Source: an uncultured Fidelibacterota bacterium (GTDB lineage: Bacteria > Fidelibacterota > Marinisomatia > Marinisomatales > TCS55). Taken from it: DNA of 64,000 nt. The notes below the pieces were generated by a model. That model worked only from the letters and a program-made list of their open reading frames with translations, did no database searches and was not told where the DNA came from. Shown here one piece after another: positions 1 to 64,000 of this stretch; the first letter of the stretch is position 1, and each line of letters opens with the position of its first letter. Where the stretch lies: assembly GCA_902615915.1 (NCBI GenBank), contig CACMQQ010000002.1, forward strand, positions 62,001 to 126,000. The letters are read 5' to 3'. The position numbers and the translations under genes are program-made.

Positions 1-1236
1 AGAAGCAATGAGTTTTAGAAACTTTTCCATCGCATACTCAGAATCCAATAATCCTTCATCCATATTAATGTCAATTATCTGCGCACCATTATCAATTTGC
101 TCTTTAGCGACAGCCAAGGCAGTTTCATAGTCATCATTTTTTATTAATTTTTTAAATCTCGCAGATCCTGTAACATTTGTTCTTTCACCAATATTTACAA
201 AATTATTTTCAGATAAAATTGTAAAAGATTCTAAACCGCTCAACCTTGTTATCGATTTTCTTTCTGGAATAATTCTTGGAGATTGCTCTTTTATTGCATT
301 TTGCATTGCGTTTATGTGGGTTGGGGTAGTTCCACAGCAACCACCTACAAGATTTACTAGTCCATCTTTAGCAAATTCTTTGATAATCGAAGACATCTCT
401 TCAGGAGTTTGATCATATTCTCCCATTTCATTTGGCAAACCAGCATTTGGATAAACAAAAACATTCGTATCTGCTATTTTTGCTAAATCACTTAACCAAG
501 GTCGTATCTGTTCAGCGCCTAAGGCACAATTAAGACCAACCCCTGTTAAATTTGCATGTCTAATAGAATTCCAAAATGCTTCAACAGTCTGGCCAGACAA
601 AGTACGTCCACTAGCATCAGTGATAGTGCCAGATACAAAAACAGGAATTTCTCTTTTTTTATTTCTTAAAACGGTATCAACTGCAAAAAGTGCAGCTTTA
701 CAATTTAATGTATCAAAGACCGTTTCGATTAATATTATATCCACGCCACCATCAACTAACGCCTCTATTTGTTCTTGATAAGAATCGTTTAACTGATCAA
801 AAGAAATATTTCTATGCTCAGGTTTATTAACATCTGGGCTTAAGGATAAAGTTTGGTTGGTAGGCCCAATTGAGCCAGCACTAAACCTTTTTTTATCTTT
901 GAAGCTTCTGGCTGCTTTTTTGGCTATTCGGGCAGATTCAAAGTTAATATCATAAACTGATTTTTCTAGATTATAATCGGCTTGAGATATGGAATTTGCA
1001 TTGAAAGTGTTTGTTTCAACAATATCTGCCCCTGCTTCAAAATATTTCTTATGAATTTCTTCTATTATATCAGGCCTAGTTAAGCTAAGAATATCATTAT
1101 TACCTTTTAAGTCGATTGTGCTATTTTTGAAAATAGAGCCCCTGAAATCTTTTTCGTCAAGGTTATAAGATTGAATCATGGTGCCCATAGCACCATCAAT
1201 TGTCATTATTCTTTCTTTTAGAATTTTATCTATCAT
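1..1236 (-). CDS. metH: methionine synthase (B12-dependent MetH), N-terminal part; gene runs off the left edge of the window
   Basis: Manual minus-strand translation starts MIDKILKERIMTIDGAMGTMIQSYNLDEKDFRGS and reaches GAQIIDINMDEGLLDSEYAMEKFLKLIAS (pterin-binding domain motif) at the window edge; absent from ORF track because truncated. Confidence 0.95.
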   Translation of the reverse strand, partial: MIDKILKERIMTIDGAMGTMIQSYNLDEKDFRGSIFKNSTIDLKGNNDILSLTRPDIIEEIHKKYFEAGADIVETNTFNANSISQADYNLEKSVYDINFESARIAKKAARSFKDKKRFSAGSIGPTNQTLSLSPDVNKPEHRNISFDQLNDSYQEQIEALVDGGVDIILIETVFDTLNCKAALFAVDTVLRNKKREIPVFVSGTITDASGRTLSGQTVEAFWNSIRHANLTGVGLNCALGAEQIRPWLSDLAKIADTNVFVYPNAGLPNEMGEYDQTPEEMSSIIKEFAKDGLVNLVGGCCGTTPTHINAMQNAIKEQSPRIIPERKSITRLSGLESFTILSENNFVNIGERTNVTGSARFKKLIKNDDYETALAVAKEQIDNGAQIIDINMDEGLLDSEYAMEKFLKLIAS

Positions 1237-1253
1237 AATATTTTCTTCTTTAC

Positions 1254-1282
1254 AAAAAAAAACCTCTACAAATGCAGAGGTT
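1254..1282 (-). terminator. intrinsic terminator in the metH leader (riboswitch expression platform)
   Basis: Minus strand AACCTCT-GCATTTGT-AGAGGTT followed by an uninterrupted T run (9 T including 2 stem bases), lying between SAM-II aptamer and metH start. Confidence 0.85.
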
Positions 1283-1336
1283 ATGCCTTTTTAGCATTTG
1301 TTTTATGTCGATGCAATATGGTCAAATCTCGACAGT
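1283..1336 (-). ncRNA. SAM-II riboswitch aptamer upstream of metH
   Basis: Minus strand CTGTCGAGATTTGACCATATTGCATCGACATAAAACAAATGCTAAAAAGGCAT: P1 TGTCGA/TCGACA (6 bp), loop GATTTGACCATATTGCA and 3' GCTAAAAAGG, matching the recalled SAM-II reference (GAUUUAACCGUAUUGCA ... GCUAAAAAGG). Confidence 0.9.
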
Positions 1337-1367
1337 CAAAATTAATAATAATTTTCAATTAATCAAA
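1337..1367 (-). promoter_or_regulatory. putative Bacteroidota-type promoter for metH (TTTG-N19-TAATTTTG)
   Basis: Minus strand TTTG (1364-1367) and TAATTTTG (1337-1344) spaced 19 nt, ending directly before the riboswitch P1. Confidence 0.5.
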
Positions 1368-1610
1368 ATTTAAATAGCTTTTAATAATTAATCTTAAATA
1401 TTAGTTTTGATAACGATTATGAGACTATTAAATGGAAGGTTTATTTGTTAAAAAAAAATTTTTTTAAAGATTAAAATAAATCAATTTTATTACTTAGAAC
1501 CTTTTTTTGATTCTAACTAGGTTCATCAATTGTAGTGATTTTCTACACCCTGCCTAAAATAATCTCATTATCCATGATATAGTTTTGTTAATAAATCTTT
1601 GGAGCAAAGA

Positions 1611-3167
1611 ATGAACAAAGAGATTTTTATTAGCGAAAGCATGGGCGAATCGCGCATAGCGATAATAGAAGATGGGACACTAGTAGAGGTCTACATCGAA
1701 AAACAGGACCATCAGAGGATGGTTGGGAACATTTACAATGGAATTGTAGAGAATGTTTTACCTGGCATGCAAGCAGCTTTCGTTGATATTGGATATGATA
1801 TAAATGCATTTTTACCATTTTCAGAAATTGAGAACCCTGCGCTACTTTCAGATTATGACGAGGGTGGAGATGAAAAGGAAAAAAAGAGGAAAAATAATAA
1901 ACGACCAAACCACAAAAGAAATGACAGTAATGTAAGTGTCAATCTAAAGACTGGTCAAAATATATATGTTCAAGTTATCAAAGAGGCTTTTGCTGGAAAG
2001 GGTCCACGAGTAACTACAGAAATTGCTTTACCTGGCAGATTGCTTGTATTAGTACCAAATTCAAATTATGTTGGCATATCAAAGAAAATTTGGGATAAAT
2101 ATGAACGAAGAAGGTTAAAGAAAATAGTGTCTGCAATGAAGGAAAAGGGAATGGGAGTTATTGTTCGTACCGTTGCAGAAGGAAAAAGCGATGATGTCAT
2201 AAAAAAAGATTACTCTAGCTTAATTGCTAATTGGAAAAATGTCAATTCTAAAAATTCTAATAAAAAAGCTCCATCGCTTGCTTACGAGGATTTAGAAACT
2301 GCCTCGAGCGTTATAAGGGATTTATTCACACCCGACATAACAAAAATTTGCATCGATTCAAAAAAGCTATTCAAAAAACTTAGCTCATATCTAAATGATG
2401 TTTCTCCAAATATGGCTAATAGGTTAGAACACTACAGAAAGCGCGAACCGCTCTTTGAGAGTATGGGCATTGAGAACGAGCTTGATAAATTATTACGACC
2501 GAAAGTTTGGCTTAAGAGCGGAGGCCACTTAATCATAGAAAAAACTGAAGCCATGGTTGTTGTAGATGTAAATAGTGGAAAATTTGTTGGTAAGAAAAAT
2601 CACGAGCAAAATTCAGTAAAAATAAATCTCGAAGCCTGCAGAGAAATTGCCAGACAACTCAGACTTAGGGATTTGTCTGGCTTAGTAGTTATTGATTTTA
2701 TCGATATGAGAGAAGAATCAAACAGAAAAAAAATCTATTATGAATTAAGAAAAGAACTAAAGAAAGATCGCGCTAAAGTAGCCATTTCGCCAATTTCTGA
2801 TTTTGGACTCCTTGAAATGACAAGACAAAGAATACGTTTAAGTCTTTTAGACTCAATGAGCGAAGAATGCCCAGCTTGCAAAGGATCTGGTAGGATCATG
2901 TCAAAAGAGACTTTAGTTACAAGAATCGATTTTTGGCTTCGACGGTATAAATTAAAAAATCGAAAATTTAGACTACAATTACAGGTCCATCCTGAAATTG
3001 CAGACTTTTTAAATAATAACAAAAAAGCTCTTAGGGGTCTAATGTGGCAAAACTTTACCTATATCAAGACAATCGCAAATAATACTATTGGTCGAGATGA
3101 ATTTAAATTCTTTGATTCTAAAAACACGGAACAAGAAATAAAACAACAAGATATTGAACGTAACTAA
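1611..3167 (+). CDS. rng: ribonuclease G/E family protein
   Basis: RNase E/G signatures (S1-like N-term NIYNGIVENVLPGMQAAFVDIG; VVDVNSGKFVG; CPACKGSGRI zinc-link motif); ATG at 1611 preceded by GGAG. Confidence 0.93.
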   Translation: MNKEIFISESMGESRIAIIEDGTLVEVYIEKQDHQRMVGNIYNGIVENVLPGMQAAFVDIGYDINAFLPFSEIENPALLSDYDEGGDEKEKKRKNNKRPNHKRNDSNVSVNLKTGQNIYVQVIKEAFAGKGPRVTTEIALPGRLLVLVPNSNYVGISKKIWDKYERRRLKKIVSAMKEKGMGVIVRTVAEGKSDDVIKKDYSSLIANWKNVNSKNSNKKAPSLAYEDLETASSVIRDLFTPDITKICIDSKKLFKKLSSYLNDVSPNMANRLEHYRKREPLFESMGIENELDKLLRPKVWLKSGGHLIIEKTEAMVVVDVNSGKFVGKKNHEQNSVKINLEACREIARQLRLRDLSGLVVIDFIDMREESNRKKIYYELRKELKKDRAKVAISPISDFGLLEMTRQRIRLSLLDSMSEECPACKGSGRIMSKETLVTRIDFWLRRYKLKNRKFRLQLQVHPEIADFLNNNKKALRGLMWQNFTYIKTIANNTIGRDEFKFFDSKNTEQEIKQQDIERN

Positions 3168-3205
3168 GGATTTAAGTATATTTCTAGGCTATTTTGGAGA
3201 ATAAC

Positions 3206-3598
3206 ATGTATGCTATCGTAAATATTTCTGGTAAACAATTCAAAGCCGAAAAAGGGAAATCGTTAAAAGTTCCTAATCAAAACATTGAGGTTGGGAAAAA
3301 ATTATCGTATGATCAGGTTTTATTAACTAATGACAATGGTGAAGTTCAGATAGGAAACCCATTTATAAAGAATTTTAAAGTCTCTGCGACAGTAATAGAA
3401 AATGGAAGAGACAAAAAAATAATAGTTTTTAAAAAGAAAAGGAGAAAAGGCTACAAGCGAAAAAACGGCCATAGGCAAGGCTTCTCCTTAATTCAAATTG
3501 ACTCTATTTCTAAAACTAGCACAGCAAAAAAAACATCTACAAAAACAGCTAAAGCAAAAGCTAGTACTGCATCTTCAAAAAAAGAGGAGAAAAAATAA
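3206..3598 (+). CDS. rplU: 50S ribosomal protein L21 with Lys/Ser/Thr/Ala-rich C-terminal tail
   Basis: [18 protein letters not shown]...[21 protein letters not shown] upstream of ATG 3206; upstream of rpmA. Confidence 0.95.
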
Positions 3599-3852
3599 TG
3601 GCTCATAAGAAAGGAATGGGTAGTTCTAAAAATGGTAGAGATTCAAATGCAAAACGGTTAGGCGTTAAAGTATCTGATGGTCAAAGTATTCTATCTGGAG
3701 GAATTATATTAAAGCAACGCGGAACTAAAGTACATCCTGGCGTAAATGTTAAAAGGGCCAATGATGATAGTTTGTTTGCAACTAATGACGGTATAGTCAA
3801 ATTTGCTAACAAAGGCAAAAAAAGGAAAATTGTAAGCGTAATTCCTAACTAA
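3598..3852 (+). CDS. rpmA: 50S ribosomal protein L27
   Basis: [24 protein letters not shown]...[27 protein letters not shown] overlap with rplU. Confidence 0.97.
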
Positions 3853-3862
3853 CTACAAAATT

Positions 3863-4798
3863 ATGAATAAACCTAAAATAGCATTAATAGGAGGCGGTCA
3901 AATAGGAGGTAATTTAGCTCTATTAGCCGCTCAAAAAGAACTGGGTGACGTAATAATTTTTGACATTCCTCAATCAGAAGGAATGGTTAAGGGTAAGGCC
4001 CTCGACATAACTCAACTGGCACCACATGATGGTTATGATGTTTCAATTTCAGGAACTTCCAATTGGGACGATTTAAAAAACTCAGATGTATTCATTATTA
4101 CTGCAGGTATTCCGAGAAAGCCTGGGATGAATCGAGAAGATCTTCTTGATATAAATCTAGGCATCATGAAAGATGTAGCAGATAATGTAAAAAAACAATC
4201 TCCTGATTCATTTGTAATAGTCATATCAAATCCTCTTGATGCCATGGTTTATGCATTTCACAAAGTATCGGGATTTAGCAAAAATAAAGTTGTTGGTATG
4301 GCAGGAGCTTTAGATAGTGGAAGGTTCAGATCTTTTATCGCTGAAGAACTTAATTGTTCCGTTCAAGATATTTCGTGCATGGTTCTTGGAGGCCATGGAG
4401 ACACAATGGTTCCCATTACGAGGCTAGCAACTGTGGGTGGAGTCCCGTTAGAAGATCTAATTGACCCTAAGAGATTAGAAGAAATTGTGAATAGAACTCG
4501 TTTTGCTGGTGGAGAAATTGTAAAACTCTTCGGAAAAGGATCTGCATTTTATGCACCGGCTCAATCTGCAATTGAGATGGCAGAATCCTACATCAGAGAT
4601 AAAAAAAGAGTCATTCCATGCGCATCTTTATGTGAAGGAGAATTTGGAATAAATGGCTATTTTATTGGAGTTCCCAGCCTAATTAGTTCTAATGGTGTAG
4701 AAAGAATATTAGAATTTGAATTAAACGATAGAGAGAAATCAGAGCTCAATAATACTTTAGAAGCTGTGAAAAAGACCGTTGAAGAGACAGGTCTTTAG
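3863..4798 (+). CDS. mdh: malate dehydrogenase
   Basis: NAD-binding GGGQIGGNLA, ITAGIPRKPGMNREDLL, GGHGDTMVPI motifs. Confidence 0.96.
   Translation: MNKPKIALIGGGQIGGNLALLAAQKELGDVIIFDIPQSEGMVKGKALDITQLAPHDGYDVSISGTSNWDDLKNSDVFIITAGIPRKPGMNREDLLDINLGIMKDVADNVKKQSPDSFVIVISNPLDAMVYAFHKVSGFSKNKVVGMAGALDSGRFRSFIAEELNCSVQDISCMVLGGHGDTMVPITRLATVGGVPLEDLIDPKRLEEIVNRTRFAGGEIVKLFGKGSAFYAPAQSAIEMAESYIRDKKRVIPCASLCEGEFGINGYFIGVPSLISSNGVERILEFELNDREKSELNNTLEAVKKTVEETGL
4771..4796. terminator. putative intrinsic terminator inside the convergent mdh/Rieske gene overlap
   Basis: AAAGACC ... GGTCTTT 7-bp stem; followed on the minus strand by a T run (GGTCTTTTTC). Confidence 0.5.
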
Positions 4799-5088
4799 CG
4801 TATAAATATATCGTTTTCTATAACGCTAATTTTGAATTTTTTTACTTTTATATTCTCATTAGCAGTTGAACAAGCCCTTTTAAAATCAAATTCCCATAGA
4901 TGGTATTTGCACTGAACAGTATCATTATTAATATTTCCATCCGCTAAAGAAGCGCCTCTATGTGGGCATCTATTATCCCATGCTATTATTTTCCCATTAA
5001 TGTTAAATAAGGCTATAGGCATCTCATCGTACATGACAACCTTACTACCCCCGATAGGGATTTCACTAATGTTCGCAATTTTTATCAT
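4795..5088 (-). CDS. Rieske [2Fe-2S] domain protein
   Basis: CPHRGASLADG ... CKYHLWEF Rieske motif pair. Confidence 0.9.
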   Translation of the reverse strand: MIKIANISEIPIGGSKVVMYDEMPIALFNINGKIIAWDNRCPHRGASLADGNINNDTVQCKYHLWEFDFKRACSTANENIKVKKFKISVIENDIFIR

Positions 5089-5750
5089 TCAATAATTAAC
5101 GATAAAACTTGGCTAACTAGCTTTTCTATGCCGAAAGCAACTTCATTAATACACTTTGCTTCCATATATGCTGGTGTTGTAACTATTCTATTTTCTTCAT
5201 CCACGATCACTTCATCAACTTTACAATCAAAATGATTGCTTCCCATTAATTTAATATCTTTGGATGTTTTATCATCTGAACCTATTGTTAGGTTAGCAGA
5301 ATTATTCTGCTCAGATAATATTTTTGCAATCAATATCGGAGCTATGCAAATTGCACCAATAGGTTTTTTTAACAGTAGAACCTCTGATATCAATCTGTAA
5401 ACATCTGGGTTTACAGAACATTCAGGCCCAGCCATTGCATAATCACAAAGATTCTTGGACACACCTAAGCCTCCAGGAATAATCAATCCATCAATATCGG
5501 ATGCTTCAACTTCTGCCATATCCTTTATATTGCCTCTGGCAATTCTAGAAGACTCAACTAGCACATTTCGATATTCATCCATTTCCTGTCCAGTGTAGTG
5601 ATTTACTACATGCATCTGATCAATATTTGGTGCCATTGCAACCACTTCACACTCTCTTTTGTCAAGCTCTAACATGGTTAGAACAGCTTCCTGTATTTCT
5701 GAGCCATCATTTGATCCACTCCCTGAAAACAAAAGACCAATTTTTTTCAT
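5085..5750 (-). CDS. elbB: ElbB/ES1 family glyoxalase-like protein (DJ-1/PfpI superfamily)
   Basis: LLFSGSGSNDGSEIQEAVLTMLELDKRECEVVAMAPN and IIPGGLGVSKNLCDYA typical of ElbB. Confidence 0.88.
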   Translation of the reverse strand: MKKIGLLFSGSGSNDGSEIQEAVLTMLELDKRECEVVAMAPNIDQMHVVNHYTGQEMDEYRNVLVESSRIARGNIKDMAEVEASDIDGLIIPGGLGVSKNLCDYAMAGPECSVNPDVYRLISEVLLLKKPIGAICIAPILIAKILSEQNNSANLTIGSDDKTSKDIKLMGSNHFDCKVDEVIVDEENRIVTTPAYMEAKCINEVAFGIEKLVSQVLSLIIE

Positions 5751-6691
5751 TTTGCTTCTCCTTTATCTATCAAGTTTTTATTTATATTTCTTGATAATCC
5801 TGAAAATTTAGCACGCTTTACGGACGAATTCTTAAACAGTGACGAAAATTTCTTTTGATCCATTTGCTTCCATTCTTTTTCAGTCCAATCAAAAATTTCA
5901 CTTCTGGGATGAAAACTTTTTTTATCAGTGATCTGTGCAAAGGTTATGTTCCATGGGCATACTTCTTGACAGATGTCACACCCATAAATCCAATCATGTA
6001 GATCAATGTTTTGCTTTTCCTCAAAGTCTCCTCTGTGTTCTATGCTCCAATAAGAAATACATTTTCTTGAGTCTAGCTGATAATCAGCAAGAGCTGAAGT
6101 TGGGCATGAATCTATACAAGCCGTACATGTGCCGCAAAGATCATCATCAAATGATGCATCATACTCCAGTTCAATATTTAATATTAATTCCCCTAAAAAT
6201 ATCCAACTACCGTAATCTCTTGTAATGAGATTGGTATGTTTGCCTTGCCAGCCTATGCCTGAACGCTGAGCCCAATATTTTTCCATTACTGGTGATGTAT
6301 CTACACACGCTATTCCATCAATAGCAGTATTATAGTTTTTGATCTGTTGTAATAACAATCTCAATTTTTTTTTAATTACCAAGTGATAATCATCACCCCA
6401 AGCATAATTGCTAAATTTAAAACCGGATTTAATTTGATCTTGATTTTTTCCAGCAAAGTAATTGATTCCTAGTGAAATGATAGATTTTGCTTCAGGGTAA
6501 TATTTTTTTATGTCAACTCTTTCGTCGCGTCTATTTTTTATCCATTCCATTTCTGCATGATTGCCTTTGTCTAACCAAAGATCTAAATTTTTAGCATCTT
6601 CTTTTATAACCTCGGGTTTTGCAATGCCGATTTTGTTAAAACCAATTTTAAAAGCTTCTTTTTTTATAAATTTAGATAATTCCAACTTCAT
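5747..6691 (-). CDS. queG: epoxyqueuosine reductase
   Basis: Cobalamin-dependent reductase plus ferredoxin CGTCTACIDSCPTSAL and GCDICQEVCPWN cysteine motifs. Confidence 0.94.
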   Translation of the reverse strand: MKLELSKFIKKEAFKIGFNKIGIAKPEVIKEDAKNLDLWLDKGNHAEMEWIKNRRDERVDIKKYYPEAKSIISLGINYFAGKNQDQIKSGFKFSNYAWGDDYHLVIKKKLRLLLQQIKNYNTAIDGIACVDTSPVMEKYWAQRSGIGWQGKHTNLITRDYGSWIFLGELILNIELEYDASFDDDLCGTCTACIDSCPTSALADYQLDSRKCISYWSIEHRGDFEEKQNIDLHDWIYGCDICQEVCPWNITFAQITDKKSFHPRSEIFDWTEKEWKQMDQKKFSSLFKNSSVKRAKFSGLSRNINKNLIDKGEAK

Positions 6692-7239
6692 TTTTGATTA
6701 TCTGAATAAATAATTTTGTTAGCCCAAAGAATTCCTATGATAGTTTTCACATCCACAATTTTGCTTTTCCAAACCCAATCTAAAGCAGTTTCAAATTCTA
6801 GATGAATAACTTCAAGGAATTCATCTTTATCTAATTTTTTTTCTGATTGTTGTAAGTTCTTTGCACAATAAATCCACATTTTTTCGTTACAAAAACCTAT
6901 AGCGGGATAGATATTTGTTAAAAAGATCATTTCACCAGCTAAAAGACCAGTTTCTTCTAATAGTTCTCTCCTAGCACAATCCTCTGGAGATTCATTTTTA
7001 TCTAATTTTCCTGCAGGAATTTCATAAAACTCTTTTCTAGGGCCATACCTATATTGCTTAACCAAACATATTTTACCATCGTCAAAGATTGGTACAATGC
7101 AAGCAGCGCCAGGGTGATCTATCCACTCTCGTGTGCTTGTTTTACCGTTTGGAAGCTGAACTTGGTCTCTATATAGTTCAATTAATTTTCCATTAAATAT
7201 TTTTTCAGATTTAAGTTTCTTTTCTGTCAATGTTTTCAT
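6688..7239 (-). CDS. NUDIX hydrolase (ADP-ribose pyrophosphatase-like)
   Basis: Nudix box GKLDKNESPEDCARRELLEETGL. Confidence 0.9.
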   Translation of the reverse strand: MKTLTEKKLKSEKIFNGKLIELYRDQVQLPNGKTSTREWIDHPGAACIVPIFDDGKICLVKQYRYGPRKEFYEIPAGKLDKNESPEDCARRELLEETGLLAGEMIFLTNIYPAIGFCNEKMWIYCAKNLQQSEKKLDKDEFLEVIHLEFETALDWVWKSKIVDVKTIIGILWANKIIYSDNQK

Positions 7240-7244
7240 AGATG

Positions 7245-8009
7245 TTATAAATCATTTAAAATATTCTTTGCTTTTTTAACTTGATCCCAATCCTCTACAG
7301 ATAAATTGCTTGAAGAGCTTTCTTGAATTATTTTGTTAAGAAGATCAATAGCTTCTTCTTCTTTGCCATCCTTTAACATAGATTGAGCATAATATATATT
7401 TTGAGAAAATGTAGCGCTTCCAGTGCCTACTGAAAGCCTGAGCCACTTTATCGCTTCATCATTGCTTGGCCACGATAAGAAAAAAGGAATGTATGGAGTT
7501 TTAAAATGAACAACCCCCAACATTAAGTAGCCACCTCCATCGGCATACAACGGATCAATTTTAATAATTTTCTCGGCATGCATTTTCATCTGATCAGCTA
7601 AACCCTCTCTTGCCGCTGCTACAATTCCTGAAATTTCAGCCCAACTACCAAGATTCACTAAATACCAATATCTTATATCTGCTCTGTTGGGATACTCATT
7701 TATTTTTTTTTGACCTAAGTCTTTGCCTTTTTTAAATAGCTCTAGACTTTCTTCTTCCGATAATTGACAATATTTCCCTTTAAAATAATAACTTTTCAAT
7801 AATCCTAAATTTGCTTCAAGGTCATTAGAATTTACTGATTTCAAGTAGTTTTCGATCGCTAGGGCAATTTCAGTTGTATCTGCAAAATTTTCATTAGAAT
7901 TAAGGGATCTATTTTGATAGTGCTTATTAGCAATATCTAAATATTGAGATGCGCCGTTTGCAAAAAATAAAAAAAACGTTATAAAGTAAAAGAATTTAAA
8001 AATATTCAA
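7245..8009 (-). CDS. secreted TPR-like repeat protein
   Basis: N-terminal signal-like segment and TPR-like helical content (NDLEANLGLLKSYYFKGKY...). Confidence 0.55.
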   Translation of the reverse strand: MNIFKFFYFITFFLFFANGASQYLDIANKHYQNRSLNSNENFADTTEIALAIENYLKSVNSNDLEANLGLLKSYYFKGKYCQLSEEESLELFKKGKDLGQKKINEYPNRADIRYWYLVNLGSWAEISGIVAAAREGLADQMKMHAEKIIKIDPLYADGGGYLMLGVVHFKTPYIPFFLSWPSNDEAIKWLRLSVGTGSATFSQNIYYAQSMLKDGKEEEAIDLLNKIIQESSSSNLSVEDWDQVKKAKNILNDL

Positions 8010-8757
8010 TGTAAGTAATCTTTATTTCGCGGTTAAAATAGTCTACTTTCTTTTTATCAAACATCAAATTATTGAAATCTATTTCAATGTGAAGCCTTTC
8101 AACAAATGTCCATCTTACGCCAGCATTTAAATAGCCTCCTCTAGATATAGCTATATTTTTTGATGTCATATTATTTTCATTCAAAGCGGCATTATATTCA
8201 AACATCATTGATAATTCTGGGTTGAACTCTATATCAAAACCCATAAAAAAATTAACATCTTTATCATTGTCATTAGTTTCTACAAAGTTATAATTAGATC
8301 CAAAATGCCAGCCTAAATTTCCTAATGGGGTTACCCAATTTTTGCTACCCACAGCAAAAAGTCCTAGTGCTTTAGTATCATATCTCATCAAAGAATCATC
8401 TGGGTTAAATTTCCCAAGGCCTTGCGTATCAATGCCTATGGATATGCCAGGAGAATTTTCGGACTCATCAATTAATAAGTATTTTAAATTTGTTTCAGGC
8501 TTTGGATACCAAATTAAACTATCATCTCCAATCAAATTTGCAGAACCGTATGATATTCCCAATTGAAATCTATCAGTAAGCCCAACGCTTATCAAACTTG
8601 TCAGGCCGCCAAATTTTTGTATTCTCATTTCAAGTGCAAAACTTCCTCTTTGTAGTGTACCTGCAGTAGGTAGAGTAATAAGGCTACTAGGGGGCGGATA
8701 GGATTGTGCATTTAACACAAATGATAAAAAAAGGAAATAGTATTTAATTCGCTTCAT
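7996..8757 (-). CDS. predicted outer-membrane beta-barrel protein, uncharacterised
   Basis: Signal peptide then alternating beta-strand pattern (GLTDRFQLGISYGSANLIG, LNAGVRWTFVERLHIEIDFNNLMF). Confidence 0.5.
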   Translation of the reverse strand: MKRIKYYFLFLSFVLNAQSYPPPSSLITLPTAGTLQRGSFALEMRIQKFGGLTSLISVGLTDRFQLGISYGSANLIGDDSLIWYPKPETNLKYLLIDESENSPGISIGIDTQGLGKFNPDDSLMRYDTKALGLFAVGSKNWVTPLGNLGWHFGSNYNFVETNDNDKDVNFFMGFDIEFNPELSMMFEYNAALNENNMTSKNIAISRGGYLNAGVRWTFVERLHIEIDFNNLMFDKKKVDYFNREIKITYIEYF

Positions 8758-8819
8758 TGTGAATATTTTAATTTACGTAAATTAATTTAGTATTGCTGTA
8801 AAAGTGAAACAAGCGCCCT

Positions 8820-12253
<3,434 letters not shown>

Positions 12254-12313
12254 ACTTAATATAGAACTTGAGCCAAAGGAATGCTCATAATCAAGCTTAA
12301 AGGAGATGTTATA

Positions 12314-15300
12314 TTACCAATCAAACCCTATAGAAATATACCACTGAGGTTTTGAGAATCCCGATTCAGTCCAATCATAGGCAGCTTCAATTCTCCATGG
12401 AAGTATTATGGGTAATTTAATTCCATATCCAATAGACCTAACCCAGGGACTGAAGTTGTTTGAAACATCCCCGTACTTATTTCTTAATGCTCTGATATCT
12501 GTGAATTCTTTAGGATCATCCCACGCAGCTCCAACATCAACAAAGATGTGACCTAAAATATTACCTAACACTAAGGGTCCTGTTACAAGATATTTTATCA
12601 GCGGGAATCTATATTCAAAATTCATTAATAGAACGTTGGTACCATATCTTTCACCATATCGAGCTCCTCTCATTGGCCAAACTAGCTCTGATAGATATAA
12701 ATCTTGCAGTAGGGATTCATTGTTGCTATCAAGAAATCCATATCTTGATCTTGAGCCATCTTCTATGCCATCAGTCGTTCCGCTACCTGCCATCCAATTT
12801 TGCATACCACCTAAAAAGAAGCGCGATGGATTTCTTCCAGTACTGGAGCCAAAATACAACCTGCCAGCCAAGGAATTATCTCTATTTATCATTTGATATT
12901 TACGCATATCAAGTTTGAAACTTTGAAAGGATATTCCAGCTTCACCGACAGCAGGACTTATTTCAATGGTAGCGTTTTGACGGAAACCGTCTATTGGCCC
13001 AAGAAAACCGTTTACTGAATTGTCAAATACGTATCCTATTGCAGGTCGTAAAGCTGTTAAGCCATCATTGTCCAATACGTTCACTTGATTAATATAGGGA
13101 TCTACGACAGTGAGCTTTCTTTCTAAATTGCGAAATTCTATACCCGCATCAAGCCTATTGAATCTGTTAAAGGGCCTTGAAGCGACGAATGCCAAACCAT
13201 AATCTCTTGAATTTATCATATAATCAATAGGGTAGCCTTGAGAACTGAACCCATAACCGGCAAAGAAATTTTGAGCCTGATGAATAAAAGCTAACTGGTA
13301 ATCAGTTCTTTCCTTTAGATATTGATAGCTAAATCCAAAGTCATTATTGTAAGATAATTGTGATTCCATAAATAATTGGATGTTATGATCACCCATCAAA
13401 TCGCTGAATTGAAATGTTAAATAACCCTGTGGGCCAAACAAAGTATTATAGCCAACATCATAATCAGCAATATCTAGAGAAAATCGCGTTAGATAAGATT
13501 GTGGTATATATTCACCATTATCATTTTTTAGTTGCACGTTTGACTTTAAAAAAGATGGCTGTTCGTAATCATCTTGGGATTTTTGATCATTAAGATACTG
13601 ATATTCCCATGCAAATATATAATCTGAGTAATCAGTTGTATTGGACTCAACTCCTCTATATTTGTCTTCTCTCAAATCAACAATATCTTCTTTTAGGTCA
13701 CTTTTGATGTTTTTTATGTAGATAGTTGGCTCAATTGTTTGTTCTTTCATTTGAAGTGGGTTATTGAGACTATAAACATCCCAACCCCACCCTGAATATC
13801 CTGAAAAAATCATCATTGCATCATCATTTGTCAAACTCAATCCTTTCAGGCCTGTTATAAAATTTGTTACCGGGTAAGCATTGCCAGAGTCAAGATCATG
13901 CTTAAAGATGTTCCAAGTTCCATTATAGTCAGACGTATAAAAAATCACATTCTCAGTATTTGCATAGACTGGATAATTTTTATTGGAACTTGAGTTAGTT
14001 ATTTTTTCAACAACCTTTGTATTGATATCAATGGAATATATATTATTTTGCTCAAAATTATGATCAATCATATCTACTGCTGTTGTGGGAACTCTATCTA
14101 TTTTTGTTCCTCTGTCAGAAACAAATAATAACTTTGAACTTGATGGGTGCCATGATGGCTCAGAATCAGAAAAGATATCGCTTGTAAGATTAACAATTTC
14201 ATTTGTGTTAAGGTCTATGGTATAGATGTCGCTTGCGCTATTTTTATTGCCCACAAAAGCCAATCTCATTCCATCTGGTGACCACTTTGGAGTAAAAACG
14301 CCTTCCAGATCGAATGGTATTTTCTTAGAATCGCCATTTCTAGTATTTATAATATGAAAAGCATCCTTAGAACCAGCTTTAGCAGCAATAACTATTTTTC
14401 TACCGTCTGGTGACCAAGAAACTCCTGGTTGCAATAGTTTTAGTTCTTCGAATTCTATTGATCGATTGCCCTTAACAGCTCTTTTGACTTTTTTCCCTGA
14501 CACAGCATCAATAATATCAATGTCTATGTACCCCATATTATCTTTAAAGTAAACAATCTGACTTCCATCTGGAGAAATAGCAGGCGCTATATTATAAAAG
14601 TTATTAGATTTTTTGTGATCGGTTAAAGGTTTTGCAACATCATCAATTGCATCCCTTCCCGCAATATCAGGAAAGTATTCTTTTTTGATATATTTCTGCC
14701 ATTGCTCATTGAGCTCTTCATAGTCCATTCCAAGAGCCTCTTCGAAGCCTTTTTCTGCATTCTGATATCTTTTCATTGCTTGTAGAATTTCCGCTATTTT
14801 TTCTCTTCCGTATTTTTTAGCAATGAATCTCCAAACAGATTGACCTCCACGGTAAGCAAGTATGGATTGAAGTTCGCTAATAGATGGTATTCTTTCATTT
14901 ATAGCAAGATCTCTTATTATCATATCAACTTCGGTGTCCCAATTTGATGATAAAAATTCAGCAAGACCTTCATTGGCCCACAAAGGGATTGATAATTGAG
15001 TCCGACTTCTAACGATATTTTGTATTCTTCCTCCATAAACCATATCGTTTATCATAGCATGCACTAATTCATGATGAAGCGTATTTCTAAATTCTTGGTA
15101 ATCTCCTTCAAATGGCATGACAACTCTATTTTTATAAAGCTCCGTTACTCCTAATATTCCTTCCTGCATGTAAACGCTTACTACATTATTTTGCTGAAAT
15201 TCATTGTGAGAATTATAGATTATAATTGAGACGGGTTTTTTTAATTGCCATCTTAGATGTTTTGAGATTTGTTCGTACGATTTGATTGACTCTTCCATAG

Positions 15301-15472
15301 TATAGGTGGCTAATTCAATTTGATCACCATAATAATAGACGGCGAAGTTATAATCCGGGTTCGCAATATAGTTCCATTCAAAGTCGCGGTATTGTACTTT
15401 GTTCTGTCCAAAAGCTTGAGCTTGTATTGACGAAGAGAGGGCAAATAGTGTATATAGTATATATTTAGTCAT
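12314..15472 (-). CDS. multidomain outer-membrane protein: gluzincin-like metallopeptidase + TolB-like beta-propeller + C-terminal beta-barrel
   Basis: Signal peptide; HHELVHAMI and NEGLAEFLS zinc-peptidase motifs; repeated SPDG...I(V/A)(F/Y) propeller blades; barrel-like C-terminus ending ISIGFDW. Confidence 0.8.
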   Translation of the reverse strand: MTKYILYTLFALSSSIQAQAFGQNKVQYRDFEWNYIANPDYNFAVYYYGDQIELATYTMEESIKSYEQISKHLRWQLKKPVSIIIYNSHNEFQQNNVVSVYMQEGILGVTELYKNRVVMPFEGDYQEFRNTLHHELVHAMINDMVYGGRIQNIVRSRTQLSIPLWANEGLAEFLSSNWDTEVDMIIRDLAINERIPSISELQSILAYRGGQSVWRFIAKKYGREKIAEILQAMKRYQNAEKGFEEALGMDYEELNEQWQKYIKKEYFPDIAGRDAIDDVAKPLTDHKKSNNFYNIAPAISPDGSQIVYFKDNMGYIDIDIIDAVSGKKVKRAVKGNRSIEFEELKLLQPGVSWSPDGRKIVIAAKAGSKDAFHIINTRNGDSKKIPFDLEGVFTPKWSPDGMRLAFVGNKNSASDIYTIDLNTNEIVNLTSDIFSDSEPSWHPSSSKLLFVSDRGTKIDRVPTTAVDMIDHNFEQNNIYSIDINTKVVEKITNSSSNKNYPVYANTENVIFYTSDYNGTWNIFKHDLDSGNAYPVTNFITGLKGLSLTNDDAMMIFSGYSGWGWDVYSLNNPLQMKEQTIEPTIYIKNIKSDLKEDIVDLREDKYRGVESNTTDYSDYIFAWEYQYLNDQKSQDDYEQPSFLKSNVQLKNDNGEYIPQSYLTRFSLDIADYDVGYNTLFGPQGYLTFQFSDLMGDHNIQLFMESQLSYNNDFGFSYQYLKERTDYQLAFIHQAQNFFAGYGFSSQGYPIDYMINSRDYGLAFVASRPFNRFNRLDAGIEFRNLERKLTVVDPYINQVNVLDNDGLTALRPAIGYVFDNSVNGFLGPIDGFRQNATIEISPAVGEAGISFQSFKLDMRKYQMINRDNSLAGRLYFGSSTGRNPSRFFLGGMQNWMAGSGTTDGIEDGSRSRYGFLDSNNESLLQDLYLSELVWPMRGARYGERYGTNVLLMNFEYRFPLIKYLVTGPLVLGNILGHIFVDVGAAWDDPKEFTDIRALRNKYGDVSNNFSPWVRSIGYGIKLPIILPWRIEAAYDWTESGFSKPQWYISIGFDW

Positions 15473-15598
15473 ATTATAATATATATCAATATATGACTTT
15501 TGTTCCTAAAATTCTGTTATTATAAACTATTGAAATTGAATAAAAGATATATCTTTCTAGATTGACTAGCCTACTAAATATCCTTTATTTTACACACT

Positions 15599-16336
15599 AT
15601 GGATTTACCAATCTATTTTATATCGGACATACATTTGTCTTTAAACCTAACAGATAGGGAAAAACAAAGACAAAAAAAACTTTTTGATTTTTTTAACGAA
15701 ATAAAAAATACAGGTGGTACACTTGTCATAAATGGGGATTTGTTTGATTTTTATTTTGAGTATAAAAACGTTATACCAAAGGTTTTTTTTAAATTCTATC
15801 ATGAACTAATGAAGGTCAGAGAATCAGGAATTGAAGTACATTATGTTTTAGGCAATCATGATTTTTGGGTAAAAGATTTCATAACTGAACAATTATTTGA
15901 TAAAACATATTTTTCTGATACCTCTTTTGAAGTTAATAATACAAAAATTTATGTCACACACGGAGATGGCTATCTTTCATGGGACAGAGGATACAGAGCA
16001 TTAAGAAAAATTATAAGATCAAAGCTGTTTATAAATCTATACGGTATGCTTCATCCTAGGATAGGATATGCCATAGGTAATTTTGTATCTAAAAAAGGTG
16101 GAAACTATTTACATTCAGCTGAGCGAAACAAAAAAATATCTGATGAGATGTCTATACACGCTAAGAAAAAGATAGATCAAGGATTTGATTACTTTATCTC
16201 TGGTCATTATCATCAAGCAGAAGATAGAAAATTAAACGATGGAAATATGATAATATTGGGAGATTGGCTTAGTTTTTTTACCTATGCTAAGTATGATGGA
16301 AGCGAAATAAAGCTACACAAATGGAAAGAAATTTGA
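15599..16336 (+). CDS. lpxH: UDP-2,3-diacylglucosamine hydrolase-like metallophosphoesterase
   Basis: SDIHLS, NGDLFDF, LGNHDFW, HGDG, SGHYHQA metallophosphoesterase motifs. Confidence 0.75.
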   Translation: MDLPIYFISDIHLSLNLTDREKQRQKKLFDFFNEIKNTGGTLVINGDLFDFYFEYKNVIPKVFFKFYHELMKVRESGIEVHYVLGNHDFWVKDFITEQLFDKTYFSDTSFEVNNTKIYVTHGDGYLSWDRGYRALRKIIRSKLFINLYGMLHPRIGYAIGNFVSKKGGNYLHSAERNKKISDEMSIHAKKKIDQGFDYFISGHYHQAEDRKLNDGNMIILGDWLSFFTYAKYDGSEIKLHKWKEI

Positions 16337-17472
16337 AATATAAAAATCAATTAATAATTCTAACTATTTTCTCATTATTTTTTAGTAGCTGCTCAACAAT
16401 ACAACGTTTTTTACCAAATAGAAAAAGTTCAAGCGATGAAATTTCCTATGAACTTATTGAAAATTTAAGTTTGTCATTTTCAGAAGGTAAATTACAAGCA
16501 CTAGAGGAAATGATAGCAATTTACAATGATTCAAATCAACCATTTGATGTTAGAATGGCTGCAGGTAGGGCTTTAGCAGCTACTCAACATCCAACTGCAT
16601 TGAACGCTTTGTCTATAACCGTTGGAGAGGCTGCTGCATTAAACGTCACATTTATGATAGCATCAATAGAACTTTTAGCTCAATTTAGGGATGATCCAAG
16701 GGCAGCAGATGCTATGGTAGCTGCAATGAATCGAGTTGAAGAAAAAACTAATACTTTGCAAATGGCTTTAGTTCAAAATTTGAACAAAGTACGAACGAAG
16801 GACCAAGTATTGGCCCTGCTAGATCTTTACGAAGTTAGTAAAAGTAATTTTAACAGAACTGAAAAATTGCTAACTGAAACTTTGGGTGCACTTGGCACTG
16901 ATGAAGTTGTTCCAATTCTAACTGAAATTTCGAGAAATCCATCTGTAAGAATTGGCATTAGAAATAGGGCTCTAGAAATTCTTGGTAAAAAAGACCCTTC
17001 CCAAGTTGCAGGAGCTTTTGCAGAGCTTTTGGGTGACCCTGAAACAAATTTAGAGGTCAGAGATTTTGCACTTGACACAATGAAGGGCGTTAAAGAAGAA
17101 AATTTAATACTTGCCCTGCTTCAGACCTACCGCACCGGCAAGGATCAATATTACAATATTTTGAACACCCTTTTAGAAGCACTGGGTGAATTTGATGATC
17201 CCGATATCAGAAGAGCAGTATTAGAGGTGGGGATGAATGACGACTATCCTATGGAGATCAGAGAAAAAGCAATATCAAAATTACCTGATATTGGAGATGA
17301 TAGAGTCATACCTTCCATTATGCCTATACTTTCAGATCATAATCAATTCAAATTACATGATGCTGTGATTCAAACTGTTAAAAACTTTGGTGCATATAAG
17401 AATTATGAACAAGAAATCAAAAAGCGCACCTTTGAAGCTCATCAAAAATCTGAATCAGAGAAAAATGACTAA
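16321..17472 (+). CDS. HEAT-repeat lipoprotein
   Basis: Lipobox-like FSSCST; repeated helical HEAT-like units (VRMAAGRALAATQHPTALNAL, VRIGIRNRALEILGKKDPSQVAG). Confidence 0.7.
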   Translation: MERNLKYKNQLIILTIFSLFFSSCSTIQRFLPNRKSSSDEISYELIENLSLSFSEGKLQALEEMIAIYNDSNQPFDVRMAAGRALAATQHPTALNALSITVGEAAALNVTFMIASIELLAQFRDDPRAADAMVAAMNRVEEKTNTLQMALVQNLNKVRTKDQVLALLDLYEVSKSNFNRTEKLLTETLGALGTDEVVPILTEISRNPSVRIGIRNRALEILGKKDPSQVAGAFAELLGDPETNLEVRDFALDTMKGVKEENLILALLQTYRTGKDQYYNILNTLLEALGEFDDPDIRRAVLEVGMNDDYPMEIREKAISKLPDIGDDRVIPSIMPILSDHNQFKLHDAVIQTVKNFGAYKNYEQEIKKRTFEAHQKSESEKND

Positions 17473-18304
17473 ACTGGCTATTTTACTTTTCAGTTTTTCT
17501 GTAATTAATTCACAAGAACAAAATGAAATAATTCAACAGGACAACACTCAAGAAGAGATAATAAATCCAATATCAGCAAGTGATAGCTTGCAGATTAAAG
17601 GTGTACCGGACTCTTTAGATCAAATTAAACCTCTTCCTGAAGTTAGAAAATTAGATACAGAGCTAAAAAAGCTAGAAACAGGCGAAGATTTCTTTGAGTT
17701 CAAAAGCAGTCTAGATATTTTAAAACAACAAGTAGATTCACTCAAAAAAGTTCTGTCTACTTATGAAGAAGGAAAAGGGGCCCTACCCAATCTTGATGAA
17801 GAATTATTAAACTTAATCAAAATACCTCAATTACGTCATCGAATAGAATTACAAAATGGAACTATTGTAAACGGAGAAATCATTGAGGAAAATGATCTAG
17901 GAATTATTATTCAAACTACTATTGGTCAACTTGCAATTGAAAAAGATAAAATAGTAAATATTAAAGAAGATCTTCCTCCAATGGCTAAAGTAGAATTAAT
18001 TGATGAACCATTCGTTGATGTGTACCCTAATAAAGAAGAAATTACAGGATCGATTAAAAACATTGGCACAAAAAGAGCTGATTTTGTAAGAGTGATTGCA
18101 AATTTATGGTCACCAGAAACTAATCTTATTAAACGTGATTCAGTATTTATAACTGGCAAAAATGTAAAGTATTATTCAGGTATTAAATCTGATGCGACTT
18201 TAGAGCCAGGATCATCAACAAAATTTAAAATAGTTTTAACTCTTGATGAAAAAAGTGATGTTGCCTATAGGACTTATGAAGTGAAATGGGAATCCTTTAA
18301 ATAA
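17465..18304 (+). CDS. secreted protein with SH3/LSm-like module and C-terminal FxLYD-like domain
   Basis: Start chosen at ATG 17465 (MTKLAILLFSFSVINSQ); ITGSIKNIGTKRADFVRVIANLWSPE resembles FxLYD. Confidence 0.5.
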   Translation: MTKLAILLFSFSVINSQEQNEIIQQDNTQEEIINPISASDSLQIKGVPDSLDQIKPLPEVRKLDTELKKLETGEDFFEFKSSLDILKQQVDSLKKVLSTYEEGKGALPNLDEELLNLIKIPQLRHRIELQNGTIVNGEIIEENDLGIIIQTTIGQLAIEKDKIVNIKEDLPPMAKVELIDEPFVDVYPNKEEITGSIKNIGTKRADFVRVIANLWSPETNLIKRDSVFITGKNVKYYSGIKSDATLEPGSSTKFKIVLTLDEKSDVAYRTYEVKWESFK

Positions 18305-18309
18305 TAAAA

Positions 18310-18341
18310 AAACTAGATAATTTTTTATAATAATCTAGTTT
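18310..18341 (-). terminator. intrinsic terminator between convergent genes
   Basis: AAACTAGAT ... ATCTAGTTT 9-bp inverted repeat followed on minus strand by T-rich run. Confidence 0.6.
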
Positions 18342-19302
18342 GATAAATGTCATGTAATCTTATAAGGCCTAAGCATTCACCGTTTTCTATGCTTACTACT
18401 GGCAGGACAGATATTTGAGATCGTCTATCTTCCATAAGTTTTAAAGCGTTATCAACGGATGAATTTGACGAAATTGAAACCGGATCAGTGGTCATAATTC
18501 TTTCAGCATCTAACAGATCTATATCTTCTCCTTCAGCAAGGCATCTCCTTAGGTCTCCATCAGTAATCAATCCAAATCCATCATTTTTACATTTTACAAT
18601 GGCAGCTCCGTTTGGTTTTTCAGTCATAGCAATTACAACTTTTCTCAACTTGTCTGTCGTATTAACAACTGCAACATTGCTAATGTGCTGCATAATGTTT
18701 TCAACAGTTAATAATAATCGTTTTCCCAAGCTTCCAGAAGGATGAAATCTTGCAAAATCATTTTTGTTAAATCCTTTAACGCTCATTAACACTCCAGCTA
18801 AAGCATCACCAATTGAAAGAGTCAAAGTTGTGCTGGATGTTGGGACAATGCCGAGAGGGTCTGCTTCGTTATCAACGGACGCATCTAATACAATATCTAA
18901 ATCGTTAATAATTGAAGAATTCATATTACCTACAATGCCAATTAAAGGAGATTCGAATTCTTTAAGAATAGGAATAAGTCTTAATATTTCTTCTGTAGAT
19001 CCACTTTTTGAAATAACTATTGTTGGGTCCCCAGCATCAAAAATTCCAAGATCTCCATGTAAAGCATCAACAGCATGCAAAAAGACAGCTTTTCTTCCCA
19101 CGCTACAAAAGGTTGCTGCAATTTTTTGTGCTATCAATCCAGATTTTCCCAACCCGCAAATCATAACTTTTCCATTATGATTATCTATTAGTCTAGCGGC
19201 ATCAACAATTGATTCACTTACTCTGTCAGCAGCCTGCAATAATTCGTTTGCTTCAGTTTTTAAAATTGAAGCTGCAATTATTTTTAAGTCTTGATTGGAC
19301 AT
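18325..19302 (-). CDS. kdsD: arabinose-5-phosphate isomerase (KdsD/KpsF)
   Basis: SIS domain (CGLGKSGLIAQKIAATFCSVG, SKSGSTEEIL) plus two CBS domains. Confidence 0.93.
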   Translation of the reverse strand: MSNQDLKIIAASILKTEANELLQAADRVSESIVDAARLIDNHNGKVMICGLGKSGLIAQKIAATFCSVGRKAVFLHAVDALHGDLGIFDAGDPTIVISKSGSTEEILRLIPILKEFESPLIGIVGNMNSSIINDLDIVLDASVDNEADPLGIVPTSSTTLTLSIGDALAGVLMSVKGFNKNDFARFHPSGSLGKRLLLTVENIMQHISNVAVVNTTDKLRKVVIAMTEKPNGAAIVKCKNDGFGLITDGDLRRCLAEGEDIDLLDAERIMTTDPVSISSNSSVDNALKLMEDRRSQISVLPVVSIENGECLGLIRLHDIYQTRLL

Positions 19303-20226
19303 TTACAATGAACCTTTGTCAAATAATTTTAACATGATAGCATTTTGTATATGCATTCTATTTTCAGCTTGTTGAAATACAATAGAATTTTTTGATTCCA
19401 TTACATTATCCGTTGTCTCCCTACCTCTCTCCGCTGGCAGACAATGCATAAATAAAGTGTCCTTATTTGTTTTTGACATCATAGCAGAATTGACTTGGTA
19501 TTCTAGGAATATTTTTTCTCTTGACTTAGATTCATTTTTTTGCCCCATGGAAGCCCAAACATCTGTATATATTATATCAGCTCCAATCACGCTTTCAGAA
19601 GGATTATGGCTTAATTCAAATGTAGATATGTTAGATGATTGTACTTTATACATCAGCTCATTATCGGGCTCGTAACCACTTGGACAAACACAAACAAAAT
19701 GCATTGGCAAAATAGATGCCATGGCAAGCCAAGAATTAACAATATTGTTTCCATCTCCTACATAGACAATTTTTAAGTTATCAAGGTGCTTCTTATTTTC
19801 AAAAATTGTAAAGATATCGCACATTATCTGACATGGATGGTTGAAATCCGTCAAACCATTAATAACAGGTACTGATGCATATTTTGCCAATTCTAACATA
19901 TGATCATGCTGAAATAGTCGTGCCATTATTAAATCATTGTAATTTGAAATTACGCGGGCTATATCTTTAACAGCTTCTCTTTTTCCTATGCCTATATCAT
20001 CAGGACCAAGATAGATTGCCTTACCGCCCATCCTGCTAAACCCAGTCTCAAAAGAGATTCTAGTCCTTGCAGAAGGTTTAGCAAAGATCATTGCTAGAGA
20101 ATATCCTTTGAAAGGAAGGAAATCATCACGATTATAAAATTTACTCTTTACATGTGAAGCAAGATCAATAGTTTCCATTATTTCATCTTTGGAAAGATCG
20201 CTTATATGGATGAAATCTTTTTTCAA
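19303..20226 (-). CDS. argF: ornithine carbamoyltransferase
   Basis: KPSARTRISFE, NGLTDFNHPCQ, FMHCLPAERG. Confidence 0.93.
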   Translation of the reverse strand: MKKDFIHISDLSKDEIMETIDLASHVKSKFYNRDDFLPFKGYSLAMIFAKPSARTRISFETGFSRMGGKAIYLGPDDIGIGKREAVKDIARVISNYNDLIMARLFQHDHMLELAKYASVPVINGLTDFNHPCQIMCDIFTIFENKKHLDNLKIVYVGDGNNIVNSWLAMASILPMHFVCVCPSGYEPDNELMYKVQSSNISTFELSHNPSESVIGADIIYTDVWASMGQKNESKSREKIFLEYQVNSAMMSKTNKDTLFMHCLPAERGRETTDNVMESKNSIVFQQAENRMHIQNAIMLKLFDKGSL

Positions 20227-20231
20227 AGAAA

Positions 20232-21101
20232 CTATTCTTTCATTAATAATTCAAAGATTTTAGAATTTGATGGTAGCACAAGGGTGGTGTTATCATCAAT
20301 TAATTTTTTGTATGCATCTAAAGTCCTTACAAATTCATAAAATTTTGGATCTGCAGAATAAGATTTTGCGTAGATCTCTACAGCTCTCGCATCTCCTTCA
20401 CCTCTAATTCTCTCTGCATCTTTATATGAATCTGCTAGTATAATGGTCTTATCTTTATCAGTTGCTGCTCTAATTTTTTGAGCTTCCTCCTCACCCTCAG
20501 ATCTGAATTTGTTAGCTTGTCTTTTTCTTTCAGCTTCCATTCTAGCATAAATGGATTCTTCGTTTTCAGCTGGCAGGTCAACCCTTCTAATTCTTACATC
20601 AATAACAGAAATGCCATAATCTAAAGTAGCTTTGTTGCTTGCCACCGTCACGACATCCATAATAGTTTCTCTATTTTCTGTAATTATTTCGACCATATCA
20701 TGGGTGCCAAGTTCTCTTCTGAGCTCAGAATATACAATGTCATCCATCCTGCTCAACGCAGTTGGAATTGCTTGCACAGTTCGAAGGAATTGCAATGGGT
20801 CGACTATCTTCCATCTAACATAGTTATCTACGATCAAAGATTTTTTATCCTTACTCAATATCTCTTCTGGTGGAGAATCATATTCCAATAATCTATCATC
20901 AAAAGTAATCTTATCTTGGAATGGGTATGGAGCTTTAATATTTAATCCTGGCTCGGTAACTGTTCTAACTGGTTTCCCTAATTGCAAAACCACGACCTGT
21001 TCTTTCTCATCAACAATAAAAACAGATGTCGAGCCAATTAATAGCAAAATAGCAAGCAAAGCTAAGATAATATTTTTCATTTTATTTTTCCTCCTTAGCA
21101 T
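20232..21101 (-). CDS. hflC: HflC (SPFH/band 7)
   Basis: SPFH domain; adjacent to hflK; IDVRIRRVDLPAENEESIYARMEAERKRQANKFRSEGEEEAQ. Confidence 0.93.
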   Translation of the reverse strand: MLRRKNKMKNIILALLAILLLIGSTSVFIVDEKEQVVVLQLGKPVRTVTEPGLNIKAPYPFQDKITFDDRLLEYDSPPEEILSKDKKSLIVDNYVRWKIVDPLQFLRTVQAIPTALSRMDDIVYSELRRELGTHDMVEIITENRETIMDVVTVASNKATLDYGISVIDVRIRRVDLPAENEESIYARMEAERKRQANKFRSEGEEEAQKIRAATDKDKTIILADSYKDAERIRGEGDARAVEIYAKSYSADPKFYEFVRTLDAYKKLIDDNTTLVLPSNSKIFELLMKE

Positions 21102-22047
21102 TCAAATTCAACAAGTTAATTAGATTCCCACCGCTTTCTCCATCAGGAACAATTATCTTCTTTCTATCTTGCAAAACTTCTTCGATTGTTTCTAAAAATA
21201 ATCTAGTCTCTGTGACTCCTTTAGCTTTCCTATATTCTTTTAAAACTGCAGAAAACTTTGCTACATCACCTTCTGCTCTTGCAATTCGAGCTTCTTTATA
21301 TCCTTCAGCTTCTCGAATCATCGCTTGGGCCTCTCCTCTAGCCTTAGGAATAATATCATTTCTATAGCCCTCAGCTTGATTAATCATTCTATTTTTATCT
21401 TCTTTAGCAGATGCAACATCTTTGAAGGCCGCTATAACCTGCTCAGGGGGACTTACGTCCTGCAGCTGAACCGCAACTATTAAAATACCTGAATTATATT
21501 TATCAAGAATATTCTGGATTAATTCTTTTGATTCTTCTTGAATCATAAATTTTCCCGATGTCAAGGCTGCATCTATATTATTTTTTCCAATAATAGTACG
21601 AAGAGAAGCCTCAGAAGCTTGCCTGACAGTGAGCTCTGGGTTAATAAAATTGAATAAGTAATCAGCGGGATCCTTGATCCTGTATTGAACAATCATTTCA
21701 GCATCGACTATATTTTCGTCTCCAGTAAGCATTAAACTTTCTTGTTGAATTGTTCGATATTGATTTTTACCAACGGTTCTAAATCCGATCTCTACTCTTT
21801 TAACTTCAGTTACTTTTGGAGTCTGTACTTTTTCTATGGGGAAAGGAAGGTGGTAGTTTAAACCTGATTGTGTTACCCCCGAAACTTTTCCAAATCTTTG
21901 CACAACTCCTACTTCATCTGGCCCTACGGTGTATACTCCTGTTGCAAGCCAAATAAGTAGCAATATTCCTAAAATAGGTAGAGTGCCAATAGAGAGCGTA
22001 GGTATTTTTACTTCTTGATCGCCAACAATGATCCTCTTATATGCCAT
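21082..22047 (-). CDS. hflK: HflK (SPFH/band 7)
   Basis: GVYTVGPDEVGVVQRFGKV; LQDVSPPEQVIAAFKDVASAKEDKNRMINQAEGYRND. Confidence 0.93.
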   Translation of the reverse strand: MAYKRIIVGDQEVKIPTLSIGTLPILGILLLIWLATGVYTVGPDEVGVVQRFGKVSGVTQSGLNYHLPFPIEKVQTPKVTEVKRVEIGFRTVGKNQYRTIQQESLMLTGDENIVDAEMIVQYRIKDPADYLFNFINPELTVRQASEASLRTIIGKNNIDAALTSGKFMIQEESKELIQNILDKYNSGILIVAVQLQDVSPPEQVIAAFKDVASAKEDKNRMINQAEGYRNDIIPKARGEAQAMIREAEGYKEARIARAEGDVAKFSAVLKEYRKAKGVTETRLFLETIEEVLQDRKKIIVPDGESGGNLINLLNLNAKEEK

Positions 22048-22059
22048 CTTGATTCCTTT

Positions 22060-23412
22060 CTAATGAATTAATTCACGTCTAAGTTTTGCTATTGGAAATT
22101 GCAAATTCTCTCTGTATTTCGCCACTGTTCTTCTAGCTACAGGATATCCTTTATTCTTTAACTTTTTTGCAATTTCAGTATCTGTCAATGGAGAATTTTT
22201 ATCTTCATTGTCAATTAAGCTTTTTAATAATTGTTTTATGGTTTTGGTACTTATTGTATCGCCACTATCCAGTGTATAACCTTCACTAAAAAATGATTTT
22301 AACTCAAACGTACCATAAGGAGTTTCTACATATTTACCACGTGTTGATCTGCTTATTGTTGAAATATCCATTTTTATATCATCTGCTATATCTTGCAACT
22401 TCATCGGCTGCAGCTCTCCAGAGCCATCTTTAAAAAATGAGTATTGGCGATTTATTATTGCACTCATAACCGAAACTAATGTTTTTCTTCTTTGCTTAAT
22501 AGCTTCTATGAACCAATTTGCAGAATTAAATTTTTCTTTAAGATATTTTTTTGTATCACGGGAAACATCTGTCTGATCTAACATATTGGAGTAATTTTCA
22601 TTTAAAGCTAGATCCGGCATCCATGAATCATTAACAACAATTTTCCATGAGTCAGCGGTCTGAATTAGAATTAAATCAGGAATTAAAACTTCTGCATTAG
22701 CATCAAGCTTTCCTTCGCCTGGCCTGGGGTTTAATTTTTTAATCTGCTCTAACACATTAGATAGATCTTCTTTGCTTAAAGAAAGTTTTTTTTGCAATTG
22801 CTCATAGCGATTATTAACAAAATCTTGAAAGTGGTCTGATAAGATTTTCAATATTAGTTCATTTTTATCAACACCCCTTGCTTGAATTAAAAGACAATTT
22901 TGTAAATCTAAAGCAGCTATTCCAAGAGGATCCAGTTTTTGAACCTTTTTTAAAATTCTTAAAACTTCATCCTCCTCACAGTCGTATCTATCTCCTATTA
23001 ACACTGGTTCAATCGCCAAATATCCTCTGTCATCCAAGTTCCATAAAATTTCTTCTGCAATAGATCTTTCCCAATCTGTAAAATCCTGCTCATCAAGCTG
23101 CATTATCAATCCATCAATAAAATCTAAACGCTGTGGAATAGCGCCATCGAAATCTTTTTCTTCAGTTTTTTCATAAATATTTGCTGGCTCATACTCATTT
23201 GGATCTTCATCAAAGTCTACACTTTCATCAGCCTCACTCTGACTATCGTTTTCGACTTCGGGTTCGTTTTGATCTAAGATTGGATTTTTTTCAAGCTCGT
23301 CAAGAATCTTCTGTTCTAAACTTGTCATATTTAATTGAAGTATGCTAGCACTAAGTACCTGACTTGGAGATAGTGCCTGTTTTTGAGATTGACTTTGTTT
23401 TAATTTTGCCAT
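22060..23412 (-). CDS. rpoN: RNA polymerase sigma-54 factor
   Basis: N-terminal Q-rich activator-interaction region; DISTISRSTRGKYVETPYGTFELKSFFSEGY; RpoN box ARRTVAKYRE. Confidence 0.96.
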   Translation of the reverse strand: MAKLKQSQSQKQALSPSQVLSASILQLNMTSLEQKILDELEKNPILDQNEPEVENDSQSEADESVDFDEDPNEYEPANIYEKTEEKDFDGAIPQRLDFIDGLIMQLDEQDFTDWERSIAEEILWNLDDRGYLAIEPVLIGDRYDCEEDEVLRILKKVQKLDPLGIAALDLQNCLLIQARGVDKNELILKILSDHFQDFVNNRYEQLQKKLSLSKEDLSNVLEQIKKLNPRPGEGKLDANAEVLIPDLILIQTADSWKIVVNDSWMPDLALNENYSNMLDQTDVSRDTKKYLKEKFNSANWFIEAIKQRRKTLVSVMSAIINRQYSFFKDGSGELQPMKLQDIADDIKMDISTISRSTRGKYVETPYGTFELKSFFSEGYTLDSGDTISTKTIKQLLKSLIDNEDKNSPLTDTEIAKKLKNKGYPVARRTVAKYRENLQFPIAKLRRELIH

Positions 23413-24167
23413 TACATAGAAAATCCTTCACCTAGGTACAACTTCCTTACTTCCTTATCATTCGTTAAGAAATCAGAAGTTCCAGATTTTAAAATTTTTC
23501 CATCAAATAGCAAATAAGATCTATCTGTAATTGATAGTGTTTCTCTTACATTGTGATCAGTAATCAAAACGCCAATATTTTTTTCCTTTAATGATTTCAC
23601 TATAGATTGGATGTCTTCCACTGCAATTGGATCAACGCCTGCAAAAGGCTCATCAAGAAGAATAAAATCTGGATTAATGGCTAGGGTTCGAGAAATTTCA
23701 ACCCTCCTTCTTTCTCCTCCAGATAAATTCATACCCTTATTCTTTCTAATATGCTGAATAGATAAATCATCTAACAACTGTTCCATTTTATTTTTCTGTT
23801 CCTCTTTTGAAAGACTTGTCATTTCAAGGACAAGTCTTAAATTGTCCTCAACTGAGAGTTTGCCAAAAATTGAAGGCTCTTGCGAAAGATAACCAATTCC
23901 AGATCTACTTCTTTTGTACATAGCCCAATTTGTGATACATGTTTTATCTAAAAAAATATCACCTTTTGTAGGTTTGATCATACCTGTAATCATGTAAAAA
24001 GTGGTAGTTTTACCTGCTCCATTGGGTCCAAGCAGACCAACTACCTCACCTTTATTTACCTCAATGGCAACATCTTTTACCACCCATCTCTTGCCATAGC
24101 GTTTAAAGAGTCCTTTAGAAGATAAAAGGGTATTATTATTACTTAAATTATCTCTCATTAAAAACAC
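23412..24167 (-). CDS. lptB: LPS export ABC transporter ATP-binding protein LptB
   Basis: Walker A GPNGAGKTT, LSGGERRRVEI, LDEPFAGVDPIAVEDIQ (LptB-type). Confidence 0.94.
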   Translation of the reverse strand: MFLMRDNLSNNNTLLSSKGLFKRYGKRWVVKDVAIEVNKGEVVGLLGPNGAGKTTTFYMITGMIKPTKGDIFLDKTCITNWAMYKRSRSGIGYLSQEPSIFGKLSVEDNLRLVLEMTSLSKEEQKNKMEQLLDDLSIQHIRKNKGMNLSGGERRRVEISRTLAINPDFILLDEPFAGVDPIAVEDIQSIVKSLKEKNIGVLITDHNVRETLSITDRSYLLFDGKILKSGTSDFLTNDKEVRKLYLGEGFSM

Positions 24168-24666
24168 CAGTGGGTTGTAAAATTTTCCAATTATTTAATT
24201 CAATATCTGATTCAAAACCAATTCCATATAAAGTGTCTTTTTTCTCTGTTATAAAAATTACGCTATCAGAAGTAAAGACTTTTTCTTTTTGATTGTCCCA
24301 TGAAAGAGTATCTGTGAATAATGTAACGCCACTATCAGTTACAACTACTACATTTCCAATAGCAACTAAAAAGTCTTCTTCTTCATCTATTTCAGCAATA
24401 AGAGATTTTAAATTTGTAGTAAACACTTCTTCTTCATTAAAAAAATCTGCATCAACATTTTGATCTAGCAAAATAAATTCGTTATCATTGTATTTCTCTA
24501 AATGACCTGATCTTATTACCCCTCGCTTAGCGCCTTTATTTGTTAGGGTTATAACCGCATCCCAACTTTCAGCATCTGGACGACCCTGTCTAGTCTGCCC
24601 CGATTTTTGTAGTTCATTTGACTGGCAAGCAAACTGAAAAATAAGAAGGAACAAGCAACGTTTCAT
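24148..24666 (-). CDS. lptC: LptC-like LPS transport lipoprotein
   Basis: Lipobox FACQS, LptC-like strands, between lptB and kdsC. Confidence 0.7.
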   Translation of the reverse strand: MKRCLFLLIFQFACQSNELQKSGQTRQGRPDAESWDAVITLTNKGAKRGVIRSGHLEKYNDNEFILLDQNVDADFFNEEEVFTTNLKSLIAEIDEEEDFLVAIGNVVVVTDSGVTLFTDTLSWDNQKEKVFTSDSVIFITEKKDTLYGIGFESDIELNNWKILQPTGVFNER

Positions 24667-25196
24667 TTATTTTTTTGAACGTAATCCCTTAGAGCAGTCA
24701 CAGTTTCATAGAAAATATTTTTTTCATTCAAGATCCACTCAACTGCATCTCTAAAAGCTCCATCACCACCTGATCGCTCAGTTACAAAGATTGCTATTGC
24801 TTTACATTGCTCACAAGCATTGTTTGTTGCAACTGGAGCAGCAACTTTTTCCATTATGGGAATATCAATTAAATCATCTCCTATGTACATTATTTCGCTA
24901 TCGTCTGCATTGTACTTTTCTTTGAGTTCTTCGTAAGGTTTGATTTTATTCAGTGCTCCATTATAAACATCTTTTATCTTTAGTTCTTTGGCACGTTCTG
25001 ACGTTGCTTCAGACCTTCTTCCAGATATTAGACATAGCGGTATTTTTGCTTGTCTTAATAAAGCTACAGCTGCACCATCTAAAACTGAGAACTTCTTTAA
25101 TTCAAAACCATCAGGCCCCTTATATATTGAGCCATCCGTCAATACACCATCCACATCAGAAATTATTAACTTAATTTTTTTTGGGTCAAAAATCAT
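24663..25196 (-). CDS. kdsC: KDO-8-phosphate phosphatase (HAD)
   Basis: ISDVDGVLTDGSIY, LISGRRSEA, YIGDDLIDIPIM. Confidence 0.93.
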   Translation of the reverse strand: MIFDPKKIKLIISDVDGVLTDGSIYKGPDGFELKKFSVLDGAAVALLRQAKIPLCLISGRRSEATSERAKELKIKDVYNGALNKIKPYEELKEKYNADDSEIMYIGDDLIDIPIMEKVAAPVATNNACEQCKAIAIFVTERSGGDGAFRDAVEWILNEKNIFYETVTALRDYVQKNK

Positions 25197-25200
25197 TCAA

Positions 25201-26010
25201 CTAATTTACCGCTTGATTGACACGAATTATTTTTCCCAAAAGATGCTCAAACCTATCTAATGGCCATTGGGTAGAGGCGTCAGATTTTGAACTGTTAGGA
25301 TTATCATGAACTTCCATAAAAATGCCATCACAGCCAGCTGCAACGGCAGAAAGAGCAAGAGTTGGTATCATATCTCTTTGACCTCCAGTTGTCTTATCCG
25401 TCCCTGGAATTTGAGCTGAATGAGTTGCGTCAAAAATAACTGGGTGTCCAAATTTTTGCATTTTAGGAATGGATGTCATGTCAGAGACTTGTCCATAACC
25501 AAATGAAGTCCCTCGCTCAGTCAAAAAAATATTATTATTGCCAGTGCTCTTTATTTTTTCAACAGCATGTTCCATTTTCTCAGGAGACAGAAACTGTCCC
25601 TTCTTAATGTTAATTGTTTTACCGGTTTCGCCAGCTGCTATCAATAGATCAGTCTGTCTACATAAAAAAGCAGGGATTTGCAACACATCGACAACTTCAG
25701 CAACTATCTTGCATTGCTCAGGCCAATGTACATCTGTTAAAACAGGTACATTATTTTTCTCTTTTACTTCAGATAATATTTCTAGTCCTTTTTCAACGTT
25801 TGGGCCCCTAAATGAATTCAAAGATGTTCTATTTGCCTTATCAAAAGAACTTTTAAAAATAACTGGTAACCCCAAACGATCAGTTATTGATTTTATAGAT
25901 TCGGACATTTTCAAACTGTGATCTTTATTTTCAATAACACACGGTCCAGCAATAATTGGAAATTTATCTTTTATGTAATTATTTAACGGTTCGTTAGAAT
26001 TAAATATCAA
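25201..26010 (-). CDS. kdsA: KDO-8-phosphate synthase
   Basis: IAGPCVIEN, FKSSFDKANRTS, LTDVHWPEQ, LTERGTSFGYG. Confidence 0.97.
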   Translation of the reverse strand: MIFNSNEPLNNYIKDKFPIIAGPCVIENKDHSLKMSESIKSITDRLGLPVIFKSSFDKANRTSLNSFRGPNVEKGLEILSEVKEKNNVPVLTDVHWPEQCKIVAEVVDVLQIPAFLCRQTDLLIAAGETGKTINIKKGQFLSPEKMEHAVEKIKSTGNNNIFLTERGTSFGYGQVSDMTSIPKMQKFGHPVIFDATHSAQIPGTDKTTGGQRDMIPTLALSAVAAGCDGIFMEVHDNPNSSKSDASTQWPLDRFEHLLGKIIRVNQAVN

Positions 26011-26012
26011 AA

Positions 26013-28330
<2,318 letters not shown>

Positions 28331-28420
28331 CTAATTGCTTTAAGGGCTTTTAAAATAGATATGTTTAATTTTTTTGGTATAATGAAAATAAACATGTATT
28401 AAAATATTTAAGGGAGATCA

Positions 28421-29671
28421 TTACTCAAAACGCATCGAGTCGACTGGGTCAAGGTTTGCTGCACGCCAGGCAGGATAACTTCCAAAGCTAATTCCAATAA
28501 ATGTACAACTTAATAGTCCATATATTGCCCAATCAAATGGGATAACGGCCGGAACTTTTGCTACTACCGAGATCAAGTTTCCAGCTGCAATTCCAAAAAT
28601 AACTCCAATTATTCCGCCGATCATACAAAGAAAAACTGCTTCTGTTAAAAACTGTGTTAAAATATGCCCTTTTGTAGCACCAATTGCTTTTCTTATTCCT
28701 ATTTCCTTAATTCTTTCTGTAACCGATACAAGCATTATGTTCATTATACCTATCCCAGCTACAAGCAAAGCTATTAAGCTTACTGAGAAAGCAAATATTT
28801 TAACACCCCCAGTAAAAGAGCCAAATGTTTCCATTAATTCATCATTGGTAGTTATTTCAAAGTCATTTTCCTTACCCGGAGAAACCTTTCTTATAGTTCT
28901 CATTATTCCAATAACCTCATCTAACGTCTCATCATAGCTTTCAGCTGATTCAGCTTCTACATTTATAGACAATGATGTCTTGCTACCACCGTATCGCTGC
29001 AAGAAAGTAGTAATTGGAATAAAAACATAATTATCTTGGCTCTGCCCAAAAGACTGCCCTTGTCTTTCTGTAATTCCAATGACAGTGTAATCCAATCCTT
29101 GCAATTGAATCACTTTTCCAAGTGGGTCTTCAAAAGGAAATAATGCATCAACTACGTCAGCGCCCAAAACGCATACACTTCGCGATAAATGAACATCTTC
29201 ATCAGTTATATTTCTACCATCAGAAATGTATGTATTTACAGTTCTTAATGTACCTGCGTCCCCACCACCAATTACAGGTGTTTGTTTAGTTTTCTTATCT
29301 TTATAGCTTACTAATCTGACATCATTTGTTTCTGCCCCTGCGCTAACTAATATTGGCAATCTTGCTCTATCCTTTAGAGTAAGATATTGCTCAAGGTTAA
29401 TAACCTTTCTATTTCTATACTTTTCATTTCTTCCAAATTGAATGGCAGGATCTTTCGCTATCATAAAAGTATTTGTTCCAAAAACATTTAAACCACTTTC
29501 TATGGAGCTTTCTAAAGTTTTAATTGCAGTCATAACACTTATTACTGAAAATATTCCAACTGATATTCCCAAGAGTGTTAAGATAGATCGAAGCTTATTT
29601 TCTTTAATAGCATCCATGGTCATACGAATACTTTCCCTTAGCAAGCTTTTGATTTGACTTTTACCGATCAT
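28421..29671 (-). CDS. MacB-type ABC transporter permease (copy 2)
   Basis: MacB periplasmic core plus FtsX domain: [28 protein letters not shown]. Confidence 0.93.
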   Translation of the reverse strand: MIGKSQIKSLLRESIRMTMDAIKENKLRSILTLLGISVGIFSVISVMTAIKTLESSIESGLNVFGTNTFMIAKDPAIQFGRNEKYRNRKVINLEQYLTLKDRARLPILVSAGAETNDVRLVSYKDKKTKQTPVIGGGDAGTLRTVNTYISDGRNITDEDVHLSRSVCVLGADVVDALFPFEDPLGKVIQLQGLDYTVIGITERQGQSFGQSQDNYVFIPITTFLQRYGGSKTSLSINVEAESAESYDETLDEVIGIMRTIRKVSPGKENDFEITTNDELMETFGSFTGGVKIFAFSVSLIALLVAGIGIMNIMLVSVTERIKEIGIRKAIGATKGHILTQFLTEAVFLCMIGGIIGVIFGIAAGNLISVVAKVPAVIPFDWAIYGLLSCTFIGISFGSYPAWRAANLDPVDSMRFE

Positions 29672-29677
29672 AAGTTT

Positions 29678-30889
29678 TTACTCGTATCTTAATGCATCAA
29701 TAGGGTCTAGTCCTGCAGCCCTGTAAGATGGCACTACTCCTGCAATTACTCCGACAAAAACACTTAAAGAAATAGACGTTATAGCAAGCCAAATTGGCAT
29801 TGTAGACGGAAAAAACTGATTTATAATCAAACTGAGAACTGCAGCAAAAGATAATCCAATCACTCCACCAATAACACAAATCATGATCGCTTCCATTAAA
29901 AATTGTGTTAGTATCATATTTCGCGTTGCACCGATGGCTTTTCTTACCCCAATCTCTTTCGTTCGTTCTTTGACTGAAACAAACATGATATTCATTATCC
30001 CAATGCCACCTACAACCAATGATAAGACTGTTATAAATATTCCTACACCGCCGATGGCAAATTTTATCTGATTATAAGTACTTTCAAACGCTTCGGTTTG
30101 ATTAACGGCAAAATCGTCTTTTTCTTTTGGTTTTAGTCCCCTTATTTGACGCATGATACCATAGATCTCATCTTTAGATTCTGAAATCTTATCTTCTGGA
30201 ACTTTAACGCTGATACGCAGAAACCCTCTTTTAGAAAATAGTCTTTGTGAAGTTCCAGATGGAATAATGACCTGTGTGTCAAAACTAAATAATCCCAAAA
30301 ATTTGCCCTGCTTCTCCATTACGCCTAATGCTTTGAATCTAATTCCGTCGATTTTAAAATATTTTCCGATTGGATCTTGATTTGGAAATAAATTTTCGGC
30401 AACATCATGACCAAGCAGCGCCACTCTCGCACCAGATCTGTCCTCACCTTTTGTAAAAAATCTCCCTTCAGCTACACCATATTTAGTAGTTTTTAAATAA
30501 TCAGGTGTTGTCCCAAAAATTTGAGATCTTGCACCTAAATCACCTCTAGATAAACTTGCACCTCTCTGTAAAACGGGCGCCACCGCTTCAGCGTACTTTG
30601 ATCTTTCCTTGATTTTATCAATGTAGTCTATCTTAATTCTTGGGCGATTTCTTACCTCCCACCACTCGAGGTCCCCAAACCACTCCCAGCGACTTATTGA
30701 TAAAACATCCTTTCCTAAAAAATCCATACTCCTATCAAATCCTCTATCAAGCCCTGAAATTAATGTCCCCATCAAAGTGACGGTCGAAATTCCAATAATA
30801 ATACTTAAACCAGTTAGCAAGGATCTTGTTTTATTAGAAATGATGGAGCTTATTGCAATTTTTATGCTTTCAGATAAGAGTGAAAACAT
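29678..30889 (-). CDS. MacB-type ABC transporter permease (copy 1)
   Basis: [28 protein letters not shown]; paralogous to downstream gene. Confidence 0.93.
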
Positions 30890-31593
30890 TACAAAGCCTT
30901 AGTCATTTTCTTATTGATCTTATCTTCTTTAATCTTGCCATCAAAAATGGTGATAATTCTTTTAGCGTGCATTGCAATATCCTCTTCATGCGTCACCAAA
31001 ATAATAGTATTTCCGTTAGTATATAATTCATGTAAGATCTTCATAATCTCGATCCCACTTTTTGAATCAAGATTGCCAGTTGGCTCGTCTGCTAAAATGA
31101 TTGAAGGATTATTGACTAAAGCACGGGCAATTGCCACTCTCTGCCTCTGCCCTCCTGAAAGCTCATTTGGTTTATGATCAAGCCTATCTTCTAATCCCAC
31201 AGATACTAAAGAGTCGCTTGCCATTTTTAATCGTTTCGATTTCGAAATATTTGAATAAATAAGCGGAACTTCTACATTTCTAAGAGCAGTTGCTTTTGGA
31301 AGCAAATTAAACGTTTGAAAGACGAAGCCAATTTTCCTGTTACGAATAGATGCTAACTGATCATCATCCATTTCATGAACTAATTCACCTTCAAACTCGT
31401 AGGTACCTTCTGTTGGAGTATCTAGACATCCAATCATATTCATTAAAGTCGATTTTCCAGAACCAGAGGGGCCCATAATTGAAATATATTCATTTTGATT
31501 GATAGTTAAATCAACTCCATCCAAAGCGCGAACTTTCTCGCCACCAACATCATAATGTCTCTTAATTTTTTTGAGGGAAATAAGACCAGACAA
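30889..31593 (-). CDS. ABC transporter ATP-binding protein, MacB/LolD family
   Basis: [39 protein letters not shown]. Confidence 0.95.
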
Positions 31594-31602
31594 ATCTAAT
31601 TC

Positions 31603-32820
31603 CTATTTGGTATTTTTCTTGTTGTTCTTATCGGAGAACTCTACTGCAGAATTATGCTCAAGATCTTTGCTGATTGCTTTAAAACTGCCGGTTACAATCC
31701 TATCACCTTCGCGAATTCCAGATTTTATTTCATAATGTGTTTCACTTGATATGCCTACCTTTACTGGAATAGAATGAACAAATTTCATCCCTTTTTTTAC
31801 TTTTTTATCGCTGGATTTGCTTTCATCACCTTCTTTAGCTAACATTTTATCACTTACTAAAAAAACCATCTCATCAGAATCTTTTCTGGCTGTTAAACTT
31901 TGAATTGGGATAGATAAAATATTCTCTTTCTTCTCTGTAATAATATCTGCAGTAGCGCTCATCCCAGGTCTAGTTCCCTGGGGCACATTTAACATTCTTA
32001 CTTTTACTTGAAAGTTGGTTACTTGTTGTTGTGAACCCATACCAGCAACTTCAGACATATGAGCTATTTCACTTACTACCCCATAAAATAATGTATCAGT
32101 AAATGCATCTATTTCGATTTCCGTCGTATCTCCAATGGATACTGAAACCACATCATTTTCGTTTACATCAATGATAACTTCCATTCTAGAAAGATCGGCA
32201 ATAATCATTAGATTATCTGCTTGAAACATTCCTCCTACTGCCATCTCACCAACCTCTTTGTAAATCCTTGTTACGATACCATCTTGTGGTGACATTATTC
32301 TTGCCTTATCGAGCTCATCTTTTCTTGAATCTAAGTTAGCTTTTGCCTGCTCTAGCTGGCTATTTGCAATTTCATAAGATGCTTGCACGGCTTCAAGTTC
32401 TTGATCAGAAGCAAGGTTTTGTTCATACATTGATTCAACTCGTTTTTTACTAGCAAGCTCTTGCTTTAGTCTTGCTTGCGCAGACCTAACGGAAGAGGAA
32501 GCCGAATTATAATTTGAAAGAATTCTTTTTCTATCAAGCGAAATGAGGTGTTGCCCCTTGTAAACCCTGTCACCTTCTTTAACTGTGATAGAATCAATGA
32601 ATGCTGTGGATTCGGCACTTATTTTAACTTCTGTTTCAGGTTGTATAGTCCCACTAGCGTTAACTTTCTGGATGACAGTACGCAATGAAACCAATTCCGT
32701 TTCTACTTTCAGAGCTTTAACATCATCACGAAATACATTGGCTAAAACAAAAACACTCAAAAATGCTATAATGCCACCAATGATAAATATTTTCTTTTTA
32801 CTTTTTGATTTTTTTGCCAC
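31603..32820 (-). CDS. periplasmic adaptor (membrane fusion) protein, MacA-like
   Basis: N-terminal TM, lipoyl/hairpin region, [21 protein letters not shown]. Confidence 0.9.
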
Positions 32821-32828
32821 AATGACTC

Positions 32829-34178
32829 CTAATTTTCTTCATTTTCATTATCTAGAGTACCCAAAAGGGCTTTTAAAGTTGTTTGCTGAATAAAGGCGTC
32901 GTATTTCAAGCGTACTAAAGATGATCTCGCCTGAACGACTGAAACTTGAGCATTTAATACCTCAAGTAAAGTGGTTGATCCTTGTGAATATCGTACCTGA
33001 GAAAGCTTTAAATCTTCTTCAGCTGATTCCAGCACTGTTTCATTAATTGGAATGATCTCTTTGAAATTGTTAAGACGATCCAGAAAGCTTTGCAATTGAA
33101 CTGACAGATCTTGTAGCTGTGTTAAATATTCAGATTCCTGTCTATTTACAGCTATTTTAGCTTTTTGAATTCTAGTTGATATGCTATTACCTGAATATAT
33201 TGGAAGCGAGATAGAGAGGTTTGCATTTGACCTGCTTTGATCATTGTATGTGTTTGAGAAAGCATCGGATAAATTTTCTGCAGAACCTGAAATGCTTGCG
33301 GAGGCGCTAATGCGAGGCAATCGAGAACCTTTTGTTATCTTTGTATTTAGCTTAGCGCCTAAAATTTGATATTGTTTGGCTTTGACGCTCGGATTGAACT
33401 TTTGAACCAACTCAAACCCTGTATCAAATTCTGGAACAATATCTAGAGGAACATCGATATCTTGTATGGTAAAATCAGTATCACTATCTGTTAGTCCTAT
33501 AGAATTTTTTAAATTTCTATAGGCGTTTTGCACAACAGCATCATTATTAATAACATCAATCCTTGATTGGCCAAAACGCACCTCTGCTTTTAACAAATCA
33601 GTTTTTTTAGCAGAACCAAGTTCGAACTGTCTTTGAACCAGAGCTAACTGCTGCTGGGAACTCATAAGATTCGAGCGAGCAACATCCAAAAGCTGAGCTG
33701 CTTTTAAATAATCAAAATATGCAATGTGAACATTATTGATAATGTTGGTTTTGATTTGACGATCAAACTGCTCAGAAATTCTGTAGCTGTTTTTAGCTTG
33801 GCGAATAGTATTCCACCAAATTCCACCATCATAGATATTTTGACTAAGAGTTATGCTCGAAGATGAGCTTTTAATACTATTTATTTCACTAGTAATTATT
33901 TCTCCAGAAGCTTGGTTGAAGCCTCCAAGTTGTTTAGGAAATCTTGACTCACTTAAACTACTTGAAAATCGCATGGAAGGCAAAATAGAGCTGTATGACT
34001 CTTTTATGTTTTGCCTTGAGGTAGCAAGGTCTAATGCTGATGCTTTCAAGGCTTCTTTGTTTTTTAAAGCAATCTTAACAGCATCATCAAGACTAAATGA
34101 TTGTGCTTCGTTGAAATTGAAAGATATTAAAAAAAGTAAAAGAAGTTTTTTACACTTTTTAAGTGAACATATTTGCAA
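32829..34178 (-). CDS. TolC family outer membrane efflux protein
   Basis: OEP repeat architecture ([35 protein letters not shown]). Confidence 0.92.
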
Positions 34179-34893
34179 AAAATGCTCCTATAGCTGAAAA
34201 GAATACCAAACCAAATAGCCATAATCCACTAAGGACACCTAAAGAAAAATTAAATGGTTTTTTATAAGCGAGACTAAACCCGACAGCGATTAAATAGACC
34301 CGCCAAAAGGCAAATACATCTATTCCTGTTAAAAAGCTATTAATAAACCCTCCTTGATTACCAATGTTCAATACACCTAATCCTGTGAAAAACATCAGGT
34401 CTCCAGTAATGAATTGATAGCCTGTTTTAAAAACATACTCTAAAACTGATGCAAGATATCCAAACGAAGAAATAGTAAAGATAGTGCTCAAAGAAATACC
34501 ACCTCCTAGAAACAAATTTCCAATGAGAAGCGAAAAAAGAGACCAGAAAAATATTCTAATTGGCCATTGAGGAAAAGATCCAAATGTAGGTGGAATGGAA
34601 TCAGATATAAAAACTCTACCCATTAAGCTGGAATTTGCATTCATCCTATCTTCCATCCCTTGAATGGCTTGATCTTTTTGTTCATCGGTCATTCTTTCAG
34701 AGTTATTTATCCATTCACTTGCTCTTTCAAAATTCATAGCCCTTACTTCTTCTTCCATTGCTAAGCCAGAAAAAATATTTAACAAACTAAGTATCAAAAT
34801 AGGGATGAAAGCATGTCTCCAGTTCAAAGATTTTAAAATATAATCAAAACCATCCTTCGGTGAAGTAATTACATTGATGATTGCGGCTGTCAT
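34159..34893 (-). CDS. Yip1-family multi-pass membrane protein
   Basis: FDYILKSLNWRHAFIPILILSLLNIFSG, several hydrophobic helices, first gene of efflux operon. Confidence 0.65.
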   Translation of the reverse strand: MTAAIINVITSPKDGFDYILKSLNWRHAFIPILILSLLNIFSGLAMEEEVRAMNFERASEWINNSERMTDEQKDQAIQGMEDRMNANSSLMGRVFISDSIPPTFGSFPQWPIRIFFWSLFSLLIGNLFLGGGISLSTIFTISSFGYLASVLEYVFKTGYQFITGDLMFFTGLGVLNIGNQGGFINSFLTGIDVFAFWRVYLIAVGFSLAYKKPFNFSLGVLSGLWLFGLVFFSAIGAFFANMFT

Positions 34894-34990
34894 AATATTT
34901 GAACTTTAAAGTTTCTAAATTGTTTCATGAAGAATAATTAGGCAAGAAAGAACTTAACAAATTAATATCTCAAAATTACTTATTTCTTTT

Positions 34991-36415
34991 CTAAGATTTG
35001 CTCAAATAAGAGTCTTTAATTTTCATAAAATAGGTATTTGCAGCATCGTAGTTATTTTCAATTCTTCCATCTAAAATAGCATTTTCAATGTCTGTTTTTA
35101 TTAAACCAACGACTCTTCCTTCATTTAAACCACAAACCTTCATTATCTCATCGCCTCTTACAGGAGATTGAAACTTTTTCATTGAATCTCTTTCATCCAC
35201 ATCGCTCATTCTTTCTTCCACAAGCTCAAAGTTTCTCATATACTTTCTAACTTTTTTTGGGTTCTTAGTGGTAATGTCAGCTCTACACAGAGTTAATAGA
35301 TCATCAAGATCTTCCCCTGCAGCTACCATAACTCTTCTTACTGCTGAATCTGTTATTACCTTTTTTGCTAAAGCAATAGGCCTGAGATGTAGCAATGTCA
35401 ATTTTTTCAGATAATCCTTTAGAGAATTAGATAGCTTCATTCTCCTAGCAACCTTATTCAACATTCTTTCCCCAACAGCATCATGTCCATGAAACGTGTA
35501 TCCTTTTTTTGGATCAACTCTACGAGTTGGAGGCTTGGCAATATCATGTACTAATGCTGCAAAACGTAATTTCATTTTTTTTGATAGCTTTGCCGCATTA
35601 TCAACAACTTCCATGGTGTGGAAGAAAACATCTTTATGCTTCCATTCCTTCGTTTGTTCCATCCCGTACATAACGTGTATCTCTGGAAAAATATGTTTCA
35701 TCAAACCTACTTCTTGAAGAATTTTTAATCCAACAGAAGGTTTTTCTGTTGACAAAATCTTTGTAAACTCGGTTGTTATCCTTTCTTGTGAAACTATTTT
35801 GATTCTTTCTGCTTGCCTTGACATGGATTCATAACAATCATTGTCAATCTTTAAGTTTAATTTTGAAGAAAAGTATGCAGCTCTCATCATACGAACGGGA
35901 TCGTCGGAGAAAGTTTCATCTGGGTCCATCGGGGTAATCAATTGTTTTGACAGCAGGTCCTTCAAACCATTGTAAGGATCATAAAGATTGCCAAAATTGT
36001 CTGGCAAAAGGTCCACTGCCATGGCATTAACAGTAAAATCCCTTCTTAATAAATCGCCTTCAAGATTTGTATAGGTAACTTTGTTGGGCTTTCTAGAGTC
36101 TTTTGAATATGTTTCTTTCCTTGCAGCTGCAATCTCAATAGGTATTGGTTTCGATGGAATATGGGCAGTTGAAAATCGATGAAATGGAACAATCTTAGGA
36201 ACTCCCATTTGCTTCGCTACTACTTTAGCAAATTCAATGCCATCTCCAATTACCATAATATCTATTTCTTTTAATTCCTTTCCTACAAAAACATCCCTTA
36301 CCACACCTCCAACAGCATAAGCTTTTTTCTTTTGCTTACTAGCAATTTCTCCTATCTGAACCATAAGAGACTTTACAAAAGGTTGTCTTTCTAATAGATT
36401 TTGGATGTTAGTCAT
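34991..36415 (-). CDS. cca: CCA tRNA nucleotidyltransferase / poly(A) polymerase family with HD domain
   Basis: YAVGGVVRDVFVGKELKEIDI, RRDFTVNAMAVDL, HDIAKPPTRR. Confidence 0.93.
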   Translation of the reverse strand: MTNIQNLLERQPFVKSLMVQIGEIASKQKKKAYAVGGVVRDVFVGKELKEIDIMVIGDGIEFAKVVAKQMGVPKIVPFHRFSTAHIPSKPIPIEIAAARKETYSKDSRKPNKVTYTNLEGDLLRRDFTVNAMAVDLLPDNFGNLYDPYNGLKDLLSKQLITPMDPDETFSDDPVRMMRAAYFSSKLNLKIDNDCYESMSRQAERIKIVSQERITTEFTKILSTEKPSVGLKILQEVGLMKHIFPEIHVMYGMEQTKEWKHKDVFFHTMEVVDNAAKLSKKMKLRFAALVHDIAKPPTRRVDPKKGYTFHGHDAVGERMLNKVARRMKLSNSLKDYLKKLTLLHLRPIALAKKVITDSAVRRVMVAAGEDLDDLLTLCRADITTKNPKKVRKYMRNFELVEERMSDVDERDSMKKFQSPVRGDEIMKVCGLNEGRVVGLIKTDIENAILDGRIENNYDAANTYFMKIKDSYLSKS

Positions 36416-36498
36416 TATCTAAATTAATAAAGATCAAATGAAAATTTGTTAATTGATGTAGACTTTTTTTTAAGATAAAAATCTCTTATCTTCTTTTT

Positions 36499-37326
36499 AT
36501 GAGAATTCTCTTATCATACTTATTTACAATCAATCTTGTGTCAGCGCAATTTGGAAAAATAAACGTTACCGTAGATGATAGATTGCTCAGGAGCTCTGAA
36601 AGACAGAAGATTGCTCAAATCAATAATGATATTTCTAGATTTTTTTCAAGTAATTCATGGAATGATGATTACAGAGATCTAAATATAAATTTAAATATTT
36701 CATTGATCTTTCAAAACTCATCACAGAAAGGTGGGCTTGAGACCTTTCATGCTCAAATTCTTATTAGCGATGGTTTGGACATCAGATTTTTCGACAAATC
36801 ACTCCAATTTAACTACAATAGTGGCGGCACTTTATACTTTGATCCAGTGATCTTCAATCCTTTAGGAAGTCTTTTAGCCTTTTATGCTCATTTAAGTATA
36901 GCTTATTATGTTGATACATATGATTTTTATGGTGGAAACTACAATTTTGATATAGCGAGGGAAATAGCTTTAAGAGGAGTTTCTTCAGATTTTTCAAAAG
37001 GATGGAACAATAGAATGCAGCTTCTAAAAGAGATTTATGACAACAAAGGGTTGCGCGAAGCCCGATTTGCATTCTATGTTGCAACAGAACTTTTTAATAA
37101 TGGAAAACCAGACCAATCTCTCGAAGAATATTCAATCATGATGAATGGTCTTGAAAAAGTATTTCGTCAATTTCCTACTGGACGTACTCTATACTTTTTA
37201 AATGCTCATCATCAAGAACTTGCAAACAATCTTCAAATTCTTGGTCAAGACAAGATCTTAGAACAATTGGCTATTATGGATCCAGCTCACAAAGCCATTT
37301 ATCTATTTAAATCAAATTCTAGGTGA
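36499..37326 (+). CDS. DUF4835 (PorD-like) secreted protein
   Basis: Signal peptide; FDPVIFNPLGSLLAFYAHLSIAYYVDTYDFYGG..., YNSGGTLYF pattern. Confidence 0.7.
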   Translation: MRILLSYLFTINLVSAQFGKINVTVDDRLLRSSERQKIAQINNDISRFFSSNSWNDDYRDLNINLNISLIFQNSSQKGGLETFHAQILISDGLDIRFFDKSLQFNYNSGGTLYFDPVIFNPLGSLLAFYAHLSIAYYVDTYDFYGGNYNFDIAREIALRGVSSDFSKGWNNRMQLLKEIYDNKGLREARFAFYVATELFNNGKPDQSLEEYSIMMNGLEKVFRQFPTGRTLYFLNAHHQELANNLQILGQDKILEQLAIMDPAHKAIYLFKSNSR

Positions 37327-37626
37327 AAACCTAAATAGTTTATTTTTAAAGCCTATTACCTTTTTTCCTTCTATATCTATACCTTCGTTTTGCAATAAGG
37401 CAATTTTTGTCTTGATTCCTTCTTTGTATGAATAAAGTCCAACATCGCCATTGCTCTTGATCACTCTGTGGCAAGGAACAATAATTGGATTTGGATTCTT
37501 TGCCATTGCACTTCCTACTGCTCGGTATGCTTTGGTGTTCAAAGCTTTAGCAACTTCTTTGTATGTTGAAATACTTCCTGCTGGAATTTGTGATATTAAA
37601 TCGTAACATTTTTCTTCGAATGTCAT
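37312..37626 (-). CDS. ogt: methylated-DNA--protein-cysteine methyltransferase (Ogt-like)
   Basis: VPCHRVIKSNGDVGLYSYKEGIKTKIALLQNEG active site. Confidence 0.9.
   Translation of the reverse strand: MTFEEKCYDLISQIPAGSISTYKEVAKALNTKAYRAVGSAMAKNPNPIIVPCHRVIKSNGDVGLYSYKEGIKTKIALLQNEGIDIEGKKVIGFKNKLFRFSPRI
37320..37350 (+). terminator. putative short hairpin terminator with GAAA tetraloop
   Basis: TAGGT-GAAA-ACCTA followed by AATAGTTTATTTTT at the convergent DUF4835/ogt overlap. Confidence 0.35.
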
Positions 37627-38883
37627 TTAACAACGAATTTTTAAAATATCTTCCCATCTAGTTGTATAGCAAGGAGACAATTTTTCTCTTTTTAGTCCCC
37701 ATTTAGATATAAGCCCTTGACCTAGAATTTGAACCTTGTCTCTTCCCATTGATCGATTGATCCTATCTACCGCCTTATGAAGACTATTTATTTCTGAATC
37801 ATTTTCTAAATTTTCAAAGAGATCTATTTGCACTCTGTCTTGTGGGACAATATCTCCAACAATCACCCCTGCTTTTTTGTATGTCAAGCCTTGCTTGTAT
37901 ATACACTTAAGCAGATCATTCGCAGCCTGGACTATGCGAATGGTGTCATTGGTTGGAGAGTTAAAACTCACAGATCTATAACCATAATAATACCTGTCCT
38001 TATCATTGAATGGGTCTGTCTTTATCAGAACACTTATGTATCGCGCGCAAGCATTTTGCATTCTTAGCTTTTCAGCGCACCTAACAGAATGACTTGTAAT
38101 GGCTTCTTTAAGATCTTTGAGTTTTTTAGTTTTTACTCCAAATGACCTTGAGGTGCAAATATTCTTTTTCCAGGTCGGGTTTGTATCCAATGCGAAATGT
38201 TTGTGCTCCTTTAATTCTTGCAAGGTTTTTAAACCAACAATGGTCATCTTTTCTAAAACCCATTGCTCATCTAATTTTATAAAATCATGCGCTGTTCGAA
38301 TATTTTGTCCACACAACATGCTAGAATATCGCGAACCTATCCCCCATATATCAGACACTGAAATCTCTTTTAGTATCTGATCAATTTTCACTGGACTGTC
38401 TAAACAGAATATTCCACTATCAGTTTTTTTCTTTGCAACATGATTGGCAATTTTAGCCAGTGTTTTGGTCGGACCAATTCCGATTGAAACTGGAATTCCT
38501 GTTGATTTTCTAATATCATTTTTTAATTCACCTGCAAAACCAGAAGGATTATTAATACCTGTAAAATCAATAAAGGCTTCATCTATGCTATATATCTCAA
38601 TTTCAGGGGCAACATCAGCGAGCATCGACATTACACGATTTGACATATCGCCATAAAGAGCAAAATTTGTTGAGAATACATTCACATTGTTACCCTCTAT
38701 TATCTTCCTTGCTTTAAATACTGGCTCTCCCATTTTTATTCCTAGAGATTTTGCTTCATTGCTTCTTGCAATGATACAACCATCGTTGTTTGATAAGACT
38801 ACGATAGGTTTGTTTTCTAATGCTGGGTTAAAAACACGCTCACATGAAGCGTAAAAATTATTACAATCTGCTAACGCAATCAT
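37627..38883 (-). CDS. umuC: DNA polymerase V catalytic subunit UmuC
   Basis: [43 protein letters not shown]. Confidence 0.97.
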
Positions 38884-39332
38884 CGATTGCTATGAATAGT
38901 ATGAGTAACAATGCCCCATACTTCAAATTCAATGGATTCGGTTATATTGATATCTGGGTAATCATCAGATAATCCTTCAGCTCTGAGGCATATATGGTTA
39001 TTTTTTTTAATATAGCGCTTAACGGTAAATTCACCATTGACTGCTGCAACCACTATATCGTTATTCTTTGGGTCTAGTGATTTATCTACTACTAACAAAT
39101 CATTATCGCTGATACCAGCTTTTTCCATTGAATGACCTTTGGCGATGATAAAGAAAGTTGCCGCTGGGTGTTTTACAAGATAGCGATGCAAATTTAGATC
39201 CACATCAAGATAATCATCTGCTGGAGATGGAAATCCTGCTGAAACTCCACTTTCGTATATATGAAGCTTTTTTAGGCTTTCTCCTTCCATAGAATAAAAT
39301 ATTAACTTTTCTTGATCAGATTTTATGGCCAT
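38880..39332 (-). CDS. umuD: UmuD, S24 LexA-like autoprotease
   Basis: [49 protein letters not shown]. Confidence 0.95.
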
Positions 39333-39339
39333 AGTTAGG

Positions 39340-40377
39340 CTACTCAGATATAATATCAGATGATAATGTTTTTTTTCTTAAATAATAGTCAAAAACTATG
39401 CTGCCCCAATACATGTGTCGCAAGATGCGTTTGTCTTTAATTCTGCGAATTTTTTTGACTAGTTTTCTTCTTCTAAAAATTACATGTGGGTGAAGAAATA
39501 TCCAAAACAATGCGTGCAATATGCCGAAAAAATGTTTTAAATCTAAATAGATCAATGAATAAAGAATTGCTACAAATTCTAAGGAAAATCTTATAGGTGT
39601 TATGTATAAGGTTAAAGGCAAACTAAAGTTTGTAAGAACCATAAGTAAAGAATTTCTGTGATTGAGATATTGCTTTCTTTTGGAGAACATGGGCAAAGTA
39701 ACTGCATTTTTATGAAATACGACAGCATTTGGAATTGACCAAACTTCTTTCTCAAGTAGATAAAATTTCCAACAGAGATCGATCTCTTCTTGGTGTGCAA
39801 AAAAAACTGAATCAAAACCATCTACCGCATCAAAGACCATTTTTCTAACCATGATAGCTGTACCGCTAGCCCAAAAGATTGGTCTGATCTTATCATATTG
39901 TCCGCTATCTATCTCGCACTCTAGGAAAACCCGCCCGCGTGCAAAAGGGTAGCCTAGAACATCTAACCAGCCCCCTGCACCTCCAGCGTAATCAAATTGA
40001 TCTTTGTGAAAATAATTTAAGATTTTAGGCTGAACAGCCGCTACTTTAGAATTTAAATCCAAAAAATCTGCAAGCAATTCAACAAAATCAGGATTATGAA
40101 TAGTATCATTATTCAAGAACAAAAGATATTCACCGCTAGCAGCTAATGCTCCAGTGTTACATCCTCCAGCATATCCCAAATTTTTATCATTCTCAATAAC
40201 AATAACTTGAGAATGATTTATTTTGAGCCAATCAACACTATCATCGCTTGAACCGTTATCGACAACAATAACTTCTATGTTAGGATAAGTTGACTGAAAC
40301 AATGAATCAAGACACTCAGACAGAACTTCAATGCCATTATAATGGGGGATTATGATTGAAACTTTTGACTTGGTCAT
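39340..40377 (-). CDS. family 2 glycosyltransferase (rhamnosyltransferase-like)
   Basis: VSIIIPHYNGIEVLSECLDSLFQSTYPNIEVIVVDNGSSDDS. Confidence 0.95.
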   Translation of the reverse strand: MTKSKVSIIIPHYNGIEVLSECLDSLFQSTYPNIEVIVVDNGSSDDSVDWLKINHSQVIVIENDKNLGYAGGCNTGALAASGEYLLFLNNDTIHNPDFVELLADFLDLNSKVAAVQPKILNYFHKDQFDYAGGAGGWLDVLGYPFARGRVFLECEIDSGQYDKIRPIFWASGTAIMVRKMVFDAVDGFDSVFFAHQEEIDLCWKFYLLEKEVWSIPNAVVFHKNAVTLPMFSKRKQYLNHRNSLLMVLTNFSLPLTLYITPIRFSLEFVAILYSLIYLDLKHFFGILHALFWIFLHPHVIFRRRKLVKKIRRIKDKRILRHMYWGSIVFDYYLRKKTLSSDIISE

Positions 40378-40448
40378 TTTAAAACTAAATTACCGGCAAT
40401 TAACAAACATAAGTAATGCCTAAGTTTATTAATATATTTGCATAGAGT

Positions 40449-43385
40449 TTAGTTCAAATCTTCGAGCAGTTTTTTTGCAACTGGGTCATCTGGATTTTTT
40501 GCAAGCCAGTCATTTAAGACTCCTTTTGCATTTTCAATCATGTTGAGCTGCTTGTAGGCATATACCAAAGATGAAATTATCTGAGTAAAACTTTCTTGCC
40601 ATTCACCAATTTCTTGTTGGGAGGCTAGCCTTTTGCCGGCTTCGATATCCTTAAACTCTAGATAAAGTTTTTCAAAGATATCTTTACCAAGCTTTACTGA
40701 GTCAAGTTGTGTCATAAAGACTTGTCCGTAGTCTACACGATCTCGAATCATCAGATCGTCTCTTTGGATCAAAATATTCATTATTCTCGACAATTCTTCA
40801 TTTTTCCCTAGTTCTCCAAATATACGCGCAACTTGATAATGCAAATCTTTGGAATCAAATCTAATGGTTTTTTCAGGTATGTTGTCTTGCATTTTATTCA
40901 TCACAGCTAGAGCCTTCTCACGATGATATTCAAGTTTCTGTTCATCCCCATTCTCATTTTCTTTGAATTTCATAAAATGAAAAACTGCTAACTGCATATA
41001 TGCGCTTCTTAGATTCTGCAGTAATCTTATATTAGTAGAGGGAAAATAGTATACGTCCTCTCGTCCTAAGTTTCTAAACAGATATCCAGGCTTGTAATCT
41101 TTGGACCAAATTTCACCTTCTAAAGATTTCCACTCTTTTGCCTCAATATCTTTTTCCCAAACTTCAGAGCCATAGCCAGACATTAGATTTGCCCACATTC
41201 TTTCTTCATTAATTGGATTGCGTGCATTAGTTTTATAAGGTCTTAATCTATATACCAAGCCTTCCATTTCTAAAAATTCTTCAAGGCCCAACCTATTTGA
41301 ACCTGGAACGGTGACAGCAAAATAAATTGGATATTTCCACTGTGAATCAGAAATTATTCTTAAAATCATTAAATCTTTAACCATCAATGCTACCCCAGCA
41401 TAAGTAGGGTCAACTTTCCATTGTATGAATCCATCATTGTTTTGTTTCGTCAATGGAGCCGGAACTTTAACATTGCTTGATTTCCATTCTCTAAGTCCGG
41501 AAGCAACAGCTTTAATCTCCTCATCTCCCATATTGATGAACATACCTTCGTTGTCTTCGCTATCCAGTCTTTTTATTCTTGCTGGTCTTAATTTCTTAAT
41601 TTGACGAATATACCACTCTGTGTTGAGAAGGCTAAGATTTGCTATGGTAACATCTCTTCTGATCCCTTCGACTTCTTGTAAATACCATAGTGGAAAAGTA
41701 TCATTATCGCCATTCGTAAATAATATCGCGTTAGGTTCACATGATTGTAAAATATTATAACTATAATCCCATGCTATTCTGTTATCTGAACGATCATGTT
41801 CATGGTAATTTGCTTTCAACATCATTCCAGGCATAGCCACCAACAAAAAAACAAATGTCCCTACAATAGCATATTTTGAATTGGGTTTGTCCTGAAAAAA
41901 CTTTCGCACATAATCTCCAATAGATGATAATGCGATGCCTATCCAAATTGAAAAAGCAAAGAAACTACCCACATACGAATAATCTCGTTCCCGTGGCTGA
42001 GGATCATTTTGATTCACAAAAATAATAATAGCAAGGCCAGTCATCAAAAAAAGACTGAGAACAGAAAAGGCAGATTCTTTATCTCTTTGAAAATGATAAA
42101 AGAGGCCCCATAATCCCATTAAAAATGCCAGAGGTAGGCCAAATTGAAACCAATAAACTCCATCTTGGTTGGAATTTGCACCGTATGATGTTACGTAATC
42201 ATCTGTGCTCGCACCTCTACCAGCAAATTGCCATAAAAAATAACGCCAATACATTTTTTTGATTTGATATGACAAAAAATAATCCCACTGTTTATCCATC
42301 CGATAGGTCTTATAATTCCTTTCTTGCCTGGGAGAGTATTCGCCATTGTTAGCCGGTCTACCGACCACTTCATGTTTGGGTGGCAATCCTCTAAAACGCC
42401 TAGGGAACTGAAACATTTGACCGTATTGTTCACGCTCCATATAAGCAATTGCGCGAGTAACATTTGATGGATCATTCTCATTAATTGCAGGTTGCTGCTG
42501 AGATCGAACAAATATACTTGCATAACTTGAATATCCTATAAGAACCAAAACAGTAGCAGTTAAGAAATATGAAACTTGAAATTTTTTATAAATGATCGAA
42601 GCGATCATTAATCCCAAAAGTAACAATACTGCAAAAACAAATGGATAAAACCCAATCAACCTCACAAGTTTTGGAACGCCATTTATTATTCCTGAATTAA
42701 TTACAAGATAAACAATGCCAGTTAATAAAACTGTTACAAAAAAGCCTTTATAGCTAAAATCAAATTTTCTAAAAAAAATAATTAATGCGATGAAAGGAAG
42801 TGCCAACAAATTTAAAAGATGAACTCCGGTAGCCAATCCAATCATATAGGCTATTATCAAAATGTACCTTTCGTTACCATCTTCATCTGCTTTTTCAGAC
42901 CAAAGCAATATGAGCCATACCACTATAGCAGTAAAAAATGTAGAGAAGCCATAGACCTCTGCCTCAACAGCATTAAACCAATGAGAATCAGTAAATGCAA
43001 ATGTTAATGATCCTATTAAAGATGAAGAATAAACTATAATTGCATCTAATTGAGTTTTAATTTTTCCCCTAAAGCGATTGATAAGCTTTACATTAGACAA
43101 ATACAAAAACATGACGGCCAGTGCGCTAACTATCGGTGAGATCAAATTAACCCTAAATGCAATATCTGAATTAAAAGGAAGCATAGAAAAAATTCTTCCC
43201 AATAGCAAGTAAAGGGGACTACCAGGGGGATGAGGAACTCCTAAAATGTAAGATGATGCGATAAATTCTCCAGAGTCCCAATATGGGACAGTATCAGCCA
43301 TTGTAGCAAGGTAAACTAAGAACGATGCTACAAGTGAAATCACAGCACCAATTTTGTTCCATGATATATAGCTTGAATTAATCAA
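40449..43385 (-). CDS. DUF2723 multi-pass membrane protein (GT-C-like)
   Basis: DTVPYWDSGEFIASSYILGVPHPPGSPLYLLLGRIFSMLPF. Confidence 0.9.
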   Translation of the reverse strand: MINSSYISWNKIGAVISLVASFLVYLATMADTVPYWDSGEFIASSYILGVPHPPGSPLYLLLGRIFSMLPFNSDIAFRVNLISPIVSALAVMFLYLSNVKLINRFRGKIKTQLDAIIVYSSSLIGSLTFAFTDSHWFNAVEAEVYGFSTFFTAIVVWLILLWSEKADEDGNERYILIIAYMIGLATGVHLLNLLALPFIALIIFFRKFDFSYKGFFVTVLLTGIVYLVINSGIINGVPKLVRLIGFYPFVFAVLLLLGLMIASIIYKKFQVSYFLTATVLVLIGYSSYASIFVRSQQQPAINENDPSNVTRAIAYMEREQYGQMFQFPRRFRGLPPKHEVVGRPANNGEYSPRQERNYKTYRMDKQWDYFLSYQIKKMYWRYFLWQFAGRGASTDDYVTSYGANSNQDGVYWFQFGLPLAFLMGLWGLFYHFQRDKESAFSVLSLFLMTGLAIIIFVNQNDPQPRERDYSYVGSFFAFSIWIGIALSSIGDYVRKFFQDKPNSKYAIVGTFVFLLVAMPGMMLKANYHEHDRSDNRIAWDYSYNILQSCEPNAILFTNGDNDTFPLWYLQEVEGIRRDVTIANLSLLNTEWYIRQIKKLRPARIKRLDSEDNEGMFINMGDEEIKAVASGLREWKSSNVKVPAPLTKQNNDGFIQWKVDPTYAGVALMVKDLMILRIISDSQWKYPIYFAVTVPGSNRLGLEEFLEMEGLVYRLRPYKTNARNPINEERMWANLMSGYGSEVWEKDIEAKEWKSLEGEIWSKDYKPGYLFRNLGREDVYYFPSTNIRLLQNLRSAYMQLAVFHFMKFKENENGDEQKLEYHREKALAVMNKMQDNIPEKTIRFDSKDLHYQVARIFGELGKNEELSRIMNILIQRDDLMIRDRVDYGQVFMTQLDSVKLGKDIFEKLYLEFKDIEAGKRLASQQEIGEWQESFTQIISSLVYAYKQLNMIENAKGVLNDWLAKNPDDPVAKKLLEDLN

Positions 43386-43762
43386 TTATCGCTCTTTTTG
43401 TTTTTTTTGGTAGATTTTTTTCCTTTTTTTGAATCTGCAGAAGCACTGCTAGAGTCATCAATTTTCTTTTTCTTTGAATCTTCATCATCGGAGGGTTTTT
43501 TCTTTTCATCAATGTAATTTAGTTTTAGTTCGCTAAGACTATGAATGATATACTGCTCTTCCCATTCCGACAAGTTCCCTTTCATTTTGGTCTGGAGCAT
43601 ATCCAGCAAATCAATGTAATAGGTTGCTTGTTCTACATTGCGTTCAATTTTATCTGATACAGGGTTTTTTACTTTTCCAAGTGATATCCACGCGCTTTGA
43701 ACAAAAGTATTGACCAGGTGAATAAAAAGCTGGTCCTCTTTTTTTGGTTGATCTTCGCTCAT
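43382..43762 (-). CDS. DUF1844 family protein
   Basis: LFIHLVNTFVQSAWISLGKVKNPVSDKIERNVEQATYYIDLLDML. Confidence 0.75.
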   Translation of the reverse strand: MSEDQPKKEDQLFIHLVNTFVQSAWISLGKVKNPVSDKIERNVEQATYYIDLLDMLQTKMKGNLSEWEEQYIIHSLSELKLNYIDEKKKPSDDEDSKKKKIDDSSSASADSKKGKKSTKKNKKSDN

Positions 43763-43851
43763 TTTGGTTTATTCTCCATTAAATTCAACGGATTAATAAA
43801 AAAATTGTTTCTTTAAAAAAAGACAAAAGTTTGATTTTTTAGTCTAATAAT

Positions 43852-45939
43852 TTACGATATAATTTTTTCATTTAAATTCTGTTTATAAGTCTTATAAAGT
43901 TTATTTTTTAATTCAATATTTTTGCGACCCTCTAAGTTTGAATCATGCTTAATTATTTCTTTAGCTAATTTTCTAGCTTTTTGAATCAATGAACCATCGG
44001 TTTTCATGTTAGCTATTTTAAAACTTAAATAACCACTTTGACGTATTCCGAAAAATTCTCCTGGTCCCCTTATTTTTAAATCTTCATCTGCGATTACAAA
44101 TCCATCATTTGTTTCTTCCATTATATTTAACCTTTTTTTGGCATTTTCAGAAAAGCTTCTCCTTACCAAAATACAAAAGCTTTTATTTTTTCCTCTACCA
44201 ACTCTACCTCTAAGTTGGTGCAATTGCGTCAAACCAAATCTTTCGGCATGCTCAATCAACATAATTGTTGAATTTGGAACATCTATGCCAACCTCTATAA
44301 CTGTTGTTGATATCAATATGTTTATATTATTAGCAGAGAAATTATTCATTATTGAATCTTTTTCAGTTTTTTCCATTTTGCCGTGGATTAACCCTACTTC
44401 TAAATTTGAAAATTCATTTTTACTCAGCTCTTCGTACATTTCCGTTGCAGCGATTAAATCAGATTTTTCAGTTTCTTCAACTAATGGATAAACTATCATG
44501 CACTGCCTTCCTAATACTACTTCCTTAGCCATAAAATCATAGACTCTTTTTAAACGGTTCTCATCGATTACTTTTGTTATTACGGGTTTTCGATTTTTAG
44601 GCATCTCGTCGATAATACAAAGATCCATGTCTCCATAAAGAGTAATAGCCAATGTCCTTGGAATCGGCGTAGCTGTCATTGCTAAAAAGTGAGGGTTGTT
44701 TCCTTTTTCAACTAATTTACGTCTTTGATTAACGCCAAAACGGTGCTGCTCGTCGATGATTACCAAACCTAACTTTTTAAATTTTACATCTTTTTGGATT
44801 AGTGCATGTGTACCTATAACTAAATCAATTTTCCCATTATTCAAACTCTCTATAATCTTATCTCTCTCTTTCCTGGCCATTCCTCCCGTTAAGAGGGCGC
44901 ATGTAATCTTCAAAGGATCAAATTCTTTTTTAAAAGACTTTAAATGTTGTCTTGCTAAAATTTCAGTTGGAGCCATGACGGCAACCTGAAAATTGCTTTC
45001 AACAGCGATTGATGAAGCTAAAATACTGACAATGGTCTTTCCTGATCCAACATCTCCTTGCAATAAACAATTCATTGGACTAGAGTTGGTCAAGCTATTT
45101 TTAATTTGGGTATGTGCGCGATGTTGAGCTTCAGTTAATTCAAAACTTAGCGCCTCTATAATCTTTTTATCAAATTTTGAATTTTGAAAACAAGGCTTTG
45201 ATTTTATTTTAAGATTTTTTTGATTTTTAAATGCTAAGTATAATTGCAAAAAGAAATGTTCGTCAAATTTTAAACGCTCTATAGCTCTATTTAAATCAAT
45301 TAATGATTTTGCAAAGTGAATATCATTAAGTGCTCTTTTTAATTCAATTAAATTTGTTTCAAGTAAAAAATTTTTTTCAAAATGATCATTAATAGAAATC
45401 GAAGATTTTTTTATAGTCTTTATTATTCTTCTTAAAAATCTACTATCTATTCCATTATTTTTTAAATTAGATGTAAGAGGATAGATTGGGATGATGGAAC
45501 CAGTATTGATTGGGTCCTCATCTTCTTTTAATTTTTCAAAATCTGGATGTATGATTTGATAGCCATTATAAAATTCTACTTTGCCACTAACAGCTAATTT
45601 GTCTCCAATTTTCAGAGCTTTTTTAATATATTTTGCTCCATTGAACCAGCGTAGTGTTAAATACCCGTAGCCATCATAAATAATTGATTCTAAAAAATAT
45701 TTAAATTTTCCTTTTCTCATTTTTATACTTTGAATAGTACCAATTACATTCACATTTTGCCCCCCGCTAAGTTTTGAGAGCAAGGTTAAGGTTGTTCTAT
45801 CAAGATATTTTCTGGGGTAGTAGTGCAATAATTGATCAATGGTACTTAAACCATCGATGGACAAAGCTTCTGCTTTTTTTGGACCTATGCCTTTTAAAAC
45901 AGTGAGTGGTGTTGAAAGAGATAGCACTCTTTCTTGCAA
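43852..45939 (-). CDS. recG: ATP-dependent DNA helicase RecG
   Basis: LLQGDVGSGKTIV, IIDEQHRFGVNQR, QLRGRVGRG. Confidence 0.97.
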   Translation of the reverse strand: MQERVLSLSTPLTVLKGIGPKKAEALSIDGLSTIDQLLHYYPRKYLDRTTLTLLSKLSGGQNVNVIGTIQSIKMRKGKFKYFLESIIYDGYGYLTLRWFNGAKYIKKALKIGDKLAVSGKVEFYNGYQIIHPDFEKLKEDEDPINTGSIIPIYPLTSNLKNNGIDSRFLRRIIKTIKKSSISINDHFEKNFLLETNLIELKRALNDIHFAKSLIDLNRAIERLKFDEHFFLQLYLAFKNQKNLKIKSKPCFQNSKFDKKIIEALSFELTEAQHRAHTQIKNSLTNSSPMNCLLQGDVGSGKTIVSILASSIAVESNFQVAVMAPTEILARQHLKSFKKEFDPLKITCALLTGGMARKERDKIIESLNNGKIDLVIGTHALIQKDVKFKKLGLVIIDEQHRFGVNQRRKLVEKGNNPHFLAMTATPIPRTLAITLYGDMDLCIIDEMPKNRKPVITKVIDENRLKRVYDFMAKEVVLGRQCMIVYPLVEETEKSDLIAATEMYEELSKNEFSNLEVGLIHGKMEKTEKDSIMNNFSANNINILISTTVIEVGIDVPNSTIMLIEHAERFGLTQLHQLRGRVGRGKNKSFCILVRRSFSENAKKRLNIMEETNDGFVIADEDLKIRGPGEFFGIRQSGYLSFKIANMKTDGSLIQKARKLAKEIIKHDSNLEGRKNIELKNKLYKTYKQNLNEKIIS

Positions 45940-45942
45940 GCG

Positions 45943-47274
45943 CTATAACTCCTTACGATATGTATAAGTAACAGTTTTTGACCTATTTGCTGGGACTGAA
46001 ATTGAAAATTGAATAGTCGTTGCATCTTTCTTTTGATAATTAGAAGAAGCTTTTCTAATCACCCAGTCACCTCTAATTTCTTCAACTAAACGAACATTGA
46101 TTTGATTTGATAAAGTATTATTTATTTCAATCATGATAGATGCTTCTTCGCTTTTTTGTTGTCGATCGAAATTTATAATGCTTCTTTTTCCAATGACATC
46201 AAAAGCCCTGCCTGAAGTGATCGTAGCTTCTTCACCTTTAGTTACCTGGGACAAATGGTCCTCTCCAATAAATTCAATATCTTGCTCATTTAAATACTGG
46301 TAAATTTGAATGTTACCCTCAGGTAGAGGTATCCCGAGATTATTTTCCTCAATATTAGGTATCGTATATTCAACCATCAAAGGTTCTTCTCTTTGATTTT
46401 TCTCATTGTTTTCAAATAAGTAAGTTTTCTTAAAAGAAACATTCTTTGGGGGGTAGAGTCGAGCTAAAATACTCTCATTGCTTTTTAAATTTATTTTCTG
46501 ATTTAAGTTATAGATGTAGTAATCGCCAAATTGATTCTGCTGGAAACTATTTTGACTCAATCGCGATTGCCTGTAAGGGCCCACAAAACTGGCACTGTTT
46601 ACCTTCGTATTTAAATTTCCTTCAATTAACTTTAGGTTGACTTCTGAAAAATCCATATTACTATTATTAAAAATATCGGCTTCAATGACGAAATCAGCAC
46701 TGTTTTGCATTCTGTTTATTATCAATTTATAGATTGTTTTCCATTTAAAGCCTTTGGATAGATAAATTAAATTTCCATTTACTATTTTTTCAAGATCGTC
46801 CTTTGGGGATATGCTCCAAGTCAGTGTAGGCTTGAGAGCTTTTGGTATTTCCTCATCATAAACGCTTACATAGTCTACTCGGTCAAAGTTAAATGATAAA
46901 ATGCTTCCTCTTCTTTGAACGGATAATATTGAATTATCAAATTCTACTAGAACGCCAGAAATTTCTCTCTCATTAACCAATTTTATTTCGATGTTTTCGC
47001 CAATCTTATTTTTTAAATTTTCACGAAAACGAAATGTATTATTATTTAATCTTTGGGTCAAGATTCTGGCATTTGTTAAATTCAAAAAAGCTGATCCATC
47101 AATTAAGCCTGATGGCAAAGAATCCCAGCTGATCACATTACTTTCTTGTTCTAACTCCCACAGGATTTTTTGTTTTATTAATGCTCTATCATCTTTGTAA
47201 ATAGTAATTGATGTTTGCGCGTAGATAGCATTATTGAATTGTAAAAAGATAAATATAGAGAGAATGTACTTCAT
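45943..47274 (-). CDS. DUF4139 domain-containing secreted protein
   Basis: ITIYKDDRALIKQ...; LIYLSKGFKWKTIYKLIIN typical of DUF4139. Confidence 0.75.
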   Translation of the reverse strand: MKYILSIFIFLQFNNAIYAQTSITIYKDDRALIKQKILWELEQESNVISWDSLPSGLIDGSAFLNLTNARILTQRLNNNTFRFRENLKNKIGENIEIKLVNEREISGVLVEFDNSILSVQRRGSILSFNFDRVDYVSVYDEEIPKALKPTLTWSISPKDDLEKIVNGNLIYLSKGFKWKTIYKLIINRMQNSADFVIEADIFNNSNMDFSEVNLKLIEGNLNTKVNSASFVGPYRQSRLSQNSFQQNQFGDYYIYNLNQKINLKSNESILARLYPPKNVSFKKTYLFENNEKNQREEPLMVEYTIPNIEENNLGIPLPEGNIQIYQYLNEQDIEFIGEDHLSQVTKGEEATITSGRAFDVIGKRSIINFDRQQKSEEASIMIEINNTLSNQINVRLVEEIRGDWVIRKASSNYQKKDATTIQFSISVPANRSKTVTYTYRKEL

Positions 47275-49901
47275 GAGATCATTTTTAAATTTTTCTTCAA
47301 CAATTCTTTTTCTAGCTTTAATTGAATCATTTTTTCTTTTTCATGAGAAATGATATTTTCTGGTGCATTTGCTACAAAATTTTTATTAGAAAGCTTTTTC
47401 TCACTTACCAATATATGCTTTTTTAATTTGTCAATCCTTTTGGAAAGTCGATTAATTTCTAAATCAATATCTATTAGACCTTCTAGTGGAATAAATAACT
47501 CCATATTTTTTATAACTGCAGTTGCAGATTTAGAGGGTCTTTCCTCATTATTTATAAAAGAAATAAGATTTACTCCAGCAAGCATTTTAATTGCTTCATC
47601 AAAAGAAAGAATCATTTCTTTAAATGATTCTGAATTTGCGATATAAACTGTTGCTCTTTTTTTGGGTGGAATATTTAATTGACTCCTAATTGCACGAATA
47701 GATGTAACTATTTGTTGCAATAAGTCCATCGAATCAAAAACTTGCTCATTTTTTAAAACTTTACCATTTATCCATGGGGATATAATCAGATCCTTCTCAT
47801 TCTTAGTTTTAAAATATGACCACAACTCTTCAGTGATAAATGGCGAGTATGGATGTAGCAAGGTTAAAATTCCTTTCAAGACATGTATCAAAACGGTTCT
47901 AGCGATATCTGCTTTTTTTGGATCATCTCCATATAGACGAATCTTGGCTATTTCAACGTACCAATCACAAAAGTCATTCCATGTAAATTCATAAATAGCT
48001 TTAGCTGCCTCATTAAAACGATAATTGTTTAATTCTTTATTTACATTAAAAGCAGTTTCTTCAAACCTACTTATGATCCATTTATCTGATATATCTAAAT
48101 TCTCATGACTTAGATCAATGTCAGGAGGAATGCCATCTATCAAATTCATAAAAGTAAATCTCGCAGCATTCCATAGCTTGTTCATGAAATTCTTTCCAAC
48201 TTCAAGTCTATCTTTGGAAAAAAGAACATCCAATCCTTGTGGAGCCATCAATAAAGTTCCAAAACGAACTGCGTCTGTACCAAACTCTTTAAATAATGTT
48301 ATTGGATCGGGTGAATTACCTAATGATTTGCTGAATTTTTTACCATTAGCATCTCTTAAGATAGATGTAAAATATACATTTTTGAAAGGCTCTTCTCCCA
48401 AAAATTCATAGCCTGACATGATCATTCTAGCTACCCAGAAAAAAATAATATCTGGCCCCGTAACCAAGGTATTTGTAGGATAATATTTCTTTATAGAAGT
48501 GTCTTTTTCTATCCAGTTGTGAACTGCAAATGGCCAAAGCCATGAAGACGCCCATGTATCCAAAACATCTTTATCTCGAACCCAATTTTCTTTATCATCA
48601 GGACCCTTTTCTGAGACATGTAATTTGGATACATTGTCTTTATGATACCAAACAGGAATTTGATGACCCCATGATAATTGACGACTAATACACCAATCGT
48701 TAATATTCTCCATCCAATGATTATATGTTTTTACCCAATGGTTTGGATAGAATTTTATTTTTCCATCATTAACAGCATCCAAAGCAGGTTTAACGAGCTT
48801 ATTCATTTTCATATACCATTGTTCTGACATATAAAATTCTATTGGAACATTTCCTCTTTCAGAAAAACCGATATTGTTAATATGGTCTTCGGTTTTTTCT
48901 AGAAGATTTTCTAAGTTCATCCTTTTAATGACTTCTTTTCTTGCTCTCTCTCTTGATAGTCCTTGAAAATCTTGAGGAACATTTTCATTTAGCGAAGCAT
49001 CATCATTCATAATGTTGATAAATTCAAGATCATGTCTTTTTCCAATTTCAAAATCATTGGGATCATGAGCTGGCGTAACCTTCACACAACCTGTTCCAAA
49101 TTTTGGATCAACATGCTCATCAGCAATAATAGGTACTTTTCTATTAACGATAGGAATATTCGCATAGCTTCCAACTAAATGTGCATATCTTTCATCTTCG
49201 GGATTAACAGCTATTGCTGTATCACCGAGTAATGTCTCTGGACGAGTCGTTGCAACAACGAGGAAAGATTTATCTTTTTCGATAGGATATTTAAAATACC
49301 ATAGCTTTCCTGAAATTTCTTTGTGAATCACTTCCTCATCACTAATAGCAGATTGTGAAGAGGGACACCAGTTTACAAGTCTGTGGCCTTTGTAAATGAA
49401 ACCTTTGTTGTAAAGATGAACAAATGCTTTAATGACTGATCTTGAGTAATCATCATCCATTGTGAACTTTTGCCTTTTCCAATCGCAGGAACAGCCAAGT
49501 TTTTTGAGTTGATCAATAATAATTCCACCGTATTTTTCTTTCCATTTCCATGCATGATCAAGAAATTCTTCCCTGCTTAGTTGTTCTTTTTCTATACCCA
49601 TTTCTTCTAACATTTTCACAACTTTGGTCTCTGTCGCTATTGAGGCATGATCTATTCCAGGTATCCAGCAAGTGTTCTTTCCTTCCATTCTTGCTTTTCG
49701 TATCAGAACATCTTGTATTGTATTATTTAGTACATGACCCATGGTCAATTTACCTGTGATATTTGGAGGGGGAATCACTATGGAAAATGATTCATTAGAA
49801 GAATTTTCATCCCCAGTGAAGTAGTCTTTTTTCAACCACCTAGCATACCATTGGTCTTCTAATTGAGTCCAATTGTACGATTTTTCAAATTCGACTTTCA
49901 T
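47271..49901 (-). CDS. valS: valyl-tRNA synthetase
   Basis: PPPNITGKLTMGHVLNNT, GKKFSKSLGNSPDP, C-terminal coiled coil. Confidence 0.98.
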   Translation of the reverse strand: MKVEFEKSYNWTQLEDQWYARWLKKDYFTGDENSSNESFSIVIPPPNITGKLTMGHVLNNTIQDVLIRKARMEGKNTCWIPGIDHASIATETKVVKMLEEMGIEKEQLSREEFLDHAWKWKEKYGGIIIDQLKKLGCSCDWKRQKFTMDDDYSRSVIKAFVHLYNKGFIYKGHRLVNWCPSSQSAISDEEVIHKEISGKLWYFKYPIEKDKSFLVVATTRPETLLGDTAIAVNPEDERYAHLVGSYANIPIVNRKVPIIADEHVDPKFGTGCVKVTPAHDPNDFEIGKRHDLEFINIMNDDASLNENVPQDFQGLSRERARKEVIKRMNLENLLEKTEDHINNIGFSERGNVPIEFYMSEQWYMKMNKLVKPALDAVNDGKIKFYPNHWVKTYNHWMENINDWCISRQLSWGHQIPVWYHKDNVSKLHVSEKGPDDKENWVRDKDVLDTWASSWLWPFAVHNWIEKDTSIKKYYPTNTLVTGPDIIFFWVARMIMSGYEFLGEEPFKNVYFTSILRDANGKKFSKSLGNSPDPITLFKEFGTDAVRFGTLLMAPQGLDVLFSKDRLEVGKNFMNKLWNAARFTFMNLIDGIPPDIDLSHENLDISDKWIISRFEETAFNVNKELNNYRFNEAAKAIYEFTWNDFCDWYVEIAKIRLYGDDPKKADIARTVLIHVLKGILTLLHPYSPFITEELWSYFKTKNEKDLIISPWINGKVLKNEQVFDSMDLLQQIVTSIRAIRSQLNIPPKKRATVYIANSESFKEMILSFDEAIKMLAGVNLISFINNEERPSKSATAVIKNMELFIPLEGLIDIDLEINRLSKRIDKLKKHILVSEKKLSNKNFVANAPENIISHEKEKMIQLKLEKELLKKNLKMIS

Positions 49902-49927
49902 AATTTTTTTTTATAATATAATAGAAA

Positions 49928-50431
49928 TTATCTGTCTAGCATAAGACTAAATGCTGTAGTTAGCTTTAAAACATTTTGGTTCGACTTTGCTAAGTTGGCT
50001 GAAACTATCCTGCCTAGATTTCGCATGACCTTGTAGCCAATGTCAGAATTTTTCTCACAAATATTAAACAAATCTGTCTTATTTAATCGAGCAACCGTGC
50101 ATTTTTTTAAAGATCGGACATTTGCAGTTCTAAGATCTCCATCATTAAACATGGACATCTCACCAAATTGAGGAAAAGTGTCACTTTTAAGATTAATTAT
50201 CGCTTTTTCTCTTTTGTCAAATTCACCTTTGTTCATGGAAAGCGTAAGTGCTTGATTAACCTCTACTTCTCCATCTAAAAGAAGATATATGCAATCGCCT
50301 TTATCGCCTTCTGTGATTAACTTTTCACCTACATCGAACTTAATTTTCTCAATTACTTTAATAAATTTATTTATATCGCTTTCAGTTAAATCTTCAAAAA
50401 TTTGAAAGTTGTTCAATTTATCAAAATTCAT
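49928..50431 (-). CDS. cyclic nucleotide-binding domain protein (no visible DNA-binding domain)
   Basis: GEKLITEGDKGDCIYLLLDGEVEV, FGEMSMFNDGDLRTANVRS. Confidence 0.88.
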   Translation of the reverse strand: MNFDKLNNFQIFEDLTESDINKFIKVIEKIKFDVGEKLITEGDKGDCIYLLLDGEVEVNQALTLSMNKGEFDKREKAIINLKSDTFPQFGEMSMFNDGDLRTANVRSLKKCTVARLNKTDLFNICEKNSDIGYKVMRNLGRIVSANLAKSNQNVLKLTTAFSLMLDR

Positions 50432-50439
50432 TTTATCCT

Positions 50440-51567
50440 CTATGGTATTATAATGGCATGTTCGCCATCTTGGAGCACATAATTCTTTTTTGGATTGACC
50501 GATACATGTATTTTGCTTTGATCATGCAATGGAACACCACCTTCTTTTAATTTTCTTTCGATAAATTCATCAAGCGCTGAGGTGTCGGTCGATAAAATTT
50601 CACCTATTCCTAAATTTTCATCCTCTGCATAAAGACCAATCAAAATAGAGCCATCCTTAGATCTAAAATGATTAAATAGAGTATCAAAGGTTTTCCCTAC
50701 AAATTCGTCAGGAATTTGCTTTCTTTTAAAATGATAGCTTGAACCGCTATTTATTAATTGGTTCGCAATTTGAGGGACTCCAGGATCAATGACATGAGAG
50801 GCTAATAAATGAGTACTCATATCGTCAACTACGACTACTTCATCCGCATTCGCTCTTTTAATATGAGTCAAATTTTCTCTGTTGTGTATATAAGCTATAA
50901 CTCTCAAACTTGAATCCAAATTCTTAATGGTTAAAGTTGCAAAGACTGTCTTTTCGTCATGAGGCTCATTCTCCCCAGCAGCAATATTTGGCAGGATAAC
51001 TACCGTATTAGACATAAGAACATTTGCTTTTTGTAAGATCTCTTCATGTGTGAAATCGCCTGCTACAAAGTGAACATTCATTTTTGGAAATTTATTTTTA
51101 ATCTGTGCAATTTCCTTTTCATCTAGATCATTTACTAAAACAACTTCATTTTCTTTGGTTTGAATGATACGATCGTATATAGATTCCAATACTCTAATCG
51201 CGGATGGATTCCAACCGCAAAGTATTATATGATTTTTCAAATTTAGCTTTTCCAATCCTTTTCCCTCCCTAATATTCTGAACAACAAATATCGAAGATAT
51301 TGAAGCGGTAAGTAAAGACACCAATGAAATACCAATAAACATGATGATTATTGCGAAAAGACGACCCTGGGGTGAAGATGGAGAATAATCTCCATAACCA
51401 ACAGTTGTCATTGTTACAATAGCCCACCAAAATGGGGTATCTCCCTCAGTAATTTCACCCGTTTCAAGAACTTGAATGACCAACCCTCCGATCACCATAG
51501 TAATTAAAATGCCAGCACTAACTTGAAAAAAGCGATTACTAATTAATGTTTTGAGCCACAACCTCAT
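50440..51567 (-). CDS. potassium channel with RCK/TrkA-N domain
   Basis: Pore TMTTVGYGDYSP, two TM helices, HIILCGWNPSAIRVL RCK domain. Confidence 0.94.
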   Translation of the reverse strand: MRLWLKTLISNRFFQVSAGILITMVIGGLVIQVLETGEITEGDTPFWWAIVTMTTVGYGDYSPSSPQGRLFAIIIMFIGISLVSLLTASISSIFVVQNIREGKGLEKLNLKNHIILCGWNPSAIRVLESIYDRIIQTKENEVVLVNDLDEKEIAQIKNKFPKMNVHFVAGDFTHEEILQKANVLMSNTVVILPNIAAGENEPHDEKTVFATLTIKNLDSSLRVIAYIHNRENLTHIKRANADEVVVVDDMSTHLLASHVIDPGVPQIANQLINSGSSYHFKRKQIPDEFVGKTFDTLFNHFRSKDGSILIGLYAEDENLGIGEILSTDTSALDEFIERKLKEGGVPLHDQSKIHVSVNPKKNYVLQDGEHAIIIP

Positions 51568-51669
51568 TTCAAAATTTAGTTATTCTTAGACTCTTTGACT
51601 TTAAAAAAAGGAAAATTTTCAAAAAAAGATTTATTTTCAGCAAACTGTGATTTTTTATAATTTTACATC

Positions 51670-52296
51670 ATGAACATTCTATACAAATTGTTGGTTTTCA
51701 TACTTATCAACGCTTTGGTTTTAGGTCAAATACGAACAGGACCAGCTCCAGTGAAAATTGGATACGTAGGTACTGACATTGCTGGATACGATGATTGGCT
51801 CGCTGGAGAATTAGAACAAAAACTGCTGGAAATCTTTTCAGACCTATCGCAAGAACAATACATTGGCACTCAATATTTTAATAATAAGATTGATGTTAAT
51901 GCATTTTATTCTGACATTAATAATGATTCATTTGCAAAATTATCTGATGAAATTGATGCGGACTATTTTTTTGCAGGAAAAATTGAGAACCCAACAACGA
52001 ACTCTAGCAGAGTTATGATTCAAGGAACATTTTACAAATATAATAAGAAGTCTGACATCATTAGTAAGCATGATATTCTAAGGTATTACGACCAATTTGA
52101 TTTAGAGATTGAAAAAATTAAAGAGTCGCAACTAAATACCATTAAAAATATTAACCAGCCAGCATCACTATTAAAAGCTGGTCTATTTTTTGGAGCAATC
52201 GCCATAATAGGAATTTTATTATTTACTTTTAGTGCAGCAGGAATTAGTGCTGAAGGTGAGGGCAACAGCTCTACTAATCCCCCGACAGACAATTAG
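51670..52296 (+). CDS. uncharacterised exported protein with C-terminal TM (paralog of 55047-55727)
   Basis: Signal peptide, VKIGYVGTDIAG, DADYFFAGKIEN, late hydrophobic helix and Ser/Thr/Pro tail. Confidence 0.65.
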   Translation: MNILYKLLVFILINALVLGQIRTGPAPVKIGYVGTDIAGYDDWLAGELEQKLLEIFSDLSQEQYIGTQYFNNKIDVNAFYSDINNDSFAKLSDEIDADYFFAGKIENPTTNSSRVMIQGTFYKYNKKSDIISKHDILRYYDQFDLEIEKIKESQLNTIKNINQPASLLKAGLFFGAIAIIGILLFTFSAAGISAEGEGNSSTNPPTDN

Positions 52297-53675
52297 TGAA
52301 AATTATTTTAAAAAAAATAATATTTTTATTATTGGTATTATTTATTGGATGTGAAAATAGAAATCCAAACAACCTTGGTAAGATTGCTTTATCCTATCAA
52401 CAAGAATCAAAAAAGATCATAGATGCCATATTAAGTGACTCTGTTGGTTTTAATCGTGTTGCTGAGCTTTGTGATACTTTTGGACCTAGATTGAGTGGCA
52501 GCGAGAATTTAGAAAAAGCAATTCTTTGGATCATGCAAGAAATGAAAAAGGATGGTATAGAAAATGTTAGAAGTGAAGAAGTAATGGTTCCTAAATGGGT
52601 TCGCGGCGAAGAATCAGCTAAAATGGTAAAACCATGGTCAAAGAATCTAGCTATGCTTGGTCTCGGTGGAAGCATAGGGACCAAAAGTAATGGCATAACA
52701 GCAAAAGTTATTGAAGTAAGTAATTTTGAAGAATTAGCTAATCGATCAAATGAAGTCAAAGGAAAGATTGTTTTATTTAATGTTCCTTTCGATACATATA
52801 GTAACACAGTTAAATATAGAGTGCGCGGAGCAATTGAAGCATCAAAACACGGCGCTGTTGCTAGTCTAGTTCGCTCTGTTGGAACATTTTCAATGAATAC
52901 TCCTCATACTGGAAATAGCTCTTACGAGGATGGAGTAAAAAAGATACCTCACGCGGCGATCACAATTGAAGATGCTGCAATGATTGGAAGAATGCTAGAA
53001 AATGGACAAGATGTTGAAGTCAATCTAAAAATGGAAGCACAAAACTATCCTGATGTTTTATCGCACAACGTTGTAGGAGAAATTATTGGAAGCGAATTTC
53101 CAGATCAGGTGATCGTGATTGGTGGCCACATTGATTCATGGGATGTAGGTCAAGGTGCCATGGATGATGCTGGCGGTTGTGTAGCCGCATGGAACGTATT
53201 AAGAATCCTAAAAGAATTAAACATAAGACCAAAAAGGACTATCCGATTAGTTTTGTGGACCAATGAAGAAAATGGACTGAGAGGTGCAAATGCTTACAGA
53301 AACAAATATTTAGATAAATTAAAGGATCACATTCTAGCTATAGAATCTGATGCCGGTATTTTTAAGCCAAGCGGTTTTGGATTTACAGGGCCTGATGAAT
53401 CTTTAAACATATTGCAAGACATCGGCACGCTTTTAAAACCAATTCAATCAGGAGTTATTACTAAAGGTGGAGGTGGTGCAGATATCGGACCAATTATGGC
53501 TGAAGGTGTTCCAGGCATGGGCTTAACTGTAGAGTCAAAAAAATATTTTTGGTACCATCATACTGCTGCCGATACATGGGATAAATTAAATATTCAAGAA
53601 TTTAATCAGTGCGTTGCTACAATGGCAGTAATGTCCTTCGTAGTGGCAGATATGGATATCAGACTACCTAAATAA
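52296..53675 (+). CDS. M28 family metallopeptidase lipoprotein (carboxypeptidase Q-like)
   Basis: Lipobox LFIGCEN; VIGGHIDSWDVGQGAMDDAGG, WTNEENGLRGA; GTG start overlapping upstream TAG. Confidence 0.92.
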   Translation: MKIILKKIIFLLLVLFIGCENRNPNNLGKIALSYQQESKKIIDAILSDSVGFNRVAELCDTFGPRLSGSENLEKAILWIMQEMKKDGIENVRSEEVMVPKWVRGEESAKMVKPWSKNLAMLGLGGSIGTKSNGITAKVIEVSNFEELANRSNEVKGKIVLFNVPFDTYSNTVKYRVRGAIEASKHGAVASLVRSVGTFSMNTPHTGNSSYEDGVKKIPHAAITIEDAAMIGRMLENGQDVEVNLKMEAQNYPDVLSHNVVGEIIGSEFPDQVIVIGGHIDSWDVGQGAMDDAGGCVAAWNVLRILKELNIRPKRTIRLVLWTNEENGLRGANAYRNKYLDKLKDHILAIESDAGIFKPSGFGFTGPDESLNILQDIGTLLKPIQSGVITKGGGGADIGPIMAEGVPGMGLTVESKKYFWYHHTAADTWDKLNIQEFNQCVATMAVMSFVVADMDIRLPK

Positions 53676-53688
53676 TTCTTATTTAAAG

Positions 53689-54987
53689 TTACCCAACGCC
53701 ATTTTTAATTATTTCTTCCATTGCATCTGAAAACCTATCTATTTCTTCGATGGTAGTGTAGACATGAGGAGTTACTCTACAGCCTTCAAACTCATCATTT
53801 TTAATCGCAACGACGAAAATGCGATATTTATCCCATAAATGCTTTGCGACATCAGAAGTGTCAATGCCTTTGATTTGAACAGTGGCAATGGCGCATCCCA
53901 GGCCTAGCTTCAAACTAGTATGAAGTTTGATTCTTTTATTTTTTATTAGTCTTTTGGCCCATCTATCTCGCAAATATATCAATCTAGCTTCTTTATTTTT
54001 GCTTCCTATGCCTTGATGAAATGTTAGGGCATCTCCGATAGCTAAATAATTGGCTGCTGGGTGCGTACCAATCTCTTCAAACTTTCGAATATCCTCAGAA
54101 TTACATTTACCAGGAGCTTGCAATGGCCATAAGTCTTTTATTTTTTCTTTACGGACATAGAGAAGTCCGGTTCCATGAGGAGCGCACAACCATTTATGCA
54201 AACTTGAGGCATAATAATCACATTCGAGGTCATCTATATTAAAATCAAAATGAGCAAATGAGTGAGCTCCATCAACAATAACGGGTATATCATATTTTCT
54301 AGCCATATTGACTACTTTTTTAACAGGAAGAATTTGTCCAGTCAAATTTATCATATGACACATAAGGATTAATTTTGTTTTTTTTGAAATGTTTTTTTCA
54401 AAGAGATCGACTATTTCATTTTCATTTTCTGCAGGAGTTGGAATTTTAAATTGTTTCATAACAATACCATCACGGCATTCTCTTTGTTTAAAAGTATTTA
54501 TCATCCTTCCATAATCTTGTGTAGTAGTTAAGACCTCATTCCCCGAATTCAAGTCAAATCCATTTTGGCATATCTGTAGACTTTCTGACGCATTGCGAGT
54601 CAATGCAATTTCCTCCGGGCTACATCTGAAAAATCTGGCAAGCCTTCTTCTCACAGGCTCTCTTTGAGGTTCTAAAATTCTCCACATTGAGTAAGCAGGT
54701 GAAGTATTTGAAAAATCTAAATGCCTTTTCATTGCATTTTGAACAACTGATGGAGAAGGGCTAACTCCTCCATTGTTTAAATTGACCATACCACGATCAG
54801 CGGTATAGCCTTGTTGGATCTCTCTCCAAAAGCTCTCGTCCCTAGCAACTTGATGCGGTTTTTTATCATTTAAATTCATTTTTTTGAGGACTTTGGCAGA
54901 CAATGAAGGATTTAGTGCTGCAATAGAGGTTAGCGCTATAGGCTTTGTTATCGATTCTAAAAATGCTCTGCGATCTAAATTTTTCAT
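53689..54987 (-). CDS. class V aminotransferase (isopenicillin N epimerase-like) with Tat-like leader
   Basis: DRRAFLESI twin-Arg leader; VNLNNGGVSPSP, VDGAHSFAHFDFNIDDLECDYYASSLHKWLCAPHGTGLLY. Confidence 0.88.
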   Translation of the reverse strand: MKNLDRRAFLESITKPIALTSIAALNPSLSAKVLKKMNLNDKKPHQVARDESFWREIQQGYTADRGMVNLNNGGVSPSPSVVQNAMKRHLDFSNTSPAYSMWRILEPQREPVRRRLARFFRCSPEEIALTRNASESLQICQNGFDLNSGNEVLTTTQDYGRMINTFKQRECRDGIVMKQFKIPTPAENENEIVDLFEKNISKKTKLILMCHMINLTGQILPVKKVVNMARKYDIPVIVDGAHSFAHFDFNIDDLECDYYASSLHKWLCAPHGTGLLYVRKEKIKDLWPLQAPGKCNSEDIRKFEEIGTHPAANYLAIGDALTFHQGIGSKNKEARLIYLRDRWAKRLIKNKRIKLHTSLKLGLGCAIATVQIKGIDTSDVAKHLWDKYRIFVVAIKNDEFEGCRVTPHVYTTIEEIDRFSDAMEEIIKNGVG

Positions 54988-55046
54988 ATTCCCTCCAAAC
55001 TAAATATCATTTGTTTTGTGAATTGACACTTTCATAATTTGATACC

Positions 55047-55727
55047 ATGTATATTAATATAAGAACTTATTTTACAAAAATGCTCATATTTCTCTTGTCT
55101 GCATCCTTAATTATGCAAAACAGTATAATCTTTGCTCAAAAAACAAAACCAAATACAAAACTAGTTAATGTGGGGTATGTAGGCGAGAGCCTAATAAACA
55201 TCAATGAAAAGAATCAATCTTATTTAAGTCAAAAACTTCTTGGGGCATTGAATCAAAACTATTATGAATTTTATGATTCTCAAACAATTGGTAAAAAAAC
55301 AAAACTAACTCCAATTTCTTTTAATAGTAACGAAGATGAACTGAAAATCATCCTTAATGAAATAGCAATTAACGCCGATCTAGATTACGTTTTTGTTTCA
55401 GTTTTTGAAAATATTGCACCTCAAAACGAAAGAGCAATGCTTAAAGGAACAGTTTTTCGTTACAACCTATCTTCAAATGATATTTTTAATTATGAGATTC
55501 TTTCATACCTTGAAGATCTTGACATGCATATGAAGAATGTTAAAAATAGACTGGTTGACAACATTCCAAGAAGTGTATATGGAATGAAAAAAAATAGAAA
55601 CTTTCTTTTACTTGGAGTTTTGCTAGTTTTAGGTGTAGCTCTCAATCAATCGTTTGAAAATCTCGGTAAATACCTAAACCCTGGAAGCTCTGGCGGATCA
55701 AGTACAGACCCTGGTGGTACAAATTAA
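55047..55727 (+). CDS. uncharacterised exported protein with C-terminal TM (paralog of 51670-52296)
   Basis: LVNVGYVGESLININ, DYVFVSVFENIAPQNERAMLKGTVFRYNLSSNDIFNYEILSYLEDLD, TM plus Gly/Ser tail. Confidence 0.6.
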   Translation: MYINIRTYFTKMLIFLLSASLIMQNSIIFAQKTKPNTKLVNVGYVGESLININEKNQSYLSQKLLGALNQNYYEFYDSQTIGKKTKLTPISFNSNEDELKIILNEIAINADLDYVFVSVFENIAPQNERAMLKGTVFRYNLSSNDIFNYEILSYLEDLDMHMKNVKNRLVDNIPRSVYGMKKNRNFLLLGVLLVLGVALNQSFENLGKYLNPGSSGGSSTDPGGTN

Positions 55728-55728
55728 T

Positions 55729-57144
55729 TTATTCTTTATTGAATAAAGCCACTGTTTCAATATGAGGGGTATGAGGAAACATATCTACAACGCTTATATT
55801 CTTTAAATGATAACCACTTTTAACTAATATTTTAGAATCTCTTGCCTGCGTGGTTGGGTTGCAAGATACGTATATTAACGAATCTGGTTTCATTCTAGGA
55901 ATGAAACTGACCATATCCTTGTGCATTCCTGCTCGCGGAGGGTCAACAATAATTATGTTTGGCTTTGGTAGTTCTCTTGGTAATTGTCCACTTTTAAAAT
56001 AAGTATCCAGATTAGCTTTCAAAAAAGTTATATTTTTTACATTGTTTTTAGTAGCATTGATTTGGGCATTTTCAAGGGATGACCTAATTATCTCAAAACC
56101 ATAAACATGCTTTGCGGTTTGAGATAAGGATAAACCTATCGTGCCTGTGCCGCAATAAAGGTCATAGATAACTTCATTTCCTTTAAGATTACATAGCTTT
56201 TTCACCTCATCATAAAGCTTCTCGCCTTGCAATGTATTAGTTTGAAAAAATGAGTTTGCAGAAATGTCAAACGTTAAACCATTCATTTTTTCCTCTATAG
56301 TTCTTTTGCCGTGTAAAAGGATTTCATATTCGCCGTAAGAAACATCAGCCTTTTTAGTATTGATGTTGTTGATTATTGTTGTTACCTCTGGTATATCATT
56401 TTTTAATATTTTTACAATTGGCTCTAACTTTTCAATATCTTCATAAGCTGTAACAATATTCACCATTATTTGATTTGTATTAAATCCATATCTTATCATT
56501 AAATGTCTTAAAAATCCTATATGGGTTCTTGGGTTGTAAGGTTTAAGGTTTGTATTCTCTTTGCATTTTTTCTTTACAGCTTCAAGTATTTTATTACCAA
56601 TTTTAGGTTGAATGTGACATTTATCAATATCAAGTATTTTATCAAAGCGGCGAGGGATATGAAGACCCAGGGCAAACGATTTATCAACACCTTCGGGCTC
56701 ACTTTCTAACACCCAGCGATTCGATGAAAAAGAAAATTCCATTTTATTTCTGTAATAGTATTTCTTTTTTGCCTTTATAATATTGCCAATCTTAGCATTA
56801 TTTATATCGCCTAGTCTTATAAATGCATCATTTACTTGATTAATTTTTTGTTTAATTTGTTCATCATATGCTAGATTTTGCAGTTTGCTGCAAATGAAAA
56901 AATGATCGCATTTTTCTTTTATTTTTTTTGGAGATTCTTTGAGTACATCAACAATATATGCTTCTGAATATCCTCTTTTTTTTTTATAAATATGACCAAG
57001 CACTGTCTGTCCAGGGAGGCCCCCTTTCACAAAAACTACAAAATCATCTAATTTTGCTAATCCAAGACCTCCATATGCTAATGATTCTATCTCTAATTCT
57101 AGCTCTTGGCCTTTTCTTGTTGGATTTTCTTGTTTTGTGATCAC
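55729..57144 (-). CDS. rlmD: 23S rRNA (uracil-5-)-methyltransferase, RumA/RlmD family
   Basis: TRAM domain; YDLYCGTGTIGLSLS; IIVDPPRAGMHKD; YVSCNPTTQARD. Confidence 0.9.
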   Translation of the reverse strand: MITKQENPTRKGQELELEIESLAYGGLGLAKLDDFVVFVKGGLPGQTVLGHIYKKKRGYSEAYIVDVLKESPKKIKEKCDHFFICSKLQNLAYDEQIKQKINQVNDAFIRLGDINNAKIGNIIKAKKKYYYRNKMEFSFSSNRWVLESEPEGVDKSFALGLHIPRRFDKILDIDKCHIQPKIGNKILEAVKKKCKENTNLKPYNPRTHIGFLRHLMIRYGFNTNQIMVNIVTAYEDIEKLEPIVKILKNDIPEVTTIINNINTKKADVSYGEYEILLHGKRTIEEKMNGLTFDISANSFFQTNTLQGEKLYDEVKKLCNLKGNEVIYDLYCGTGTIGLSLSQTAKHVYGFEIIRSSLENAQINATKNNVKNITFLKANLDTYFKSGQLPRELPKPNIIIVDPPRAGMHKDMVSFIPRMKPDSLIYVSCNPTTQARDSKILVKSGYHLKNISVVDMFPHTPHIETVALFNKE

Positions 57145-58478
57145 AGAATAAATTTTAGATTTTGAATTATTTCTAAAGCTATTTCTTTTGATATAGCTTC
57201 TGCATAGATTCTAATAATTGGTTCGGTGTTTGATTTTCTAATATGTAGCCACTTATCGCTCCAAATAAATTTAATACCATCAGTCTCATCAACAATTGAA
57301 TCCTTGTAAAGATTTTTTACTTTTTCCTCAAAAACTTTTATGTTGATATTTTTTATATTAATCTTATCCTTAACAATAACATATTGAGGAAGAGCTTTAT
57401 GAGCTTCACTTAATGTAGTCTTTTGATGAGATAGATAAGATAAGATTAAAGCTGCTCCAACTAAGGCATCTCGACCAAGATGCGCATCCTTTAAAATCAC
57501 ACCTCCATTGCCTTCGCCTCCAAAGCTTGAATTGCATTCTACCATTTTGTTTACAACATTGATTTCTCCAACAGCTGATCTTAAAACAGTTGAATTATAT
57601 TTATCTGCTAATTTGTCCAAAGCAATAGAGCTTGATAAGTTAGTGACTAAAACTTCACTATTTTCTTTTTGTGAAAGATATCCAGCAGCTGCTAAGACTA
57701 ATGTGTATTCTTCTCCTAACGGCTTCCCGTTTTCATCAATAATTGCTAATCTATCTGAGTCAGGATCAACGGCAAATCCTATATCACAATTTTCTCTTAT
57801 TACTAGATCTGAAAGATCACTTAAATTTTCAGGCAAAGGTTCTGCTCCTCTTTTAAATATTCCGTTTGGATCGCAATAAATTTTTACTATATCGCAACCT
57901 AGATTTTCTAAAAGAAGAGGGATTGCTTCCGATCCAGCGCCATTAACAGCATCAATAGCAATTTTAAAACCTTTAGCTCTAATTGATTTTAAATCTACGC
58001 AAGGCAGTTCCATTATCTTAAGAACATGTTTCAAATTAGCATTTTTATCAGAAAGATACATTCCAGGAGTTTCAGCGGGATGTATTTGCTTATTTTGATC
58101 AACAATTTTGAATAATTCTGCGCACTGCGCTGAATCAAAAAATGTTCCTTTAGCATTTACAAATTTCATTCCATTCCACTCAGTAGGATTGTGGCTTGCA
58201 GTAATGATTACACCGCCTACTGCTTCAGTTTTTTCTACCATAAATTGTATAGTTGGAGTCGGAACAATATCACAAACAATAACATCTCTACCTAGTAAAA
58301 TGAGTTCGCTATAAAATATATGTAAAAAGTTTTCCCCAGATGGTCTAGAATCTCTTCCGCAGTAGATAATTCCATCTGGAAGGATGGAATGAAAGGCCTG
58401 TGCATAAGATTTAATAATTGAATCATTTAGGTGATTTGGAGTAATTCCGCGAACACCAGATATGCTTCTAATTAACAT
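57141..58478 (-). CDS. phosphohexomutase (phosphoglucosamine/phosphomannomutase family)
   Basis: GVRGITPNHL, ITASHNPTEWNGMKF, DPDSDRLAII, GGEGNGG, RKSNTEPIIRIYAEA. Confidence 0.93.
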   Translation of the reverse strand: MLIRSISGVRGITPNHLNDSIIKSYAQAFHSILPDGIIYCGRDSRPSGENFLHIFYSELILLGRDVIVCDIVPTPTIQFMVEKTEAVGGVIITASHNPTEWNGMKFVNAKGTFFDSAQCAELFKIVDQNKQIHPAETPGMYLSDKNANLKHVLKIMELPCVDLKSIRAKGFKIAIDAVNGAGSEAIPLLLENLGCDIVKIYCDPNGIFKRGAEPLPENLSDLSDLVIRENCDIGFAVDPDSDRLAIIDENGKPLGEEYTLVLAAAGYLSQKENSEVLVTNLSSSIALDKLADKYNSTVLRSAVGEINVVNKMVECNSSFGGEGNGGVILKDAHLGRDALVGAALILSYLSHQKTTLSEAHKALPQYVIVKDKINIKNINIKVFEEKVKNLYKDSIVDETDGIKFIWSDKWLHIRKSNTEPIIRIYAEAISKEIALEIIQNLKFIL

Positions 58479-58490
58479 TGATATTAGTAG

Positions 58491-58506
58491 CTCGATTTGA
58501 ATCGAG
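58491..58506 (-). repeat. inverted repeat / leader hairpin upstream of phosphohexomutase gene
   Basis: CTCGATT-TG-AATCGAG dyad 12 bp upstream of the ATG. Confidence 0.5.
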
Positions 58507-58535
58507 ACTATTTATAGAAATAATTGAGATAAAGT

Positions 58536-58727
58536 TTAATTAAATTTTGCGAAACGCAATCGTCGGCGAACAGCTTTCTTTTTTGCCGCTCTTTGCTCGT
58601 CGCTTGGCTTTATGAAAAAAGATTTTCTTTTTACTTCACGTAAAACACCGGCTCTTTCCCACTTCTTTTTAAATCTTCTTAAAGCTCTTTCTAGTTGTTC
58701 ACCGTTTCTAACTGTTACTTCTACCAT
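58536..58727 (-). CDS. rpsU: 30S ribosomal protein S21
   Basis: VEVTVRNGEQLERALRRFKKKWERAGVLREVKRKSFFIKPSDEQRAAKKKAVRR; AGGAG upstream. Confidence 0.95.
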   Translation of the reverse strand: MVEVTVRNGEQLERALRRFKKKWERAGVLREVKRKSFFIKPSDEQRAAKKKAVRRRLRFAKFN

Positions 58728-58744
58728 CAATTCACTCCTGTAAA

Positions 58745-59599
58745 TTATCCTAAGTAAGTTCTCAAAGATTTACTGCGCGAGCGATGTCTTAAACGCCTAA
58801 TTGCTTTTTCTTTAATTTGTCGGACTCTTTCACGCGTTAAATTGAATTCTTCACCAATTTCATTTAATGTCAAAGCATAATCCCTGTCAATACCAAAATA
58901 CATTTTAATAACTTGTCTTTCTCTATCTTTTAATGTATCAAGAGACTGCCTTATTTCATCCTTTAATGATTCTGCCATTAAAGGTTCATCAGGATCAATC
59001 TGTCCATCATCTTCAATAACGTCAATTAGAGAGTTTTTATCCCCATCCCTAAAAGGTGCATTCAAAGAGTGATGCCTTCTCGAGATTCGCATTGCATCTA
59101 TAACTTCATCGCTGGTCATTTCAAGATTTCTACCAATTTCTTCCTCATTAGGTGATCTTTCAACTTCAGCTTCAAGTTTTTCAGCTGCTTTGGTTATTTT
59201 AGAAATTGTTCCAACTCTGTTTAGAGGCAATCTGACAATTCTGGAATGCTCTGCCAATGCTTGTAAAATTGACTGCCTAATCCACCAAACAGCGTATGAA
59301 ATAAATTTAAACCCTCTAGTTTCATCAAAACGACCCGCAGCTTTCATTAATCCCATATTGCCTTCATTTATTAGATCTGTTAGAGGCAAGCCTTGCCCTT
59401 GATAATCTTTAGCAACAGAAACAACAAACCTTAAATTTGCTTCAACAAGTTCTTTCATTGCTAGGCGATTCCCTTTTTTTATAGCTTGCGCTAATTCAAC
59501 TTCTCTTGAAGGATGCAAAGGTTCATATTTACCTATTTCTTCAAGATACTGACTTAGGCTTCTGTTTGATTCATTAATCGGTCTAGCTGCTTTTGGCAT
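58745..59599 (-). CDS. rpoD: primary RNA polymerase sigma factor (RpoD/SigA, short Bacteroidota-like form)
   Basis: [56 protein letters not shown]...[30 protein letters not shown]; lacks region 1.1. Confidence 0.95.
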
Positions 59600-59694
59600 T
59601 ATTTTGAAATCCTTTTTTTAAAATTTTAACAAATAAAGCTTTGAAAGATACATTTAAAATTTCAACTCTCACAGGAAATTATGATTATCAAAAA

Positions 59695-60465
59695 TTAATT
59701 TTCCACAAGCCTTGAAAACTCATTTAAAGATAAAGTCTCAGGTCTTCTTGAAAAATCTATCTCATTTTTAATATTCTCAGGAATGTTGAATTCATGGAGC
59801 GAGTTTTTTAGCATTTTTCTTCTCATTGAGAATGCTTTTCTAACAATTTTGTTCAATTTTAAATAATTATTATCTGAAATCAGTGGAATTCTTTTTTTTG
59901 TAAATCGAACAATGGCTGAGTGAACTTTTGGTTTTGGATAGAATACCTCTGGAGGAATTTTAAAACACAACTTAACATCAACATACATACCAACCATTAC
60001 TGTTAACCTAGAGTAGTTTTTTGATCCAGGCTCTGAAATTAATCTCTCTGCAACTTCTTTTTGCATCATAATAAATGCATCGTTCCAAAAATCCAACTGC
60101 TCAATTAGCCAAAAAATTATTGGCGAAGTGATATTGTAGGGAATATTTCCAACTACTCTAAGAGGGTTAGAAATTGGTAAATCACATATATCTTGCAGCA
60201 AAATATCTTTATGAATAATATGCAAACCTTTGAGATTTTTTGCTATTTGAAGTTTTTTTATTAGTAGTGGGTCAATCTCAACTACGACCATTTGATTAAC
60301 ATGAGGATATATTTGCCTAGTCAGCGAACCATCTCCTGGTCCAATTTCTAAAAAATTGTCCTTTTCATGAGGAGAGATATTGTCAACAATCTTTTTGATT
60401 AAATTTTTATCAACAACAAAATTCTGCCCCCATTTCATTCTAAATGGATGGCCAGTTTTATTCAA
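59695..60465 (-). CDS. rsmA: 16S rRNA dimethyladenosine transferase
   Basis: KKWGQNF-like GQNFVVD, LEIGPGDGSLT, VVGNIPYNITSPI, PKPKVHSAIVRF. Confidence 0.96.
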   Translation of the reverse strand: MNKTGHPFRMKWGQNFVVDKNLIKKIVDNISPHEKDNFLEIGPGDGSLTRQIYPHVNQMVVVEIDPLLIKKLQIAKNLKGLHIIHKDILLQDICDLPISNPLRVVGNIPYNITSPIIFWLIEQLDFWNDAFIMMQKEVAERLISEPGSKNYSRLTVMVGMYVDVKLCFKIPPEVFYPKPKVHSAIVRFTKKRIPLISDNNYLKLNKIVRKAFSMRRKMLKNSLHEFNIPENIKNEIDFSRRPETLSLNEFSRLVEN

Positions 60466-60498
60466 TTGAAATTGTAAAGTTGAGGTTATAAAGGATTT

Positions 60499-61257
60499 TT
60501 AAGGCAATCTGAAAATTTCAGATGCGTTGTTACTAGTTTGCTTCGCAATTTCTTCATAATCTATGTCATAAATCTCAGATAATTTTTTAGCAACATATAC
60601 AACCCTCGATGGTTCGTTCGGTTTTCCACGGTAGGGTTCAGGTGAAAGATATGGTGAATCTGTTTCAATTAATACCCTATCCAACGGAACTGACTTTGCA
60701 ACTTCAGGGAGGTGACTATTTTTGAAAGTGATATTTCCTGAAAAAGAAATGTAGTATCCTAAGTCCAAAAATGCTTTAGCAGTATCTAATGTTGATGAAA
60801 AACAATGCGAGACCCCAATTACATCAGGAAAATCTGATAATATTTCAAGGATGTCTTGATCAGCATCTCGATTGTGAATGATAACAGGCTTGTCTAGCTC
60901 TTGAGCAATATCCATTTGCGACCTAAAGACTTCTTTTTGCGTTTCTTTTTCAGAGATATTTTTAAAATAATCAAGACCTAACTCACCAATTGCAATCATG
61001 CTTTCATATTCCATCATCTCATAGATTTGATCAAGGTATCCATCTTGAACATCTTTTGAATCATGAGGATGAACACCGCAAGAAGCAAAAATATTATCGT
61101 CCTCTTCTGTAATTTCTAAGCATTGTTTTGATGTATTAATGTTTGTTCCAGCGCAAATAAAACGAGTAACATTGGCTTCATTTGCACGGTCTAGTACATC
61201 GCTCAAATTGTTTTTAATTTCATCATAATATAAGTGACAGTGCGTGTCTATTAACAT
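60499..61257 (-). CDS. tatD: TatD family deoxyribonuclease
   Basis: MLIDTHCHLYYDE, GELGLDYF, PVIIHNRDAD, IETDSPYLSPEPYRGKPNEPS. Confidence 0.95.
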   Translation of the reverse strand: MLIDTHCHLYYDEIKNNLSDVLDRANEANVTRFICAGTNINTSKQCLEITEEDDNIFASCGVHPHDSKDVQDGYLDQIYEMMEYESMIAIGELGLDYFKNISEKETQKEVFRSQMDIAQELDKPVIIHNRDADQDILEILSDFPDVIGVSHCFSSTLDTAKAFLDLGYYISFSGNITFKNSHLPEVAKSVPLDRVLIETDSPYLSPEPYRGKPNEPSRVVYVAKKLSEIYDIDYEEIAKQTSNNASEIFRLP

Positions 61258-61300
61258 AAATTCATTAATTCTATTAATTTTAAATAAATAAGGTAAATAA

Positions 61301-61329
61301 ATTATAATACCACACTTAAGCTTAAACAA
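61301..61329 (-). promoter_or_regulatory. E. coli sigma70-like promoter candidate for tatD
   Basis: Minus strand TTGTTT-N17-TATAAT upstream of MLIDTHCH start. Confidence 0.3.
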
Positions 61330-61341
61330 AGTCAAATTTTT

Positions 61342-61971
61342 ATGAATTTAAATTTTACCAAAGAAGCGTGCGTTGATAGTATTGATAATGCAATTAGTGT
61401 TGAAAAAAATGGTGCCGATCAAATTGAACTTTGTTCAAGACTAGATTTAGATGGTCTAACTCCAAGCAAAAAATTAATATTGCAAACAATCAGAAGGGTC
61501 TCTATTCCAATTAAGGTAATGATTAGATCGCGGCCAGGGAATTTTACTTACAACCAGAATGATGTCAAAACCATGCTTGATAGTATTGAATTTTGCCAGA
61601 AAAATGGAGTCAATGACATAGCTTTTGGAGCTCTTAATAGAAATAGGAAGATAGATGAAAAAATTATAGATCAGATTGTTTCTAAATACACAGGATTAAA
61701 TATAACATTTCACAAAGCAATAGATTTAGTTGATAATCAGATCAATGAGATACAAAAGTTATTAAAATTTAACCAAATAAAAGCCGTTTTAACTTCTGGG
61801 GGCCAAAAAAATGCCGTTGATGGTCAAGAGAATATTAAAAAACTATCTGAACGCTTTAAAGATGAAATTGATATCATTGCTGCTGGAAGTATAACAAATA
61901 AGAATATTAAAAAAATACATAAAACATTGGGATTAAAGATTTATCATGGAAAAAAGATTGTTGATAGCTAA
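61342..61971 (+). CDS. cutC: CutC family protein
   Basis: EACVDSIDNAISVEKNGADQIELCSRLDLDGLTPS; VMIRSRPGNFTY; LTSGGQKNA. Confidence 0.94.
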   Translation: MNLNFTKEACVDSIDNAISVEKNGADQIELCSRLDLDGLTPSKKLILQTIRRVSIPIKVMIRSRPGNFTYNQNDVKTMLDSIEFCQKNGVNDIAFGALNRNRKIDEKIIDQIVSKYTGLNITFHKAIDLVDNQINEIQKLLKFNQIKAVLTSGGQKNAVDGQENIKKLSERFKDEIDIIAAGSITNKNIKKIHKTLGLKIYHGKKIVDS

Positions 61972-61972
61972 A

Positions 61973-63838
61973 CTAATAAATTTTTTCTCCTAATACTAAA
62001 TCATCAGAATTTGAAGTAATTAAAGATAATTTTTTCCCTTTTTTAGCAGCAAGCAACATCCCTTCAGATTGTATTCCAAAAATCTTAGAACCTTTTAGAT
62101 TGGTAACAACGATTATATTTTTTCCTACGAGATCTTCTAAATTGTAGTGCTTTGAAATACCAGAAACAATCTGAATCTTACTTTTCCCAATATCAGCGAT
62201 AATTTTATATAGTTTATCTGAATTATCAATTTTTACAACTTGTTTTATTTGTGCAACTTTTAATTCAATATTGGAAAACTTTTCATAAGAAATAATATTA
62301 TCAGAGGGGTTCATTTTATGGCTTTTATTGTGATTTTTTTTAATACTAACATCGATTCTGGGAAAAAGGGGTTCATGTTTTTTAACAGTTAAACCATTTT
62401 CAAAGAAACCCCAATCACAATTAAATGAATTATCTCCCAAAATATTTAAAGCTTGATTCATTTTATTTGGCATAACAGCTATTAATGATAGACATGAAAT
62501 TCTTAAAGCTTCAGCAGAGGTAAGCAAAACACTGGATGCAGCCGTCATATCAGTTTTTACTAATTTCCAAGGAGCCATAGATTCAATGTACTTATTAATA
62601 CTTTTTATACAATTCATTGAATTATCAATTGCTTCATTAATTTTCATTTTACGAAAGCATTCGTTTGTAAAACTTATAACTTTAGAGCTCTCAACCTGAA
62701 CTATTCTTCCCCTTGATGATTTATCAAAACCTGAAGATAATTTACCTTCAAAAAATTTATCAATGAGATTGGTTATTCTACTGAGTAAATTTCCTAGGTC
62801 GTTCGCTAGATCACTATTATATCTAGTAAAAAATAATTCCTCAGAAAAATTTGAATCCTGTCCTAGTTTCATATCTCTCATTAAAAAGAATCTTAATGAA
62901 TCTTCGTCAAACTCATCTATTAAGTCTAGAGGATTTATCACGTTGCCTACTGATTTGCTCATCTTTGAATCTTTGTTAAGCCACCAACCATGTGCGAAAA
63001 TTGTTTTTGGAAGATCCAAACCTATCGACATAAGCATAGTTGGCCAATAAACACAATGGGTTGTTAAAATGTCTTTACCTATCAAATGAATATTGGCTGG
63101 CCAAAACTTTCTAAATTTTTCATTACTATTTGAGTAACCTATTGAAGAAATATAATTTATTAAAGCATCAAACCAAACATAGGTAACGTAATTTTTATCA
63201 AAAGGCAGTTCAATACCCCATTTTAAACGCGATTTAGGTCTAGATATGCATAAGTCATTAAGTGGTTTATTTAAAAATCCAAGAACTTCGTTTTTTCTGT
63301 AATCCGGCATTATAAAGTCAGGATTTTGCTTAATGTGTTCAATTAATTCTTGCTGATAAGCTGACATTTTAAAAAAATAATTTTTTTCCTTTAATTTCTT
63401 AATATCTTTGAAAATACCACTCTCTGCTTCCTTCTCAGTTATAAATCTTTCCTCTGAGATTGAATAGAGCCCTTCATATTCATCAAAATAAATATCTCCG
63501 TTATCATATACCTTTTGTAAAATTTTTTTAACAATAGTGGTGTGCCTATTCTCAGTGGTCCTAATGAAATCATCATACTTTATATTAAGCTTATCCCATA
63601 ATTCTTTAAATCTTGGAACCATTGAATCGCAATGCTCTTTAGGGCTAATATTATTTTTAATAGCTGCTTGTTCAACTTTTTGACCATGCTCATCCAATCC
63701 AGTTAAAAAGATAGAATTAATTTTTTGGAATTTATATTGCCTGGAAATAACATCTGCTAAGATAGTGGTGTAGGCATGGCCTATATGAGGCCTATCATTG
63801 ACATAGTAAATAGGTGTGGTTATATAGAAGTTTTTCAA
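61973..63838 (-). CDS. metG: methionyl-tRNA synthetase with C-terminal tRNA-binding (EMAP-II-like) domain
   Basis: TTPIYYVNDRPHIGHAYT, KMSKSVGNVINP, C-terminal IELKVAQIKQVVKIDNSDKLYKIIADIG; TTG start overlapping upstream TGA. Confidence 0.97.
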   Translation of the reverse strand: MKNFYITTPIYYVNDRPHIGHAYTTILADVISRQYKFQKINSIFLTGLDEHGQKVEQAAIKNNISPKEHCDSMVPRFKELWDKLNIKYDDFIRTTENRHTTIVKKILQKVYDNGDIYFDEYEGLYSISEERFITEKEAESGIFKDIKKLKEKNYFFKMSAYQQELIEHIKQNPDFIMPDYRKNEVLGFLNKPLNDLCISRPKSRLKWGIELPFDKNYVTYVWFDALINYISSIGYSNSNEKFRKFWPANIHLIGKDILTTHCVYWPTMLMSIGLDLPKTIFAHGWWLNKDSKMSKSVGNVINPLDLIDEFDEDSLRFFLMRDMKLGQDSNFSEELFFTRYNSDLANDLGNLLSRITNLIDKFFEGKLSSGFDKSSRGRIVQVESSKVISFTNECFRKMKINEAIDNSMNCIKSINKYIESMAPWKLVKTDMTAASSVLLTSAEALRISCLSLIAVMPNKMNQALNILGDNSFNCDWGFFENGLTVKKHEPLFPRIDVSIKKNHNKSHKMNPSDNIISYEKFSNIELKVAQIKQVVKIDNSDKLYKIIADIGKSKIQIVSGISKHYNLEDLVGKNIIVVTNLKGSKIFGIQSEGMLLAAKKGKKLSLITSNSDDLVLGEKIY

Positions 63839-64000
63839 ATTACTTTTTTAATTTTTTTGCCCTTCAATAGGGTTTGCATTGACATAAGAAAATTAATTAG
63901 TGTCAAATTTATATCAAGATTTAGTTTCAAAGCACTCAAAGTATGTTCAATTAATTTGTTGATTTCAACAAGATCTGCATTGGGATAATTTTTGTTAAAT
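63835..64000 (-). CDS. C-terminal fragment of a protein, likely DNA polymerase III delta-prime subunit (runs off right edge)
   Basis: Manual translation FNKNYPNADLVEINKLIEHTLSALKLNLDINLTLINFLMSMQTLLKGKKIKKVI*; holB-like C-terminus and metG adjacency. Confidence 0.45.
   Translation of the reverse strand, partial: FNKNYPNADLVEINKLIEHTLSALKLNLDINLTLINFLMSMQTLLKGKKIKKVI

Follow-up and report, generated by a model that had tools for sequence, protein, structure and literature searches.

A secreted peptidase, a TolB-like propeller and an Omp85-type barrel joined in one bacterial protein

We found that a single gene of the window (the whole stretch of 64,000 nucleotides that was analyzed) encodes, in one chain, a signal peptide, a gluzincin-type peptidase, a TolB-like propeller and an Omp85 barrel. 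The gene lies at positions 12314-15472 on the minus strand, and its layout was established from the open reading frame, Pfam matches, an AlphaFold2 model and homologues. The first-pass annotation had read it as a protease and propeller tethered to their own barrel, which this single-chain layout supports. The zinc site of the peptidase is intact and highly constrained, and its sequence describes an apparently active protease. We tentatively propose, with a confidence somewhat short of even, that the protein is an active zinc metalloprotease anchored in the outer membrane by a built-in Omp85 barrel, facing the periplasm and acting in the maturation or quality control of outer-membrane proteins (OMPs).

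Domain architecture

The coordinates match the bounds of the open reading frame exactly; it starts with ATG and encodes 1052 amino acids. The whole protein was modeled with AlphaFold2 using an alignment of 31 sequences (mean pLDDT 76.7, pTM 0.68), and propeller blades and barrel strands were counted by hand from the listed model elements. All features below are on the minus strand. A predicted signal peptide covers residues about 1-20 (positions 15413-15472, ...SIQAQA/FGQ), as read from the sequence and from a hydrophobic helix in the model.

The peptidase domain spans residues 30-275 (14648-15385). Peptidase_MA_2 matched residues 74-263 with an E-value of 9.7e-16, above the Pfam cut-off, and the domain folded on its own with a pLDDT of 80.7 and a pTM of 0.81. 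It carries a HELVH zinc motif at residues 134-138 (15059-15073) and a distal zinc ligand, E168 of NEGLAE (14969-14971). Searching the PDB by sequence with the profile of this domain yielded no useful match. In a fold search the nearest solved structures were M9 collagenases and M1 aminopeptidases, among them clostridial collagenase T, insulin-regulated aminopeptidase (IRAP), aminopeptidase N and Vibrio collagenase, with a modest best E-value of 6.8e-4. These are clan MA gluzincins, in agreement with the HExxH...E pattern, so that the gluzincin-like zinc site noticed earlier is borne out by both the ligands and the fold.

Residues about 290-572 (13757-14605) form a six-bladed TolB-like beta-propeller, whose blade strands are visible in the model. 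PD40 matched four stretches of the protein (E-value 3.2e-17), TolB chains were the best PDB sequence matches of the propeller, and a Foldseek search with the whole model retrieved TolB with an E-value of 2e-12. We rejected an assignment to TolB itself: the TolB equivalog model scored the protein at 116.9 bits against a cut-off of 343, and Pfam gave no TolB_N match in it. The propeller is followed by a variable linker of 83 amino acids (residues 573-655, 13508-13756), which was modeled with low confidence.

The C-terminal residues 656-1052 (12317-13507) form a barrel with an aromatic C-terminus, with 16 strands between residues 664 and 1048 in the model. Foldseek matched BamA with an E-value of 2e-11, BamA barrels reaching a target-normalised TM-score of up to 0.63. 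The window barrel had no Pfam match at E<=1, whereas Omp85 matched 11 of the 31 aligned orthologues (best E-value 5.7e-16), and many orthologues of the same phylum exceeded its Pfam cut-off. Searched against the PDB, the barrel profile retrieved a POTRA-domain protein (2.5e-10) and BamA (4.5e-5). Omp85 proteins share two signatures, (V/L)RG(F/Y) within loop 6 and, in strand 13, FxDxG. Here strands 11 and 12 are joined by loop 6, which holds R935 and G936 within MRGA (12662-12673), and F977-x-D979-x-G981 lies in strand 13 as FVDVG (12530-12544). Loop 6 reads (L/M)RG(Y/F) in Ignavibacteria members, and in the window its fourth residue is A. The loop-6 motif has been described for Omp85, with LRGY in Flavobacterium BamA (PMC12611786). 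Loop 6 is long in the window protein (residues 879-945, 12638-12838), as delimited by the alignment and the strand boundaries of the model; in the relatives of the window it exceeds that of Ignavibacteria by about 20-25 residues, inserted between a conserved GG and the RG motif.

The 16-strand C-terminal barrel, the family-level profile homology and the two motifs together place the protein in the Omp85 superfamily, as the earlier comparison with BamA/Omp85-type barrels had anticipated. No POTRA family matched the window protein at E<=1 in Pfam, a search that a structurally divergent POTRA could escape. The Omp85 motifs, the fold and the profile matches rule out a generic aromatic repeat. Of the HMM searches that the first-pass annotation had suggested, those for the peptidase and the propeller succeeded on the window protein itself, while that for Omp85 succeeded on orthologues only; the AlphaFold2 model that it had called for does predict both propeller and barrel. 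The two points on which it had staked its reading, a C-terminal region predicted as a barrel and zinc ligands conserved in homologues, both turned out in its favor.

Conservation and selection

Conservation was assessed over 62 non-redundant full-length homologues. H134, E135, H138 and E168 of the peptidase and R935, G936, F977 and D979 of the barrel were invariant (62/62); E172 was kept in 61, G981 in 59 and an aromatic last residue (F/W/Y) in 60. The surroundings of the peptidase active site, EGxxGVTELxKNR, are extremely conserved. Mean identity was 0.55 in the peptidase, 0.45 in the propeller, 0.37 in the barrel and 0.22 in the linker, where no column was near-invariant. Against a 96%-identical relative, dN/dS was 0.05 overall, 0.03 in the peptidase and 0.016 in the barrel, which marks the gene as constrained. 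With the peptidase as the best-conserved domain, such low ratios indicate that it is under strong selection and is no decaying remnant. Invariant metal sites can also be structural, which counts against reading the domain as an active protease.

Distribution and paralogues

In each of the 149 genomes sampled from the window's phylum there was a match, reduced genomes of 0.7-1.0 Mb included; in 143 it was strong (best E-value below 1e-100; table counted by hand). This distribution, together with the dN/dS of 0.05, rules out a chance or mis-called ORF. Matches were weaker than 1e-100 in G019, G073, G077, G081, G082 and G112. The last, from the same order and 99% complete, had a best match of just 5.2e-12 and is the clearest candidate for a true gene loss.

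Named relatives were MAGs of Candidatus Neomarinimicrobiota, Ignavibacteria, Chlorobiota and Kapabacteria. For the phylum that contains Kapabacteria, 297 genomes were sampled; 193 of them matched the peptidase domain, 147 at an E-value of about 1e-66 or better (hand count). Extra homologues aligned from this second sample kept HExxH and the glutamate in all cases except L131 (G434:C2), and nearly all those covering loop 6 kept its RG. The divergent L131 has RRELALT in place of HHELxHA and retains the RG of loop 6. Judged by these residues it is likely catalytically dead, and its loss of the zinc motif makes a non-catalytic role possible in some lineages.

The window genome encodes two further paralogues of similar layout and size, each with HExxH: group B on C1 (G000:C1; L067, 7997-10915, 972 amino acids) and group C on C21 (G000:C21; L105, from about 5024, an open frame of 978 amino acids). 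Their barrels were judged by length, sequence and the Omp85 matches of their counterparts, which were found across the phylum for both groups. In G006 (0.9 Mb), the group A gene was the sole match to the group B query among the matches listed, and the best matches to that query were weak in G028 and G036. Group A thus seems to be the paralogue retained when genomes shrink; the G006 result, together with the matches in all 149 genomes, points to a housekeeping role.

Gene neighborhood

Across the phylum, the gene has tgt and/or radA beside it in the same orientation, and an LpxH-like gene, a putative lipoprotein with HEAT repeats and a further exported protein are divergent. In the window, radA (10901-12253) and tgt (9760-10947) lie downstream on the minus strand; both are housekeeping genes, probably unrelated to the gene in function. 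On the plus strand, the LpxH-like phosphoesterase (15599-16336), recognized by NCBIfam UDP-2,3-diacylglucosamine diphosphatase models at scores below cut-off, adjoins the gene across the phylum and is followed by the HEAT-repeat protein (16321-17472). LpxC was present in 26 of 26 genomes searched, which makes a pathway of the lipid A type probable. Neighbors differed on the Ignavibacteria side, where M16-like peptidases occurred at some loci and a predicted outer-membrane receptor lay directly upstream in 8 of 22 loci, both assigned by sequence reading. Synteny across the phylum and these 22 loci revealed no partner or client gene that was constant across lineages. Dominated by housekeeping genes, the neighborhood weakly favors an envelope role and names no specific client.

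Elsewhere in the window we noted a 978-amino-acid TMEM260-like protein O-mannosyltransferase (40449-43385), which suggests protein O-glycosylation in the organism, a DUF4835 protein (36499-37326) and a small predicted outer-membrane protein (7996-8757) with weak YjbH/OMP_b-brl matches below cut-off.

TolB in related genomes

We searched related genomes for TolB. TolB_N was absent from 29 of 31 genomes and present in 2, and in none of 21 genomes did any protein exceed the TolB equivalog cut-off; a strongly divergent TolB could escape both searches. In the window genome, all listed TolB-propeller matches fell in frames of 660-1063 amino acids, none of them TolB-sized. Standalone TolB was thus undetected in nearly all close relatives, though LpxC and Omp85 proteins were present.

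Comparison with known systems

Fusions of a propeller to an Omp85 barrel are already known, and the protein fits a loosely described family, WD40-Omp85 or OMP-TolB-like. WD40-Omp85 was defined as an Omp85 barrel with an N-terminal propeller most like TolB and without POTRA, and was suggested to be a BamA-BamB-like fusion (Heinz & Lithgow 2014; PMC4104836). The window protein shares the N-terminal TolB-like propeller, the fused barrel and the lack of a POTRA match. It differs in carrying a peptidase, and this phylum-wide, whereas the main text of the 2014 paper does not contain the word "peptidase"; the "Metallo" subfamily named there carries PF00149, a metallophosphoesterase family, and is separate from WD40-Omp85. 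That paper also describes Omp85 subfamilies other than BamA, TamA and Lipo as conserved at the genus level only (PMC4104836). More recently, OMP-TolB-like and FhaC-TolB-like proteins, with a six-bladed TolB-like propeller, an alpha/beta domain and an outer-membrane barrel, were reported widely in diderms, with the proposal that TolB may descend from the former (Mol Biol Evol 2025; PMC12204202). Compared by description, the domain adjacent to the propeller is termed a Rossmann fold there and is a Peptidase_MA_2 domain with an invariant zinc site here; the main text of that paper uses "peptidases" once, for another clade (PMC12204202). It further notes that many OMP-propeller proteins are automatically annotated as TolB (PMC12204202), and a partial homologue on a Salinibacter plasmid is labeled "basic secretory protein-like protein", so the earlier expectation that relatives carry generic annotations was correct.

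BepA is a soluble protein of M48 and TPR domains. Like it, the window protein would be a zinc protease of gluzincin type with assembling proteins at the outer membrane as its proposed targets, but its peptidase belongs to Peptidase_MA_2 and is fused to a propeller and a barrel. We rejected membership of the M48/BepA family, as Pfam gave no Peptidase_M48 match in the window protein and a trivial TPR_12 match only (E-value 0.12). PlpD, the patatin-Omp85 protein of type Vd, is a lipase with POTRA between enzyme and barrel. The window protein resembles it in having an enzyme N-terminal to an Omp85 barrel and differs in giving neither a patatin nor a POTRA match ahead of the barrel. Delivery of PlpD to the cell surface has been described (PMC4104836). 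TolB, similar to the propeller in sequence and fold, is soluble and periplasmic and has no barrel or peptidase, while the window protein has no TolB_N.

In the main texts of open-licence papers, nothing further that names the peptidase-propeller-Omp85 combination was found. What appears undescribed so far is the intact, constrained protease site and its phylum-wide retention; the gene order beside the LpxH-like gene and the lack of detectable standalone TolB in close relatives are also added here.

Proposed function

Judging from its domains and their conservation, the protein probably acts at the outer membrane, policing the proteins there or processing them. Export would run through Sec, with the C-terminal barrel of 16 strands inserting into the outer membrane. 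In even-stranded Omp85 proteins, both barrel ends face the periplasm; with 16 strands the same would hold here, and the barrel would keep both the TolB/BamB-like propeller and the gluzincin protease on its periplasmic side. Clients or partners may then dock on the propeller, and the protease may trim or remove proteins at this membrane, whether stalled or immature OMPs, lipoproteins or one specific client. We infer this periplasmic topology, the catalysis, the clients and the quality-control role from the features above. In E. coli, the periplasmic zinc metallopeptidase BepA promotes the maturation of LptD or degrades it when stalled (PMC8423444), a precedent by which a protease that forms part of an Omp85 chain could plausibly do a related job; one chain would work like the pair of BepA and BAM. 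M48 (BepA-family) peptidases were found in 16 of 26 relatives, one or two in each, which weakens a simple replacement of BepA; the other 10, the window genome included, had no Peptidase_M48 match. A bolder version, which we consider rather unlikely, makes the protein a complete outer-membrane assembly and quality-control unit in a single polypeptide, with an Omp85 insertase-type barrel, a docking propeller and a protease standing for BamA, BamB and BepA, shared by inheritance across two or more phyla, Marinimicrobia and the Ignavibacteria group among them, in some lineages without TolB. No PADLOC match was found, and we rejected a defense-system protein.

The first-pass annotation had offered "a self-contained secretion or OM quality-control device" as its inference, and we keep it as one; of its two halves, periplasmic quality control or maturation fits the data better than secretion. 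A self-secreted surface protease, in the manner of type Vd, would use the barrel to carry the attached peptidase and propeller to the surface, a route proposed for PlpD and its patatin domain, and digest external proteins there. The enzyme does sit directly N-terminal to an Omp85 barrel, the variable linker could thread the pore, secreted collagenases are among the related folds and heterotrophic bacteria would profit from surface proteolysis. We nevertheless find this improbable: PlpD-type proteins have the POTRA domain for which the window protein gave no match, a large propeller makes a poor passenger, the gene is kept in very small genomes, and diversifying surface enzymes would not be expected to have the peptidase as their most conserved domain, invariant near its site.

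Unlikely as well is a protease devoted to maturing a single client class (such as TonB-dependent receptors, or T9SS or lipoprotein cargo), with the barrel as the site of co-assembly and no part in quality control. The extreme conservation around the active site suggests a fixed substrate and the receptor genes upstream at Ignavibacteria-side loci would suit it, but no client gene stays nearby across lineages. Less probable still is a TolB-like envelope role, in which the propeller would connect the outer membrane with peptidoglycan or the division machinery and the peptidase would act as a regulator, in lineages without TolB. It draws on TolB being the closest relative of the propeller by sequence and fold, on the missing TolB_N and equivalog hits among relatives (29/31 and 21/21) and on the proposal that OMP-TolB-like proteins gave rise to TolB (PMC12204202). 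However, the window protein itself has no TolB_N, a divergent TolB could have been missed in the relatives, and a purely mechanical function leaves three paralogues and an intact protease site unexplained.

Omp85 proteins insert proteins into outer membranes or translocate them across. If the proposed periplasmic role in OMP maturation or quality control is true, a near-universal Omp85 protein with a conserved, apparently active protease would be a new coupling of outer-membrane assembly and proteolysis. About half of the genomes sampled from the second phylum contain a close homologue, which should open the question to tests in cultured members. The finding is also relevant to the idea that TolB derives from fusions of an OMP and a propeller, as relatives of the window appear to lack TolB and yet keep several such fusions. 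The bearers are major uncultured bacteria of ocean and groundwater.
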